64,000 nt of DNA from the NCBI GenBank assembly GCA_018609125.1, contig JABAYF010000010.1, positions 34,967 to 98,966 of the forward strand. The letters run 5' to 3'. The notes beneath the pieces are model-generated. The model was not told the DNA's origin and did not search any database. It worked only from the letters and a program-made list of their open reading frames with translations. Below are positions 1 to 64,000 of the stretch, piece after piece. The position numbers and the translations under genes are program-made. Within the stretch, counting starts at the first letter, position 1. Each line of letters opens with the position of its first letter. This DNA comes from Candidatus Nanopelagicales bacterium (lineage in GTDB: Bacteria > Actinomycetota > Actinomycetes > S36-B12).

Positions 1-43
1 GTCGGCTTGACACGCTAGGGGAGGGGGGAGGCACCCTCACTAC

Positions 44-3000
44 GTGGGTATTCGCATGTCTGGGGCTGGTCGCCGTTCGTTGGTGGTGGCCACTGCTGCT
101 CTGGTTGTACCTGCCACCCTCGCCCTGCCGGTCGTAGACTTCAGCGGGTTCAGTGCTGCCCTGGGCAACCAGGACCCGGTCACGCCCACGGTGGCAAGCA
201 TCGCTTTGGCCGAGGTGGACCCCGATGGCCTCATCGATTCCCCCGCATCAGGGGATGTCGTGCCCGTCATTGGCGATCCCAACGGCACGGTTCATGACCA
301 CACCGACGATCACCGTGGCGAAACTGACAGTGCTGACGCTGAGACTGACAGTGCGATCGGGCCGGCCTCGGAAGGTCTTGTTCCTGCCGCGGTAACCGCG
401 CAGACGTCGACCGACCCGTTCGGACTGGTGGGAATCACCGCGGCTGATGCCTTTGATCCACAAACCCGGATTGTGATTCGGATCAAGGAGGAGGACGGCT
501 GGAGCGATTGGGCCCAGCTTCCCCTGAGCGAGCACCGGCCTGATCCGGGCACGGCGGAGGCAGAATCGGTCCGATACGCCACTGAGCCGCTGGCAACCAA
601 TGGCGCCGACGGGGTTCAGGTCCGCATCGACACCCCTGATGGCCGCGTACCAACAGACACCCAACTCACCATGATCGATAATCCGGTCACCGAACAGGAC
701 GGCCGGTTGGGCACCCGGTCGGTTCCTGTTGATTCGGCCGCTGCAGCGGCAGCAAAACCCACCATCATCACCCGGGCCCAGTGGGGTGCAGATGAGTCGC
801 TGCGACGTGGGACCACCACCTATGCCGACACCGTCAAGGTGGCCTTCGTGCACCATGTGGTGTCCAGCAATAACTACAGCGAAGGTCAAGCAGCACAGCA
901 GATGCGTAACGTCTACTCCTGGTTCACCCAGGGCATTGGCGTGAATGATTTTGGTTACAACTTTGTCGTCGATCGGTTCGGCAATATCTACGAGGGCCGC
1001 GCTGGCGGTATTGATGCGGCCGTTAACGGTGCCCATACCCAGGGCTTCAATACGCAGACTTTTGCTGTTTCCTTTCTTGGCAACGCCGACACGCTAGACC
1101 CATCGCGCTCTGCGGGTGATCGGATCGTCAATGCCTTTGCCGATCTCATCGCCTGGAAATTTGCTGTTCACCACGTGAATCCCAACGCCACCGCCGTGCT
1201 GACATCCTCCGGCCCCGGCCCGGGTCAGGGTGGCACTTCCATGTACTGGCCCGGCGTCAAGGTTTCCTCACCAACGATTGCCGGCCACGGCGACATCGGC
1301 AACACGTCGTGCCCGGGTGACTTCCTACGCCCCTCCATCCCCAAAATTCGGCAATTGGTGGCCCAGCGCGAAGGAGCGACGTTCTACACCCCATCCGTGT
1401 CTGGCTCAGGCATGTCGTGGGGTTCGGGAAGTTCGATTGTCGTTTCCCCGGATGCCACCGACGCGTCGAACTTCACGATGACGTTGACGTCAGCGTGTGG
1501 CGATGTTGTGCGCACAGTTCGGGAAGATTCCACCGGCTCCGGGCGCGTGGCGCTGAGTTGGAACGGCAAAGATGATCGCGGTCGCAGTGTGCCGCCCGGT
1601 CGGTATACCGCCACGGTCACGGGGAAATCAGGTGGCGAAAGTTTTTATCCGTGGAGCGCCGATGTGCGCATTTCGTCGGGCCCGGGTTCACCTCCAGATC
1701 CGTGTTCGCCACCGACGGAGTTCACCGTCACCGGCACCGGATACGGGCACGGGGTGGGGTTGTCCCAGTGGGGTGCGCTTGGCCAAGCACAAGAAGGCCG
1801 CAGTGCCGAGCAGATTTTGACCCACTACTTCCCCGGTACACAGGTGCAACCCGTCAGTGAAGACGTCGACCTGCGCATTGGTTTACTGCACCAGGTGAGT
1901 TTTGCTCAGGTGCGCACCGAGGCGATCTCGGGCAGCGGCGGGCTCGAACTGCAACTGGGTAATCGCGTGGCCCCCGGCATTCCCGGTGCGACCTACAATT
2001 TCGCCCCGGATGGTGCCTACGTCCAAATCAAGGCCAGCGTCAATGGCACACAGACCACCATTGGCCGGGCTAAGAACCTCACCATCCGCTGGTCGGGCAC
2101 GGCCGATCCCGGGACCACCGGCACCTCACCCACCCTGCTTAATGTGATCGGTCCGGGGGAGTCCTTCGCCACTCCACGTCATCGCTACCGCTACGGCACA
2201 GTGGAGATTTCCAGCCTGGGCACCTCAGCGGGTAAACGCTTGTCGGTGGTGAACGTGCTGGATATGTCTTCCTATTTGAAGGGCATCGCGGAGGTTCCGG
2301 CGAGCTGGCCGGCGCCTGCCCTGGATGCTCAAACGATTGCATCACGCTCCTATGCCCTGGCTAAATACAACGCCGGTGTTCGCGCTGCTTGTGACTGCCA
2401 CATGGATGACGGCGGCGGTCCTTACTTTGATCAGACGTTCCACGCCTACGCCGTTGAATCTGGCCCGAGTGGCAGCAGGTGGGTTCAATCTGTTCAGCGC
2501 ACGTCGTCGGGGACGACCGGGACCGTAGTCACCTATCAGGGCCAACCCATCCCGGCGTTCTACACCGCGGCAACGGGTGGACGCACCCAGTCCAGCTCAG
2601 ATGTCTGGGGTGGCGCGGGCTACCCCTGGGCGCGCGGCGTGGATGATCGATGGAGCACCACGGTGACCGGCAACCCCTATAAGTCGTGGTCGGTTACCGC
2701 ATCGCAGGCGCGGATGGGTCAGATCTTTGGCGTCTCCGACATCATGACCGTTCAGGTGTCGGCGACCTTGGACTCAGGTGCTGCGGGAACCGTCACCGCC
2801 AAAACTTACGACGGGCGCTCGTCCTCGGTTTCCGGCACATCGTTCCGGTCAGCGCTCGGGTTGCGGTCTACCTACCTCATCGGTGTCTCATCCGATCAGG
2901 GCTCCGGTAGTGGCGGCACATCGCCGAGCCCGACTCCTGGACCCTCTCAGCCAACCGGCGAGCCTGTGTCGGTCACGCTGCTGAAGCGCCCCACGGGTAA

Positions 3001-3631
3001 AACCATTGAGGGCGGCACCGTGCTGCTCAAGGGGCGCATCAAAACGATGCGCGATGGCTTGATCGTTCAGCGGCAGGTCCGCTGGGGATCTTTTTCCTGG
3101 CAGGACCGAGAACGTCGCACGGCCGACGCTGCGGGGCGTTACACCTTCACCCTTGCTGATATCGGTCCGGTGGGTACCACCTACTACTGGCGCACCCTGA
3201 TCTTTGATGGCTCGGAACTGGTGGGCACGAGTCCAGAACGCAAAGCTACGATAAGCGCTCAGTCGAGTAGTTCCGGTGGCTCAAACGGCGGGGATTCTCC
3301 TTCGGATTCCGGGACAACACGGCCTCGCAGCGATGTGTCGGTGTCGTTGGTTAAACGTCCCGGTGGCGAAATCAGCGCCGGTGCCACGGTGACACTGCGC
3401 GGGCGAGTTGCGCCGCTGAAGAGCGGTGCTGTTGTTCAACGTCAAGTGAAGTGGGCCGGCACGTCATGGCTCTCGCGTGAAACGATACAACCTGGCGCCA
3501 ACGGCAGATTTAGATTCACGGTGCCCGATGTTGCACCGGCAGGACGTACGTATTCCTGGCGTGTAGTCGTTCTCGAGGGCGGCGAGGTTGTGGCAACAAG
3601 TTCGAGCCGTTCCGCCGCCGTCATCTCCTAG
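44..3631 (+). CDS. Secreted cell-wall protein: PGRP/N-acetylmuramoyl-L-alanine amidase domain + FlgD-like Ig + SpoIID/LytB domain + two C-terminal tandem Ig-like repeats
   Basis: PTIITRAQWGADESLRRG and GHGDIGNTSCPG (amidase/PGRP), SWNGKDDRGRSVPPGRYTATV (FlgD Ig-like), GTGYGHGVGLSQWGALGQAQEG (SpoIID); N-terminal signal-like helix. Confidence 0.85.
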   Translation: MGIRMSGAGRRSLVVATAALVVPATLALPVVDFSGFSAALGNQDPVTPTVASIALAEVDPDGLIDSPASGDVVPVIGDPNGTVHDHTDDHRGETDSADAETDSAIGPASEGLVPAAVTAQTSTDPFGLVGITAADAFDPQTRIVIRIKEEDGWSDWAQLPLSEHRPDPGTAEAESVRYATEPLATNGADGVQVRIDTPDGRVPTDTQLTMIDNPVTEQDGRLGTRSVPVDSAAAAAAKPTIITRAQWGADESLRRGTTTYADTVKVAFVHHVVSSNNYSEGQAAQQMRNVYSWFTQGIGVNDFGYNFVVDRFGNIYEGRAGGIDAAVNGAHTQGFNTQTFAVSFLGNADTLDPSRSAGDRIVNAFADLIAWKFAVHHVNPNATAVLTSSGPGPGQGGTSMYWPGVKVSSPTIAGHGDIGNTSCPGDFLRPSIPKIRQLVAQREGATFYTPSVSGSGMSWGSGSSIVVSPDATDASNFTMTLTSACGDVVRTVREDSTGSGRVALSWNGKDDRGRSVPPGRYTATVTGKSGGESFYPWSADVRISSGPGSPPDPCSPPTEFTVTGTGYGHGVGLSQWGALGQAQEGRSAEQILTHYFPGTQVQPVSEDVDLRIGLLHQVSFAQVRTEAISGSGGLELQLGNRVAPGIPGATYNFAPDGAYVQIKASVNGTQTTIGRAKNLTIRWSGTADPGTTGTSPTLLNVIGPGESFATPRHRYRYGTVEISSLGTSAGKRLSVVNVLDMSSYLKGIAEVPASWPAPALDAQTIASRSYALAKYNAGVRAACDCHMDDGGGPYFDQTFHAYAVESGPSGSRWVQSVQRTSSGTTGTVVTYQGQPIPAFYTAATGGRTQSSSDVWGGAGYPWARGVDDRWSTTVTGNPYKSWSVTASQARMGQIFGVSDIMTVQVSATLDSGAAGTVTAKTYDGRSSSVSGTSFRSALGLRSTYLIGVSSDQGSGSGGTSPSPTPGPSQPTGEPVSVTLLKRPTGKTIEGGTVLLKGRIKTMRDGLIVQRQVRWGSFSWQDRERRTADAAGRYTFTLADIGPVGTTYYWRTLIFDGSELVGTSPERKATISAQSSSSGGSNGGDSPSDSGTTRPRSDVSVSLVKRPGGEISAGATVTLRGRVAPLKSGAVVQRQVKWAGTSWLSRETIQPGANGRFRFTVPDVAPAGRTYSWRVVVLEGGEVVATSSSRSAAVIS

Positions 3632-3642
3632 CCGAACCCACA

Positions 3643-4416
3643 TCATGTGCCGTACGTTGCGGTGATTCCCTCGCTGTTGCGAATGTGATCGACCGCACCG
3701 GCATCTTCTCCCGTATGAGGGTGCATTAGCACCACTGCCGCGTCAGCAATGAGAGGCACTGCGAGAAGCAGCAACCACTGCTCGAGTACATCTGCGGGGT
3801 CTGGCGGCGCAGTCACCAGGAGGCGTCCACCTGCCCTGAGCCCGCACTCCGCAGCGATCCCGCGTGCTTGGGTGGACACCTGGGCGTTGGTCGACGGTTG
3901 ACGGTTGTACCGCAGGGCAATCGCATCATTACCCGGCCAGACATGGGGGGTGAAAAAGTCTGCATGAGCTCGGGCCGCAATCGCGGCGTCGACGGCATGA
4001 TCAGGCAGCGGATCGGTTGAGGGTAAACCAAAAGGTGCCAGCGATACCGCGATGATCTCGGAGCCCTGGGCCTCAATCGCGCGGCTGCTATCGATCACGG
4101 TCGTGGAATTCGCATCGAGTGGCCCTAGCTCAGCCACGGCCCCGACCAGGGACAGCGCCGCGCACCAGATGGAGGACTGCCAGTGCCGAGGCAGATCGAC
4201 GTTCACGTAATCCCCGGGCTGTATGTCGAGTTCATCACGCAGCAGCCCCGCGGCTTTGGCGGCACCGTTGGCCACGCTGGCGGCAGATAATTCCATGCGC
4301 CCAGCGTCTTGATCGAGATAGGTAACCAACGGGCGACCAGGATCGCTGCGAGTGCGATCAACAAGTTGCCGAGCGATCGAATCGCCCGCGGTGTGAGGTG
4401 GCGCCATCCAGGTCAT
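3643..4416 (-). CDS. TIGR03089-like (AMP-binding-related) actinobacterial protein
   Basis: ORF; start moved to internal ATG (MTWMAPPHTAG...); sequence style of TIGR03089 family. Confidence 0.65.
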   Translation of the reverse strand: MTWMAPPHTAGDSIARQLVDRTRSDPGRPLVTYLDQDAGRMELSAASVANGAAKAAGLLRDELDIQPGDYVNVDLPRHWQSSIWCAALSLVGAVAELGPLDANSTTVIDSSRAIEAQGSEIIAVSLAPFGLPSTDPLPDHAVDAAIAARAHADFFTPHVWPGNDAIALRYNRQPSTNAQVSTQARGIAAECGLRAGGRLLVTAPPDPADVLEQWLLLLAVPLIADAAVVLMHPHTGEDAGAVDHIRNSEGITATYGT

Positions 4417-4474
4417 GGCTAAGACGTTAGGGCACCGACCCCGGCCCCGGCACAATCGTCCTAGACTCTCTGAC

Positions 4475-4777
4475 ATGAGCGCACCCATTGACCCGCTCGA
4501 CCCGCTGCCCAGTATCGAAGGCGGCGGCAGCACGCTGCTGGATGAGCGACGGACCTCCACCGACGACGGCGATCATGAACGTTTCGCCCACTACGTAAAG
4601 AAAGACAAGATCTTAGAAAGCGCGGTGTCCGGTCAGCCCGTGCGCGCGCTGTGCGGCAAAAAATGGGTGCCCGGCCGAGACCCGTCGCGGTTTCCGGTGT
4701 GCCCGGATTGTCAGCAGATTTACCAGGGGCTACCGCCGGGGGGAAGCAGTGGCAGTGGCAGTGGCGGCTCGAACTGA
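4475..4777 (+). CDS. DUF3039 family small zinc-ribbon-like protein
   Basis: ALCGKKWVPGRDPSRFPVCPDCQ motif; start at ATGAGCGCACCC. Confidence 0.75.
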   Translation: MSAPIDPLDPLPSIEGGGSTLLDERRTSTDDGDHERFAHYVKKDKILESAVSGQPVRALCGKKWVPGRDPSRFPVCPDCQQIYQGLPPGGSSGSGSGGSN

Positions 4778-6153
4778 ACGTAGCTAGCCGCGGCGGCATC
4801 TTTGCTGCTTCGCACCGATCCACCACCATCGGAATCATCGTCGCCATGACCCTGGTGGCATTCGAGGGGATCGCCGTCGCCACGGTCATGCCGGTAGTGG
4901 GCCGTGAACTCAATGGCCTTCAGATCTATTCGTGGGCGTTCTCCGCCTATGTTGGCGCCTCCCTGGTGGGCATGGTGAGTTCTGGCGTGTGGTCTGACCG
5001 CATCGGCCCCCGTCACCCCTTTGTGTTGGGCGCCATCATTTTTGGCACCGGAGCCTTGCTATCGGGTAGCGCCCCAACGATGGGGTGGCTCATCGTTGGC
5101 CGCGGTATCCAGGGACTCGGCGGCGGTGCTTTAATCGTCGCGCTTTACGTCGTTATTGGGCGCGGCTATGACGAACGTTTGCGCCCCAAGGCTTTTTCAG
5201 TGCTTTCGGCCGCCTGGGTGATTCCTGCACTCGTAGGCCCCGTGGTGGCCGGCTGGCTCACCGAGGTCGCCACATGGCGATGGGCTTTCTGGCTGGTACC
5301 CGTTGTCATCATTTGGCCACTGGTGGCCCTGCGTCCAGCCCTGATCAGTCATTCAGGGGGAACCGGTGAGCGAGGGCGCAGCAGCAGACCCTGGTGGGCG
5401 CTCACCGCAGCGGTGGGTTTGACTGGAATTCAGGTGGGTCTGGTGCGACCAGCTGGTGTGTCACCGTGGCTAGCGCTCATCGCGGGGGTTGTTGGTTTCG
5501 GTCTACTCCTTCCGGCTGCGCGGATCCTGCTTCCTGCAGGTGCGCTGCGGTTGGCTCGCGGATTACCCACCACGGTGGTCATGCGGGGGATTCTCGCGGG
5601 CACGTTTTTCGCATCCGAGGCGTTTCTACCGCTCGCCCTGGTGCAATTGCGGGGTGTTTCGGTGACGTGGGCTGGCTTGACCCTCGCGGTGGCATCAGCG
5701 GGCTGGATCGCCGGATCAGCGTGGCAGAGCCGGTTGCCTGGTGAGGTTGACCGCGCTCGAGCGGTGCAGTTGGGCACGTCGTTGGTGGCTGTGGGTCTGG
5801 CTACGTTGCCGCTATGTCTGATACCGGCGCTACCGGTGTGGACCTGCGTGGGCTCATGGCTCATCGGAGCGCTGGGCATGGGGTTATGTTTCCCGTCGAT
5901 CAATGTTCAAACCCTGCGGTTGTCTGCTAAAGCTAATCAGGGGCGCAACTCCTCCGGACTGCAAATCAGCGACGCGATCTTCACCGCGGTGGGACTCGGC
6001 GTAGCCGGAGCGATTCACTCGGCAGGAGTGGTCGGAGGCGGTGCTGATCGCACGACCTACACCGTGATGTGGCTGATCGCTGCCGTGATCGCAGGTATCG
6101 CCGCGCTTGTGGTGGCTCGACGAATTACCCCTGTGGTGCAAGACCAGGGGTGA
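4651..6153 (+). CDS. MFS transporter (start uncertain, probably about 4740-4850)
   Basis: Multiple TM helices, MVSSGVWSDRIGPRHPF MFS loop motif; the N-terminal ~45 aa overlap the DUF3039 gene and are unlikely to be translated. Confidence 0.8.
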   Translation: MRQKMGARPRPVAVSGVPGLSADLPGATAGGKQWQWQWRLELNVASRGGIFAASHRSTTIGIIVAMTLVAFEGIAVATVMPVVGRELNGLQIYSWAFSAYVGASLVGMVSSGVWSDRIGPRHPFVLGAIIFGTGALLSGSAPTMGWLIVGRGIQGLGGGALIVALYVVIGRGYDERLRPKAFSVLSAAWVIPALVGPVVAGWLTEVATWRWAFWLVPVVIIWPLVALRPALISHSGGTGERGRSSRPWWALTAAVGLTGIQVGLVRPAGVSPWLALIAGVVGFGLLLPAARILLPAGALRLARGLPTTVVMRGILAGTFFASEAFLPLALVQLRGVSVTWAGLTLAVASAGWIAGSAWQSRLPGEVDRARAVQLGTSLVAVGLATLPLCLIPALPVWTCVGSWLIGALGMGLCFPSINVQTLRLSAKANQGRNSSGLQISDAIFTAVGLGVAGAIHSAGVVGGGADRTTYTVMWLIAAVIAGIAALVVARRITPVVQDQG

Positions 6154-6281
6154 AAGGGCATAACTTGCAAGGGCTCTTGGTTGCGCGGATTTCCAGCACC
6201 TGGGGTCTAGGCTGGCCTCGCTAGTCACCCGGCAACGGTCACGACATTGATCTCGCCACTATCGCATTCTTGGAGGAACAT

Positions 6282-6914
6282 ATGTCCGGTAACGACTCAT
6301 CAACGCGGTCTGCAGAGTCGGCCTACGCCAATCCGCTAGGAAATCTCAGCGCGGCCGATCAAAAAATTCTGATCCGAGCCATCGGTCAAAACTGGTGGGT
6401 CCTACTCGGCTTGGGCTTGGTCAGTGCGGTGGTGGGCGTCCTGCTCATGTTCCGGCCCGCTGGCTCCACCTGGGTCCTGGCTGTCATCTTGGCCGTGTAT
6501 CTGATTTTGTCCGGCATCTTCAGCATCGTGCGTGGCTTTGCCACCGGGCTTACCGGTGGCATGCGCGCCATCTTGATCATCGGTGGCGCCATCGGCGTGT
6601 TCCTCGGACTGCTCATGTTCCGATTTGGTCCCGACGAAAAGATCGAGATCCTCGGCATCTTCTTGGGCGTGTGGTTCCTCTTCGCCGCCATCGAGTCGCT
6701 GTTCACCGCGGCGGCCATTACCGATGGTCGCGGCTGGCAGATTTTCAACGGAATCATCTACCTGCTTGCCGGAATTGTGCTGTTGGCCGCGCCCTACGCC
6801 ATCGAGGTGTTTGTCTGGGTCGCGGGAATCTGGCTCGTTGTCATCGGGTTGTTCCAGATCATCACCGCTTTCCGATTGAAGGCAGCTGCTGCAAAAGCTG
6901 CCGCCGCCCTGTAG
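6282..6914 (+). CDS. HdeD/DUF308 family membrane protein
   Basis: Six hydrophobic helices, NWWVLLGLGLVSAVVGVLLMFRP; SD ggagga upstream of ATGTCC. Confidence 0.75.
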   Translation: MSGNDSSTRSAESAYANPLGNLSAADQKILIRAIGQNWWVLLGLGLVSAVVGVLLMFRPAGSTWVLAVILAVYLILSGIFSIVRGFATGLTGGMRAILIIGGAIGVFLGLLMFRFGPDEKIEILGIFLGVWFLFAAIESLFTAAAITDGRGWQIFNGIIYLLAGIVLLAAPYAIEVFVWVAGIWLVVIGLFQIITAFRLKAAAAKAAAAL

Positions 6915-6945
6915 ATAGCCCCACCGATTCCGTCACGCGGGCGAC

Positions 6946-7596
6946 ATGCCAGCTGAAAAGTCCCAGACCCTTGATCGTGGTCTGTATGTCCTTGAACTCC
7001 TGGCCAGCACCCCCGAGGGACTGACGGTGACCGAAATCGCGGCCACCTTGTCCATGGGGAGAACTGTGGTGTACCGGCTCGTGGTCACCCTGGAGGGCCA
7101 CGGGCTGGTGCGTCGCTCGGCCGATGGTCGGGCTCGGTTGGGCCTGGCCGTGTTGAGTCTGGCTCACCAAGCTCAACCACTGTTGCGTGAAATTTCCGGT
7201 CCGCTTATTCGCGCGCTTGCAGATGCCACGTCGGCCACCGCATATGTGGGCGTGGTAGACGGGTCAGATTTACTCACCATTGCCGGAGCGGAGCCAGCGG
7301 GCGCCGACGTGCATGTGGCTTACCAAATCGGTGCGCGCACCCCCTTGGAACGGGGCGCAGCCGGTCGAGCCATTCTTGCTGCCCGCACCACCGGCGGGCG
7401 GGCACTAGAGCCACCCTGGGTGGTTTCTACCGGGGATGCGCCAAGTTTTGGGTTCGGGGTGGCCGCGGTCATCCCCGGGGTGAGCGGGCTCGAGGCGGTG
7501 GTCGGGGTCATCGCGCTGGTTGAACCCCATGAGCAAACCCTGGGCCCTCAGGTGGCCCAGACAGCCCAGGAAATCTCAAGGGTGTTGCTGGAATAG
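6946..7596 (+). CDS. IclR family transcriptional regulator
   Basis: LDRGLYVLELLASTPEGLTVTEIAATLSMGRTVVYRLVVTLEGHGLV N-terminal wHTH. Confidence 0.8.
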   Translation: MPAEKSQTLDRGLYVLELLASTPEGLTVTEIAATLSMGRTVVYRLVVTLEGHGLVRRSADGRARLGLAVLSLAHQAQPLLREISGPLIRALADATSATAYVGVVDGSDLLTIAGAEPAGADVHVAYQIGARTPLERGAAGRAILAARTTGGRALEPPWVVSTGDAPSFGFGVAAVIPGVSGLEAVVGVIALVEPHEQTLGPQVAQTAQEISRVLLE

Positions 7597-7740
7597 CGCT
7601 CAACCCGCAAGATTTCCTCTAGTTCTCGTCGTAGCGCAGCCATGATGAACCAGAAACACTGCGTCCGCGTCGTACGGTGTAGGTATGGCGCCTTACCGGC
7701 GTGAGGGGACCGTTGCTGAACAACTCGAAGGGGACAACAC

Positions 7741-9603
7741 GTGCGACTGCGTGCACTCACGGCAGCCTGTTTGATGACCGGCGCGGCAGTGATCGCCGGT
7801 GTGCTCACCGGTGCCCCCGCTGGAGCCGCCGATATAGCTCCAAAGCAACTGGTGACCGGCTGGTTTGGCTACTGGGCCTCCGACGCCCAGGTGCGCGAGA
7901 TGGCGGAGAAATCTGATGGGGTTGTCGACGAGGTCAGCATGTTTTGGTGGGCCTTCAACGGGGCGGATGAGCCCCTATGTACCTACGACAAGTCCGATCT
8001 AGATGGCGATGGATTGACCGGTGAATGCCAGGCGGCCTCGTCCACCCCTTGGACGAACACGGGGTTCGCTCGCCAACGAGATATTTTGCAAAATGCTGAC
8101 ATTCGAATCCAGGCATCCATCACCGACCTTTCTTCATCTCGAGCCGGTCAATTATCTGAATACTTAAGCACCAAAAAGAACCGAACCGCCTATGCCCGCC
8201 AGATTGCCAGCTGGGCCACAAACGCCGGGGTCGACGGAGTCGACTTGGACATGGAGAACTTTGCCTTTAACGACGACCGCGACACCTGGGCGGTAACCAA
8301 GGATCGTTGGGTGAAATTTATCGATGTCCTGGGCGAAACCCTGCGCCAAAACGGACTTACCCTTTCGGCTACGGTTCCCGGTGGCTGGGCCACCTCGAGT
8401 CCTAGTACGGGCTACTGGGTGTACGCCTGGGACGAGATCATTGACGATATCGATCGCCTCATCATCATGGCCTATGACTACAGCTGGAATATCCCCGGAG
8501 CGATCGGTCCCAACGACTGGGCCGAACGGGTGGTGCAGCGAGCGATTACCGATGTGGGCGAGGCCAATGCGCCCAAGATTTGGATCGGGACTCCCCAGTA
8601 TGGCCGCAACTGGATCCGAGTGGCTGATGGCAAGCCGGTGACGGTCGGTAACTGCCCCAATTCGTGGACGCCTGACGCAAGCCAGACCCGCATCACCGTT
8701 ACCCCCGCGTCGGCACTTGACGTTGCAGCGCGCGAAGGGGTCGAGCCGACCTGGAACCCGACCCAGGGTGAGTGGAGTTTCCGATATAACCGCAAGACGG
8801 CCGGAACCGCTAACGGCAAGGGCCGGGAATGCACCGTGCAGCGCGAGGTGTGGTTTGCCGATACTCGATCCGCACTCGCCCGGGCAACACTGGTGCCCAA
8901 CAATGGCATCGGCGGGATCGCCGTGTGGAACTTCGGCAATGTTCAATCCGATTTTTATCCCCGGCTGGCCGAGTATGGGCGAAAAATCGCACCCGCCCCG
9001 CTCGACCTTTCGGTGTCGGTCAATAAGCGCACCACCTATGGCGGTAAGACGAAGATCACCATTAAGGCTGGCTCAGCCAAGGGGGCACCGGCCGGTGCCA
9101 AGGTGACTATCCGATGGGCCCCGGGCACGACGAAAGACCAGACTGCTCAGCAGGCCGGGGCCAGCATCGTGGATACCACCACCCTAGGTGACGCTGGACA
9201 GGTCACGCTGCGTATTCCCGTGACGGAGACCGGACGCTTCTGGGTAGATGTCGCTGCTACCTCACAGACGGCTTCAAAGCAGTCCGGTGCCAACGTCAAC
9301 CGGGTCACCTGGCGGATCACCAAGGATGTCAAGACGGTCACGACACAGGTCCGCCAACCGGTGCAACTCTCCGCGCAGGTGACACCGGGAAGCAAGGACG
9401 TCAACGTTCGGCTCCAGCGTCAAGGCGCGGACAGGAAGTGGAAGACGGTGAAGACTGTGGCCACCGACGCCCAGGGAGTCGTGCAAACCCGGATAAGTGC
9501 GACGAAACCCAAAGAGCTTCGCGTGCGCTTCGTTGCCGTGAGCAGTCAGGGATTCGCCAGTGGTCGCACCGCTGCCATCACGGTCAACGTCGTGAAGGGC
9601 TAG
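7741..9603 (+). CDS. Secreted glycoside hydrolase family 18 (chitinase-like) with C-terminal Ig-like repeats
   Basis: DGVDLDME matches the DxxDxDxE GH18 active site; signal peptide; GTG start. Confidence 0.85.
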   Translation: MRLRALTAACLMTGAAVIAGVLTGAPAGAADIAPKQLVTGWFGYWASDAQVREMAEKSDGVVDEVSMFWWAFNGADEPLCTYDKSDLDGDGLTGECQAASSTPWTNTGFARQRDILQNADIRIQASITDLSSSRAGQLSEYLSTKKNRTAYARQIASWATNAGVDGVDLDMENFAFNDDRDTWAVTKDRWVKFIDVLGETLRQNGLTLSATVPGGWATSSPSTGYWVYAWDEIIDDIDRLIIMAYDYSWNIPGAIGPNDWAERVVQRAITDVGEANAPKIWIGTPQYGRNWIRVADGKPVTVGNCPNSWTPDASQTRITVTPASALDVAAREGVEPTWNPTQGEWSFRYNRKTAGTANGKGRECTVQREVWFADTRSALARATLVPNNGIGGIAVWNFGNVQSDFYPRLAEYGRKIAPAPLDLSVSVNKRTTYGGKTKITIKAGSAKGAPAGAKVTIRWAPGTTKDQTAQQAGASIVDTTTLGDAGQVTLRIPVTETGRFWVDVAATSQTASKQSGANVNRVTWRITKDVKTVTTQVRQPVQLSAQVTPGSKDVNVRLQRQGADRKWKTVKTVATDAQGVVQTRISATKPKELRVRFVAVSSQGFASGRTAAITVNVVKG

Positions 9604-9625
9604 TTGACGCCATAGGCTGGGATCA

Positions 9626-9934
9626 ATGCCTGCTGTTGTAACCGCCCCGACCGAACTTGACCTGCCGGCCGTCGATGGCCTTGTGTGGGTGGATCATCCA
9701 TGGATCACCATCGTGTGGAATGACCCGATCAACCTGATGAGCTATGTCACCCATGTCCTGATGTCGTATTTTTCCTATTCCCGGCCTGCTGCGGAGCGAC
9801 TAATGCTGCAGGTGCACCAGGAAGGTCGAGCGGTGGTGTCTACCGGAACGCGGGAGGAAATGGAGCGCGATGTTGCCGCAATGCATTCCTACGGTCTGTG
9901 GGCAACCCTGGCTAAAGATGGCTCCGAAGGGTGA
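9626..9934 (+). CDS. clpS: ATP-dependent Clp protease adaptor ClpS
   Basis: [20 protein letters not shown]...[17 protein letters not shown]. Confidence 0.93.
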
Positions 9935-9944
9935 GGACTCCTCC

Positions 9945-10532
9945 GTGAGTGACTTCGACAGCGATGCCCCGCTTGAATATGACCCCGCACATGGGTTTAT
10001 CCGCACGGCCACCGGCCGCATCGTGTTGCGGGTGGATGAATTGGAGCGAGGCCTGCTGTCGAGCCTTTTCACCCAGATTATTGACCTGCTTGACCCTGTG
10101 CCAGCAGACCAACTGGATCCGCTGGCACAGATGGTGGGAATTGCCGAAAGCGCACAGCGCCCTGACGATGCTGCCCTGGCCCGATTGTTACCCGATGCCT
10201 ATCCCGACGATGACGCAGCATCGGTGGATTTTCGCCGCTATACCGAGCGCGATCTTCGGGACGGAAAAGTCGCCCGTGCCCGCATTGCCCTGGACATGTT
10301 GGCCGCGACGGGACCAAAGATAACGCTGACTGAAGATCAAGCCGAAGCATGGATGCTGGCGATCAATGATGTTCGTCTTGCCCTAGGTACTCGTCTGGGA
10401 ATCGAGGAAGAAAACCATGAGGCCCTTGTGCGCCGGGCTGAGACCGACCCGAGTGCATCAGCGATTCATGTGTACGACTGGCTCACCTACCTGGCAGAAA
10501 CACTGGTGCGCTGCCTTCAATCCGAGGATTGA
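9945..10532 (+). CDS. DUF2017 family protein
   Basis: Position downstream of clpS; LDMLAATGPKITLTEDQAEAWMLAINDVRLALGTRLGI; likely GTG start. Confidence 0.8.
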   Translation: MSDFDSDAPLEYDPAHGFIRTATGRIVLRVDELERGLLSSLFTQIIDLLDPVPADQLDPLAQMVGIAESAQRPDDAALARLLPDAYPDDDAASVDFRRYTERDLRDGKVARARIALDMLAATGPKITLTEDQAEAWMLAINDVRLALGTRLGIEEENHEALVRRAETDPSASAIHVYDWLTYLAETLVRCLQSED

Positions 10533-10570
10533 CGACAGCGCACCAATGTGGTTGTGCGTGAAGTAATTGC

Positions 10571-11407
10571 TTACGCCGAGGCGTCAGCCTTCTTCACTGG
10601 GATGTCCTTTGTTTCCTGTGCCTCGAAGGCCGGATCGTCGTCGAAGCTCTTGATCCGAGCGATCTTGTAAATCAACAGACCGAACAGACACTTGGCAAGG
10701 ACGTCGGCTACGGAGTAACCGATCTGGCGGTACACGAAGGAATCGGCACCATCGAGCCCGAACATGGGGAACATGTAGGAGATCGGGTAAACGCCCCACG
10801 TGGCCAGCAGCAGCCAGCGCAGACCCGCCAGCTCTTTGCCCACCTGGTTGGGCTGGCTCTTTGCCGCCCGGCTGAGTTCCACGAACAACACGTAGAGGAT
10901 GTAGATGAACGGAATTGTAGAAAGCGCGCCCCATACGGCCTTGGGAGCGATCTCGTTGGTGATCTCGCCGGGGAAGCCCAGAATGATCATCAGTGCCGAA
11001 GCGGGAATCAACTTCCACAGCAGCGAACTACGTACGGCGCGGGGAAGTGCCAGCACAGCAATGGTCTCAAAAAGGAGCAGCGGGACGGTCAGCAACCAGT
11101 CCACATAGCGGTAGCCCTCATTGAAGCCTACGCCCTTCACCAACTGGTAGGAATCCTGCACGCCAGGCGCGCCGGCTTCAATTGCCACGTAGGCATCGGA
11201 GAAGGAGTTGAAGATTCGGAAGTAGTGGTAGGCGGCGATCAAGCACACCATCGCGGACACCACGACGGCGACGCGATAGCGAGGAAGAACGCGTGCTTGC
11301 ACTACGAGAAGAAAGATTGTGGTTGCGCCCATGGCTGCCAGAGCTAGGGACAAGACGTTATAGACAGCTTGGAACTGCCCATTCGTCAGCATTTCAACAT
11401 TGGCCAC
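10571..11407 (-). CDS. Microbial rhodopsin, actinorhodopsin-like light-driven proton pump
   Basis: Seven TM helices; YRYVDWLLTVPLLLFE (DTE motif), AKCLFGLLIYKIAR (retinal Lys), YHYFRIF (helix B His), KAVWGALST (Gly at BR Trp138 position); SD GGAGG upstream of GTG. Confidence 0.95.
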   Translation of the reverse strand: MANVEMLTNGQFQAVYNVLSLALAAMGATTIFLLVVQARVLPRYRVAVVVSAMVCLIAAYHYFRIFNSFSDAYVAIEAGAPGVQDSYQLVKGVGFNEGYRYVDWLLTVPLLLFETIAVLALPRAVRSSLLWKLIPASALMIILGFPGEITNEIAPKAVWGALSTIPFIYILYVLFVELSRAAKSQPNQVGKELAGLRWLLLATWGVYPISYMFPMFGLDGADSFVYRQIGYSVADVLAKCLFGLLIYKIARIKSFDDDPAFEAQETKDIPVKKADASA

Positions 11408-11601
11408 GTGAATTACCTCCGGGTAGGGGGCCTGGACTACCCAGGTCCCGAATGCGTCAAGTTAGCGGTTAAGGACGTATCGTGAGGGGCACATTGCTCC
11501 CTTTTTAGCAATTGCGCAAGTTGACGCACCCATGAAGCGATATTTTTTTCCCGCTGGGGGTGTGAAATTCCACCGTAAACGCTGGAACCTAGGCTGAGGG
11601 C

Positions 11602-12033
11602 ATGTTGCGAATCGGACAGGACCTTCTTGACGCTGTCGTGGCGCACGCGCGGGCTGATCACCCCGATGAAGCATGCGGGGTCATTGCCGGGGCCGAGGGC
11701 TCAGATGAACCGAGTCGATTTGTGCCCATGATCAATGCCGCTCGGTCGCCCACATTTTATGAGTTCGATTCCCGTGATCTGCTTGCGCTTTATCGCGACA
11801 TGGATGCTCGCGGTGAGGAACCGATCGTGATCTATCACTCTCATACCGCAACGCAGGCCTATCCGTCCCGGACTGATGTTGCGTACGCATCAGAGCCCCA
11901 GGCGCACTATTTGCTGGTGTCTACCCGAGAGTCCGGCCGCGAACCGGGCCCGGCTGAGATCCGGTCCTATCGGATTGTAGAGGGTGCGGTTGTTGAGGAG
12001 GAAGTGCAGATAGTAGCGTCGCCGGGTCGCTGA
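11602..12033 (+). CDS. mec: Mov34/MPN/JAMM metallopeptidase, Mec-like CysO-cysteine peptidase
   Basis: PDEACGVIAG and HSHTATQAYPSRTDV JAMM motif; next to cysO-cysM. Confidence 0.88.
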   Translation: MLRIGQDLLDAVVAHARADHPDEACGVIAGAEGSDEPSRFVPMINAARSPTFYEFDSRDLLALYRDMDARGEEPIVIYHSHTATQAYPSRTDVAYASEPQAHYLLVSTRESGREPGPAEIRSYRIVEGAVVEEEVQIVASPGR

Positions 12034-12132
12034 GCCGATGCGTCTGGCATAGCCTTGGACTCGTCCGGATAGTTGCCCGAGGTGTTCAAGTACATTCACG
12101 CCTGCCGTAATGAGTGAAATGGAGATTCGGTT

Positions 12133-12405
12133 ATGTCCGTCGAGGTACGCATTCCCACTATTTTGCGTCCCTACACGGACGGGGTAAAAATCGTTGAGGC
12201 TCAGGGCGATTCCCTCGCCGCGGTCATTACCGATCTGGATACTCGCTACACCGGCATCGGCGAGCGGCTCGTCGAAGAAGGTAGTTTGCGCAGATTTATT
12301 AATGTGTACCTCAATGACGAAGACGTGCGCTTCCTCGGTGGAATTGACACCCCGGTTGCTGACGGCGACTCGGTCACTATTTTGCCCGCCGTCGCCGGCG
12401 GTTAG
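12133..12405 (+). CDS. cysO: MoaD/ThiS family sulfur carrier CysO
   Basis: Ubiquitin-like fold sequence ending in ILPAVAGG (C-terminal GG). Confidence 0.9.
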   Translation: MSVEVRIPTILRPYTDGVKIVEAQGDSLAAVITDLDTRYTGIGERLVEEGSLRRFINVYLNDEDVRFLGGIDTPVADGDSVTILPAVAGG

Positions 12406-13368
<963 letters not shown>

Positions 13369-13379
13369 CCTGTGGTTCT

Positions 13380-14228
13380 ATGAGCGTGACGGGCAATGTC
13401 CAACAAAATGACTTTCAGGCTATCGATTCAGATCGGCCCATCGGCATTTTTGATTCCGGCGTCGGCGGCCTGACGGTAGCCCGGGCAGTTCTCGATCAAC
13501 TCCCGCACGAGCCCATCTACTACGTCGGCGATACTGCGCGGGGCCCCTACGGGCCGTTACCGATCGCGGACGTGCGCGCATACGCCCTCAACGTCATGGA
13601 CCACCTTGTCGAAACTGGCGTAAAGATGCTGGTCATCGCTTGCAATTCTGCTAGCGCTGCCGTTTTGCGAGATGCTCGCGAGCGCTACGAAGTTCCTGTG
13701 GTGGAGGTGGTTCACCCCGCCGTTCGTCGTGCCGTGCGAGCCACTCGATCGGGGCGCGTAGGTGTGATTGGCACACGGGCAACGATCGCTAGCCGCGCCT
13801 ATGACGATGCTTTCGCCGCCGCACCCGATTTGGTTCTCACTTCGCAGGCATGTCCGCGCTTTGTTGAGTATGTTGAACGAGGGATTACTTCGGGTCCGGG
13901 ACTCCTTGATGTGGCTGATGAGTACCTCTCCCGGTTGAAATCTGCACAAATCGACACCCTCGTGCTCGGATGCACGCACTACCCGCTTCTGACCGGGGTG
14001 ATCTCCTACGTGATGGGCGATGAGGTCACGCTGGTGTCTAGCGCTGAAGAAACAGCCAAGGATGTCTATCGCACTTTGATAGCGCACAGTCTGACCCGGT
14101 CTGATGCGTTGCCAGCGCCTGTTCATCGCTTCGTTGCCACGGGCGATGCCGATGATTTCGCCAGACTCGGTGGTCGATTCCTCGGCCCGGAGATCACGGT
14201 TGTCGAACAGATAGGCTCACCGCTATGA
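13380..14228 (+). CDS. murI: Glutamate racemase
   Basis: [37 protein letters not shown]. Confidence 0.95.
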
Positions 14229-14956
14229 CACGTACCGATGGCCGAACCGCCCATGAACTTCGACCCGTCACCTTTCAACGCGGCTGGCTGGAACAGGCGG
14301 AAGGTTCGGCGCTGGTGTCCTTTGGGCGCACGCGCGTTCTCTGCACAGCATCTTTCACTCCTGGGGTGCCTCGTTGGCTACGCGATTCAGGCACCGGCTG
14401 GATAACCGCGGAATATGCCATGTTGCCGCGGGCAACCAACACGCGAAATAGTCGTGAATCGGTGAAGGGTAAGCTGGGTGGACGAACCCAGGAGATTTCT
14501 CGGCTCATCGGTCGGAGTCTGCGCGCTATTATCGATACAAAAGCGCTGGGAGAGAACACCATTGTTCTGGACTGCGACGTGTTGCAAGCCGACGGCGGCA
14601 CCCGTACGGCAGCCATCACCGGCGCCTATGTCGCCCTGGCCGACGCCCTCTCCTGGGCTCGGGAGCACGGGCACGTGCGCGGCAATCCGCTGAAGGATTC
14701 TGTAGCTGCGGTTAGCGTGGGCATCGTTGAGGGTGAAACTCGACTCGACTTGCACTACGACGACGACGTGAATGCCGACACCGATATGAACGTTGTGATG
14801 ACCGGTTCTGGGCAGTATGTGGAAGTTCAAGGCACCGCCGAAGGCGACCCCTTCGATCGAGTACTCCTCGACGAGTTGCTGGCCTTGGCGGCCAATGGCT
14901 GCGAAGAACTCACATCACTACAGAGGGCAGTGTTGGCAGAGTCGAGCGCCCGATAG
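14225..14956 (+). CDS. rph: Ribonuclease PH
   Basis: [39 protein letters not shown]. Confidence 0.95.
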
Positions 14957-15546
14957 TGCGCCAGGTTGTTTTGGCCACGCGCAATCAGCACAAAATTGAC
15001 GAAGTGACCCGGATCCTGGCCGGAGCGGGCACGGAAATTGACGTCCTAGCCCTGCCTGCCGACGCACCAGAGGTGGTGGAGTCTGGCGCGACATTTGCGG
15101 CCAACGCCATGCTTAAGGCCCGATCTGCGGCCGCACACACCGGATTAGTGTCTATCGCCGATGATTCTGGCCTGTGCGTCGATGCTTTGAACGGGATGCC
15201 CGGCGTACTCTCTGCTCGTTGGGCCGGCACCCACGGCGACGACGCGGCTAATCTTGCGCTCTTGGTCGCCCAACTCGTCGATGTCGTTCCGGTGCGTCGC
15301 GGGGCGCAGTTTGTGTGCGCTGCAGCCGTAGTCGATCCACGCTCTGGCGATGAGCGTGTGGTCGAGGGAGTGCTGGAGGGCCGCATTGGTACCGAGGCGC
15401 GAGGGTTGAACGGATTCGGTTACGACCCCATTTTTATTCCAGACGGCGCGGAACTGACCACCGCGCAACTGCAGCCGGGCGAGAAGGACGCGATGAGTCA
15501 CCGAGGATCAGCCTTTCGCGCCGTTGCTGCCCTCCTGGTGCTCTAA
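14956..15546 (+). CDS. rdgB: XTP/dITP pyrophosphatase (RdgB/HAM1)
   Basis: VLATRNQHKIDEV, DDSGLCVDALNGMPGVLSARWAG, GYDPIFIPDG; GTG start. Confidence 0.94.
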   Translation: MRQVVLATRNQHKIDEVTRILAGAGTEIDVLALPADAPEVVESGATFAANAMLKARSAAAHTGLVSIADDSGLCVDALNGMPGVLSARWAGTHGDDAANLALLVAQLVDVVPVRRGAQFVCAAAVVDPRSGDERVVEGVLEGRIGTEARGLNGFGYDPIFIPDGAELTTAQLQPGEKDAMSHRGSAFRAVAALLVL

Positions 15547-15575
15547 GGTCCGGCCATCAATTTCGCCGGATCGAA

Positions 15576-15603
15576 TTGCGATCGGCTAGTAGTGCGTTAT
15601 TGT
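15576..15603 (+). promoter_or_regulatory. Putative sigma70-type promoter (-35 TTGCGA, 16-nt spacer, -10 TATTGT) for the riboswitch RNA
   Basis: TTGCGA 15576-15581 and TATTGT 15598-15603, immediately upstream of the riboswitch 5' end. Confidence 0.45.
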
Positions 15604-15611
15604 ATGGAGCA

Positions 15612-15726
15612 GCAAGGGGAGTATCCCGGTTCAACCGGTGGTCGTCAGCACGGCGTAGACAATGCGCCCGGTCACTGGGTCGGCGTCCGCACCGATGGGC
15701 ACAGACACCGATGGGCAGAGACCTTG
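15612..15726 (+). promoter_or_regulatory. yybP-ykoY (Mn2+-sensing) riboswitch aptamer
   Basis: CAAGGGGAGTA...GTCGTCAGCACGG...CGCCCGGTC...GGGCAGAGACCTTG matches conserved blocks AAGGGGAGUA / GUCGUCA / GCANGACCUU; P1 closes perfectly: CAAGG 15613-15617 with CCTTG 15722-15726. Confidence 0.85.
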
Positions 15727-15772
15727 TGTCGTACACACGCGAGAGATTCTCCTGTGTGCTCAGACACGAAGG
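15722..15772 (+). promoter_or_regulatory. Expression platform: long hairpin that can sequester the Shine-Dalgarno of the downstream gene
   Basis: CCTTGTGTC (15722-15730) pairs with GACAC-g-AAGG (15763-15772); inner stems CACAC/GTGTG (15734-38/15754-58) and GAGA/TCTC (15741-44/15748-51); AAGGA at 15769 is the SD for ATG 15781. Confidence 0.7.
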
Positions 15773-15780
15773 AAAGCCCC

Positions 15781-16296
15781 ATGTCAACCGCTGAATCTCC
15801 TTCCCCCACCGGTTCCATCGAACGCGATGTCGAACTGCGGGAGCGACACATCGCCCGTCAAAAGCCCAGCCTCACACCGGAGGGCTTCGATCTGATCAAC
15901 GAAAGAATCGCTGACATTCATCAGCGGCGGTTGCCGGCACTGCGTCCCTTGCTCGTAGAGCACGAGCGTGACGAGCGCGATGTGGCCGCCTTTGAATCCC
16001 TGCTCGCTGAGGTTGTCGAGTGGGAGGCGCTCCTCGCCCAGGCTCAGGTGCTTGCACCGTCGGAATTCGTCAATCTCACCGAGGTCGGGCTTGGTTCCCG
16101 TGTTCACATCGCCTGCCCCGACGGTGAAACCATGTGGGTACGTCCGGTACATCCACGTGAAGCGTTCCTCGACGACGAGCGCATCTCGGTTGCTTCGCCG
16201 CTGGGTGCGGCACTTATGGGCGCTGCTGTGGGTGCGCAACTGCAGGTACCGGCTCCGACCGGTTCCTGGTGTGCGACGGTCCGTGCGATTGAGTAG
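15781..16296 (+). CDS. GreA/GreB-family-like transcription factor (divergent coiled-coil tip)
   Basis: C-terminus ISVASPLGAALMGAAVGAQLQVPAPTGSW matches Gre FKBP-like domain; N-terminal coiled coil; canonical DLSENAEY tip absent. Confidence 0.75.
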   Translation: MSTAESPSPTGSIERDVELRERHIARQKPSLTPEGFDLINERIADIHQRRLPALRPLLVEHERDERDVAAFESLLAEVVEWEALLAQAQVLAPSEFVNLTEVGLGSRVHIACPDGETMWVRPVHPREAFLDDERISVASPLGAALMGAAVGAQLQVPAPTGSWCATVRAIE

Positions 16297-16357
16297 TGGG
16301 CGGTGTCGGAGCAGACTCCTAGGATGAGGTCATGCATCTGGGCGGGCGAGGGCGGCC

Positions 16358-17563
16358 GTGAAATTCCTGCACACCTCCGACTGGCATCTGGGGCGAGGGC
16401 TTCGCGGACACGATTTGTCAGCCGCCCAGCAGGTGGCCCTAGATGCAGTCATCGACATTGCAATTGAGCATAATGTCGATGCGTTCGTTATCGCCGGCGA
16501 CATATTTGATCGTGCATTCCCCGCGGTTGACGATGTACGCAGATTCAACCGTGCTCTTCGCCGAATAAATGACGCCCAGATTCCTATCATCGTTACTTCC
16601 GGCAACCACGATGAGGGCGCCCGATTAGCCGCCTACACCGAGCTTTTGAAAGATTCGGTGACGGTGATCGGAGAGTACGACCAGGTGGGCCACCGCGTGG
16701 ATCTTGGTGACAGCGCCGGACCGGTGGTTTTCTACCCACTGCCCTATCTCGACCCAGATGGTGCGCGGCGAAGTTTGGTCGCAGCCGATGCGCAGATGCT
16801 GGAACGCAGTCACGAGGCCGTCATGTCTGAAGCGATGAGACGAATCCGACTCGACCTCGCCCAGCGCCAGGTTGACCAGCCAACCACCCGCGCCGTTGTC
16901 GTGGCCCATGCTTTTGTCGTCAGCGGAACGCAAACCGCCGAAGGCCTGTTGGCCGAGCAATCCACGAGCGAAAGAGATATTTCTGTCGGGGGAGTGCCCT
17001 CGGTACCGGCCGGTGTGTTTGACGGTGTTCACTATGTCGCACTCGGTCATCTTCACGGGCCACGCACCGTGCAGGAACACGAACCCATGGTGCGGTACTC
17101 CGGATCACTGCTGCGCTATTCCATTTCTGAGCGAAACCACCGTAAGTCAGTGACGATCGTTGACATGGACGGCGACGGGCACTGCACGGTTGAGGAGATT
17201 GAGATCCCACAGCCGGCGCGCATGACCCGTCTAGAAGGTGAACTCGCAGAGCTTGTCTCCGGTAAATTTCACCAGCACCACGACGACTTCGTCGACATCG
17301 TCTTGACCGATAAATTCAAGGCCCCAAACGAGTGGGCGCAACTGAACGCGAAGTTCACCCGCATCCTTACCGTGACCCATCAGCGGTCAGCGGATGATTT
17401 ATGGGAAAGCGACAAACTATCCGCCGCAATGGTGTTAACGAAATCTCCGCTGGACCTCATGCGCAGTTTCTACCTGCAAGAGAGAAACGAAGCGCTCACT
17501 CCATCCATGGAGAGCATTCTGGTCGACGTGGTGGAACAAGCCCAAGGCCACGGGAAGTCCTAG
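16358..17563 (+). CDS. sbcD: Exonuclease subunit SbcD (Mre11 family)
   Basis: MKFLHTSDWHLGRGLRGHDL, VIAGDIFDRAFP, VTSGNHDEGARL; GTG start. Confidence 0.93.
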   Translation: MKFLHTSDWHLGRGLRGHDLSAAQQVALDAVIDIAIEHNVDAFVIAGDIFDRAFPAVDDVRRFNRALRRINDAQIPIIVTSGNHDEGARLAAYTELLKDSVTVIGEYDQVGHRVDLGDSAGPVVFYPLPYLDPDGARRSLVAADAQMLERSHEAVMSEAMRRIRLDLAQRQVDQPTTRAVVVAHAFVVSGTQTAEGLLAEQSTSERDISVGGVPSVPAGVFDGVHYVALGHLHGPRTVQEHEPMVRYSGSLLRYSISERNHRKSVTIVDMDGDGHCTVEEIEIPQPARMTRLEGELAELVSGKFHQHHDDFVDIVLTDKFKAPNEWAQLNAKFTRILTVTHQRSADDLWESDKLSAAMVLTKSPLDLMRSFYLQERNEALTPSMESILVDVVEQAQGHGKS

Positions 17564-17564
17564 C

Positions 17565-20315
17565 ATGCGCATCCGGTGGCTTGAGTTTGTCGGTTTCGGG
17601 CCTTACCGCGACCGTCAGGTGATTGATTTTGATCAACTTGGCGAGTCCGGGCTGTACCTCATCAACGGCCCCACGGGAGCTGGGAAATCCACGATCATTG
17701 ATGCGATTTGCTATGCACTCTATGGCCGGTTGGCCGGCGACGATGCCGATGCCAGCCGAATGCGATCGGACTTTTGTGCCCCAAACGAAAGCACCCAGGT
17801 CGTCGCGATCTTCCAGGTGGCCGCGGGCACTTTTCGAGTAGAACGCTCACCGGAGTACACCCGACCCAAACTCCGGGGTGGGGGTGACACCAAATCCCAT
17901 GCCACCTGCAAGCTTTTTCGCATCGGCGAAAATGGAGTCGAGAAAGAAGTCGCGCATCAAGTGGCGTCAGCCAATAGTGAGTTGCGCGAGATTCTGGGCC
18001 TTACCCGAGACCAGTTTGTCCAAACCGTGGTGCTGCCCCAGGGGCAGTTCGCCACTTTCTTGACGGCAGACACAAAGGATCGAGTGGATCTGCTGAAGAA
18101 AATCTTCGCCACTGATATTTACGAGCGCATCGCGCTGATCTTGAAGGAGCAGCAAAAGCAGGCAGGGGTAGAGCAAGCGGGCATCACTCATGACCTGCAG
18201 CGCAGTGTGAACGCACTGGTGACAGAACTGAGCCAAGACGGCCATGTGGAGGCAGATCTGAATCAGTGGGTGACGGACAGCCTTGATGATCAACTGCTGA
18301 CGGCACTGGCTGGTTATGGCCCTGCGCTGCAGTCGAGCAGTGCCCGGTTGCTCAAGGCTGCTCGTGTCGCGAGTGAGCAGGCCGAAGCTGCCGATGGCAA
18401 TCGAATTTTAGCCCACCGAGAAGCCACCGCTCGCAATGCCAATATTGCGGCCGGGGAGAAGCTCCTCTCCAGCACGGTAGATATGGAAGCTAAGAAGACG
18501 GCCGTCTTGACCCATCGGCAGGTGGCGTCATCGGTAGGTGTGGTGATTGACGACGACCCAGATGTGTCGGTATGGCGTTCCCGGGTGGGCGTAGTGGCGA
18601 CTTCCATAGGGCAACTGCGGGCGTTACTCGACGACGAGCGTGCCCTGGAACACTGGCCAATGGAGCGGGCCCAGGCTGAGAAAGACATGGCCGCACTGGT
18701 CGACGATGTTGACGGGCTACGGGCGCTAAAGCAGCAGCTGCCCACACTCATTGAGCAACGTGAGTTCGACGTTGCTAGCAGACCTACTGCCGGTGAGCAC
18801 ATGTCGTTGCAGCAACGCCTGGACCAACTGAGTGCAGATGAACGGCGGCTTGTGGACTTCGCAGATTTGAGCGCGACTGAAATTGCATTGCGTGCGGAAG
18901 TTTCCCAAGCGACGCGAGCAGCAGAGGTCGCTGCCGCCGCGGCGGATCAGATCAGCCGCATGTTCCGCGAGAGTGCCGCCGGTTCCCTTGCCCAAGACCT
19001 GATCGATGGACAACCATGTGGGGTTTGTGGGTCAAGCGTGCACCCGAACCCAGCGGTGAGTACCGGTGAAGCGATAAGCCTCGACGAAGTTGAACGCCTC
19101 AATCTTGCGTCCAGCACACGTCATCAAGAACTGGGCACGGCGCAAACGCGTCTACAAAACACAGTCGCAAAAATTGCGGAAATCCAGGTTTCAGCCCTGC
19201 CCCAATTGAATGAACTGACAGCGCAGCGCCGAGACTTGGAAGATAGCCAGGAGGCGTTAGATCGGCGAGAATCAACCGCTGATCAGGCTGATCTTGCCCT
19301 GGTAGACCTGCGTCAAAATAGTGAGGCACTCAGCGCAAGAATTGCCGAGGCAAACACACAGATTGCAAAGGCTCAGACAGCGCTGAGTACACGCGCCGCG
19401 CACATGGAAGTGATACGAGTCAAGGTCGAGGGAGCACTTCATTCATCCGCATCGATCGAAGCTCGAATCCAGGTCACCGGTGAGTTTCATGTGGCGCTAG
19501 AAGCACTGGCTGTGTCGCTAGACGCCCTGAATCTGGCCACGACCGCTGCAGAGTTCTGTGGTGCAGCGCTCAGCGCATTTCCAGCACGCGAGCAGTTTGG
19601 TGATGTGGCTGCCGCCGAAGAGGACTGGGTCAGGCTCAGTGCAGCTAAGGATGAAGCAGCTGAGCAAGCGCGTGCCGCAACGGAACGGTTGCGCCGGTAC
19701 ACCGATGGCCTGGAGAACATCCAGCAATTGCTTGAACAACGAGTGCAACTGGTTGCCGGCAACTCCGAGTTGGCGCACCTGGCTGAAACGTTCAACAGTG
19801 GTCGTGGCACTGATGTTGGCCTGCACATTTATGTACTGCGCGCACTGTTTGAAGAAGTAATGCTGCTGGCAAACGAGCGACTGAAAGACCTACTCAATGG
19901 TCGCTATCAACTTGTTGTCGCCGATGAGTCCGCTGCCGACATGCGCAGTTTGCACGGCTTAGGTGTGGCCGTTAGCGATGCTCTCACGGATAAACCGCGA
20001 CCTGCTGGGAGCCTCAGTGGTGGCGAAACATTTTGTGTTTCACTTGCCTTGGCCCTGGGGCTCTCCGATGCGGTACGCAGGAACGCCGGGGGCATTGAGA
20101 TCCGCTCGCTGTTCGTTGATGAGGGGTTTGGCACGCTCGATAATGATCAACTCGATGAGGTTATGAATATGCTCAATCAACTCAGCGGCGCGGGCCGCCA
20201 GGTCGGGTTGATCAGCCACGTGGAGAGCATGAAGGAAACGATCGGTGAACGTATTGAAGTACATGCGGTGCGCCTTGACCAACCCACTTCTTTAACCGTC
20301 AGCTGGATGACCTAG
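17565..20315 (+). CDS. sbcC: Exonuclease subunit SbcC (Rad50 family SMC-like ATPase)
   Basis: Walker A NGPTGAGKSTIIDAICYALYG; zinc hook QPCGVCGSSVHP; signature LSGGETFCVSLALALGLS. Confidence 0.94.
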   Translation: MRIRWLEFVGFGPYRDRQVIDFDQLGESGLYLINGPTGAGKSTIIDAICYALYGRLAGDDADASRMRSDFCAPNESTQVVAIFQVAAGTFRVERSPEYTRPKLRGGGDTKSHATCKLFRIGENGVEKEVAHQVASANSELREILGLTRDQFVQTVVLPQGQFATFLTADTKDRVDLLKKIFATDIYERIALILKEQQKQAGVEQAGITHDLQRSVNALVTELSQDGHVEADLNQWVTDSLDDQLLTALAGYGPALQSSSARLLKAARVASEQAEAADGNRILAHREATARNANIAAGEKLLSSTVDMEAKKTAVLTHRQVASSVGVVIDDDPDVSVWRSRVGVVATSIGQLRALLDDERALEHWPMERAQAEKDMAALVDDVDGLRALKQQLPTLIEQREFDVASRPTAGEHMSLQQRLDQLSADERRLVDFADLSATEIALRAEVSQATRAAEVAAAAADQISRMFRESAAGSLAQDLIDGQPCGVCGSSVHPNPAVSTGEAISLDEVERLNLASSTRHQELGTAQTRLQNTVAKIAEIQVSALPQLNELTAQRRDLEDSQEALDRRESTADQADLALVDLRQNSEALSARIAEANTQIAKAQTALSTRAAHMEVIRVKVEGALHSSASIEARIQVTGEFHVALEALAVSLDALNLATTAAEFCGAALSAFPAREQFGDVAAAEEDWVRLSAAKDEAAEQARAATERLRRYTDGLENIQQLLEQRVQLVAGNSELAHLAETFNSGRGTDVGLHIYVLRALFEEVMLLANERLKDLLNGRYQLVVADESAADMRSLHGLGVAVSDALTDKPRPAGSLSGGETFCVSLALALGLSDAVRRNAGGIEIRSLFVDEGFGTLDNDQLDEVMNMLNQLSGAGRQVGLISHVESMKETIGERIEVHAVRLDQPTSLTVSWMT

Positions 20316-20413
20316 GCGGGCTGGGTGCCGCTGATACAACAACGACCAACGGTGCAGGCTGTAGCCTCTGTCTGCGTTGAGACACTGGTGGCGCGGGGGC
20401 TGGAGGAAGGACG

Positions 20414-20800
20414 ATGCTGTTGAAGAACAGGTGGCTAACCGGGTCTGCGTTGGCGGCCGGGGTTGTCTTGCTTTCGGCCTGCTCCGCTGGGCAGGCGGTG
20501 GTAGACCAGGCCCAGTCAGCCTTGGGCGTCACTGAAGGCGTACAGCAGGCCTGCGCCACGGCGCAGCCGGCCTGGGCCCCTGACGTAGATGCACCCGCCG
20601 CCCTGGCCGCCCTTACCGCGGCCAGCCGGCAGATCACCGATCTACTTGATGATGGTCAGACCGGGCCGGTTCTCGTGGCAGTCGACCAGGCCATCAATTC
20701 AGCGAGTGATGTCATCACCCGCGACCCATCCCAGGTCACCCTGCGTGCGGCAGTTTCTGCCGTTCAAGCCGCTTGCGCGGTTGTGCCGAGCGCAGACTGA
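20414..20800 (+). CDS. Putative lipoprotein
   Basis: Signal peptide with lipobox LLSAC. Confidence 0.6.
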   Translation: MLLKNRWLTGSALAAGVVLLSACSAGQAVVDQAQSALGVTEGVQQACATAQPAWAPDVDAPAALAALTAASRQITDLLDDGQTGPVLVAVDQAINSASDVITRDPSQVTLRAAVSAVQAACAVVPSAD

Positions 20801-20811
20801 GGCCGATAGAC

Positions 20812-21333
20812 ATGACCCTCGACCTGATCGCAACTAATGTCTTCTCAGTTCCGGTGCTTGCCTTTGCCCTCGGTCTATCGGCCGCGGCGATCAAAGCAGA
20901 CTTGCGGCTACCCGACGCTGCCTACCAAGCGATTTCGATCTACCTACTTTTGGCGATCGGGCTCAAGGGTGGTGTGGCTCTGCGCGAAGCCGATCTAGCC
21001 GAGGTTGCAGCGCCGGTGGCGGTGGCGATCATTCTCGGTGTCACCATCCCGATTCTGGCCTTTTTGGGCTTGCGGTTCCTCACCAAACTGGGCCCTGTCG
21101 ATCGCGGCGCACTGGCGGCCCACTACGGCTCCACATCTTTGGTCACCTTCACTGCCGCCCTGGTGTTTCTAGAATCGCTGAACGTGTCCTATGAGGGATA
21201 CGTGGCCACGCTGTTGGCTATTTTGGAGATCCCAGGCATCCTGGTGGGCTTGCTGCTCGCCGGATCGATGAGCAAGAATCCCGCCGGGGCCGATGCGCCG
21301 TCTCGGCGCCGCTGGGCCGAATCGCTGCGCTAG
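20812..21333 (+). CDS. sbtA: SbtA-like Na+-dependent bicarbonate transporter, N-terminal half (ends at in-frame TAG)
   Basis: FALGLSAAAIKADLRLPDAAYQAISIYLLLAIGLKGGVAL; AHYGSTSLVTFTAAL. Confidence 0.8.
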   Translation: MTLDLIATNVFSVPVLAFALGLSAAAIKADLRLPDAAYQAISIYLLLAIGLKGGVALREADLAEVAAPVAVAIILGVTIPILAFLGLRFLTKLGPVDRGALAAHYGSTSLVTFTAALVFLESLNVSYEGYVATLLAILEIPGILVGLLLAGSMSKNPAGADAPSRRRWAESLR

Positions 21334-21807
21334 GTGCTCACTGGCCGATCGGTGCTCCTGCTGGCCGGGGGTTTGGTGATGGGAGTGTTGACCGGTCCGG
21401 AAGGGTTCGTGCGTGTTGAGCCTTTCTTCGGCGGTCTCTTTATCGGTGTTCTGGCCCTGTTCCTGCTCGAAATGGGCATGTTGGCCGGGCGGCGCCTCGG
21501 CGATTTACGTCAGGCAGGCTTTGGGCTGGTTGTTTTCGCCATCGTCTTTCCCATTGTCGCGGGCGTCTTAGGGATCGGTGGTGGGTCGCTCGCTGGAATG
21601 TCGACCGGCGGCGCGATGGTGCTCGGTGTTCTCTGCGCCAGTGCTTCCTACATTGCTGCACCGGCCGCGGTTCGCCTCGCGTTGCCAACTGCCAATCCTG
21701 GTATCACCCTCACCGCCAGCCTCGGTATGACTTTTCCATTCAATCTCGTCATCGGCATCCCGCTGTACTGGGGTATCGCGCAATGGCTGGCACCGATACT
21801 GGGCTAG
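21334..21807 (+). CDS. sbtA: SbtA-like bicarbonate transporter, C-terminal half (same frame as preceding ORF)
   Basis: GPEGFVRVEPFFGGLFIGVLALFLLEMGMLAGRRL; CASASYIAAPAAVRLALPTANPGITLTASLGMTFPFNLVIGIPLYW; directly follows TAG 21331-21333 with GTG. Confidence 0.75.
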   Translation: MLTGRSVLLLAGGLVMGVLTGPEGFVRVEPFFGGLFIGVLALFLLEMGMLAGRRLGDLRQAGFGLVVFAIVFPIVAGVLGIGGGSLAGMSTGGAMVLGVLCASASYIAAPAAVRLALPTANPGITLTASLGMTFPFNLVIGIPLYWGIAQWLAPILG

Positions 21808-21835
21808 CACCAACCCAACATGCTAAGGACCTGTA

Positions 21836-22141
21836 ATGAGTGAGCTAAGTGAGGTGACCTGCGTGGTCATCGTTGCCGAGGCGATCGTTGAACCTCGACT
21901 GCTCGATGATTTAGTCGCCTGCGGGGTGCGCGGGTGGACGCTGACCCCGGCACAGGGCCAGGGCCCACGCAACCGCGGAGTTAGCGAGATTGAGGGCGGC
22001 AGTATTCGGCTGGACGTCCTGGCATCCGACGCGGTTGTTGATCGCATCTGGCAGTTGCTCGATTCAGACTATTTTCACGACTACGCGGTGTCTGCGTGGT
22101 CGTATCCGGTTCGAGTGATGCGCACTGATCGCTACCGCTGA
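21836..22141 (+). CDS. SbtB-like P-II family regulatory protein
   Basis: PII-like small protein directly downstream of SbtA; GVRGWTLTPAQGQGPRNRG T-loop-like segment. Confidence 0.7.
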   Translation: MSELSEVTCVVIVAEAIVEPRLLDDLVACGVRGWTLTPAQGQGPRNRGVSEIEGGSIRLDVLASDAVVDRIWQLLDSDYFHDYAVSAWSYPVRVMRTDRYR

Positions 22142-22335
22142 GACTTGGCTGCCCACACCCACCCGGCTAAGCCACCGACGATGAATATTCCGGGCACCAG
22201 GTTCCACGACAACCCCTGCAGTTCACGAATGCCACCGGTTTGTTGATCGAGCCAATTGCTGGTCACTGCGTAGAGCACAGCGCCCAGGGCCAGGCCCACG
22301 ATCGCGCCGAGGCCGATCCGCCACAGGTATGCCAT
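22132..22335 (-). CDS. Small membrane protein, unknown function
   Basis: Two hydrophobic helices; 67 aa. Confidence 0.5.
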   Translation of the reverse strand: MAYLWRIGLGAIVGLALGAVLYAVTSNWLDQQTGGIRELQGLSWNLVPGIFIVGGLAGWVWAAKSQR

Positions 22336-22348
22336 GGTTTACCTTCGC

Positions 22349-23851
22349 CTACGTTTGCGTGGGGAACCCAAGGTTAAGACCACCGTGGCTTGGGTCTAGC
22401 CAGCGGCTGGTCACCACTTTGCCGCGAGTGAAGAAGTTAACCCCTTCAAGGCCATGGGCGTGTGAGTCACCGAACAGGGAGTTCTTCCAGCCACCAAAGG
22501 AGTAGTAGGCCATCGGCACCGGGACGGGCACGTTGATGCCCACCATGCCCACCTCGACTTCATTTTGGAACCGCCGAGCCGCACCACCATCGTTGGTGAA
22601 AATTGCGGTGCCATTGCCGTAGGGATGATCATTGATCAGTGCCAGACCCTCGTCATAGGAGTTGACCCGGACGATGGACAGTACGGGTCCAAAGATCTCC
22701 TCCTGATAAATCGACATGTCGGTTGTGACATGGTCAAAGAGTGTGGGGCCTAGCCAGAAACCCTCATCGGCGCCGTCGACCTCGATGCCGCGACCATCAA
22801 CGACAAGGGTGGCGCCCTCCTTGGCACCTGCGGCTACGTAGGAGGCGACCTTGTCTCGATGCACACGTGTTACGAGCGGACCCATATCGCAACCGCGTCG
22901 ACCATCGCCCGTGCGAAGGCGAGACATCCGCTCGGCAATCCCAGCCACGAGTTGATCGGCCACCGGCTCTACGGCTACCACAACGGAAATGGCCATGCAC
23001 CGTTCACCTGCCGAACCGAAGCCGGCATTGACTGCCTGGTCTGCGGCAAGGTTGAGGTCTGCATCAGGCAGCACGAGCATGTGGTTCTTGGCGCCACCGA
23101 GTGCCTGCACGCGCTTGCCGTGTGCGGTTCCTGTTTCGTACACGTAGCGAGCAATCGGGGTAGACCCGACGAAGGAGATGCTCTTGACGTCAGGGTGCGT
23201 GAGCAGGCCATCCACCGCGACTTTGTCGCCGTGCAGCACGGTAAATACACCTTCGGGTAGCCCCGCCTTCGCCCAGAGTTGGGCGATGAAATTCGCCGCA
23301 CTGGGGTCTTTTTCGCTGGGCTTAATTACCACGGAGTTACCGGCTGCAATGGCGATGGGGAAGAACCACATCGGCACCATTGCGGGGAAATTGAACGGTG
23401 AAATGACGCCGACGACCCCGAGCGGTTGGCGGATGGAATACACATCGACTCCGGTGGAAACTCCCTCGGAGAAGCCACCTTTGAGTAGCTGGGGAATCCC
23501 GCAGGCAAACTCCACGACTTCAAGGCCACGCGTCACTTCCCCGAGTGAGTCGGCGAGTACCTTGCCGTGTTCGGCGGTGACGAGTGCGGCGAGTTCTTCA
23601 CGATGAGCGTTGAGTAACTCGCGAAAGGCGAACAGGACCTGGGTGCGTTTTGTGAGTGATGATTCGCGCCAGGACAGATAGGCCTTTTTGGCTCCGGCAA
23701 CGGCGGCATCGACAACCTCGGCGTCGGCGAAGGCCACATTGGCCGTGATCGCACCGGTGGCCGGGTCGTACACCTCACCAACCCGCGCGGGTGCACCGCT
23801 CCATTCTGTGCCGTTGATCCAGTGAGAAATAGTGGGTAGCAAAGAGGTCAT
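22349..23851 (-). CDS. mmsA: CoA-acylating methylmalonate-semialdehyde dehydrogenase
   Basis: GVISPFNFPAMVPMWFFPIAIAAGNSVVIKPSEKDPSAA; AGERCMAISVVVAV; PMAYYSFGGWKNSLFGD. Confidence 0.9.
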   Translation of the reverse strand: MTSLLPTISHWINGTEWSGAPARVGEVYDPATGAITANVAFADAEVVDAAVAGAKKAYLSWRESSLTKRTQVLFAFRELLNAHREELAALVTAEHGKVLADSLGEVTRGLEVVEFACGIPQLLKGGFSEGVSTGVDVYSIRQPLGVVGVISPFNFPAMVPMWFFPIAIAAGNSVVIKPSEKDPSAANFIAQLWAKAGLPEGVFTVLHGDKVAVDGLLTHPDVKSISFVGSTPIARYVYETGTAHGKRVQALGGAKNHMLVLPDADLNLAADQAVNAGFGSAGERCMAISVVVAVEPVADQLVAGIAERMSRLRTGDGRRGCDMGPLVTRVHRDKVASYVAAGAKEGATLVVDGRGIEVDGADEGFWLGPTLFDHVTTDMSIYQEEIFGPVLSIVRVNSYDEGLALINDHPYGNGTAIFTNDGGAARRFQNEVEVGMVGINVPVPVPMAYYSFGGWKNSLFGDSHAHGLEGVNFFTRGKVVTSRWLDPSHGGLNLGFPTQT

Positions 23852-23911
23852 GCCTGAATCGTATGTGCCCGGCCATGTCACATTTCAGCGGATCACCAAT
23901 TCGTGTCTGGA

Positions 23912-24334
23912 CTACTCTTCGGCCACACCTTCGCGGGTCAATTCAACCTCGTAACTGGTGTTCGTGTCACCTAGCTCGATGTAGCGCACTGCCATGCGAT
24001 CGGCATCGACCACGCCGGAGAAGAACCCGTCAGTTTCGGTGAGCACAAAGGTGTTACCACCGATGCCTAATTGGCCCACCAGGGCATCTTGCTGGTCACT
24101 TCCCGCAGATTCTTGGTACCCCCAGATGTTTCGCCCGTCCTGGGTTTCGATCACGATGCGCTCGGTCACGGTGGCCGTGGTGCCGTTGGCGAGAGGATAG
24201 GTGAACTCCCCGGTCCACGTACCAACCATGCTGACCGGTTCGGTCGACCCGGACGGGGCACAACCGGCCGCCGTTAGGAGCAGTGCTGCGGCGGCGGTCA
24301 GGACAGTGGCGCGCTTGACGCGGTGCATCATCAT
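23912..24334 (-). CDS. Putative lipoprotein
   Basis: Signal peptide with lipobox LLTAAGC; start at internal ATG. Confidence 0.6.
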   Translation of the reverse strand: MMMHRVKRATVLTAAAALLLTAAGCAPSGSTEPVSMVGTWTGEFTYPLANGTTATVTERIVIETQDGRNIWGYQESAGSDQQDALVGQLGIGGNTFVLTETDGFFSGVVDADRMAVRYIELGDTNTSYEVELTREGVAEE

Positions 24335-24356
24335 GTATGGCAGTCTGCCACTGTCG

Positions 24357-27254
24357 TTATGGAGCAGGTGCATCGTCTACGTAATAGGCCTTCATCTGGG
24401 GCATGACCGGACGCATCATGAACGGCGGGCGCCGCAGCCCCTGCGCGTTGGGTCCCGGGCGCGTCTTGGCCATCCACTCCCGGTACACCTCGCGCGACTT
24501 TGCCGTGTCCACCACCACATCGCCGTACTTATCTTCTTCATGGGCAGGTTCGATGCGTACGTGCTGATGCCAGCAGTGCATGCCTGACCAGGTGTCTGGG
24601 TGCACCGCGAAGGCAAGGTTTTGATGCACCCCTGGATCCTCCCAGTGGATGCGCATGGAGTCAGGATCGTCGCTGACGAACGGACGCACCCCTTCCCGAT
24701 AGCGCAGCCGCCAACGGCCGTCGTCAAGTTGGCCCACCTGTACCTTTCCGCTCACCCAGCGCGATCCTGCGTCGTCGGTGGTGCGCCAGCGACCCATGTG
24801 GTGGGACAGGGCGCTTACCCCGGGTCGGATACCTTCCGTTGCCCAAATGCGTGCCACGAAGTGACCGATCTCGGTGCTGACGCGGACCATGTCGCCGGTG
24901 GCGAGGCCGAGCCGTTGGGCGTCCTTGCTGTTCATCCACATCGGGTGCTTATTGCTGATCTCGTTGAGGTACTTCGCGTTGCCCGACCTGGTGTGGATGA
25001 GAGTCGGTAGCCGAAACGTGGGCACCAGTAGCATCTCGTTGCTCTGCTCGGTGATCACGCTGTGGTGAACGTGGGATTTGATGTAGGTCGGCGTCGCATA
25101 TTCCGGCCACCCGAAATCGGCCATGGACGGTGAATACAACTCCAGTTTTCGTGACGGGGTCAGCCAGCCGGCGACTTCGGCACCGTCGTCCATCACGATC
25201 CCGACCGCACCGGCTTCGCCCACGAGTGGTTTCTGGGTTTCTGGCGTGGTGGGTTTGCGCAGAACGCCGTCGGCATCGGCCACGGCGCCGTCTCGTTCAG
25301 CGTCGGTGAGCGGGCGTTCATCCTGGCGGTAGAGGCCGTTGACGATTTCTACCGCTCCGTACTTGCGCATGTATTCCAGCGGCGTAAGGCCTTCTCGTTC
25401 CGCCTTTTCTGGCAGCCCAGGTACGTTGTTATCGAAAACGTACCCGTAGTAGTCATCAATCGTAATTTTCTCGCCAGGACGTCCCGGTGCCTCAAAGTAC
25501 TGCCGGATTCCTAGTGATCCGTCCGGGTCGATGCGCCAGGACATTTCGAACCAAAATTCGTTTTCTTCCCAGACTTCACCGGGATTGGCATCGCGGGTAT
25601 CACTGATCTTCTCGCCCATTTTTTCCAGCGCCACGCGACGAACAGGCTGGCGGAATCCGAGCCACTTGCCCGCGTACTGCTCATAAGACTGGGTGTCGTG
25701 TCGTTCGGTGGAATGACCGAAGGGCAGGATGTAGTCCGCCCATAGCGCGGTTTCATTCCAGGTGGGTGTCATGGCCACGTGACAACCAACGAGATCTTCC
25801 CGCGAGAGTGCCTCGATCCAACTGAAACCGTCGGGATTGGTCCATACGGGGTTGTAGACGCGAGTGAAGTACACGTCGAGTTTGCCCCGGCCTTCAAGAA
25901 GAAAATGGGGTAGCAGGATGGACAATTCGTTGGTAGACAGCGGGAACTCTTTTGGCCACAGCAGTTCATTCCACGAGTCGTGTCCACCGGGCATGTTGGG
26001 GCCGTGAGGAATGAACTTATTCCAGCCGTTGGGGCTGGTGCCACCTTCTTGGCCGATGCTGCCGGTTAACACGGTGAGGAAGAACAGTGCGCGGGCAACC
26101 GCCCAGCCACCAAGGTTTCCCGCGCTGGCTGCACGCCAGGTGTGAGCGGCCAATTTGCCATTGCAGCCAGCCACAATGCGAGCAACTTTTTGCACTTGAG
26201 CCAACGGAACCTTGCACTCTTGCGCAGCAAACTCAAGTGTGTAGTGGGCGTAGTCGTTGGTGAGCGCTTCTTTGAACGTCGTGAAGTCAGCCGAATCGAC
26301 GTCGGGGTGCAGGCGTTCTAGATAGGTGCGCCAGTTGACCCAGCGTTGGATGTAGTTCCAGTCGACGGCGTTGGTGCGCATCAAGTACGCAGCGATCGCC
26401 AACAGCATGGCTGCTTCAGTGCCAGGCCATGGGGAGACCCATTCATCGGCGTGGGAGGCGGTATTGGAAAGGCGCGGATCTAGGACAATAAGTTTTGCTC
26501 CGCCGCGCACCTTGGCATCCATGATGCGCTGTGCGTGCGGATTGAAATAGTGGCCGGATTCAAGGTGTGCAGAGAGCAGAAGAATCACGTTTGCGTTGGC
26601 ATGGTCAGGGGAGGGGCGATCGTAGCCACCCCAGAGGGAATAGCCCAAACGTGCCCCGGCAGAGCAAATATTTGTGTGGGTGTTGTTGCCGTCAACCCCC
26701 CAGGCAAGCAGGACGCGCTCAATGAATCCGTCTTCGCCGTGGCGGCCCACGTGATACATGATTTCATTGCGTCGATCTTCAAGGATCGCTTTGCGAATGC
26801 GCCCGGCGATATCGTCCATGGCGTCATCCCAGGACACCTGCTCAAACTGGGCTGAACCGCGTGGACCGGTGCGCTTCATGGGGGTGAGGAGACGTTCGGG
26901 GTCTTGGGTCTGATTAATCGTGGCCGGGCCCTTGGCGCAGTTGCGCCCGCGCGAGCCAGGGTGGGCCGGGTTGCCCTCAATCTTGACAACCTCTTTTGTT
27001 TCGCGGTCAACATAGGCCAGCAGTCCGCAACCTGATTCGCAGTTGAAACAGGTGGTGGGTACGAGCATGTAGTGCCGTCCCACCTTGCGTGGATGGGCTT
27101 TCGCGTCGTACATCACCACGTCATCCCAGGTGTCCACCGGCGGGTAGTTCGAGACCGTCTCCCGCACGCGCAGACCGTGGTGTTCAGGTGCTTGCGGATC
27201 CACCGGTGAAGCAGCAGGGCCGGTAGCGACGGACTCGGTTGGTCGTGGACTCAT
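24357..27254 (-). CDS. Molybdopterin oxidoreductase, DMSO-reductase family, cytoplasmic (SoeA/Psr-like candidate)
   Basis: CFNCESGCGLL...GRNCAKGPATI N-terminal 4Fe-4S; KLIVLDPRLSNTASHADEWVSPWPGTEAAML; C-terminal molydopterin dinucleotide-binding-like domain; no Tat signal visible. Confidence 0.85.
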   Translation of the reverse strand: MSPRPTESVATGPAASPVDPQAPEHHGLRVRETVSNYPPVDTWDDVVMYDAKAHPRKVGRHYMLVPTTCFNCESGCGLLAYVDRETKEVVKIEGNPAHPGSRGRNCAKGPATINQTQDPERLLTPMKRTGPRGSAQFEQVSWDDAMDDIAGRIRKAILEDRRNEIMYHVGRHGEDGFIERVLLAWGVDGNNTHTNICSAGARLGYSLWGGYDRPSPDHANANVILLLSAHLESGHYFNPHAQRIMDAKVRGGAKLIVLDPRLSNTASHADEWVSPWPGTEAAMLLAIAAYLMRTNAVDWNYIQRWVNWRTYLERLHPDVDSADFTTFKEALTNDYAHYTLEFAAQECKVPLAQVQKVARIVAGCNGKLAAHTWRAASAGNLGGWAVARALFFLTVLTGSIGQEGGTSPNGWNKFIPHGPNMPGGHDSWNELLWPKEFPLSTNELSILLPHFLLEGRGKLDVYFTRVYNPVWTNPDGFSWIEALSREDLVGCHVAMTPTWNETALWADYILPFGHSTERHDTQSYEQYAGKWLGFRQPVRRVALEKMGEKISDTRDANPGEVWEENEFWFEMSWRIDPDGSLGIRQYFEAPGRPGEKITIDDYYGYVFDNNVPGLPEKAEREGLTPLEYMRKYGAVEIVNGLYRQDERPLTDAERDGAVADADGVLRKPTTPETQKPLVGEAGAVGIVMDDGAEVAGWLTPSRKLELYSPSMADFGWPEYATPTYIKSHVHHSVITEQSNEMLLVPTFRLPTLIHTRSGNAKYLNEISNKHPMWMNSKDAQRLGLATGDMVRVSTEIGHFVARIWATEGIRPGVSALSHHMGRWRTTDDAGSRWVSGKVQVGQLDDGRWRLRYREGVRPFVSDDPDSMRIHWEDPGVHQNLAFAVHPDTWSGMHCWHQHVRIEPAHEEDKYGDVVVDTAKSREVYREWMAKTRPGPNAQGLRRPPFMMRPVMPQMKAYYVDDAPAP

Positions 27255-27299
27255 CGGGACAACCTTTCTGGCGCGCAGCGGGAATGACGTGGCGTGCGA

Positions 27300-28838
27300 T
27301 CAGGACAGGGGTGGGTCTTGCCCGGCCATAACAAAGACACGCTCGTGGGCGAGGAGTGCCGGTTGCACCAGGAGACCCGCGATCAATCCGAGCCAGATGG
27401 GTGCTCCGAGTGCAACAGCGAGTCCAAGGCCACCGCCCACAGCTGACATCGCGATGGAACCCCACCAGAACTGCTGGCGGTAGCGGCCGTGGGTAATGGC
27501 ATGGGCGGCGATCTGGGCGTTTCGGGTGCTGTGGCTGCCACCAAAGTCGACCGCGGTGACCAGCAGGTGTGCGCCTACCCCGACCACCAGGGCCCACGCC
27601 AGCCAGCGTTGGCTTGCGGTGTCGGAAAGAATCATGGACAGGGCGAGCAGTACACCGGCTCCGACCATGACAGCCTGTGCCTGCAGATGCCAGAAAAGAG
27701 CGGGTGACTGCCACAGGTCGCGGCCCTCTGCCTGACCGAAAAGGAATGCGGTGTAGCCGGCCACCATGATCGCGGCGGGCACTGCGGGCCAGGCGAGAAC
27801 AGAGATGACCGAGGTCCAGTCGAGAATTCCGAGCGCATCGGCCACGCCGACGAGGAGCCATAGGCCGGCAATGCCAGCACCTAGGCCGAGGAAGATGCCC
27901 CCGAGGGCCAGCCACGATCGTCGGTTGATCTTGCGTGGATCAAGCAGGAACAGGAAGCGTTTGGGCTGCTTCAAGTCCCAGATGAGTAGTGCAGCGGTGA
28001 TGAGCAGGAATCCCACAGCGATCGCGGGGGCGGCAATGGTGACCAGACTGGTCCGGTCGGTAGTGAACAAGACCAGCAGTGCACCCAGGAGCAGGCCACC
28101 GGCGGAAATCGACTTGGTCCACAGGTAGGTCCAGACTTTCCAGCCCCAGGGTCGAGGGTGGGCGGTATTGAGAGTCGTGCGCGCCATGGACATCGGATCA
28201 CCGGGTAGCTCCGCAGCGGTTTCTAGGCGCAGCGGATCAGCATCGGCCCACAGGTAGGTCTGATCCACCGGTGCAGCGAGTGGATCCAGCGTTGTGTGGT
28301 CGGCACCGACGTAATACACATTCGGCTTTGTGCCCTGCTCCGGTGTGCGAACGCTGACCGGTTCGATGCTGAGAAACTTCGAGATACCACTGGTGGGATC
28401 GTCAATGTCCCCCATCCAGATGGACTCGGTAGGACATACCTGTACACAGGCGGGTTCTAAGCCCTGATCAATGCGGTGGGCACAGAAGTTACATTTGGCG
28501 GCCGTGTGGGTGTTTTCGTCGATATAAATCGCATCGTAAGGGCAAGCTTGCATGCACATTTTGCACCCGATGCACAGTTCATTGTCGAAGTCGACGATGC
28601 CGTCGGGGCGAATAAACAGTGCCTCGGTGGGGCAACTCTTCACGCAGGGCGCATCAGTGCAGTGATTGCATCGAAGGACGGCCATTTCTCTTGTGGTCGA
28701 GGGAAACTCGCCCTTTTCGACGTACTTCACCCAGGTACGAAATTGACCGACCGGAATGTCATGCTCAGTCTTGCAGGCCACCGTGCAGGCGTGGCAGCCG
28801 ATACAGGTCCGTTGGTCAATGGCGAATCCATAGCGCAC
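27300..28838 (-). CDS. Fused four-cluster ferredoxin (FeS) subunit + NrfD/DmsC-like membrane anchor
   Basis: Cys motifs CIGCHACTVAC, CNHCTDAPCVKSC, CIGCKMCMQAC, CNFC...CVQVC followed by 8 or more TM helices with WDLKQPKRFLFLLDPRKINRRSW. Confidence 0.85.
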   Translation of the reverse strand: MRYGFAIDQRTCIGCHACTVACKTEHDIPVGQFRTWVKYVEKGEFPSTTREMAVLRCNHCTDAPCVKSCPTEALFIRPDGIVDFDNELCIGCKMCMQACPYDAIYIDENTHTAAKCNFCAHRIDQGLEPACVQVCPTESIWMGDIDDPTSGISKFLSIEPVSVRTPEQGTKPNVYYVGADHTTLDPLAAPVDQTYLWADADPLRLETAAELPGDPMSMARTTLNTAHPRPWGWKVWTYLWTKSISAGGLLLGALLVLFTTDRTSLVTIAAPAIAVGFLLITAALLIWDLKQPKRFLFLLDPRKINRRSWLALGGIFLGLGAGIAGLWLLVGVADALGILDWTSVISVLAWPAVPAAIMVAGYTAFLFGQAEGRDLWQSPALFWHLQAQAVMVGAGVLLALSMILSDTASQRWLAWALVVGVGAHLLVTAVDFGGSHSTRNAQIAAHAITHGRYRQQFWWGSIAMSAVGGGLGLAVALGAPIWLGLIAGLLVQPALLAHERVFVMAGQDPPLS

Positions 28839-28844
28839 GGGAGG

Positions 28845-29075
28845 TCACTTCTTCCGAATGTAGAACTTCAACACGTTGCCGTCTTCAGCGGACTCAACGA
28901 TTTCATTGCCGGTCTGTGTCGCCCACGCCGGAATATCTGACCGAGAGCCGGCATCGGTAGCCTCCACCAGCATCACTTCGCCAACAGCCAGATCTTTCAT
29001 TCCCTTGGCCGTCATGAGTACCGGCATGGGACAACTCATCCCTTTGGTGTCAACGGTTTTCCTAACGTCGGTCAT
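28845..29075 (-). CDS. tusA: TusA family sulfurtransferase
   Basis: DTKGMSCPMPVLMTAKGMKDL (CPxP motif). Confidence 0.9.
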   Translation of the reverse strand: MTDVRKTVDTKGMSCPMPVLMTAKGMKDLAVGEVMLVEATDAGSRSDIPAWATQTGNEIVESAEDGNVLKFYIRKK

Positions 29076-29106
29076 GGTGCCTCCATCGGCTATGAGAAGT
29101 GGTTGG

Positions 29107-29676
29107 TTAGATAAAAAGATTTATCTGCGACTTAGACATAGATTGCAAGGCGGTGGCGGCGCCGACCGGTGTGCCGAGGCCACCGATCATCTGTTCGGGC
29201 TTAATGCCTAGTAGGTCCATCGTCATTTGGCAGGGCCACAGGTTCACGCCCATGTCCTGGCAGATTTCCAGTAAATCCTCCGGGGGCAACAGGTTGTTCT
29301 TCTTGGCCACCTTGCGCATCATCCAACGCCCCGCCCCACCCATGTTCATGCGGGACAGTTTCGCCTTTTTCATACCCGGCGGGTTCATGCCGGCCAGTGC
29401 TTTGGTCATGGCGTCGTACCCGGTGATTCGCACGTCGTCTCGGACGAGTGGAAACAGGCCCCAGAACGTGAAGAAGACCGTAACGTTCATTCCGGTGGCC
29501 GCACCGGTGGAGCTGAGAATCAAGGTCGGCCACAGTTTGTCGAGGTCACCGCTCCAGGCGATGATCGTCATCGACTGCGGATCGGTCACGTCAGATCCAG
29601 TCGTATTCGTGGAGATGTCTGCGGGGTCGTTGTCAGGCATGGTCAACCTTTCCTTCGTGCGGGGCGAGACCGACAT
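29107..29676 (-). CDS. DsrE/DsrE2-like sulfur relay protein
   Basis: AATGMNVTVFFTFWGL; MGVNLWPCQMTMDLLGI conserved Cys region. Confidence 0.85.
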   Translation of the reverse strand: MSVSPRTKERLTMPDNDPADISTNTTGSDVTDPQSMTIIAWSGDLDKLWPTLILSSTGAATGMNVTVFFTFWGLFPLVRDDVRITGYDAMTKALAGMNPPGMKKAKLSRMNMGGAGRWMMRKVAKKNNLLPPEDLLEICQDMGVNLWPCQMTMDLLGIKPEQMIGGLGTPVGAATALQSMSKSQINLFI

Positions 29677-29710
29677 GATGTGTTGCCATCAATCTAGGAC
29701 CGACCAATTT

Positions 29711-29725
29711 CGCTAAAGGCTAGCG
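29711..29725. promoter_or_regulatory. Candidate operator: inverted repeat CGCTA-aaggc-TAGCG between divergent sulfur genes
   Basis: Perfect 5-bp arms, 5-nt spacer; extra TAGCG half-site at 29744-29748. Confidence 0.35.
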
Positions 29726-29794
29726 CCCCGGTAGTGAAAACATTAGCGTTTGCGCATATTCGCAGGAGATTGTGAATTAGCGAGCGGAGGCATC

Positions 29795-30925
29795 GTGTCC
29801 ACAGCCCTCACCCCGGCCGAACTGTTTGCCCACATTGATGCCGGCGATGTTCCATTGATTTTGGATGTGCGTAATCAAAATGAGTTTGAATCCTGGCGCA
29901 TAGAGGGCACGCGCGAGGTGCCCACGCGCAATGTGCCGATTTGGCAGGCCGTAGAAGAGGTGGAGGACCTAGCCGCCCAGATACCCGATGGAACCATCGT
30001 GGTGTGCGCACACGGCAATGGCAGCGATCTGCTCATCGAGATGCTCGCGCAAGCGGGCCGTAGCGTGACCAATCTTGTCGGGGGAACGGCCGCCTGGGCG
30101 GAACTACTGATCTGCCTACCGCTACCGGGGCTGCCTGAACCATTCATTGGGTGGCAGATTCAACGCCCGGCTAAGGCATGTTTGTCCTACGTCATCGGAG
30201 TTCCCGGACATGCTTGCATCGTGGTAGACCCGGCAAGGTTTCTTCAGGAGTATCTCGACCTAGCTGCACGGGCGGACATGACCATTACGCACGTGATTGA
30301 TACCCACGTGCATGCCGATCACATCAGCGGTGGACCCCAACTAGCCGAACGCGTGAACGCGACCTATCACGTGCCGATGGAAGACACCGGTGGCTCAACC
30401 CCTTTTGCGAATGAGCCACTCATTGATGGGGCCGCCCTCGACCTTGGCGCGGCGAGCATTGAGGTGCTGGCCGTCAAAATGCCCGGCCACACGCCCGGAA
30501 CCACGTGTATTCACATCCCAGGCCACCTGCTTCTCACCGGGGACACGGTGTTTGTTCGCGGCGTGGGTCGACCCGATCTCACCGGCCAGGCTGATGACCT
30601 GGCTCAGCAGCTGTTTCACACTGTCCACGACGTGTTGCGTCCGCTTGAGCCGACAACGATGGTGCTTCCCGCGCACTGGACGTTCCTCAACGAAATCGGC
30701 ACTGATGGGTTGGTGAAAACCACCCTGGGCGAAGTTTTCAATTCGACCTTGATGTCCGAAGCGGATATGGCGGCCTTCGTTCGTGAAATCGTGACGAGTT
30801 TGCCAGCCGCGCCGCAGATCTACGACACGATCCGGTTGGTGAACTCCGGGCAACCGGCGACGGCGGCGGAAATGGAGACGCTAGAGATCGGTAAGAATCA
30901 GTGTGCTGCCTCAACCACGACCTAG
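29795..30925 (+). CDS. Rhodanese + metallo-beta-lactamase (ETHE1/persulfide dioxygenase-type) fusion
   Basis: Rhodanese LDVRNQNEFESWRI...VVCAHGNGS; MBL DTHVHADHISGG, KMPGHTPGTTCIHIPGHLLLTGDTVFV; SD gcggagg before GTG. Confidence 0.85.
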   Translation: MSTALTPAELFAHIDAGDVPLILDVRNQNEFESWRIEGTREVPTRNVPIWQAVEEVEDLAAQIPDGTIVVCAHGNGSDLLIEMLAQAGRSVTNLVGGTAAWAELLICLPLPGLPEPFIGWQIQRPAKACLSYVIGVPGHACIVVDPARFLQEYLDLAARADMTITHVIDTHVHADHISGGPQLAERVNATYHVPMEDTGGSTPFANEPLIDGAALDLGAASIEVLAVKMPGHTPGTTCIHIPGHLLLTGDTVFVRGVGRPDLTGQADDLAQQLFHTVHDVLRPLEPTTMVLPAHWTFLNEIGTDGLVKTTLGEVFNSTLMSEADMAAFVREIVTSLPAAPQIYDTIRLVNSGQPATAAEMETLEIGKNQCAASTTT

Positions 30926-30976
30926 GGGCACATCGCGGCAATGGGGTGCGGGGGAAACGTATGAGAGGCTGCGTCC

Positions 30977-31315
30977 ATGGACCGGGAGACAGTTGAAGAG
31001 ATTCATCGCCTACACGCGCGACTGTGTCAGGCCATTGCCGATCCCAAGCGGCTGCTGTTGATCAGTGAGTTGCGCGCGGGTGCGATGAGTGTCGGTGATC
31101 TTGCCGCGTCTTTGGGGATCAGTCAGTCCAACTGTTCCCAGCATCTGGCCATATTGCGCGATCGCGGTGTGGTTGATTCCCGAAAGATCGGAACCACGGT
31201 GCAGTATTCGCTGCGCGGAACCAAGGTACTCGCCGCTATCGATCTGCTGCGTGATTTCATGTCTGAAGAAATGAGCAATCAGGCTGAGATCGGCCTTATC
31301 GCGCGCAGCGGTTAA
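30977..31315 (+). CDS. ArsR family transcriptional regulator
   Basis: IADPKRLLLISELRAGAMSVGDLAASLGISQSNCSQHLAILRDRGVV; Cys17 and Cys53. Confidence 0.88.
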   Translation: MDRETVEEIHRLHARLCQAIADPKRLLLISELRAGAMSVGDLAASLGISQSNCSQHLAILRDRGVVDSRKIGTTVQYSLRGTKVLAAIDLLRDFMSEEMSNQAEIGLIARSG

Positions 31316-34026
31316 GCGGTCGAATGATACGACGTCAGCGATTGCAAAATTGCTGCCCGACCAGCTTCGAGCCGCGCAATGGGCACCCGAAAGGGTGAGC
31401 AGGAAACATAGTCGATGCCGACTGAGTGAAAGAAGTGGATTGAATCGGGGTCGCCGCCGTGTTCACCGCACACCCCGAGTTTGAGATCGGGACGTGTTGC
31501 GCGGCCTTTCTCCGCGGCAATGCGAATCAATTCTCCCACGCCATCAATATCGAGACTTTCAAACGGCGACACGTTGAAGATGCCCTTGTCTAAGTACTGG
31601 GCGAAGAAGGCGCCCTCAACGTCATCCCGAGAAAATCCCCACGCAGTTTGGGTGAGGTCATTCGTGCCGAAGGAGAAAAACTCCGCCGCCTCGGCAATAC
31701 GTCGGGCGGTGAGGGCAGCTCGGGGGAGTTCGATCATCGTGCCGATGGGCATCGACAACTCAACGCCGTGGGCGACTGCGACCTCGTCAACGATGTGGCC
31801 TACCTCGTCACGCACGAGGTGAAGCTCCATGACGGACCCCACCAGCGGAATCATGATTTCGACGTGAGGCGCGCCACCGTCAAGGCTGCGTTGCGCGGCT
31901 GCTTCAGCGATGGCCCGAACCTGCAGGGCGTAAAGGCCGGGCATGACCAGGCCGAGTCGAACGCCACGCAGGCCTAGCATGGGGTTCGTTTCATGGAGGC
32001 GTTCTACCGCGCCGAGCAGGCGTAACTCTCGATCATCGGGCGTTCCACGTTCCGCAGCGAGGGCAACGCGCACCTTGAGTTCAGCGAGATCGGGCAGGAA
32101 CTCGTGCAGCGGCGGATCAAGGAGGCGAATCGTGACGGGCAGGTCATCCATGGCCGCCAGCAAATCGATGAAATCTGCCCGCTGCAGTGGGAGCAGTTCG
32201 GCGAAGACGTCCTCACGCTCCTGCGCTGTTTCGGCGAGAACAAGCCGTTCGATCAAAATACGGCGGTCACCGAGAAACATATGTTCGGTGCGGCACAGGC
32301 CGATGCCCTCAGCACCCAGAGTGCGGGCGCGCACAGCATCGGGGGCGGTGTCTGCGTTGGTGCGCACATTCAAGCCGCGGACCGCGTCTGCGTGACGCAG
32401 AATTCGATCGACAGAGGTAACCAGTTCGGTGATCTCGGTATCGGCGTCAGCCAGGGCGACATCAAGACCAGATTCCAGATATGTCACAACAGGTGATGCA
32501 ACGACGGGCACTTCACCAATGAATACCTGACCGGTGGAACCGTCCAGGGACAGCATCTGGCCTTCGATCACCACGTGACCACCGGCTGTCGCCTGACGAC
32601 CGGATGGATCCACATCAAGTGCCTCCGCACCAACGATGCAGGTGGTGCCCATGCCACGTGCGACAACAGCGGCATGTGATGTTTTGCCACCGCGTGAGGT
32701 CAAAATGCCAACGGCAGCAATCATTCCCTCCAGGTCATCGGGGTTCGTTTCGCGGCGAATCAGCACAACAGCTTCGCCGCGCGCTGCCCATTCGGTGGCG
32801 GTGGCCGAGTCGAAAACGGCGCGCCCAACGGCAGCACCCGGGCTGGCGGCGAGACCGGTGGTGAGGTCTTGGCGTGGGCTGCGCGGATCGAACTGCGGGA
32901 ACATCAGTTTGGTTAGTTGCTCTCCGTTAACGCGGGCGAGTGCTTCATCCATGGTGATGAGGTGTTCATCCACCAGTTGAGTCGCGATCCGAAAAGCTGC
33001 GGCCGCGGTTCGTTTGCCGATGCGAGTTTGCAACATCCACAGGCGACCTCGTTCAACGGTGAACTCGATGTCACACAGATCCCGATAGTGGGTTTCCAGC
33101 CGCCGCATGATCACTTGAAGTTCGGCGTAGGCACCGGGGTCAATTTCAGCCATCTCAGCCAGCGTGGCCGTGTTGCGAATGCCCGCGACCACGTCTTCGC
33201 CCTGGGCGTTGGTGAGATAGTCGCCGTAGGCTCCCACTTTGCCGGTGGCGGGATCTCGCGTAAAGGCCACGCCGGTGCCAGAATCTGCGCCCAGGTTGCC
33301 AAACACCATCGAGACGATATTCACCGCGGTGCCAAGGTCGTGGGGAATTCGTTCGCGGCGCCGGTACAGATTGGCCCGTGGGGTGTTCCATGACGAGAAC
33401 ACCGCGACGGTCGCCATGTCGAGTTGTTCACGCGGATCCTGGGGAAAGGGGCGGCCGGAGTGTTCCAAAACGATGGCCTTGTAAGTCTCCACCAACTCTT
33501 GCAAAGACTCAGTGGAAAGGTCTGCATCCAAGGTGACGCCCTGGGCTACCTTGGCCGCATCGAAGGCGGCCTCGAATGTGCCCGGTTCCACGTGAAGCAC
33601 GGTGCGCCCGAACATGGAAATCAAGCGCCGGTAGGAATCCCAGGCGAAGCGGGCGTCACCGGTCGCTGCGGTCAGGCCCTCCACCGAGTAGTCGTTGAGT
33701 CCAACATTGAGAACAGTTTCCATCATGCCCGGCATTGAGAAACGAGCGCCGGAGCGAACACTGACCAGGAGAGGATCGGTCACATCGCCGAGTCGGCGGC
33801 CAAGTTCAACTTCTAGGCGGCGCAGCGCCATGGTGACCTGTACGCGGAGGTCGTCTGGGACTTCGCCGCGACGTAAAAACTCTCGACAGGCCTCGGTGGT
33901 GATCGTAAATCCCGGTGGCACCGGCAACCCGAGCCGGGTCATTTCGGCAAGGTTCGCGCCTTTGCCACCGAGCAGATCCGCATCTTCGCGGCCGCCCTCG
34001 CTGAAGTCATAGACGTACTTGGTCAT
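31312..34026 (-). CDS. ppdK: Pyruvate, phosphate dikinase
   Basis: LLGGKGANLAEMTRLGLPVPPGFTI; TSRGGKTSHAAVVARGMGTTCIVG (catalytic His); GVCGEHGGDPDSIHFFHSVGIDYVSCSPFRVPIARL. Confidence 0.95.
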   Translation of the reverse strand: MTKYVYDFSEGGREDADLLGGKGANLAEMTRLGLPVPPGFTITTEACREFLRRGEVPDDLRVQVTMALRRLEVELGRRLGDVTDPLLVSVRSGARFSMPGMMETVLNVGLNDYSVEGLTAATGDARFAWDSYRRLISMFGRTVLHVEPGTFEAAFDAAKVAQGVTLDADLSTESLQELVETYKAIVLEHSGRPFPQDPREQLDMATVAVFSSWNTPRANLYRRRERIPHDLGTAVNIVSMVFGNLGADSGTGVAFTRDPATGKVGAYGDYLTNAQGEDVVAGIRNTATLAEMAEIDPGAYAELQVIMRRLETHYRDLCDIEFTVERGRLWMLQTRIGKRTAAAAFRIATQLVDEHLITMDEALARVNGEQLTKLMFPQFDPRSPRQDLTTGLAASPGAAVGRAVFDSATATEWAARGEAVVLIRRETNPDDLEGMIAAVGILTSRGGKTSHAAVVARGMGTTCIVGAEALDVDPSGRQATAGGHVVIEGQMLSLDGSTGQVFIGEVPVVASPVVTYLESGLDVALADADTEITELVTSVDRILRHADAVRGLNVRTNADTAPDAVRARTLGAEGIGLCRTEHMFLGDRRILIERLVLAETAQEREDVFAELLPLQRADFIDLLAAMDDLPVTIRLLDPPLHEFLPDLAELKVRVALAAERGTPDDRELRLLGAVERLHETNPMLGLRGVRLGLVMPGLYALQVRAIAEAAAQRSLDGGAPHVEIMIPLVGSVMELHLVRDEVGHIVDEVAVAHGVELSMPIGTMIELPRAALTARRIAEAAEFFSFGTNDLTQTAWGFSRDDVEGAFFAQYLDKGIFNVSPFESLDIDGVGELIRIAAEKGRATRPDLKLGVCGEHGGDPDSIHFFHSVGIDYVSCSPFRVPIARLEAGRAAILQSLTSYHSTA

Positions 34027-34048
34027 GCCCGGACGTTACTGCAACGAA

Positions 34049-34750
34049 TCAGCAACGTGGATCCAGGCTGCCGTCCCGGATCGTGCGGACTTCGTCGGCG
34101 AGTTGTTCAGCTTCATCAGGGTCGTGCGTGACGTGAATCGCAGGGGTGCCCAGTAGCGTGAGCAATTCGCGGACGTCATGAACAAGCCGTTCGCGCAGGT
34201 CACGATCAAGGGCTCCGAAAGGTTCATCGAGACATAGCAGCCTGGGGCCCGGAGCCAACGCCCGTGCTAGTGCCACGCGCTGCGCCTCGCCACCGGACAG
34301 GGTGTCTACTCCGCGGCGAGAAAACCCCTCCAGACCGACGAGTTCAAGCAACTCCCCGACCCGTTGACGTGTGTTGGTCTTATCGCCGGATGTGAACCTG
34401 AGGCCGAAGGCAATGTTCGCGGCAACATTGAGGTGGGGAAATAGCAGAGCATCTTGGAAGACGAGTCCGAAGCCACGTCGATGTGTAGCAACACCGGTGA
34501 TGTCGTGTCCATCCCAGGAAATTGATCCCGATGTGAGCGGCTGCACGCCAACGATGCACCGAAGTAACGAACTCTTGCCGGAACCACTAGGGCCCAGCAG
34601 CGCCACGATGTGGCCCGGGGGAACGTCAAGGCGCACCTCATGAAGGAGCAGGCGACCTTCGTAGGTGATGGCGCCATCGAGCACTCGAAGTCCGGTCGCA
34701 CCCGGTTGCTCAGACTGAGGAGCTGGCGTCAGGTCTTTCGGTGTGGTCAT
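34049..34750 (-). CDS. thiQ: Thiamine ABC transporter ATP-binding protein
   Basis: LLGPSGSGKSSLLRC, LSGGEAQRVALARAL; neighbour of TPP-riboswitch-led ThiB. Confidence 0.8.
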   Translation of the reverse strand: MTTPKDLTPAPQSEQPGATGLRVLDGAITYEGRLLLHEVRLDVPPGHIVALLGPSGSGKSSLLRCIVGVQPLTSGSISWDGHDITGVATHRRGFGLVFQDALLFPHLNVAANIAFGLRFTSGDKTNTRQRVGELLELVGLEGFSRRGVDTLSGGEAQRVALARALAPGPRLLCLDEPFGALDRDLRERLVHDVRELLTLLGTPAIHVTHDPDEAEQLADEVRTIRDGSLDPRC

Positions 34751-34757
34751 GACATCA

Positions 34758-36350
34758 TCACCAACCTGTGGATTTAGATGGGCGGGCTCGTTCGGCAACG
34801 CCCACGACCGTTGCGGTAACGATAACGAGAATGACTGAGAGTACGGCAGCCTGCCCGAGATTTGCTTCACCTGGACGTGACAGCAGTCGCACAATCTGAA
34901 CGGGAACCGTGGGTGTATCTGCACGAGCAAGAAAGGCCGTTGCTCCGAACTCGCCCAGCGAGACTGCTGCTGACAGCGCCCCTGCTACCGCTGCAGCGCG
35001 AAGCGCCAGTGGCCCGTCCACGGTGAGCCAAACGCGGATGGGTCGAGCGCCAAGTGAGGCCGCTACGTCGCGAAGACGCGGGTCGATAGAGCGCAGCACC
35101 GGTAGGACGACGCGCACCACGATCGGCATGGCGACCAGTGCCTGACCCAGGGGCACAAGGAGCCACCAGTCGCGTAGGTCCAGGGGCCCGCCGATGGAAA
35201 GCAGTAGCAGTCCAAGTCCGATGCTGACCGCGGAAATGCCAAGGGGCAGAGTCACTATGGTATCTAAAGTTGCCTGGCCTCGCTTAAGATGTGTCACTGA
35301 AATAGCGGCGAGCATGCCCAGCACAAGTGCGATCATCGTGGCCACCACTGCGTAGCGAGACGAGATCCATAGTGCTTCGGCAACCGGGGTGGCGCGGGTG
35401 GTGTTATCGCTGGGCGCGAAGGCTTCGGCATACCAGGTCAGACCCCAACTGTCGCCAACCTGCAGTGATGTCGCAACCAGCTGCGCAATGGGCAAGATGA
35501 CAGCGACTGCAACGAATACGGCGATGCTGACAGCCAGATAATCACCCGTGCCTCGGGGCCTCTCCCTGCGCGACACGTCGGCCACGACACCGACCACGCT
35601 GAGTCGCTGCTGTAACCGTGAAGCCAGTCCCAACGTGAAGACCACAACGACAAGTTGCAAGATCGCCAAGGCCGCTGCAGCGTCGAGATCCAGGCGTTGG
35701 ATTGCCCGCTGGTAGATCTCCACTTCGATCGTGGGTAGTGCTGGGTCACCTACCACGAGGACCACGCCGAATGAGGTGAAGGTAAACATGAAAACAAGCA
35801 CGCTGGCGGCGGTAATCGCTGGGCGCAGGAGCGGCCAGGTAATGAGTCGAAAGCGGGCAAATGCACTGGCCCCCAGTGAGGCAGCAACCTCACCCAGTCG
35901 ACCGTCTAGTTGCCCCCAGACGGCACCGATCACGCGAACCGCCAAACCCACATTGAAGAAAACGTGAGCCACGATGATCGCCCAGGTCGTGCCAGCGAAG
36001 GGGAGAAGTTCACGAAAGGCAAGGCCCACCACAACGGTAGGCAACACGAAAGGAATGGTGATCAGCGCGAGCCAGATGCGACGACCGGGGATGGAAAGTC
36101 GATAGAGCGCGAATGCCACCGGGAGAGCAAGGCCAATGCTTAACGCCGTGCTGACCAGTGCCTGAGCGGTGGTGTAGCCCATGACCCGCCAGGTCGAACC
36201 GGCCACCAGCGTGTCCCAAGACGCCGGTTGTAAGCCCTCGGTGAGCAGAGCCCAAAGTGGTGCCGCTATGAAGAGAGCGACAGCAGCAAGGGGCAGGAGC
36301 GCGAGGCCAAGTGGTCGTGCCGCCCTTAGCGCAGCACGATTTGAGTCCAC
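34758..36350 (-). CDS. thiP: Thiamine ABC transporter permease (two fused permease domains)
   Basis: Duplicated binding-protein-dependent permease motifs; overlaps ThiB gene end. Confidence 0.8.
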   Translation of the reverse strand: MDSNRAALRAARPLGLALLPLAAVALFIAAPLWALLTEGLQPASWDTLVAGSTWRVMGYTTAQALVSTALSIGLALPVAFALYRLSIPGRRIWLALITIPFVLPTVVVGLAFRELLPFAGTTWAIIVAHVFFNVGLAVRVIGAVWGQLDGRLGEVAASLGASAFARFRLITWPLLRPAITAASVLVFMFTFTSFGVVLVVGDPALPTIEVEIYQRAIQRLDLDAAAALAILQLVVVVFTLGLASRLQQRLSVVGVVADVSRRERPRGTGDYLAVSIAVFVAVAVILPIAQLVATSLQVGDSWGLTWYAEAFAPSDNTTRATPVAEALWISSRYAVVATMIALVLGMLAAISVTHLKRGQATLDTIVTLPLGISAVSIGLGLLLLSIGGPLDLRDWWLLVPLGQALVAMPIVVRVVLPVLRSIDPRLRDVAASLGARPIRVWLTVDGPLALRAAAVAGALSAAVSLGEFGATAFLARADTPTVPVQIVRLLSRPGEANLGQAAVLSVILVIVTATVVGVAERARPSKSTGW

Positions 36351-37441
36351 TCCTCCACCCAGGTCTCCCGTTGCGCCGCAATGGTGGCGGGGTCAATCTC
36401 AAGCGGAGCGTCCACTCGCTTGGCGAAGTTGGTGAACACCGTGGGCAGCGCAACGCCTTCGCGGGCGGGGAAGACAAACATCGACAGCGGAAAGTCTTCC
36501 TGCACCGGCTCCGAAACAAGCCAATCCACGACGATTTTCGCTGCCTCTGCCACCGGTGTACCGCGCAAAACTCCGGCGAACTCGATCTGGCGGTAGCAAC
36601 CATCGAGCATCACCGATGTGCTCGGCCGCGTCGGTTTGGGGTCGGCCGCGTAGACGATCTCCGCCGGGGGGCTCGTGGCGTAGGAAACAACGATCGGCCT
36701 GTCTCCGGAGCCGCCACCTGCGCTGAACTGACCCTGGTAGGCCTCAGACCATCCGTTGACGACCTCGACACCATTGTCGCGCAGGTCCTGCCAGTAGGTG
36801 GGCCAGTCATCTCCAAACCGGGCAACCGTCGCCATCAGGAAGGCCAGCCCGGGGGATGAGGTGGCTGGGTTTTGGACAACGAGCAGGTCGGCATAGGCGG
36901 GCTTGGTGAGGTCGGCCAATGTTGTGGGCGGCGCCACGTCATTGTCTGCAAACCATGCGTCGTCAAGATTGATACACACGTCACCATCGTCAACCGGGGT
37001 CACGACACCGAGACCGGCTTTGACCAGTTCTGGCCGTAGCGGTGCGTCGGCCACATAGGGATCGAACACGTCTGCATCAATCGCTCGAGACAGCAGGGTG
37101 GTGTCCACCCCGAAGAGAACATCGCCGTCCGGGTTGCCAGCGGCAAGCACCGCCCGATTAACGATCTCGCCGGCATCTCCGGCAGCGATGAGTTCAAGCA
37201 CAATGTTGTTCTCTGCCTCGAAATCAGCGACGAGGGATTCGGTCAGGGCGAAGGAGTCGTGCGTGATGACACGCACCACAACGGGATCGCCGTTGGTGTC
37301 GACGGTGGTTGAAGTCTCACCGCCGGAAGTCCCACCACAGGCGGCCAAGACGAGGCCGGTGGTGAGTAGCCCCGTGGTGAGTGCAGTGAAGCGCGCCACC
37401 GCCGGAGCAGTGGAGCCCTGAGAAAAAAAGCGACGAAACAT
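36326..37441 (-). CDS. thiB: Thiamine ABC transporter substrate-binding lipoprotein
   Basis: Lipobox VLAACGG; VVRVITHDSFALTESLVADFEAENN; start ATG immediately 3' of the TPP riboswitch. Confidence 0.85.
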   Translation of the reverse strand: MFRRFFSQGSTAPAVARFTALTTGLLTTGLVLAACGGTSGGETSTTVDTNGDPVVVRVITHDSFALTESLVADFEAENNIVLELIAAGDAGEIVNRAVLAAGNPDGDVLFGVDTTLLSRAIDADVFDPYVADAPLRPELVKAGLGVVTPVDDGDVCINLDDAWFADNDVAPPTTLADLTKPAYADLLVVQNPATSSPGLAFLMATVARFGDDWPTYWQDLRDNGVEVVNGWSEAYQGQFSAGGGSGDRPIVVSYATSPPAEIVYAADPKPTRPSTSVMLDGCYRQIEFAGVLRGTPVAEAAKIVVDWLVSEPVQEDFPLSMFVFPAREGVALPTVFTNFAKRVDAPLEIDPATIAAQRETWVEEWTQIVLR

Positions 37442-37447
37442 AAGAAG

Positions 37448-37539
37448 TCTCCCTCCGCTGGCATTACCCAGATCAGGTTGTAATGGGTCGGTGACGGCCG
37501 TCACCCTCTCAGCCCACTGATCCTGCGAGCTCCCCTGGT
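37448..37539 (-). promoter_or_regulatory. TPP riboswitch (THI element)
   Basis: Minus strand ACCAGGGGAGC...GGGCTGAGAGGGTGAC...GACCC...ACCTGATCTGGGTAATGCCAGCGGAGGGA, canonical. Confidence 0.96.
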
Positions 37540-37611
37540 AAAGCAACCCTAGCGCATTGGCTGGGGTGTGCTGGTTGTGCCGGAAAGTAGCGGTGATGCC
37601 ACAGTGGGGGC

Positions 37612-38310
37612 ATGGGAGATCTCGCGGGAAAGTCAGTTTTGATTGTTGGCGCAACAGGTGGTCTTGGTCGACCCATCGCTCAGTTGCTCAAGGATGCTGG
37701 GGCAGTGCTGACGATGACGGGCCGAGACGATGCCCGACTCGCGGCCTTGTCCCCGCTGGGTCGCACCGTTTTGATTGATGTTCGTCGCGCCGATGGCATT
37801 GCCACAGCGGTGAATACCGCGGTTGCTGAACGCGGTGGCCTTGACGGGGTAGTTTTTTGCGCGGGAGTGGTGGCTTTCGGTGCCGCTGTGGACACACCCG
37901 ATGACGTGCTCATTGAACTGTTCACTACCAACACTTTGGCGCCCATCAGATTGATGAAGGCGGCGGCCGAGCAACTGCGTGAGTCGGCAAGTCAGGGCCG
38001 CGATCCGTTCCTGGTCAATGTCAGCGCCGTCGTTGCCGAGCAGCCGATGGCCGGCATGGCCGCCTACAGCGCGGCGAAGGCAGCGTTGATGGCCTACGAC
38101 CATGCTGCATCCCGCGAACTGCGACGAGGCGGGATCCGGCTGATCGATGCTCGTCCACCGCATACCGAAACTGGTCTGGCAGATCACCCCATTCATGGCG
38201 AAGCCCCCCGGTTACCCGAGGGGCTAACTGCCATGGCGGTGGCCGAGCGAATCGTGACCGCCATCACCGCTGGAGAGCGGGATCTGCCGAGTACGGCATT
38301 TACCGGTTAG
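37612..38310 (+). CDS. SDR family oxidoreductase
   Basis: VLIVGATGGLGRPIA; AYSAAKAAL. Confidence 0.85.
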   Translation: MGDLAGKSVLIVGATGGLGRPIAQLLKDAGAVLTMTGRDDARLAALSPLGRTVLIDVRRADGIATAVNTAVAERGGLDGVVFCAGVVAFGAAVDTPDDVLIELFTTNTLAPIRLMKAAAEQLRESASQGRDPFLVNVSAVVAEQPMAGMAAYSAAKAALMAYDHAASRELRRGGIRLIDARPPHTETGLADHPIHGEAPRLPEGLTAMAVAERIVTAITAGERDLPSTAFTG

Positions 38311-38340
38311 CTCAGCGTCGAGATATCCGGCGAAATAACT

Positions 38341-38361
38341 GACCGGGAATAACGCCCGGTC
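38341..38361. terminator. Terminator-like perfect hairpin between convergent genes
   Basis: GACCGGG-aataacg-CCCGGTC, 7-bp stem; weak U-tract. Confidence 0.45.
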
Positions 38362-38369
38362 TGTTGCCA

Positions 38370-38489
38370 CTAACGCTTGGACTGCCAGGGACGATCGGCA
38401 AACGTCCAGGGTGTGGCCAATTCGGTGTTGTCGTAGCCGGGGGTCTCCCGTTCGAATAGGGACGCGAACACGGTCGCGAACTGCTTCAT
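38370..38489 (-). CDS. Small ORF, 39 aa: MKQFATVFASLFERETPGYDNTELATPWTFADRPWQSKR
   Basis: ATG at 38489 preceded by AAGGAGTGAGAAAAG (SD about 10 nt upstream); hairpin GACCCG/CGGGTC just 5' of SD; terminator-like hairpin after stop. Confidence 0.55.
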   Translation of the reverse strand: MKQFATVFASLFERETPGYDNTELATPWTFADRPWQSKR

Positions 38490-38720
38490 CTTTTCTCACT
38501 CCTTGACCCGTGTGATGGCGGGTCGTATCTGGCCGCCGGTGGGTGTACCGGTCTTAATTGAGCCATAACCAAGGGTGACCCACGCTGGTGTGGGGACCGT
38601 GATAGGGGGTCCAAGTCAGTGGCTTGGATCACTTTGTGAGCCTTCTGAGATCATTTTGCGACACACCGAGAAAGTGACCTCGGTGGGCATTGATAGGGGG
38701 TCTCAGGGTTCAATAGAAGG

Positions 38721-39515
38721 GTGATGTCGATCCATGCCTGGGGCTGGCGCCTGGCCGCGGTAGTGGGCGTGGGGCTCGGATTGCTGGCCTGGACGATCGC
38801 CATGGCTACCGGACCCGCCCAATCAGGGGGGCCGATTCTTCAACCTCAGAGCACCGATTCCGCCGTTGAGTCCGTGCCCGTAGAGCCCACCGCGACCATT
38901 GAAGATGTAGATCTCTTCTCCTACCTGCCCCCGGAGGAACGGCCCCTCGCGGCGTTCTTGGGCGACTCGATCACGCGGGGAATGTCTGACACCGACCTAG
39001 GCATCGTGGACGAGTACTCCTGGCTGCACGGGTTGTTGGATGACACCACGGGAAGTGTTCGGTTAGCTACTGTCACAGCAGGAAATGGCATGTCCACAGC
39101 CTGGATGGCCGGTCAAGTGTGGACCGCGATGTACCCCACGCCAGACCTGTTGATCGTTCACGGCGGCACCAATGATGTGTCCGGAGAAATAACCCCGCCG
39201 GTGGTCACCGGCAATCTTGAACGCATTCGATTAGCCGCCGAATCAGTCGGTGTACCCCTGTTTGTGTGCACGCTGCCACCTCGGGCAGAGCCCGAAGCTG
39301 ATGCCCGGGTTGTGGCGGTGAATGCCGCGATTAAGGCGTGGGCTGCCATTCATGGAGTGACCGTGCTCGACACCGGCATGCCACTGCGCGATCCGGTGCT
39401 GGGCGGTTGGTTGCCCGGCTACACAACCGATGGATTGCACCCCACCCCGACCGCAGCCGCATTGATGTCTGAGGTCGCCGCCAAAACCTTGCGCCAGATA
39501 CCCCTGGGGGTATAG
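38721..39515 (+). CDS. SGNH/GDSL hydrolase, membrane-anchored or secreted
   Basis: FLGDSITRGMSD; HGGTNDVSG; DGLHPTPTAAALM. Confidence 0.85.
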   Translation: MMSIHAWGWRLAAVVGVGLGLLAWTIAMATGPAQSGGPILQPQSTDSAVESVPVEPTATIEDVDLFSYLPPEERPLAAFLGDSITRGMSDTDLGIVDEYSWLHGLLDDTTGSVRLATVTAGNGMSTAWMAGQVWTAMYPTPDLLIVHGGTNDVSGEITPPVVTGNLERIRLAAESVGVPLFVCTLPPRAEPEADARVVAVNAAIKAWAAIHGVTVLDTGMPLRDPVLGGWLPGYTTDGLHPTPTAAALMSEVAAKTLRQIPLGV

Positions 39516-39613
39516 CCTCTGGGTGGTTGGAGTGGTCGTCACCCCAACTGCATTGATTCGTCGACGTGCCTCGGACACCTCGTTGGCCGAGCGCTGCTGC
39601 AGCAGGAGACATC

Positions 39614-41086
39614 ATGACCTTTTCTTCAGCCCCCCATGTCATCAACATTGACTCGACCGGCCTCGGTGACCGTAGTTACATCGCCCACGACGGTACGCAT
39701 GCGTTGGTGGTCGACCCCCAGCGCGATATTGATCGGGTTGAGCAGGTTCTTGCCGAGCATGGGCTCACCGTGACTCATGTCGCCGAAACGCATGTGCACA
39801 ACGATTACGTCACCGGCGGACTGCAACTTGCGTCTCGCCACGGCGCCACCTACGTGGTACCCGCTGATGTAGATCTTGACTTTGACGCCACGCCCATGGG
39901 TGAGGGCGCATCCTTTGAAGTGGGCACGATGACCGTCGATGTCATCCACACTCCCGGCCACACCCCCCACCACATTTCCTTCGCCGTGCGGTGTGCTGAT
40001 CACCCGGGCGTCGTGTTCACCGGCGGGTCGCTGCTCTACGGCAGTGTGGGCCGTACCGATCTGGTGGCGCCAGACCTGGCGGTGCGCCAGTCCCACGATC
40101 AGTGGCATTCGGTGCGTCGTCTCGCAGCCACCTTGGCCGATGAAACCGCCATCTACCCCACCCATGGTTTCGGATCATTCTGCGCGGCTACTCAAGCCCA
40201 GGGTTTGTCGTCAACAATCGGTAACGAAAAAATCATCAACCCGGCTCTGACCGAGGAGGAGTCAGAGTTCGTTGACACGATGCTGGCCGGGCTCGATGTT
40301 TTCCCCGCCTACTACGCCCACATGGGCCCGGCCAATGCAGCGGGACCGGCCGATGTTGATCTCATGATGCCCGCCGAGGCTAACCCGCAAATGCTGCGCG
40401 AACGCATCATGCAGGGTGAATGGGTGGTGGATCTGCGCTCCCGCGAAGTTTTCGCTGCCGGACATGTGCCAGGAACAATGAACTTTGACCTCGACGGGGC
40501 ATTCATCAACTACCTGGCCTGGATGATGCCCTGGGGCGCTCCGGTCACGTTGTTGGGTTCCACGCCGGAGCAGGTTCAAGCAGCACATCGTGAACTGGTG
40601 CGCGTGGGTATTGACAACACGGTGGGCCAAGCCACCGGCGGCCCAGATTTTTGGTTGACCGATCCCGCCGATGCCCGCACTCTTCAGCAGGTGGACTTTG
40701 CCGGGCTATCCGCCATCGTGGCAACGGATTCCGATGCTTTCCTACTCGACACCCGACAGATTTTGGAGTGGGAATCTGGCCATGTTGCTGGGGCCACCTT
40801 CATGCCCTTTTACGACGTGCCCGATCGGCTCGGTGAAATTCCCAGGGATCGCCCAGTCTATGTGTACTGCGGCTCCGGCTACCGCGCCGCAGCGGTGGCT
40901 TCACTACTACAAAATGAGGGTTTCAACAATATCGTGCACGTCAACGATGACTTCCCGAATGCAGCCACAGCAGGGCTCCAGGTCGTTGCTGAGCAGGCGC
41001 CCGAGCGTGAACCAGGCTGGACCTGGATCGCCTCGCGAGCAACGGTTCGACAGTTCGCACCGAAGGCACCCGCAGACTCAAAGTAG
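39614..41086 (+). CDS. MBL-fold + two rhodanese domains (sulfurtransferase/glyoxalase II-like)
   Basis: ETHVHNDYVTGG; first rhodanese lacks Cys, second has VYCGSGYRAAA. Confidence 0.87.
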   Translation: MTFSSAPHVINIDSTGLGDRSYIAHDGTHALVVDPQRDIDRVEQVLAEHGLTVTHVAETHVHNDYVTGGLQLASRHGATYVVPADVDLDFDATPMGEGASFEVGTMTVDVIHTPGHTPHHISFAVRCADHPGVVFTGGSLLYGSVGRTDLVAPDLAVRQSHDQWHSVRRLAATLADETAIYPTHGFGSFCAATQAQGLSSTIGNEKIINPALTEEESEFVDTMLAGLDVFPAYYAHMGPANAAGPADVDLMMPAEANPQMLRERIMQGEWVVDLRSREVFAAGHVPGTMNFDLDGAFINYLAWMMPWGAPVTLLGSTPEQVQAAHRELVRVGIDNTVGQATGGPDFWLTDPADARTLQQVDFAGLSAIVATDSDAFLLDTRQILEWESGHVAGATFMPFYDVPDRLGEIPRDRPVYVYCGSGYRAAAVASLLQNEGFNNIVHVNDDFPNAATAGLQVVAEQAPEREPGWTWIASRATVRQFAPKAPADSK

Positions 41087-41277
41087 TCGCCCTCATCTGG
41101 TTGTCGATCGCCTACGCCCTGGACATGTCTGCCAATGACGCTCTGGTGGCGCTGCGTTCAACGGGGGGCTGCGCATGGAGAATCGGAATCAGTGTTGGCT
41201 TCGGAACTATTGGACTGGTCATCGTCGTCGTTGAATTAGCCCCTGGGCACTAGTCGAAAGCGACTACGATCAGGTAC

Positions 41278-42435
41278 GTGGATCACACGTCAATGGATGA
41301 CTCGGTCATTGCGGCTATCCGGTCGCAGCGCACAAGTGCTAAGTGGCGTGCCTACCCCGCGGATGCAGTTCCAGTGTGGATTGCCGAAATGGATTTCTCG
41401 CTGGCACCGTGTGTCGCCCAGGCTCTGCATCAGGCGATAGATGCCAGCGACACCGGCTATCGGTGGCCCGGTGAATTACCCGAGGCACTGGCTGACTTCG
41501 TGCACCGGCACTTTGCCTGGCAGATCGCCCCCGAGCACGTTTTCACGTTGCCCGATGTATTAACCGGCATGGCCGAAGCCATGCGTCGCTTCACACGAGC
41601 AGGCCAATCGGTAGTCATCACACCACCGGTCTATCCACCCTTCTTCAACGTGACGCGGGCGATTGCTGAGCGAGAGGTGGTGGAGGTTCCCGTGGTTGAC
41701 AGCTGCCTTGATCTGGAGTCGTTGGAGGCGGCGTTCGCACGGCCAGAGGTTGCGGCTTTCCTCATGTGTCATCCACATAATCCGACCGGCTATCGCGCCC
41801 CGGTAGAAGTACTGCGATCGGTTGCGGCGCTGGCCAGGAAATATGACGTGACGGTCATCAGCGATGAAATCTGGGCCCCGCTATCCTGGGATGAGAATCC
41901 TTTCGTGCCGTATTTGAGTTTCGATCCCGAACTGACGGCCCCTGATGTAGCGCTCGTCTCAGCATCCAAAGCATTCAACCTTGCCGGCCTTAAATGTGCC
42001 CAGTTGGTTGCCGGTAGCGCGGAAACTGCCGAGCACTTTCGCAAGACCCTACCCATGGAAATCACATACGGGACAGGTCATTTGGGCATTATCGCTTCAA
42101 TTGCGGCCTACCGCAATGGCGATGGGTGGTTGGCGCAAACGAAGCAGCAACTCCAGGACAACGCTGCGCACTTGGTTACTCAGTTAGGAATGGCAGGTCT
42201 TGACTTAAGTTATCAACCGGCCACCTCGACCTACCTGGCATGGCTGGATTGCCGGCACCTGGGGTTTGGTGATGATCCAGCGAAGGTGTTCTTGGATCGA
42301 GGTCGGGTTGCGTTGAACGCAGGTCATCTCTTTGGTATGCAGGGTCGTGGTTTCGTTCGTTTCAATTTTGCGACAACGCCTGAGGTAATCAGCGAGGCGG
42401 TATCACGAATGGCCTGCGTCGTTAGCGATTCCTAG
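41278..42435 (+). CDS. MalY/PatB-type class I/II aminotransferase
   Basis: CHPHNPTGYRAP; SASKAFNLAGLKCAQLVAG (PLP Lys); GTG start. Confidence 0.9.
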   Translation: MDHTSMDDSVIAAIRSQRTSAKWRAYPADAVPVWIAEMDFSLAPCVAQALHQAIDASDTGYRWPGELPEALADFVHRHFAWQIAPEHVFTLPDVLTGMAEAMRRFTRAGQSVVITPPVYPPFFNVTRAIAEREVVEVPVVDSCLDLESLEAAFARPEVAAFLMCHPHNPTGYRAPVEVLRSVAALARKYDVTVISDEIWAPLSWDENPFVPYLSFDPELTAPDVALVSASKAFNLAGLKCAQLVAGSAETAEHFRKTLPMEITYGTGHLGIIASIAAYRNGDGWLAQTKQQLQDNAAHLVTQLGMAGLDLSYQPATSTYLAWLDCRHLGFGDDPAKVFLDRGRVALNAGHLFGMQGRGFVRFNFATTPEVISEAVSRMACVVSDS

Positions 42436-43589
42436 TGCACATGGAACCGAGTCTGGTCCGTTCTCGCGTTGCTGTCGCAGTTTTTTTCGCTGTCAACGGA
42501 ATGATCGGATTCACTTTCTTGCCGCGCCTTGCCCAAGTCCAAAACCAGACGGGGCTTGATGATGCTGGACTTGGCATTGTCTTAGCGATTGGGACGGCCG
42601 GTGGGTTGATCGTGGGTCCCGCCGCCGCATACTTTGTCACTCGATTCGGCGCTACCCAGGTCACAGCGGTCACGCTGCTTGTCTCCCTGCCTGCCATAGC
42701 AGCAATCGGTTTCGTCAATTCCGGCGTTGCATTGGCACTGGTGCTCGCAGTCTGGATGTCGATGGACGCGCTCACCGACTCGGCAATGAACACCCGCGCG
42801 CTCGCGCTCCAAAGCGCCTACGGTCGTTCCATCATCAACTCCTTTCATGCCTGGTGGTCCCTGGCCACGATCATTGGCAGCGCACTGGGGGCGCTTTCGG
42901 CGGTGGTAGGCCTCTCGCTGCCCAGCTTTCTGACCGGAATGGCATTGGTGAGTGCAGGAATCGTGATGTGGGCCTGGCGCGCGGACACAGCGAACGTGCC
43001 GCTGACCCACGTCGCGCACAGTCCGCTGCGGCTTTCCACTCTGCCCCTACTGGTTCGCAGTGGGGTGGGAATTGTGCTGGGGTTCATTGTTTTGGCGGTC
43101 ATCGTTGAAGACGTTCCGGTGCGCTGGGGGGCGATCTACCTTGCCGAGATCGGGCAAGGTGCCGCGGTGATCGGGCTTGCCTATGTCGCTGTTACCGGCG
43201 GACAAACTATCGGTCGATTTTTCGGTGACCGTCTCGTGGACCGATGGGGACAGGCAAGTGTCATTCGCATTTCAATGGGCGTCGTCGCGGTGTCGATCAC
43301 TTCAGCTCTCATTCAGGGAAGCGCTGCTGCGTTTATCGGCGCGGTGGCCCTCAGTGGACTCGGGGTAGCAACTCTTTTTCCTGCAGCCATGAATGCTGCA
43401 GCGCAGTTGCCCGGCATCAGTCCGGCGCTCGGCATCGCGGTGGTGAGTTGGTTTTCACGAGTGGGCTTTGTCATTGCTCCTCTCGCGGTCGGACTCATTG
43501 CCGAAGGCGCAGGATTGCGTTACGGACTCGCGATCATGGTGATTGCCGCTATCGGTTTGGTGGCCATTGCCGGTCGGGTGGATCGATGA
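42435..43589 (+). CDS. MFS transporter
   Basis: About 12 TM helices; FFGDRLVDRWGQ loop motif. Confidence 0.8.
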   Translation: MHMEPSLVRSRVAVAVFFAVNGMIGFTFLPRLAQVQNQTGLDDAGLGIVLAIGTAGGLIVGPAAAYFVTRFGATQVTAVTLLVSLPAIAAIGFVNSGVALALVLAVWMSMDALTDSAMNTRALALQSAYGRSIINSFHAWWSLATIIGSALGALSAVVGLSLPSFLTGMALVSAGIVMWAWRADTANVPLTHVAHSPLRLSTLPLLVRSGVGIVLGFIVLAVIVEDVPVRWGAIYLAEIGQGAAVIGLAYVAVTGGQTIGRFFGDRLVDRWGQASVIRISMGVVAVSITSALIQGSAAAFIGAVALSGLGVATLFPAAMNAAAQLPGISPALGIAVVSWFSRVGFVIAPLAVGLIAEGAGLRYGLAIMVIAAIGLVAIAGRVDR

Positions 43590-43604
43590 TGAAAGAATGC
43601 CCGC

Positions 43605-44585
43605 ATGCGCGCAGTGGTCATTCATGAGTTGAGCGGTCCAGAATCAGTTGAAGTTCGCGAAGTCGACGAACCCGATCGCTCACATGAACTCAGCGACGAT
43701 GTCGTTGTCATTGATGTGGTGGCAGCCGGTGTGTCCTTCCCGGAATTGCTGCAGACCAGGGGCAGGTATCAACATGCCCCCGAGCTTCCCTTTACTCCCG
43801 GTCTGGAGGTTGCCGGAACTGTGAAGTGGGCGCCGCCGGATTTTCATTTCTCCGTCGGTGATGAAGTGATGGCGTTCACGAACCAGGGAGGCATGGCACA
43901 GGTAGCGGTGGCCCCTGCTTTCACAGTGTTCTCGAAGCCATCAGTCCTGAGTTTTGCTGAAGGTGCCGCCTGCATCCTTAATTTGCACACTGCCTATTTT
44001 GCTGTGCATACGCGCGCGCGTATTTCGGATGGAGAAACCGTGGTCGTGCACGGTGCTGCCGGCGGCCTTGGCACCGCACTGTGCAGCATTGCGAGCCTGG
44101 CTGGCGCTCGGGTCATCGCCGTGGTTTCTTCCGAAGCCAAGGCCGAGGTTGCCGTTGCTGCTGGTGCCCATCATGCGGTGTTGACCGATGACGACTGGCG
44201 TCAATGCGTGAACGACCTGTGCCCTGAGGGAGTTGACATCGTGTGTGATCCCGTCGGTGGTTCTCGCCTGACCGATTCGCTGCGAACTCTGCGAGCCCAG
44301 GGGCGTTACGTTGTTCTTGGCTATACCGAGGGCGCGGTCTCGGAGGTAAAAACTAATCGCCTGCTTCTCAACAACCTTGACGTAATTGGTGCTGGCTGGG
44401 GCGCATACGTGCGTAACGATCCGGCTGCTTTTCGCCGCATTGGCGACGCCGTGAACGACCTCATCATCAATGCCGGATTGCGGCCAATCGTGGGACATCG
44501 TTTTCGGCTGGATGATGCGGCACAGGCGCTATCGCTGTTGGAGAATAGGGAAGCGATGGGCAAGGTTGTCCTTGAGTTGGAGTGA
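43605..44585 (+). CDS. NADPH:quinone oxidoreductase / zinc-independent MDR family
   Basis: VVHGAAGGLGTALCSIASLAGARVIAV; PFTPGLEVAGTV. Confidence 0.87.
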   Translation: MRAVVIHELSGPESVEVREVDEPDRSHELSDDVVVIDVVAAGVSFPELLQTRGRYQHAPELPFTPGLEVAGTVKWAPPDFHFSVGDEVMAFTNQGGMAQVAVAPAFTVFSKPSVLSFAEGAACILNLHTAYFAVHTRARISDGETVVVHGAAGGLGTALCSIASLAGARVIAVVSSEAKAEVAVAAGAHHAVLTDDDWRQCVNDLCPEGVDIVCDPVGGSRLTDSLRTLRAQGRYVVLGYTEGAVSEVKTNRLLLNNLDVIGAGWGAYVRNDPAAFRRIGDAVNDLIINAGLRPIVGHRFRLDDAAQALSLLENREAMGKVVLELE

Positions 44586-45358
44586 GATCTTCCTGGATTG
44601 ATCTCCAGGATCCTCTCGTGGTGCGCAAGGGAGGATCGCCAGCGGCGAGATTTCGTGAGGCACGTGCTCTGCGAGCCTTTAGTGCTGGCAGCGTTCAGTT
44701 ACTCCAAGGTCCTGACGACGAGGGCACCTTCACGATGGAGAGGGTCGTGCCGGGTGTGACCCTGGCACAGCGATTCTCTCTGTCCGATGATCACGCAACG
44801 GTCATCATGGGCGAACTTATTCGACGTTTGCATACTCGTCAGCGCATTGTGGAGTCTGAGGTTGCGCAGATCCCACCCCTGGCGGGTATCGCTCGACCGC
44901 TGGAGCAGTGCGAAGACGCACGGATGCCCAAGTCGTTGCAGGAACGAGCCCTCGCGATACTGACCGACCTTGTGGCAGATGACCGTCGGGTGATCTTGCA
45001 CGGTGACCTACATCAGGGAAATGTTTTGTGGAGTGACAGGAACTGCACGTGGGTAGCGATTGATCCGCACGGATGGCGCGGGGATGCGTGCCTTGACGCA
45101 GCAGTGCCGCTGTGCACTCCGCACATGCTGGGCGTCGGGGGAGATGCTCGGGGGTGCGCCGGAGAGCCACTGTTGCGGACAGCGGAAAGGCGAATCGCGA
45201 TCCTGTCGGAAATTATTGAATGCGACCCAGAACGATTGCGACAGTGGGTTTTTGTGGGATGCCTTATCGCTGAGGCACGCATGATTGAGCAGCACGGCCT
45301 AGTACATGGCGCGCCACTGTCCTTGGCCGAAGTGCTAACGCAACGCAGGACTGCGTGA
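44582..45358 (+). CDS. Aminoglycoside phosphotransferase-family kinase
   Basis: VILHGDLHQGNVLW...VAIDPHGWRGDACLD. Confidence 0.8.
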   Translation: MRSSWIDLQDPLVVRKGGSPAARFREARALRAFSAGSVQLLQGPDDEGTFTMERVVPGVTLAQRFSLSDDHATVIMGELIRRLHTRQRIVESEVAQIPPLAGIARPLEQCEDARMPKSLQERALAILTDLVADDRRVILHGDLHQGNVLWSDRNCTWVAIDPHGWRGDACLDAAVPLCTPHMLGVGGDARGCAGEPLLRTAERRIAILSEIIECDPERLRQWVFVGCLIAEARMIEQHGLVHGAPLSLAEVLTQRRTA

Positions 45359-45371
45359 TTTCATTTGTTAA

Positions 45372-46367
45372 TCAGCAGACGCCGAAGGTCAATGTTGTGA
45401 CCGAGTGGAATGCCTCACCTGGACGCAGAATGGACTCACCCAACTCGGGTTGATTTGGTGCGTCGGGAGGTCGTTGGGTTTCTAGGGAAACCGATTGAAA
45501 CGGCACGAAGGGTGAGTGCAGTCCGTTGCCGGTGTATAGCTGCACCGTTGGTGCATCGCTGGACACGGTGAGCGTACGGCCTGCGGCGGGAGCGGATAGG
45601 ACTGCCATCAATCGCATTCCCTCGCCATCAACGAGGTAGCAGGAGTCCACACCTTCGGTAGCGTCGATAACGGGGCCGAGATTTTGTGGAGAGCGCAGAT
45701 CAAACACTGTCTCAGCGACGTCATCGATAGCCACGGGAATGCCGATATTGTTGGTGACGAGTCGGCGCTGGGCGGGTATGTGCAAGTGATGGCCGGCGAT
45801 GGACTGTGATCCAGCCAGATTCCAGTAGCCATGGTGAGACAGGTTGATCACGGTTGGCTTATCAGTCACGGCATCGTAGGTCATGGTGATTTCTTGATGC
45901 GTGATGGCATAGGTGACGCTAGCGTCGACGGCGCCGGGGAAGCCCATGTCGCTGTCAGGGCTGTGCAGGCAAAATTCGACTACTGCACGATCGGCGTCAT
46001 CGGCCAGAACATTACAGTCCCAAATCTGTCGATCGAACCCATGCGCACCCCCGTGCAAGGTGTTGCCCTGGCTATTTGCGTTGAGGCGAAACCGCTGTTC
46101 ATCCAATACAAAGGTCGCACCGGCGATGCGGTTGGCGTAGCGGCCCAAAGTGGCACCCAAGTGCGGATTGCTGGATACGTCGGCGTAATCACTCGGTTGA
46201 GGCAGTGATAGATGCACGTGCCCGAGCAGTCCCTGGCCGTCGGGTACTTCAACGGTGCGGATCGCCGCGCCAAGGCTCAGCAGTTGGACGCGGGTGTCGC
46301 CGAGATCAATGTCAAAGACTTCGAAGGTGCCGGCGGAGGAATCGGTGATGTGACGGTGGATGGTCAT
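45372..46367 (-). CDS. galM: Aldose 1-epimerase
   Basis: TLGRYANRIAGATF, NTLHGGAHGFDRQIWD, INLSHHGYWNLAG. Confidence 0.9.
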   Translation of the reverse strand: MTIHRHITDSSAGTFEVFDIDLGDTRVQLLSLGAAIRTVEVPDGQGLLGHVHLSLPQPSDYADVSSNPHLGATLGRYANRIAGATFVLDEQRFRLNANSQGNTLHGGAHGFDRQIWDCNVLADDADRAVVEFCLHSPDSDMGFPGAVDASVTYAITHQEITMTYDAVTDKPTVINLSHHGYWNLAGSQSIAGHHLHIPAQRRLVTNNIGIPVAIDDVAETVFDLRSPQNLGPVIDATEGVDSCYLVDGEGMRLMAVLSAPAAGRTLTVSSDAPTVQLYTGNGLHSPFVPFQSVSLETQRPPDAPNQPELGESILRPGEAFHSVTTLTFGVC

Positions 46368-48022
46368 GACGCATCACCCAGGGCTGCGTCAACGACCGTT
46401 CGGGCGATTTCTTGCACCTGATGAAGGTGATCTTCGCCAAGAAAACTCTCGGCGTAGATCTTGTACACGTCTTCGGTGCCGGAGGGTCGCGCGGCGAACC
46501 AACTCGACGCGGTCCCGACCTTCACACCCCCTAGGGCTGCGCCATTGCCGGGTGCATGGGTCAAGATTTCGGTGATCGGTTCACCGGCCAGGTCACTGAT
46601 AGTGATCTGGGCTGCCGATAGCGCGGAAAGGCGCTGTTTTTGTTCCCTTGTGGCGGGCGCGTCAATACGCGCGTAGGCGGGAGACCCGAATCGTTCGGTG
46701 AGATGGTCGTAGCGCAGTCCCGGATCCTGACCGGTAACGCCCACTATTTCAGCAGCGAGAAGGGACATGATGAGTCCGTCCTTGTCGGTTGTCCAGACTG
46801 AACCATCCTGGCGCAGGAAGGATGCACCGGCGCTCTCCTCGCCGCCGAACCCCACAGATCCGTTGAGTAGGCCTGGTACGAACCACTTAAAGCCCACCGG
46901 CACTTCCCACACGTCTCGATCCAGGGCACCGGCAACGCGGTTGATCATGGACGAACTCACCATCGTCTTACCTACCGCGGCATCCGCTGACCACTGCTCG
47001 CGGTGGGTGAACAGGTAGTCGATGGCCACGGCAAGAAAGTGATTAGGGTTCATCAACCCGCTGTAGGGGGTGACGATCCCGTGTCGATCAGCGTCAGCGT
47101 CATTTCCCGTGGCAATGTCAAAGGAGTTGCGCTGTTCAATGACCGGTGCCATCGCCCAGGGAGACGAGCAGTCCATGCGGATCTGCCCATCCCAGTCCAG
47201 GCTCATAAACGGCCATGCAGGATCAACTCGCGGGTTGACGACGGTGAGGTCAAGTGCATAGCGCTCGCCGATCGCAGCCCAATAATCAACACTGGCCCCA
47301 CCGAGTGGGTCGACGCCGATCCGCACTCCGGCGGAGCGAATGGCGTCCATGTTCACCACGTCGACAAGATCGGTCACATAGTGGTCGAGGAAGTCATAAC
47401 TTTGCGTGGTTGCGGCGGCCATGGCGCGCGGTAACGTGATGCGGCGAAGTCCGTCTAGGCCTGCAGCGATCAATTCATTCGCCCGTGTTTGGATCGCCAG
47501 AGTGGTGGCGGTATCGGCCGGTCCGCCATGGGGTGGGTTGTATTTGAAGCCACCGTCGCGGGGCGGGTTGTGCGAGGGGGTGATAACGATGCCATCGGCG
47601 CGGCCATGGTCATCTACTGATCGTCCGGAGTTGTGCCGACAAATGGCGTGGGAGATCGCCGGCGTGGGTGTCCAGGCCTCCCGCTGATCAATCAGAACGG
47701 TGACTCCGTGAGCGGCGAGTACTTCCAGCGCTGTCGACCATGCCGGCAGGCTCAGCCCGTGAGTGTCGCGGCCGAGGAACAGCGGTCCTTGAATCCCAGC
47801 CGCCTTTCGATATTCACATACAGCCTGGGTAGTTGCTGCGATGTGATCGTCATTGAACGAGCGCGAGAGAGCTGATCCACGATGCCCGGACGTGCCAAAA
47901 GCGACCTGCTGGGCTGGGTTTTGCGGGTCCGGGTGCTGCGTGTAATACGAGGTGATCAGCGCAGACATATCGACCAGATCGCCAGTCTGGGCGGGAAGTC
48001 CGGCACGTGGGTGAAGGGCCAT
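46364..48022 (-). CDS. pgm: Phosphoglucomutase
   Basis: VAFGTSGHRGSALSRSFNDDHI; ITPSHNPPRDGGFKYNPPHGGP; start moved to internal ATG. Confidence 0.93.
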   Translation of the reverse strand: MALHPRAGLPAQTGDLVDMSALITSYYTQHPDPQNPAQQVAFGTSGHRGSALSRSFNDDHIAATTQAVCEYRKAAGIQGPLFLGRDTHGLSLPAWSTALEVLAAHGVTVLIDQREAWTPTPAISHAICRHNSGRSVDDHGRADGIVITPSHNPPRDGGFKYNPPHGGPADTATTLAIQTRANELIAAGLDGLRRITLPRAMAAATTQSYDFLDHYVTDLVDVVNMDAIRSAGVRIGVDPLGGASVDYWAAIGERYALDLTVVNPRVDPAWPFMSLDWDGQIRMDCSSPWAMAPVIEQRNSFDIATGNDADADRHGIVTPYSGLMNPNHFLAVAIDYLFTHREQWSADAAVGKTMVSSSMINRVAGALDRDVWEVPVGFKWFVPGLLNGSVGFGGEESAGASFLRQDGSVWTTDKDGLIMSLLAAEIVGVTGQDPGLRYDHLTERFGSPAYARIDAPATREQKQRLSALSAAQITISDLAGEPITEILTHAPGNGAALGGVKVGTASSWFAARPSGTEDVYKIYAESFLGEDHLHQVQEIARTVVDAALGDAS

Positions 48023-48076
48023 GGGGACTATCTTGCCTGGTTTAGGCACGGTCGGGAGCATCGCTAGGGTGAACGG

Positions 48077-51000
48077 ATGCATACGCTGCTGATTGCCAAT
48101 CGAGGAGAAATCGCGATTCGGGCGGCGCGGGCGGCCCGTGAATTGGGTGCAACATCAGTTGCGGTCTATGCCCCAGAGGATCGATCTGCCCTCCACCGGG
48201 TCATCGCGGATCGCGCCTATGAAATTGGTAAGCCAGGCCACCCGGTGCGTTCCTATCTTGATATTGCCGAGCTCCTTTCCGTAGCCGCCGAGGCTGGCGC
48301 CGATGCGATCTACCCGGGTTATGGATTCTTGTCTGAAAGCGCCCCGTTCGCTCAGGCCTGTGCAGATGCCGGTGTGACCTTCGTGGGCCCCTCACCCCAG
48401 ACGTTGCTTCTCACCGGCGACAAAGTGCGCGCCCGTGAAGCCGCCCAAGCTGCTGGCGTGCCCGTGTTGAGCGCATCGGAGCCGATCACCGACAGTCGCG
48501 ATGGCGCCCGAATCGCGGAGTCTTTGGGATTTCCCGTTTTCATCAAGGCCAGCGCAGGTGGTGGCGGACGAGGGATGCGCCGCGTCGACGATCCCAATGA
48601 ATTCGTTGCCGCCCTGGAGTCTGCGCAGCGCGAGGCTGAAGCAGCATTCGGTGATCCCACCGTCTTTTGCGAACAAGCCGTCATTCGCCCTCGACATGTA
48701 GAAATCCAGATACTGGCGGATTCGGTCGGAAACATCATCCACCTTTTCGAGCGCGACTGCTCGGTGCAGCGCCGGCACCAAAAGGTTGTCGAAATCGCGC
48801 CGGCACCGGGATTACCGCTGGAGTTACTTGATCAATTGGCCGCTCATGCGGTGGCTTTTGCTCGCAGTGTCAATTACACCTCGGCCGGAACGGTGGAGTT
48901 CTTGGTGTGGGACAGCCCTCAGGGCACCGCGGCAGGAACGGCTGCCGGTTACGGGTATGCCTTCATTGAGATGAATCCGCGCATCCAGGTGGAGCACACC
49001 GTGACCGAGGAGGTCACCGGAGTAGACCTCGTGCTTGCTCAACTTCAGATTGCAGCGGGGGCCACCCTGCCCGAACTCGGACTAACTCAACCAACGGCCA
49101 GGCCCAAGCGCACCGCGATTCAGTGTCGACTCACGACTGAAGATCCCGCTGATGGGTTTCGTCCGAGCACCGGAACGATCGCGGCCTACCGATCCCCGGG
49201 TGGTCCTGGTGTGCGTCTAGATGGCGCGACGTACACCGGTGCAGAGGTGTCGCCCTACTACGACTCGCTCCTGGTGAAGATGACCACGACCGGTGATGAT
49301 CTGGAACAGGCCGCACGTCGGGCGCGACGAGGACTTGATGAATTCAGGGTTCGCGGGGTGTCGACGAACGTTGCGTTCCTTCGAGCGCTCCTTGATGACC
49401 CTGATTTCCTTGCTGCCAAACTCAATACGGCGTTTCTTGATGACCATCCCCAACTCCTTGAGGCTGCCCAGAAGGGCCCGGGATCTGGTCTGCTGACGAA
49501 GTTGGCCGAGACAACGGTTAATCGTCCTCATGGAGTTCAGCCGATGAGCCTCATTGATGCACACCGGCGGTTGCCAGTCGTGCCGAGCGACACCACTTTT
49601 TTGGGCACCAAGGATCTTCTCCGCAGTGATGGCCCCGAAGGTCTGGCACGTTGGCTCCGCGGACGAGCGGCAGTGCCGATCACCGACACCACGCTGCGAG
49701 ATGCACATCAGTCGCTTCTGGCCACACGGTTGCGCACCATTGACCTTGTGGCGGGTGCGCGGGCCACGGCCGGCCTGCTGCCCGAATTGGTTTCGTTGGA
49801 ATGCTGGGGTGGAGCAACCTTCGATGTGTCTCTTCGGTTTTTGCGCGAGGACCCCTGGAATCGGCTGGAGCAACTTCGTGTAGCAGCGCCACATGTGGCC
49901 CTACAAATGTTGGTTCGCGGTCGAAACCTGTTGGGCTACGCCCCTTATCCGCGGGAGGTTATCGCTGAATTCGTAACCGAAGCCGTAGCGACCGGTATTG
50001 ATATTTTGCGAGTATTCGATGCTCTCAACGATGTGAATCAGATGCGCGATGTGATTTTCACAATCCGCGATGCAGGGGCTTTCGCTGAGGGTGCGATCTG
50101 CTACACCGGCGATGTTGTTGACCCACGCGAAACTACCTACACGTTGGATTATTACCTGCGAGTGGCTGATGCTCTCGTGGCTGCCGGAGTGCATGGTCTG
50201 GTGATTAAGGATATGGCCGGCCTCTTGCGGGCTCCCGCTGCTCGTGTTCTCATCACCGCACTGCGTGAGCGCTTCGATGTTCCCGTCCGATTGCATTCCC
50301 ATGACACCGCAGGCGGGCAGATGGCCACCTATCTCGCGGCCGCGGGCGCCGGGGTCGATGGCCTAGATTGCGCGAGCGGTCCGCTGGCTTCCGGTGGTAG
50401 TCAACCCAGCATGGGAGCCCTCGTCGCCGCACTGGCGCACACCGACCGAGACACCGGGTTGGACCTACCGCGTGTGCTGGCTCTGGAGCCCTACTGGGAT
50501 GCAATCCGAGATACGTACCAACCCTTTGAGGCAGGTCAGCGATCACCGTCGACGCGTGTCTATCGCCACGAAATTCCCGGTGGCCAGTTATCGAATCTGC
50601 GTGCCCAGGCTGAGGCCATGGGCCTCGGCGAGCGTTTTGGCGAAGTCTTGGATGCCTATGCCGAAGCCAACATCGTGCTGGGTCGGCCAGTTAAGGTCAC
50701 GCCGTCATCGAAGGTCGTGGGCGATCTTGCCCTGTGGATGGTGACCTCGGGCGTCTCGCAGGAGGAGTTGCTCGCTGACGGCCAGCGCTACGACCTGCCA
50801 GCCTCGGTCGTGGCCTACCTACACGGTCAACTCGGTACACCAGCAGGTGGCTTCGTTGAGCCGTTCACCTCGGCGGTGACCAGGGCGCGACCACTACCGG
50901 CAGCGCCCACTGTCGATCCTGAAGACCTGTCACTGCTGTCGCGCGCCGGCACCGATGCTGTGGCCCGACGGCGAGCACTGTCACGGTTAATGCTGCCCAC

Positions 51001-51490
51001 CGAGGCAGCCGGTCTCGTGGTGTCGGAAGAAACCTACGGCGACGTGTCGGTGTTGCCCACACTGCCATTCCTCTACGGCCTGAAAACTGGTGTGGTGGAG
51101 CGCATTGAAGTATCTGAGGGGCAAACGTGGTTTGTCGAGCTTGATGTGATCGGCGATGTGGACGACACCGGTTACCGTCGGGTTCACCTGTGGGCCAATG
51201 GGCAACCTTGGGCGCTACGCGTACTTGATACTTCTGTCACCGGTACACGTGTAGCTCGACCTCGCGTCGATGCGGCAAATCCTCGCCAGGTTGGTGCGAG
51301 CGTTCCTGGCGTCATCACCATGCTCTGCGCCACCGGTGACGAGGTCGCCATCGGCGACCGGTTGGCGGTGATTGAGGCGATGAAGATGGAGTCGGTGGTC
51401 ACGGCAATCACGGCGGGTACCGTTTTGGCAACTCACGCGGTGTCGGGCGACCAAGTTGATGCTGGCGAGATGGTGGCAGAGTTAGGTTGA
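48077..51490 (+). CDS. pyc: Pyruvate carboxylase (single polypeptide)
   Basis: Biotin carboxylase, carboxyltransferase (DTTLRDAHQSLLATR) and biotinyl domain (VIEAMKMESVV). Confidence 0.95.
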   Translation: MHTLLIANRGEIAIRAARAARELGATSVAVYAPEDRSALHRVIADRAYEIGKPGHPVRSYLDIAELLSVAAEAGADAIYPGYGFLSESAPFAQACADAGVTFVGPSPQTLLLTGDKVRAREAAQAAGVPVLSASEPITDSRDGARIAESLGFPVFIKASAGGGGRGMRRVDDPNEFVAALESAQREAEAAFGDPTVFCEQAVIRPRHVEIQILADSVGNIIHLFERDCSVQRRHQKVVEIAPAPGLPLELLDQLAAHAVAFARSVNYTSAGTVEFLVWDSPQGTAAGTAAGYGYAFIEMNPRIQVEHTVTEEVTGVDLVLAQLQIAAGATLPELGLTQPTARPKRTAIQCRLTTEDPADGFRPSTGTIAAYRSPGGPGVRLDGATYTGAEVSPYYDSLLVKMTTTGDDLEQAARRARRGLDEFRVRGVSTNVAFLRALLDDPDFLAAKLNTAFLDDHPQLLEAAQKGPGSGLLTKLAETTVNRPHGVQPMSLIDAHRRLPVVPSDTTFLGTKDLLRSDGPEGLARWLRGRAAVPITDTTLRDAHQSLLATRLRTIDLVAGARATAGLLPELVSLECWGGATFDVSLRFLREDPWNRLEQLRVAAPHVALQMLVRGRNLLGYAPYPREVIAEFVTEAVATGIDILRVFDALNDVNQMRDVIFTIRDAGAFAEGAICYTGDVVDPRETTYTLDYYLRVADALVAAGVHGLVIKDMAGLLRAPAARVLITALRERFDVPVRLHSHDTAGGQMATYLAAAGAGVDGLDCASGPLASGGSQPSMGALVAALAHTDRDTGLDLPRVLALEPYWDAIRDTYQPFEAGQRSPSTRVYRHEIPGGQLSNLRAQAEAMGLGERFGEVLDAYAEANIVLGRPVKVTPSSKVVGDLALWMVTSGVSQEELLADGQRYDLPASVVAYLHGQLGTPAGGFVEPFTSAVTRARPLPAAPTVDPEDLSLLSRAGTDAVARRRALSRLMLPTEAAGLVVSEETYGDVSVLPTLPFLYGLKTGVVERIEVSEGQTWFVELDVIGDVDDTGYRRVHLWANGQPWALRVLDTSVTGTRVARPRVDAANPRQVGASVPGVITMLCATGDEVAIGDRLAVIEAMKMESVVTAITAGTVLATHAVSGDQVDAGEMVAELG

Positions 51491-54012
51491 TGAACGTGTC
51501 TGTCCTTCGCCATCTAGCCCGAACACCGAATCTACTGGTGTGCTGTGATTATGACGGCACGTTGGCTCCGCTGGTTGACGACCCGGCCAAAGCCTTCCCG
51601 CTCGACCAGGCAATCAACGGTCTACGCGCGTTATCACAACTGCCCAGCACTACGGCTGCGGTTGTCTCCGGCCGTGCGCTTCGAGACCTGGCAGCGCTAT
51701 CTCGCTTACCAGCAGAGATTCACCTGGTGGGCAGTCACGGGTCAGAATTCGACCTGGACTTCGCTCGCGATCTCGACCCAGACCAGGACCGATTATTGGC
51801 AGCGGCGGCAGACGTCGCACGGCACATCATCGAAGATGCTGACGGGGCGCACCTGGAGACGAAGCCGGCCAGCGTTGCGGTCCACGTTCGACGCATGAAT
51901 GAAGCGGCTGGTGATGCACTGTTGCAGCGGGTGGTCGCTCGGGCTGAAGAAATGCCCGGCCTTCTCATTCGCCATGGCAAGCGTGTGATCGAGTTGAGCG
52001 TGGTTCATTCCAATAAGGCCGATGCGGTTAATCTATTGCGTCATCGACTCGGTGTGAGCGCTGTTCTCTTCATCGGCGACGACGTCACCGACGAAAGTGC
52101 TTTCGCTGCACTGGCTGGACCAGACCTGGGCGTCAAAGTGGGGCCTGGCGACACGCTGGCCACGATGCGGGTAGCCGACCCGCAAGCGGTCGCGGAGCTC
52201 TTGGCTGAGCTGTTGGCTGAACGCCAGCGCTGGCTTCTCGGTGGCCATGCGCACCCGATTGAGGATTACACCCTGCTCGCTGATGGCCGCACCGCGGCAC
52301 TGCTATCGGATCGGGGATCCATCGACTGGATGTGCGCGCCGGACCCGGATTCACCCGCCCTGTTCGCAGCGCTGCTCGGCGACAACACCTCGGGCTTCTT
52401 CTCCGTTTCCTCCCTGGATGGTCAGCCGCCACTGTCTACCGCCTATGTGCCGGGCACCATGATGGCTCGCACGCGGTGGGCCGGGGTTTCGGTCACCGAC
52501 TATCTCGAGGGCGGCCCTCACCTGCCAGAGTCGCCGACCTGCTCGGTGCGGCTGGTGCGCGTCATAACTGGTCGAACACCAGTCCGGGTGGTGTTTGCGC
52601 CTCGCCCGCAATTTAGTGCCGTGCCCGTCTCGCTGCGTGCGGAGCCAGACGGGATAGTCGTGCAGGGGGCCTCTGATGGCATCTGCCTGCGCGCACCCGG
52701 GGTTGACTGGACAATTACCGACGAGTTTGGCGGCCAGGTGGCAACCGCTGTTGTCGATGCGTCTGAAGCCGACGTATGGCTTGAATTGCGCTACGGGTGC
52801 GATGACTTAGCCGACGACGATGCTGCGGCGCGGCAACCCCTGGTTGCGGAATCGTGGCAGCGGTGGGCCGCAAACCTGGTGTTGCCCGGTGTTGATCCAG
52901 ATTGGGAGGAGCGATCCGCACTCACCCTTAAAGCGCTGTGCTTCGCCGCAACGGGTGGAATCTTGGCTGCGGCCACCACCAGTTTGCCCGAGGGAATAGG
53001 CGGCATTCGCAACTGGGACTACCGCTATGTGTGGGTCCGCGACGCGGCGCTGACGGCGCGCGCACTCGTGGATGCCGACTCTACCGATGAAGCCGAGGCA
53101 TTTATTGAATGGCTGCACGGTGTTGTGGCAGCCTCGTCGAGCCCAGAGCGGCTCCACCCGCTCTACACCGTCTATGGAACGCAGTTGGGCCCAGAAGCCG
53201 TGCTTGATCACCTACCGGGATATGCCGGGAGCCGCCCGGTTCGCGTCGGCAATGCTGCCCAGGGACAGGTACAACTCGATGTATTTGGGCCGGTCGTGGC
53301 ACTCATTGACGAACTCAGCGCAAGGCGTGGCTACGTGACAGATGACGAGTGGCAGTTGGTTCTTGATTGCGTTGAAGCGGTGACGCATCGGTGGCAAGAG
53401 CCAGACCATGGAATCTGGGAAATTCGTGATTATCCTCGCCACCATGTGCACTCGCGCATGATGTGTTGGCTGGCCATTGACCGTGGTATCCGCATTGCCC
53501 AGGCTCGGGGATGGTCAGTGCCAGAATGGCAAGAACTTTCTGACGCGCTCGTTGCTGACATCGAACAAAACGGCTTCGATGTAGAACTCGACTCCTATGT
53601 TTGTGCGTATGACAGAAGAGAAGCAGATGCGGCTGTGCTGCACGGGATTGCCGAGGGCTACCCGGCGTCAACTGAGAGAATCCTCGGTACAATCGCATTC
53701 ATTGAGTCTCAACTTCGACGCTCAGGTGGCGTGTACAGATACCGCTATGACGATGGACTTCCCGGCGGTGAGGGGGCCATGCATATTTGCGGCGCGTGGC
53801 TGGCGGCCGCATACGTGCGGGTGGGTCAGATCGACAACGCGCGTCAGATGCTGGCGGCGATGAACAGTGCTTCTGGTAAGACGAATCTTTTGCCCGAGCA
53901 GGTGGAGCCTGCCACCGGGCAAGGGTTGGGCAATCATCCGCAGGCCTACTCACACCTGGGAGCGTTGATGGTCGCGCGGGCCATTGTGTCCCATGGGCCC
54001 AACCGTGGTTGA
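51487..54012 (+). CDS. Fusion: trehalose-6-phosphate phosphatase (HAD) + GH15 glucoamylase/trehalase-like domain
   Basis: CCDYDGTLAPL and FIGDDVTDESAF (HAD OtsB); RNWDYRYVWVRDAALTARAL and GEGAMHICGAWLAAA (GH15). Confidence 0.85.
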   Translation: MMNVSVLRHLARTPNLLVCCDYDGTLAPLVDDPAKAFPLDQAINGLRALSQLPSTTAAVVSGRALRDLAALSRLPAEIHLVGSHGSEFDLDFARDLDPDQDRLLAAAADVARHIIEDADGAHLETKPASVAVHVRRMNEAAGDALLQRVVARAEEMPGLLIRHGKRVIELSVVHSNKADAVNLLRHRLGVSAVLFIGDDVTDESAFAALAGPDLGVKVGPGDTLATMRVADPQAVAELLAELLAERQRWLLGGHAHPIEDYTLLADGRTAALLSDRGSIDWMCAPDPDSPALFAALLGDNTSGFFSVSSLDGQPPLSTAYVPGTMMARTRWAGVSVTDYLEGGPHLPESPTCSVRLVRVITGRTPVRVVFAPRPQFSAVPVSLRAEPDGIVVQGASDGICLRAPGVDWTITDEFGGQVATAVVDASEADVWLELRYGCDDLADDDAAARQPLVAESWQRWAANLVLPGVDPDWEERSALTLKALCFAATGGILAAATTSLPEGIGGIRNWDYRYVWVRDAALTARALVDADSTDEAEAFIEWLHGVVAASSSPERLHPLYTVYGTQLGPEAVLDHLPGYAGSRPVRVGNAAQGQVQLDVFGPVVALIDELSARRGYVTDDEWQLVLDCVEAVTHRWQEPDHGIWEIRDYPRHHVHSRMMCWLAIDRGIRIAQARGWSVPEWQELSDALVADIEQNGFDVELDSYVCAYDRREADAAVLHGIAEGYPASTERILGTIAFIESQLRRSGGVYRYRYDDGLPGGEGAMHICGAWLAAAYVRVGQIDNARQMLAAMNSASGKTNLLPEQVEPATGQGLGNHPQAYSHLGALMVARAIVSHGPNRG

Positions 54013-55429
54013 CGAAACAACCTCTGGTCGCAGCGCGTCAATCCGTCAGCGGGATTTTCCGCAACAATCCTTCCTCGGTACTCCAGCCACCGCGCCCGGG
54101 CCAACCGGACTCGGCATGCTTCGGGATCTAGGTCGAATTAGGGCAAACCCGCTGCAGTACCTGGTTAATATGACCGACACGTACGGTCCGATTGTGCAGT
54201 TCCCGATTCCGCGGCCACCGACCTACCTGGTCAGTGATGCGGCTGCAGCACGGCATGTGCTCATGTCGTCTCCGCGTGCCTATAGCAAAAACACCATCCA
54301 GTATTCCGCGCTATCCTTGATCACCGGGACCGGATTGCTCACCAGTGATGCTGACGTGTGGCGGCGGCAGCGCCGACTGGTTCAACCGGCCTTTCACACC
54401 GGCGCGGTCAACGCGGTGGTCGGACATGTCGTTGATGCGCTGGACCGCTTGCAGCCTGTGTGGCAGAGCCTGCCCACGGATGGCGGGATCGTTGACCTCG
54501 ATGAGGTCCTCATGCGCTCAACACTGGAAATTGTGGGCGCCTCACTCTTTGGAACGGACCTGACCGCCGCCGCCGATCGTTTATCGCGCGCAACCCTTCG
54601 AGCCCTCGACGTGGTCGTGGCTCGAGCCAGAGTGCCGATTAGTCCGCCAGCGTGGATGCCAACACCGGGCAACCGAAGGTTGCGCACCGCGGTGGCGGAA
54701 TTGGATGAGGCTGTCGGTGCAATCTTGCAGGGACGCGCGGATTCAAAAAGCGCACAGGGTGACATGTTGGATCTGCTGCTGGCTGAAGATGACCAGGGTG
54801 ACCAGCTTGCTCCACTGGAGATCCGTAACCAGATCGTCACCTTTATCGTGGCCGGTCATGAAACAGTGGCCAGCGCGCTGGCCTGGGTGATGTGGCTGAC
54901 GGCCACCCACCAGGATGTGCAAGATCGATTGCGGGCCGAGGCCGATGAGCTGCTCGGTGCTGAACCGATGTCGATGGAATCCCTCGCCCGTCTGCCCTAC
55001 ACCCGCGCGGTCTTTGACGAGGCGATGCGGCTTTACCCTCCGGCCTGGTTGATTACGCGACGGGCACTAGCAGATGATGTTCTGGCGGGCCGATCAATTC
55101 CGGCGGGAGCCTTGATCGTGACCAGTCCGTACCTGGTACATCGAGATCCGGCCGTCTGGTCGCAGCCGAATGAGTTCTGCCCGGAGCGATTCTTCAACGT
55201 CGATACGCGAGCAGGCGCTGGGGCGCAACACTTCTGGCCGTTTGGGGCCGGGCCTCGAATGTGCATCGGTCGGGAATTTGCCTACGTCGAGGGAGTGCTA
55301 CTGCTGGCCGGTCTGGCGCGCCGCGTCACCTGGACGACTCCGACCAGAAGTCACGCGCCACAACCGGAACCGCTGGTGACGATTCGCCCGCGCGGGGGAG
55401 TACCCCTCGTCGTTAGCCGCCGCGATTGA
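53993..55429 (+). CDS. Cytochrome P450
   Basis: IVAGHETVASALAW I-helix; EAMRLYPPAW ExxR; FGAGPRMCIG heme Cys. Confidence 0.95.
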   Translation: MGPTVVDETTSGRSASIRQRDFPQQSFLGTPATAPGPTGLGMLRDLGRIRANPLQYLVNMTDTYGPIVQFPIPRPPTYLVSDAAAARHVLMSSPRAYSKNTIQYSALSLITGTGLLTSDADVWRRQRRLVQPAFHTGAVNAVVGHVVDALDRLQPVWQSLPTDGGIVDLDEVLMRSTLEIVGASLFGTDLTAAADRLSRATLRALDVVVARARVPISPPAWMPTPGNRRLRTAVAELDEAVGAILQGRADSKSAQGDMLDLLLAEDDQGDQLAPLEIRNQIVTFIVAGHETVASALAWVMWLTATHQDVQDRLRAEADELLGAEPMSMESLARLPYTRAVFDEAMRLYPPAWLITRRALADDVLAGRSIPAGALIVTSPYLVHRDPAVWSQPNEFCPERFFNVDTRAGAGAQHFWPFGAGPRMCIGREFAYVEGVLLLAGLARRVTWTTPTRSHAPQPEPLVTIRPRGGVPLVVSRRD

Positions 55430-55862
55430 CATAGTCGAGTAGGGCATTCTTTTCGTCTTCCAGCAGCGACAGTCGCGCTTTCACGATGTCGCCGATGCTG
55501 ACGATGCCCAGCAGTGCACCATCGGCGACCACGGGCACATGGCGCACCCGCTGCTCGGTCATCAATGCCATCACATCATCAACGTGGGTGTCCGGCGTCG
55601 CGACAGCAACATCTACGGTCATGATCGCAGAAATCGGTTTGGGGCGGACGCCGCCGCTGGTGCCCGCATCGGGATCGGCGGCCATGGCCCGAACGACATC
55701 GCGCTCGGACACGATGCCATCAACATGAGTGCCGTCATGGGACACGACAACGGCCCCTATGTGGTGTTCAGCGAGAACATTGAGCAGCGTGACAACGAGA
55801 TCGTCTGGCGCAACGGTGACCACCGTGGAACCTTTGGAATTAAGAATGTGTGAGATCAACAT
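55413..55862 (-). CDS. CBS-domain pair protein
   Basis: Two CBS repeats (VVSHDGTHVDGIVSERDVVRAM; VRHVPVVADGALLGIVSIGDIVKARL). Confidence 0.88.
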   Translation of the reverse strand: MLISHILNSKGSTVVTVAPDDLVVTLLNVLAEHHIGAVVVSHDGTHVDGIVSERDVVRAMAADPDAGTSGGVRPKPISAIMTVDVAVATPDTHVDDVMALMTEQRVRHVPVVADGALLGIVSIGDIVKARLSLLEDEKNALLDYVNRGG

Positions 55863-56030
55863 GACCGGCCTCCAATAATGCAGGGGTGTTGCTCTTGCAT
55901 CTATCGTGATAGGTCAGGGGAGGGGTTGTCTAGGAAGAAGACAAAAAAGGCACCTTCACCACCACTTTGTGACCTTCGATGTAGAGGTCAACGCAGCGGT
56001 TTGGATGTGGCGGTCTGGACGTGGCGTTGA

Positions 56031-56810
56031 CTAGCCGCGCCACATGAGAGAGAGCACCCGGTCGTGGAGGCGGCCGTTGGTGGTGAGAGCGCTGTTCGCG
56101 GGGTAGGCGCCGTCGAAACCCGTTATTTTTCCCCCAGCCTCGTTCACGATGGGCACCAGAGCGGCAAAATCCCACAGCTTGAGTTCGGGCTCGGCGGCGA
56201 TATCGACGGCCCCCTCAGCCACGAGGAGATGTGACCAGAAGTCTCCGTATGCGCGAAATCGCCACACCGAAGCGGTGAGTGCGGCCCAGGCTTCCGGTGG
56301 CCAGCCCACGTCATCGCTCACGCTCAGGGACGCATCTGTGATGTGTTCGATGGTGCTTACCGCTAACCGACGGTTCTCGCTGTCTTCGGGGCCTTTGGAC
56401 CAGGCGCCCTGATTTAGTGCGGCCCACCATCGCCGACCCAGTGCCGGAGCTGAAACGACGCCGACAGCGATGTCCTCATCGACGGTCAGGGCGATCAGCG
56501 TCGCCCACACCGGGACGCCGCGGACGTAGTTCTTAGTTCCGTCGATCGGATCGATGATCCATCGCCGTCCGGTACCGGGGTCACCGCCGAGTTCTTCACC
56601 CACCACGTAGTCATTGGGGCGCTGCTGGCCCAAAACGCTGCGGATGTGTTCTTCAACTTCACGATCTGCCTCGGTCACCGGCGTGTCATCGGCCTTGGTC
56701 TGCACCTGCAGGGTGCGAGAGCGAAAGTGGGCCAGGGTGATTGCATCGGCTTCATCAGCGAGGGACAGGGCAAGGTCGAGATCGGCTCGCGTCGAGCCTG
56801 TTTCGGACAT
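56031..56810 (-). CDS. hisN: Inositol monophosphatase family, likely histidinol-phosphatase
   Basis: GEELGGDPGTGRRWIIDPIDGTKNYVRGVPVWATLIAL; LWDFAALVPIVNEAGG. Confidence 0.85.
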   Translation of the reverse strand: MSETGSTRADLDLALSLADEADAITLAHFRSRTLQVQTKADDTPVTEADREVEEHIRSVLGQQRPNDYVVGEELGGDPGTGRRWIIDPIDGTKNYVRGVPVWATLIALTVDEDIAVGVVSAPALGRRWWAALNQGAWSKGPEDSENRRLAVSTIEHITDASLSVSDDVGWPPEAWAALTASVWRFRAYGDFWSHLLVAEGAVDIAAEPELKLWDFAALVPIVNEAGGKITGFDGAYPANSALTTNGRLHDRVLSLMWRG

Positions 56811-56848
56811 GGCTGCACGGTAGCGAAGCGTCGCGTACGGTATGCATT

Positions 56849-57319
56849 GTGCCCGACTTTATCTTCGGATTGCCCACCCACGTTCTCGTCGTGCATTCGG
56901 CGGTGGTGCTGGTTCCCCTCACAGCGGTAGCGGCCATCGTCATGGCGGTGTCGGCACGGGTGTCGGTGCGGTTCGGGCCGGCGATTGCTGCTGTCGCGGT
57001 CGCGGGGCTGCTGGGCAGCGTCGCTTCTCGCTTGACGGGTCCAGAACTCGCCCTCTCCGTTGGGGTTAGCGAGGACCACCACAACGCGGGAAATCTACTG
57101 CCGTTTTTTTCTGCTGCATTAACCATCGCGGTCATCGCGCTGTGGCTTATTGATCGCCGATCCAGTGGATCGCGGTCGCTGGGCACGTCCATCCTCGCCG
57201 TAGTGGTTGTCACGGTTGCGATCCTTGCTGCAGGGTGGACGGTTCGCACCGGTCACACCGGAAGTGAGCAGGTCTGGCAGGGAATCGCCGAACAGGCTAT
57301 GTCAGCTCCTCGGGGCTAA
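56849..57319 (+). CDS. DUF2231 membrane protein
   Basis: GLPTHVLVVHSAVVLVPLTAVAAI; probable GTG start. Confidence 0.75.
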   Translation: MPDFIFGLPTHVLVVHSAVVLVPLTAVAAIVMAVSARVSVRFGPAIAAVAVAGLLGSVASRLTGPELALSVGVSEDHHNAGNLLPFFSAALTIAVIALWLIDRRSSGSRSLGTSILAVVVVTVAILAAGWTVRTGHTGSEQVWQGIAEQAMSAPRG

Positions 57320-58325
57320 TCGAGCGCGTCAACAACAGCCGTCTCAGCGAATCTAGCCTCGCGGTAAGCGACGGGTCACCAGCAACGAAAGTATCAAGAC
57401 CGCAGTCCGCTTCATCGTGGCTACATCCGCGGGGGCAGCTTTTGATTCCTGGCGCGAGGTCGTCGAAGCTAGACACGATTTCGTTGATGTCCACGTGGGC
57501 CAAGCCAAACGAGCGAACCCCGGGTGTGTCAATAATCCAGCCGCCGCCGTCCAGCGGTAGGGCGAGTGCAGACGTAGAGGTGTGTCGACCACGGCCGGTG
57601 ACCTGGTTGACGTTGCCCGTGGCTCGATGCGCCGCGGGTACAAGGGCGTTGACCAGGGTTGATTTACCGACTCCGGATGGCCCAACCAAAACGGTTACTT
57701 GATTGTGCAGAAGATCGTGAAGGCGAGCCAGTCCCCGCACATCGTGGTTTTTCGTCTCGTCATCGCGAGCAATGGCCACGTAGGGAACATCAAGGGATTG
57801 GTAGGCGGTTAACAGTTCCGCGGGGCTGGCCAGGTCGGTCTTCGTCACGATCAGCAGTGGAGAAATCCCAGCCGCGTATGCGGCGATGAGAGCTCGGTCA
57901 ATAAGCCGAGGTCGTGCGAGTGGATCCTTGATTGACGTCACGATGCCGAGTTGATCTGCATTGGCGACGATGATGCGTTCCACGGCATCTACGTCGTCTG
58001 CGCTGCGACGTAAAACAGTGCGCCGTGGGTCGAGTCGAACAATCCGAGACAGGGCATCTTGGTCATCGGAGGTATCGCCCACCAGCCACACCGAGTCGCC
58101 CACCACGACACCTTTGCGGCCGAGCTCGCGGGCCTTAATTGCCGACAGGGGGCGACCATCGTCGGTGATCACGCCGAACCGACCCCGATCGACCGTCACG
58201 ACTGTTGCGTGTAGTGCTGTGGCGTGCTCTGGGCGCTCCTTGGACCGTGGTCGGGACTTGCGTCGTCCCGGGCGCACGGGGACATCGTCTTCGTCCCAGC
58301 GATCCGATGCGGTTCTGCTCATCCG
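57297..58325 (-). CDS. rsgA: Ribosome small subunit-dependent GTPase A
   Basis: GPSGVGKSTLVNAL; GGWIIDTPGVRSFGL; C-terminal zinc motif CPRGCSHDEADCGL. Confidence 0.93.
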   Translation of the reverse strand, partial: RMSRTASDRWDEDDVPVRPGRRKSRPRSKERPEHATALHATVVTVDRGRFGVITDDGRPLSAIKARELGRKGVVVGDSVWLVGDTSDDQDALSRIVRLDPRRTVLRRSADDVDAVERIIVANADQLGIVTSIKDPLARPRLIDRALIAAYAAGISPLLIVTKTDLASPAELLTAYQSLDVPYVAIARDDETKNHDVRGLARLHDLLHNQVTVLVGPSGVGKSTLVNALVPAAHRATGNVNQVTGRGRHTSTSALALPLDGGGWIIDTPGVRSFGLAHVDINEIVSSFDDLAPGIKSCPRGCSHDEADCGLDTFVAGDPSLTARLDSLRRLLLTRSISPEELT

Positions 58326-59683
58326 GGCCGAGCGGCAAGCATCGTGTTCCACATGCGGGGAAAGTCCGGCAGTGTCTTGGCTGTGGTAGCAATATTGATG
58401 ATTTCAATTCCCGGAACCTGTAGGCCCAAAACTGCTGCTGCAGTTGCCATTCGGTGGTCCTGATAGGAGTCCACTACGGTGCCGTGAAGCGGGCGAGGCT
58501 GAATTTGAAGACCGTCGGAAAGCTCTCGCGCATCCCCGCCGAGAGTTGTGATCAGGTCGATCAGTGCGGCGATGCGATCTGTTTCGTGGCCGCGCAGATG
58601 ACCGATGCCGTGCAGTCGCGATGGTCCTTCGGCCAATGCGCACAGGGCCGCGAGGACAGGTGCCAGTTCACCCACCTCGCCCAGATCTGCATCCAGAGCG
58701 CGAATAGTGCGTGGGCCTTGGAGGTGAAGATCAGTGCCTAGACGCGTGACCGTAGCTCCCATTCGGGACAGCAGGTCTCGCAGCGCATCTCCTGCCTGGG
58801 TGGTCTGCGTTGGCCAGTCGGCGATCGTGATCTCTCCGCCGGTGACCATTGCGGCGGCCAGGAACGCAGCTGCATTGGAAAGATCAGGCTCAATGGTGCG
58901 ATCAATGGCCTTAATGGGGCCGGGCAGCACCTGCCAGGTGGGTGCCCGGGTCGGTCCGGATTCGAGAACGGAAACGCTGTGCTCGGCAAGCATGTGCAGG
59001 GTCATGTCAATGTGTGGACGACTGGGCAGGTGGCTGCCGGAATGGGTGAGTTGAAGGCCCTGATCGAAACGCGCAGCACTGAGCAACAGACCGGTAACGA
59101 ACTGGCTGGAGGACGATGCGTCGATCGTGGCTGCTCCGCCGGGCACGTGTGCGCGGCCATGGATTGTTAGCGGCAGGCAGCCATTGGCGGAATCAATATC
59201 GACTCCGATCTGGGTGAGTGCGCTGAGCATGGGGCCAAGTGGGCGTTGTCGAGACCGTGGGTCGCCGTCCATGCTGATCGTGCCCGCGTGCAACGCGGCA
59301 GCGGCCGGAAGAAATCGCATGATGGTTCCGGCAAGACCGACATCGATGTTGATGGCTGCACTGGTCGGCAGCGACGAAGCATCCTTTCGTTGTTGGATAG
59401 ACGCTGGGATCACACGAAGGTCGGCATTGAGTGTCTGCGGGTCTTGGCTGATCTGTTCGATCCGGGTACCCAGTTGGGTGAGGGCGGTCACCATGAGAAC
59501 TGAGTCGCGGGCCATCAACGCACCACGAATCGTGGCAGGCCCATCGGCTAGCGCAGCCAGGACCAGCGCACGATTTGTCACCGATTTCGAACCGGGTAGC
59601 ACGACGCGGGCATGTACGGGTCCCAACGCAACGGGCGCCGGCCATGAGTCGGAGGAGGAATGCGCGTTTTGGACCATTGTCAT
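58319..59683 (-). CDS. aroA: 3-phosphoshikimate 1-carboxyvinyltransferase
   Basis: LPGSKSVTNRALVLAAL; GTIMRFLPAAAAL; GHLRGHETDRIAAL. Confidence 0.95.
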   Translation of the reverse strand: MTMVQNAHSSSDSWPAPVALGPVHARVVLPGSKSVTNRALVLAALADGPATIRGALMARDSVLMVTALTQLGTRIEQISQDPQTLNADLRVIPASIQQRKDASSLPTSAAINIDVGLAGTIMRFLPAAAALHAGTISMDGDPRSRQRPLGPMLSALTQIGVDIDSANGCLPLTIHGRAHVPGGAATIDASSSSQFVTGLLLSAARFDQGLQLTHSGSHLPSRPHIDMTLHMLAEHSVSVLESGPTRAPTWQVLPGPIKAIDRTIEPDLSNAAAFLAAAMVTGGEITIADWPTQTTQAGDALRDLLSRMGATVTRLGTDLHLQGPRTIRALDADLGEVGELAPVLAALCALAEGPSRLHGIGHLRGHETDRIAALIDLITTLGGDARELSDGLQIQPRPLHGTVVDSYQDHRMATAAAVLGLQVPGIEIINIATTAKTLPDFPRMWNTMLAARPG

Positions 59684-59718
59684 AAGACTAGTGGGCTCGA
59701 TGGGGCACCCTGGTGACC

Positions 59719-60450
59719 ATGTGCGGAAGATTCGTGGCTCGCAACGATCTCGCGACCCTCACCAGCGTTTTCGACCTGCCCAGGTCAACACCGGGCAACG
59801 CGCCGGCATCGCTTCCCGCTAACTACAACACGGCACCCACCCAGGCGGTCTTCATGGTGAGCGAACGGGATCGGGTTCGCCACCTTGAGGTGGCGCGCTG
59901 GGGTTTGATTCCCTCGTGGGCCAAAGACCCTTCGATCGCATCTAGGCTGATCAATGCCCGCAGCGAGACGGTGGCAGAGAAACCATCGTTTCGGGCTGCC
60001 TTCGCACGTCGGCGATGCTTGATTCCAGTGGACGGCTTCTATGAGTGGCAGGCGGTCACCGGACCGGGTCAACGCAAGCAACCCTTTTACATTCACCCGG
60101 CGGCAACCTCAGATCCGGTCGGCTTAGCCGGCTTGTACGAGGACTGGCGCAATCCGGCGGTACCCGATCCTGCAGGACTGGGTGCCTGGATTCGAACATG
60201 CACGATCTTGACCATGCCCGCGACCGGAGACCTCACTGCCATTCACCATCGGATGCCGGTGGCAGTGCCGGGTGACCTGATGGACCCGTGGCTAGCCCCG
60301 CAGCCGCCGATGGGTGATTTGCTCACCGATGTGGTGGAGTCAACCGCTCATGCCCAGCCCGGCCTGTGGGCAGCCCATCCAGTGACGAGGGCGGTGAATC
60401 AGGTGGCGAACAACACCGTGGATCTCATTCGCAGTGCGCCGCTGGAATAG
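59719..60450 (+). CDS. SOS response-associated peptidase (SRAP/YedK/HMCES)
   Basis: MCGRFVA with catalytic Cys2; [32 protein letters not shown]. Confidence 0.95.
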
Positions 60451-60635
60451 ATCGATCATCAAGGTTGTTGTCCAGGTTTGTGAATTGTTCCGGGAACAGC
60501 TGCGCGGTGGCGACGAAAGTGCCAGCCGCAACGTTCGTGGTACCTGCCGATTTGTCTCGCCTCAGCGGTCACGCAGTGACCGGCGGCGACGTGCACAGGC
60601 ATGATGTTGCCGGGGAGGGGTTAGCCTCTGTAGAG

Positions 60636-61238
60636 ATGGCCCCTACCGATTCGATCACCGACGTCGAGACCGAGGAGCAGCGCGCCGCCCGGTTCGAGCG
60701 CGATGCGCTGCCTTATCTGGACACGCTTTACTCTGCGGCTTTGCGCATGACGCGAAATCCAGCCGATGCCGAGGACGTCACCCAAGAAACGTACGTGAAA
60801 GCCTTTTCAAAGTTCCACACGTTCACCGCGGGTACGAACCTAAAGGCCTGGTTGTTTCGGATTTTGACCAACACCTACATCAATACCTATCGCAAGAAGC
60901 AGCGCGAGCCGTTTTGGGCGCCCACCGACGATCTCGATGACTGGCAGATGGCTCACACGCAGGCCTACAGCACCGGGGAGTTGCGTTCGGCAGAGGCGGA
61001 GGCACTGGATCTCATCACCGACGATGCGGTGATTGATGCGATGGCATCCATCGCTCCTGAGTTCCGCATGGCGGTGTACCTGGCAGATGTGGAGGGGTTC
61101 TCCTACAAGGAGATCGCGTCCATCATGGGCACCCCGGTGGGAACCGTGATGTCGCGGTTGCACAGGGGGCGCAAATTACTGCGGGGGATGCTTCAGGTGT
61201 ACGCGCGTGAACAAGGATTCGATGGTGATGGGTCGTGA
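60636..61238 (+). CDS. ECF RNA polymerase sigma factor SigR/SigH type
   Basis: [49 protein letters not shown]; followed by ZAS anti-sigma. Confidence 0.92.
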
Positions 61239-61513
61239 ACATGTGCGATGGCACACATGGATCCCCAGGTTCACAGTGCTCAGAGGCCGCTGCTGCTGTG
61301 TACCCCTACCTTGACGGGGAACTTGACGCACGGGTGGCTGAGCGCATTCTTGGCCACCTCGAGCAGTGCCCACCGTGCCTGCACCAATACGCCGTAGAGC
61401 AGCGGGTCAAGGCTCTGGTGCAGCGTGCCTCGGCGTGCCATGGTGCACCGGAGTCCCTGCGGGTCACCATCCGAACTCAGATCACCAGCATTCGCATTAC
61501 CTACCGGCCCTGA
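61235..61513 (+). CDS. Zinc-containing redox anti-sigma factor (RsrA/RshA-like)
   Basis: HLEQCPPC HxxxCxxC ZAS motif; directly follows SigR/H. Confidence 0.87.
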
Positions 61514-61622
61514 CTTTTTCAGTCCTGATTCGAGCACCTGGCGGACGGCCATGGCTCATGTGTCACGATGTGCACCGTTACACGCAGCGTGCGGTGTGGC
61601 ATTGAACATTGAGGAGATGGGC

Positions 61623-61697
61623 ATGAGCAAGCGCGGACGCAAGAAGCGTGATCGCAAGAAGAAGGGCGCAAACCACGGAAAGCGCCCCAACTCTTAA
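61623..61697 (+). CDS. 50S ribosomal protein bL37 (24 aa)
   Basis: MSKRGRKKRDRKKKGANHGKRPNS, near identical in style to mycobacterial bL37; same position next to the sigH/rshA locus; SD gaggag upstream. Confidence 0.8.
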   Translation: MSKRGRKKRDRKKKGANHGKRPNS

Positions 61698-61699
61698 CC

Positions 61700-61930
61700 A
61701 TGGCCGTGCAACGAAGTGAGATCCGAGCAGAGATGGTCGCCCAGGTTCATTCCATCGTTGTTCCGGTAGGCGCGGTGGTACGCGCAGGAGACACCGTGGT
61801 GCTGCTGGAGTCTATGAAAATGGAAATCCCGGTCAATTCCGAAATCGACGGGCGCGTCCTAGAACTTGCTGTGGCACCCGGCGATGTTATTCATGAAGGT
61901 GACCTGATCGCCGTAGTGAGCAACGACTGA
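61700..61930 (+). CDS. Stand-alone biotin/lipoyl carrier domain protein
   Basis: LLESMKMEIPV biotinylation motif; 76 aa. Confidence 0.9.
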   Translation: MAVQRSEIRAEMVAQVHSIVVPVGAVVRAGDTVVLLESMKMEIPVNSEIDGRVLELAVAPGDVIHEGDLIAVVSND

Positions 61931-61932
61931 AT

Positions 61933-62382
61933 TTGGCACATGAGATGACCACAGGTGGGCCATCACTCACCGCTGAGCGACGATTTGGTGTGACGACCGA
62001 AGACAGCGCTATCGCTCTGGGCAGTGGTGATGTGCCGGTGCTCGCCACCCCACGTCTGCTTGCCTGGGCCGAAGCGGTCACCGTCGACGTGGTGGCGCAG
62101 GTCATAGCCGCTGAATCGGATGGATCGCCCGACCCAGCGGGTGCCCACGCACCTACCTCGGTGGGGACACGCATTGAGCTCACCCATGAACGAGCGACCG
62201 CGATCGGGGCCGAAGTGGTCGTGTCCGCTCGACTCGTGGCCCGCGATGGGCGACTCATGCGCTTCGAGGTCGTCGCCCACGAGGATTCAGTCGACGGATT
62301 GCGTCGCATCGCCCACGGCGAAGTCACCCGCGTGCTCGTGGATCGCGAGCTTTTCCTCGGTCGATTGTCACCGCCCCGATAA
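61933..62382 (+). CDS. Thioesterase superfamily (FlK-like hotdog)
   Basis: ATPRLLAWAEAVTVDVV; SVGTRIELTHERATAIGAEVVVSARL; start uncertain (TTG 61933 or ATG 61945). Confidence 0.7.
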   Translation: MAHEMTTGGPSLTAERRFGVTTEDSAIALGSGDVPVLATPRLLAWAEAVTVDVVAQVIAAESDGSPDPAGAHAPTSVGTRIELTHERATAIGAEVVVSARLVARDGRLMRFEVVAHEDSVDGLRRIAHGEVTRVLVDRELFLGRLSPPR

Positions 62383-62494
62383 CTTTCTGGGACATCCATG
62401 TGACTTTGCCGTGACCCTTCTGTTATCGTCGCCGGATCTGTTCAGTCGGTAGCCGCCGTCAGCGCCACGCGTTAGCGGTGACAACGAAAGGAAC

Positions 62495-64000
62495 GTGCCC
62501 GTGCTTGATGAGCCACGCATGACCCGTCAGGCCGCGCGCGATGCGCGTCTTGCCCGCCGGGCCGCAGCGGCTGATCGTCGCACCCGCCAACGCAAGATCA
62601 AGATCTTTTCCGCCACCGCGATAGCTGCCGGCGTTGCCCTGGTGGGCCTTCCCCTTGCCGTGGCCGCTCCCTCTGAAACAGACGAGTCAGCTGCGACCGC
62701 AGCCCCTAGTAATGCAGCCCCTAGTAATCTTGCACCCACCCTGGCCGCCACCATCGACGTCGCGCGAGACCTTACGCGCCCCATGACCCCCCCGGCAGCT
62801 GATGACGGGCCGGAGAAAGCGGACGCGGCGGCCGGCGCCGACAGCGAGACCGACGCGGCGATACAAGAAGTTGCTCCCTCCGCAAAGGCCTTGCGTAAGG
62901 TCGCTGCTCAACTACCCGTGCTTACCGAGGGTGATTCGGGCAAGGTTGTTGCCACACTCCAACGAGCCCTGCAAATTAAGCCGGCGTCGGGCTATTTTGG
63001 CTCGCAGACCAAGAAGGCTGTGAAGAAGTTCCAGGCCAGCGTCGGCCTGCCCAAGACGGCCACGGTGGCGACCTGGACCTGGGCCAGCCTCGGCGATGAA
63101 GTGGTCGCCAAGGCAGGGAAATCCTCCGCGAAATCTGGTGGCTACGCCGCCGGGGAACCGGCCACAGCTACGCGAAGTGCGGCCCGACCCAGCGCAGCGG
63201 TTGCGCAGGTCTCGGTGGGTGAACCACCGGTACTGGAACAAACCGATCAGGGTGAGGCTGTTGCCGTCGTCCAACGCGCACTCGATGTCAGTCCGGCCGA
63301 GGGCTACTTCGGCCCGGTCACGACAGCAGCAGTGAAGAAGTTCCAGGGCAGTGTCGGGTTGCCCACGACCGGTGTGATTGCTGAATGGACCTGGAAGTCA
63401 TTGGGGTCCAACACATCTGGGGCTGCTGCTAAGGCCCATGCCACGTACGGCACCAAGTTCGGTCCGGGTGCACCCGCTGGCAACTCGAATGGATCGAGCG
63501 GTTCTGGATCGAGCGGTTCTGGATCGGGAAGTTCTGGATCGGGAAGTTCTGGATCGGGAAGTTCGGGTTCTTCAGGCGGCTCGAGTGGTTCGGGCACGGT
63601 CAACGTTGCCGGGCGATTCTGCCCATCCGATAATTTCAGCTACGGCGACGGTATGGGTGCGCCCCGCGGGGGCGGGCGAGCCCATGCGGGCCTTGACCTC
63701 ATGGGCAGTCGTGGCACTCCTATTTATGCCATCGACTCCGGCACCGTCACTCGCAGCGGCTACCAGTCCAACGGCGCCCTCGTCCTGGATATCACCGGCT
63801 CGCGCGGCATGATGTTCTACGGACATTTCAGTTCCATCAACTTCTCTCAGGGCCAAAGTGTCAAGGCCGGTCAGGTGATTGGTTTCATGGGCGACACTGG
63901 TTCGCCCGGAGCCGTGCATCTGCACCTAGAGGTGCGACCGAGCGGGTGGTCTGGGTCAGCGGTCGACCCCGTGCCTCTCATTCGTGCACTCTGCGGCTAG
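62495..64000 (+). CDS. Secreted M23 peptidase with two peptidoglycan-binding domains
   Basis: Two PG_binding_1 repeats (VVATLQRALQIKPASGYFGSQTKKAVKKFQ; VAVVQRALDVSPAEGYFGPVTTAAVKKFQ); HAGLDLMGSRGTPIYA...HLHLEV M23; GTG start. Confidence 0.92.
   Translation: MPVLDEPRMTRQAARDARLARRAAAADRRTRQRKIKIFSATAIAAGVALVGLPLAVAAPSETDESAATAAPSNAAPSNLAPTLAATIDVARDLTRPMTPPAADDGPEKADAAAGADSETDAAIQEVAPSAKALRKVAAQLPVLTEGDSGKVVATLQRALQIKPASGYFGSQTKKAVKKFQASVGLPKTATVATWTWASLGDEVVAKAGKSSAKSGGYAAGEPATATRSAARPSAAVAQVSVGEPPVLEQTDQGEAVAVVQRALDVSPAEGYFGPVTTAAVKKFQGSVGLPTTGVIAEWTWKSLGSNTSGAAAKAHATYGTKFGPGAPAGNSNGSSGSGSSGSGSGSSGSGSSGSGSSGSSGGSSGSGTVNVAGRFCPSDNFSYGDGMGAPRGGGRAHAGLDLMGSRGTPIYAIDSGTVTRSGYQSNGALVLDITGSRGMMFYGHFSSINFSQGQSVKAGQVIGFMGDTGSPGAVHLHLEVRPSGWSGSAVDPVPLIRALCG
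63491..63565 (+). repeat. Five tandem 15-bp repeats encoding GSSGS linker
   Basis: 2x GGATCGAGCGGTTCT then 3x GGATCGGGAAGTTC(T/G). Confidence 0.9.

Follow-up and report, generated by a model that had tools for sequence, protein, structure and literature searches.

A predicted Mn2+-class riboswitch precedes the gene for a Gre-like RNA polymerase factor in Candidatus Nanopelagicales and related actinobacteria

The window analysed here is a 64,000-nucleotide stretch of a Candidatus Nanopelagicales genome in which the intergenic region between rdgB (ending at 15546) and a 171-aa ORF (15781–16296) holds a structured leader. A first-pass annotation had noticed sequence blocks of the Mn2+ (yybP-ykoY) riboswitch class there, and the blocks it named (GGGGAGTA at 15616–15623, GTCGTCA at 15641–15647, and GAGACC at 15718–15723) and the pairings it drew are all in place; as a description of the aptamer it was right in these blocks and lacked helices P1.2, P3.1, P3.2, and P4, which are included below. 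A promoter scan recognised no sigma-70-like promoter upstream of the leader. SbcD and an SbcC-like ORF follow close behind the Gre-like gene (16358–20315), and SbcCD is a Mn2+-dependent nuclease; a linkage with SbcD/SbcC was rejected on the absence of SbcD beside other Gre-like loci, as was one with rdgB, which occurs beside one other Gre-like locus that lacks the switch. The window also contains an ordinary TPP riboswitch (37433–37546, − strand; 56.7 bits), behind which lie a thiamine-binding-protein-like ORF (36326–37654, −) and an ABC permease (34758–36350, −). The features of the leader and its gene are as follows.

15611–15728, + strand: putative Mn2+ (yybP-ykoY, alx-type) riboswitch aptamer
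15613–15617 and 15722–15726, + strand: P1.1 switch helix, CAAGG (5′ strand) with CCTTG
15618–15623, + strand: L1 5′ strand, GGAGUA, identical in 24 close relatives
15624–15627, + strand: P1.2 5′ strand, UCCC, with partners 15713–15715 and A15717 and a bulged C15716 (GGG-c-A, 15713–15717)
15635–15644 and 15669–15678, + strand: P3.1
15645–15651, + strand: L3, the seven-base bulge UCAGCAC between P3.1 and P3.2
15652–15668, + strand: P3.2 hairpin, GGCGU/GCGCC, strands 15652–15656 and 15664–15668
15680–15711, + strand: P4 hairpin of variable length, strands 15680–15687 and 15704–15711, from helices 5 and 6 of the covariation alignment and from the R2 alignment
15718–15721, + strand: L1 3′ strand, GAGA, identical in 24 close relatives
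15722–15730, + strand: shared switching strand CCUUGUGUC, predicted to act as the P1.1 3′ strand (ligand-bound) or as the anti-SD strand (free)
15722–15772, + strand: predicted hairpin sequestering the Shine-Dalgarno (SD) sequence, the expression platform, with an MFE of −22.8 kcal/mol when folded alone
15769–15773, + strand: SD AAGGA, 7 nt before the ATG at 15781
15781–16296, + strand: predicted Gre/Gfh-type RNA polymerase secondary-channel factor, 171 aa, with tip R63-D64-E65-R66

Both loops of the class are present. The L1 motif GGGGAGUA lies opposite GAGACC between P1.1 and P1.2, and the L3 bulge, with its invariant adenosine, is flanked by P3.1 and P3.2 and aligns with UCAUUAC in the alx leader of E. 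coli. By analogy with the class, for which an A-minor contact made by A10 and an invariable metal-binding adenosine in L3 have been described (PMC6754395), A15620 would be the equivalent of A10, and A15647 is predicted to be the Mn2+-binding adenosine. Both residues are unchanged throughout the relatives, A15647 in the sets of 24 and of 67 sequences. A15647 is presumably A41 of the L. lactis member, residue for residue. Crystal structures of the class show a four-way junction that includes P2; neither the window leader nor its relatives have a P2 hairpin separating L1 from P3. Because the validated alx leader has no obvious P2 either, this helix does not seem to be universal in the class.

The class assignment draws on two covariance models. 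R1 was built from 24 leaders of Gre-like gene homologues in related genomes and gives the window leader 78.3 bits, a score to be read with the window sequence itself among the training leaders. Because circularity was to be avoided, R2 was trained outside the window's order, on 67 TerC/GDT1 leaders from other actinomycete orders that include zero Gre leaders. Across the 64-kb window R2 returned one significant match, the aptamer at 15611–15728 (55.8 bits, E=2.1e-12), which is far above chance. The E. coli alx leader is recognised by R1 (37.9 bits) and, end to end, by R2 (42.4 bits, E=3.7e-9), and in the R2 alignment of alx with the window leader GGGGAGUA, UCGUCANNACG, CCGG, and GAGACCU fall in register. 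The Rfam model RF00080, which the first-pass annotation had proposed as a check, gave no match to the window leader at a threshold as loose as E=10, and across the leader's own genome it returned just fragments scoring under 12 bits, all of them elsewhere. In 120 genomes of the phylum it had zero matches over the gathering cut-off (45 bits), and R2 recovers all three of its sub-threshold matches there. At face value the missing match would speak against the element. The same model failed to find E. coli alx at E<1 and placed E. coli mntP below the cut-off at 41.6 bits; since both of these leaders, which are reported to respond to Mn2+ (PMC9603457), fall short too, the negative result appears to be a property of the model and not counter-evidence. 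An older version of RF00080 had detected the C. glutamicum cg2157 terC leader at 49 bits (PMC3890552). The R2 match, the cross-recognition of alx, and the exporter genes found behind the same element (see below) support the proposed assignment of the leader as a likely alx-type aptamer of the Mn2+ (yybP-ykoY) class.

Base-pair covariation is consistent with this architecture. In an alignment of 67 sequences fitted to the related structure, which somewhat inflates the counts and whose bias is kept in the slid control, the covariation score was 0.583 against 0.178 for shuffled and at most 0.136 for slid alignments, 94.2% of cells paired against 70.0% after shuffling, and two-sided changes occurred in 22 of 27 pairs. 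By helix, paired cells in these 67 relatives amounted to 97.9% in P1.1 (two-sided changes in three of five pairs), 95.1% in P1.2 (two-sided changes UA/CG/GC), 94.2% in P3.1 (six of seven), and 95.7% in P3.2 (four of five), and among close relatives the outer pair of P1.1 swaps between C-G and G-C. As judged from these substitutions, covariation supports P1.1, P1.2, P3, and P4 as predicted helices. A MAFFT-only alignment of the distant leaders misaligned P3, and a CM-guided alignment was used instead; GG/CC pairs placed inside L1 by RNAalifold (columns 8–17 and 9–16) showed no covariation and were dropped.

The 3′ strand of P1.1 has a second potential partner downstream. In the alternative hairpin, CCTTGTGTC (15722–15730) pairs with GACAC-g-AAGG (15763–15772) around the inner stems CACAC (15734–15738)/GTGTG (15754–15758) and GAGA (15741–15744)/TCTC (15748–15751). 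The unconstrained MFE fold of the leader forms this SD hairpin and leaves P1 open, as is expected for the ligand-free state. Among relatives, the best duplex of the P1 3′ strand with the pre-start sequence covers the SD in 97 of 128 leaders, with a mean duplex energy of −15.3 kcal/mol for a leader's own sequence compared with −10.6 for swapped and −8.9 for shuffled partners. Leaders with CCTTGTG carry their own complement, [CT][AG][CT][AG][AG]GG, downstream in 24 of 26 cases and that of CCTTCGG in 0 of 26, and leaders with CCTTCGG carry their own in 18 of 21 and the other in 3 of 21, while the P1 5′ strand varies in step with the 3′ strand (CAAGG, GAAGG, GGAGG). By these patterns one strand co-varies with two mutually exclusive partners, the P1 5′ strand and the SD region. 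The claim that P1 and the SD hairpin exclude each other is borne out by strand 15722–15730, common to both, and the P1/anti-SD covariation that had been suggested as a check is found in the relatives. Taken with the role of P1 as the ligand-stabilised helix in the Xanthomonas member (PMC6754395), this triple covariation predicts Mn2+-ON translation.

The downstream gene had been called Gre-like, and its product indeed matches PF01272 (48.5 bits, cut-off 26.9). An AlphaFold model calculated with 35 homologues (pLDDT 91.9) has two helices (33–59 and 65–87) that meet in a loop at the tip, and a beta domain at the C terminus, and its best Foldseek matches are an RpoB-GreA model, RNA polymerase-bound Gfh1 (E 1e-11, TM 0.80–0.81 by target, <30% identity), GreB, and GreA. 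The NCBIfam GreA, GreB, and Rnk models all score it far below their cut-offs (greA 45 bits against 139; PRK05753 (Rnk), the best weak match, 46.5 against 109), and the genome encodes a separate standard GreA with GDLKEN and a coiled-coil stretch of 69 residues, compared with 60 in the Gre-like protein. The tip residues R63-D64-E65 are unchanged in 35 sequences. A GreA/GreB cleavage factor was rejected as its identity on the RDER tip, the lack of GDLKEN, and the coiled coil nine residues shorter; fold, tip, and coiled-coil length place the protein in a secondary-channel subfamily of its own. It would be expected to bind RNA polymerase, and it may inhibit the enzyme as Gfh1 and Rv3788 do or have a Mn-specific activity. 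At one further locus (L214:873-1739), which has no detectable riboswitch, the Gre-like domain is fused behind approximately 130 residues of another domain.

The element is widespread: R1 matches occur in 81 of the 195 relatives and, across the class, in about two thirds of the genomes sampled (233 of 346). RF00080 overlooks these actinomycete members, and the current version of that model contains no P1 helix. Behind the 137 non-redundant R1 matches for which the downstream DNA was read lie genes, identified with Pfam, for TerC (91), GDT1/UPF0016 (12), Na/Ca exchangers (3), the Gre-like protein (26), and a few others, the Gre-like genes standing alone in 20 cases, after TerC in four, and after PGPGW in two. 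It is established that the Mn2+ class regulates TerC, GDT1/MneA-type, and related cation transporters (PMC13274385), and these exporter genes follow the same RNA family, not the window locus itself. Several other genes were seen in these positions. Small PGPGW (PF09656) membrane proteins come directly after the riboswitch at L040, L050, L056, and L060 and often follow TerC in riboswitch-led clusters, marking them as a candidate Mn-related family; a baeRF_family3 (release-factor-like) protein follows it in two genomes of the order (L157, L159); and a Gly/Ala-rich, partly disordered protein follows it at L101 and L138, with no Pfam match for the one tested (L101). Small lipoprotein-like genes, also with no Pfam match, lie between riboswitch and TerC at L166 and L167 and after TerC at L063.

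Among 84,980 species genomes scanned, the Gre-like subfamily is represented at 41 loci, in records of uncultured actinobacteria that include several Candidatus Nanopelagicales. Three carry the label 'MAG: Bifidobacterium breve' (L190, L197, L207) and are probably mislabelled, since all other records with the subfamily are of uncultured actinobacteria that look mostly aquatic. With three of the 41 loci too near a contig edge, the element was found upstream on the same strand in 32 of the 38 testable loci, and in a second survey, whose genomes overlap those of the first, at 21 of 24. Six Gre-like loci lack it despite sufficient sequence upstream, and the coupling is therefore not universal. The pairing of riboswitch and Gre-like gene, which had been flagged as an unusual regulon member, is nevertheless recurrent, with more than 30 genomes of freshwater actinobacteria showing it. 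The literature searched, to which the founding papers with their gene lists (Dambach 2015, Price 2015) did not belong, yielded no link between a Mn riboswitch and a Gre factor and nothing pertinent on Gfh factors with Mn2+; the RNA belongs to a known class, and the Gre target is, as far as checked, new.

The arrangement of these loci bears on whether the control of the Gre-like gene could be incidental, TerC being the ancestral target and the Gre gene having stayed under the switch, with no role in Mn, once terC was lost. Eight of the 32 loci have the element before a TerC-Gre operon (a less certain count, as in three of them the TerC frame was called from near-identical neighbours or from an alternative-frame translation), and the window genome is itself without TerC, as this explanation would have it. 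Direct pairing is commoner, however, at 23 loci spread over many genera and families (the remaining locus has the element before PGPGW-Gre), and the covariation of switch and platform has been kept, which makes incidental control unlikely.

Within its own genome the window leader is the one R1 match and the one significant R2 match (the next has E=0.7), and the only detectable Mn riboswitch there would consequently drive the Gre-like gene. A search of this 97% complete genome limited to TerC, GDT1, and MntP found none of these families. Their absence would suit a leader with the same fold and ON switch tuned to another divalent metal (Fe2+, Co2+, Ni2+, or Cd2+) or mainly to alkaline pH, with the Gre-like protein answering that stress, and there is precedent in the yybP variants for which altered metal specificity is suspected by Breaker's group (PMC7266159) and in the response of the alx and mntP switches to alkaline pH as well (PMC9603457). 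Against this stand the invariance of the Mn-contacting adenosine and of the L1/L3 positions and the occurrence of the same leader before TerC, GDT1, and Na/Ca-exchanger genes, and we regard a different signal as unlikely. It is scarcely credible that a different structured element, such as a protein-binding autoregulatory site or an N-terminal extension, merely resembles the Mn2+ class: the RF00080 negative and a Gre-like frame that stays open back to 15592 in the window are outweighed by base-pair covariation, by the unrelated exporter genes behind the same element, by recognition of the validated E. coli alx leader with both R1 and R2, and by a frame that is closed across the leader in several relatives (e.g., L007, L018), on which an in-frame extension was rejected.

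The leader is thus very probably a Mn2+-ON translational switch of the yybP-ykoY class for a protein of the Gre/Gfh fold, a reading for which the aptamer class, the alternative pairings, the gene identity, and the recurrence with Mn-exporter genes have been shown computationally. In the absence of Mn2+, CCUUGUGUC would pair with GACACgAAGG and hide the SD, and the Gre-like protein would not be made; at high Mn2+, binding of the metal between L1 and L3 would stabilise P1.1 (CAAGG/CCUUG), free the SD, and turn translation on. The product may then insert into the secondary channel of RNA polymerase and tune its catalysis, backtracking, or proofreading under Mn2+ excess. More tentatively, the riboswitch may directly control a secondary-channel factor devoted to retuning RNA polymerase during Mn2+ overload, when the active site would load Mn2+ in place of Mg2+, and protection of the polymerase from Mn2+ could be its physiological reason. 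On this reading the gene would encode a factor that guards the fidelity or elongation of transcription under riboswitch control, and some lineages would mount their entire Mn riboswitch response with no known exporter.

Mn2+ riboswitches are known as activators of transporters and of TerC-type membrane proteins. A recurrent target that binds RNA polymerase would imply that transcription itself is disturbed by excess Mn2+ and that the cellular response acts on the polymerase, and it raises the question of whether Mn2+ at the active site of this enzyme provokes mistakes or pausing for a Gre/Gfh factor to correct or suppress. The association also provides a regulatory context, and hence a likely function, for a Gre subfamily that had none.

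Among known systems, the leader most resembles those of E. coli alx and mntP, members of the RF00080 class, with which it shares GGGGAGUA/GAGACC in L1, an L3 of UCAGCAC where that of alx is UCAUUAC, the CCGG strand of P3.1, and a P1.1 that competes with the expression platform; like alx, it has no clear P2. It differs from them in its target, a Gre-like factor and not a Mn exporter, in the bulged C of P1.2, and in a score under RF00080 detection. The C. glutamicum cg2157 terC leader is of the same class, with TerC and not Gre as its target (PMC3890552). On the protein side, the two-domain fold and the PF01272 C-terminal domain are common to GreA and GreB, from which the Gre-like protein is set apart by the lack of the GDLKEN catalytic tip seen in the genome's own GreA and by a coiled-coil stretch of 60 residues where that GreA has 69. 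The coiled coil of Rnk is far shorter (PMC4598747). Gfh1 of Thermus/Deinococcus and Rv3788 of M. tuberculosis, which inhibit RNA polymerase catalysis (PMC4598747), share with it the Gre fold and an acidic tip. The Gre-like protein is distinguished from both by its own subfamily, its RDER tip, and its shorter coiled coil. We know of no Mn riboswitch control of either Gfh1 or Rv3788. For Deinococcus Gfh factors, strong inhibition in the presence of Mn2+ has reportedly been observed; this would agree well with the present findings and is mentioned as a lead only.
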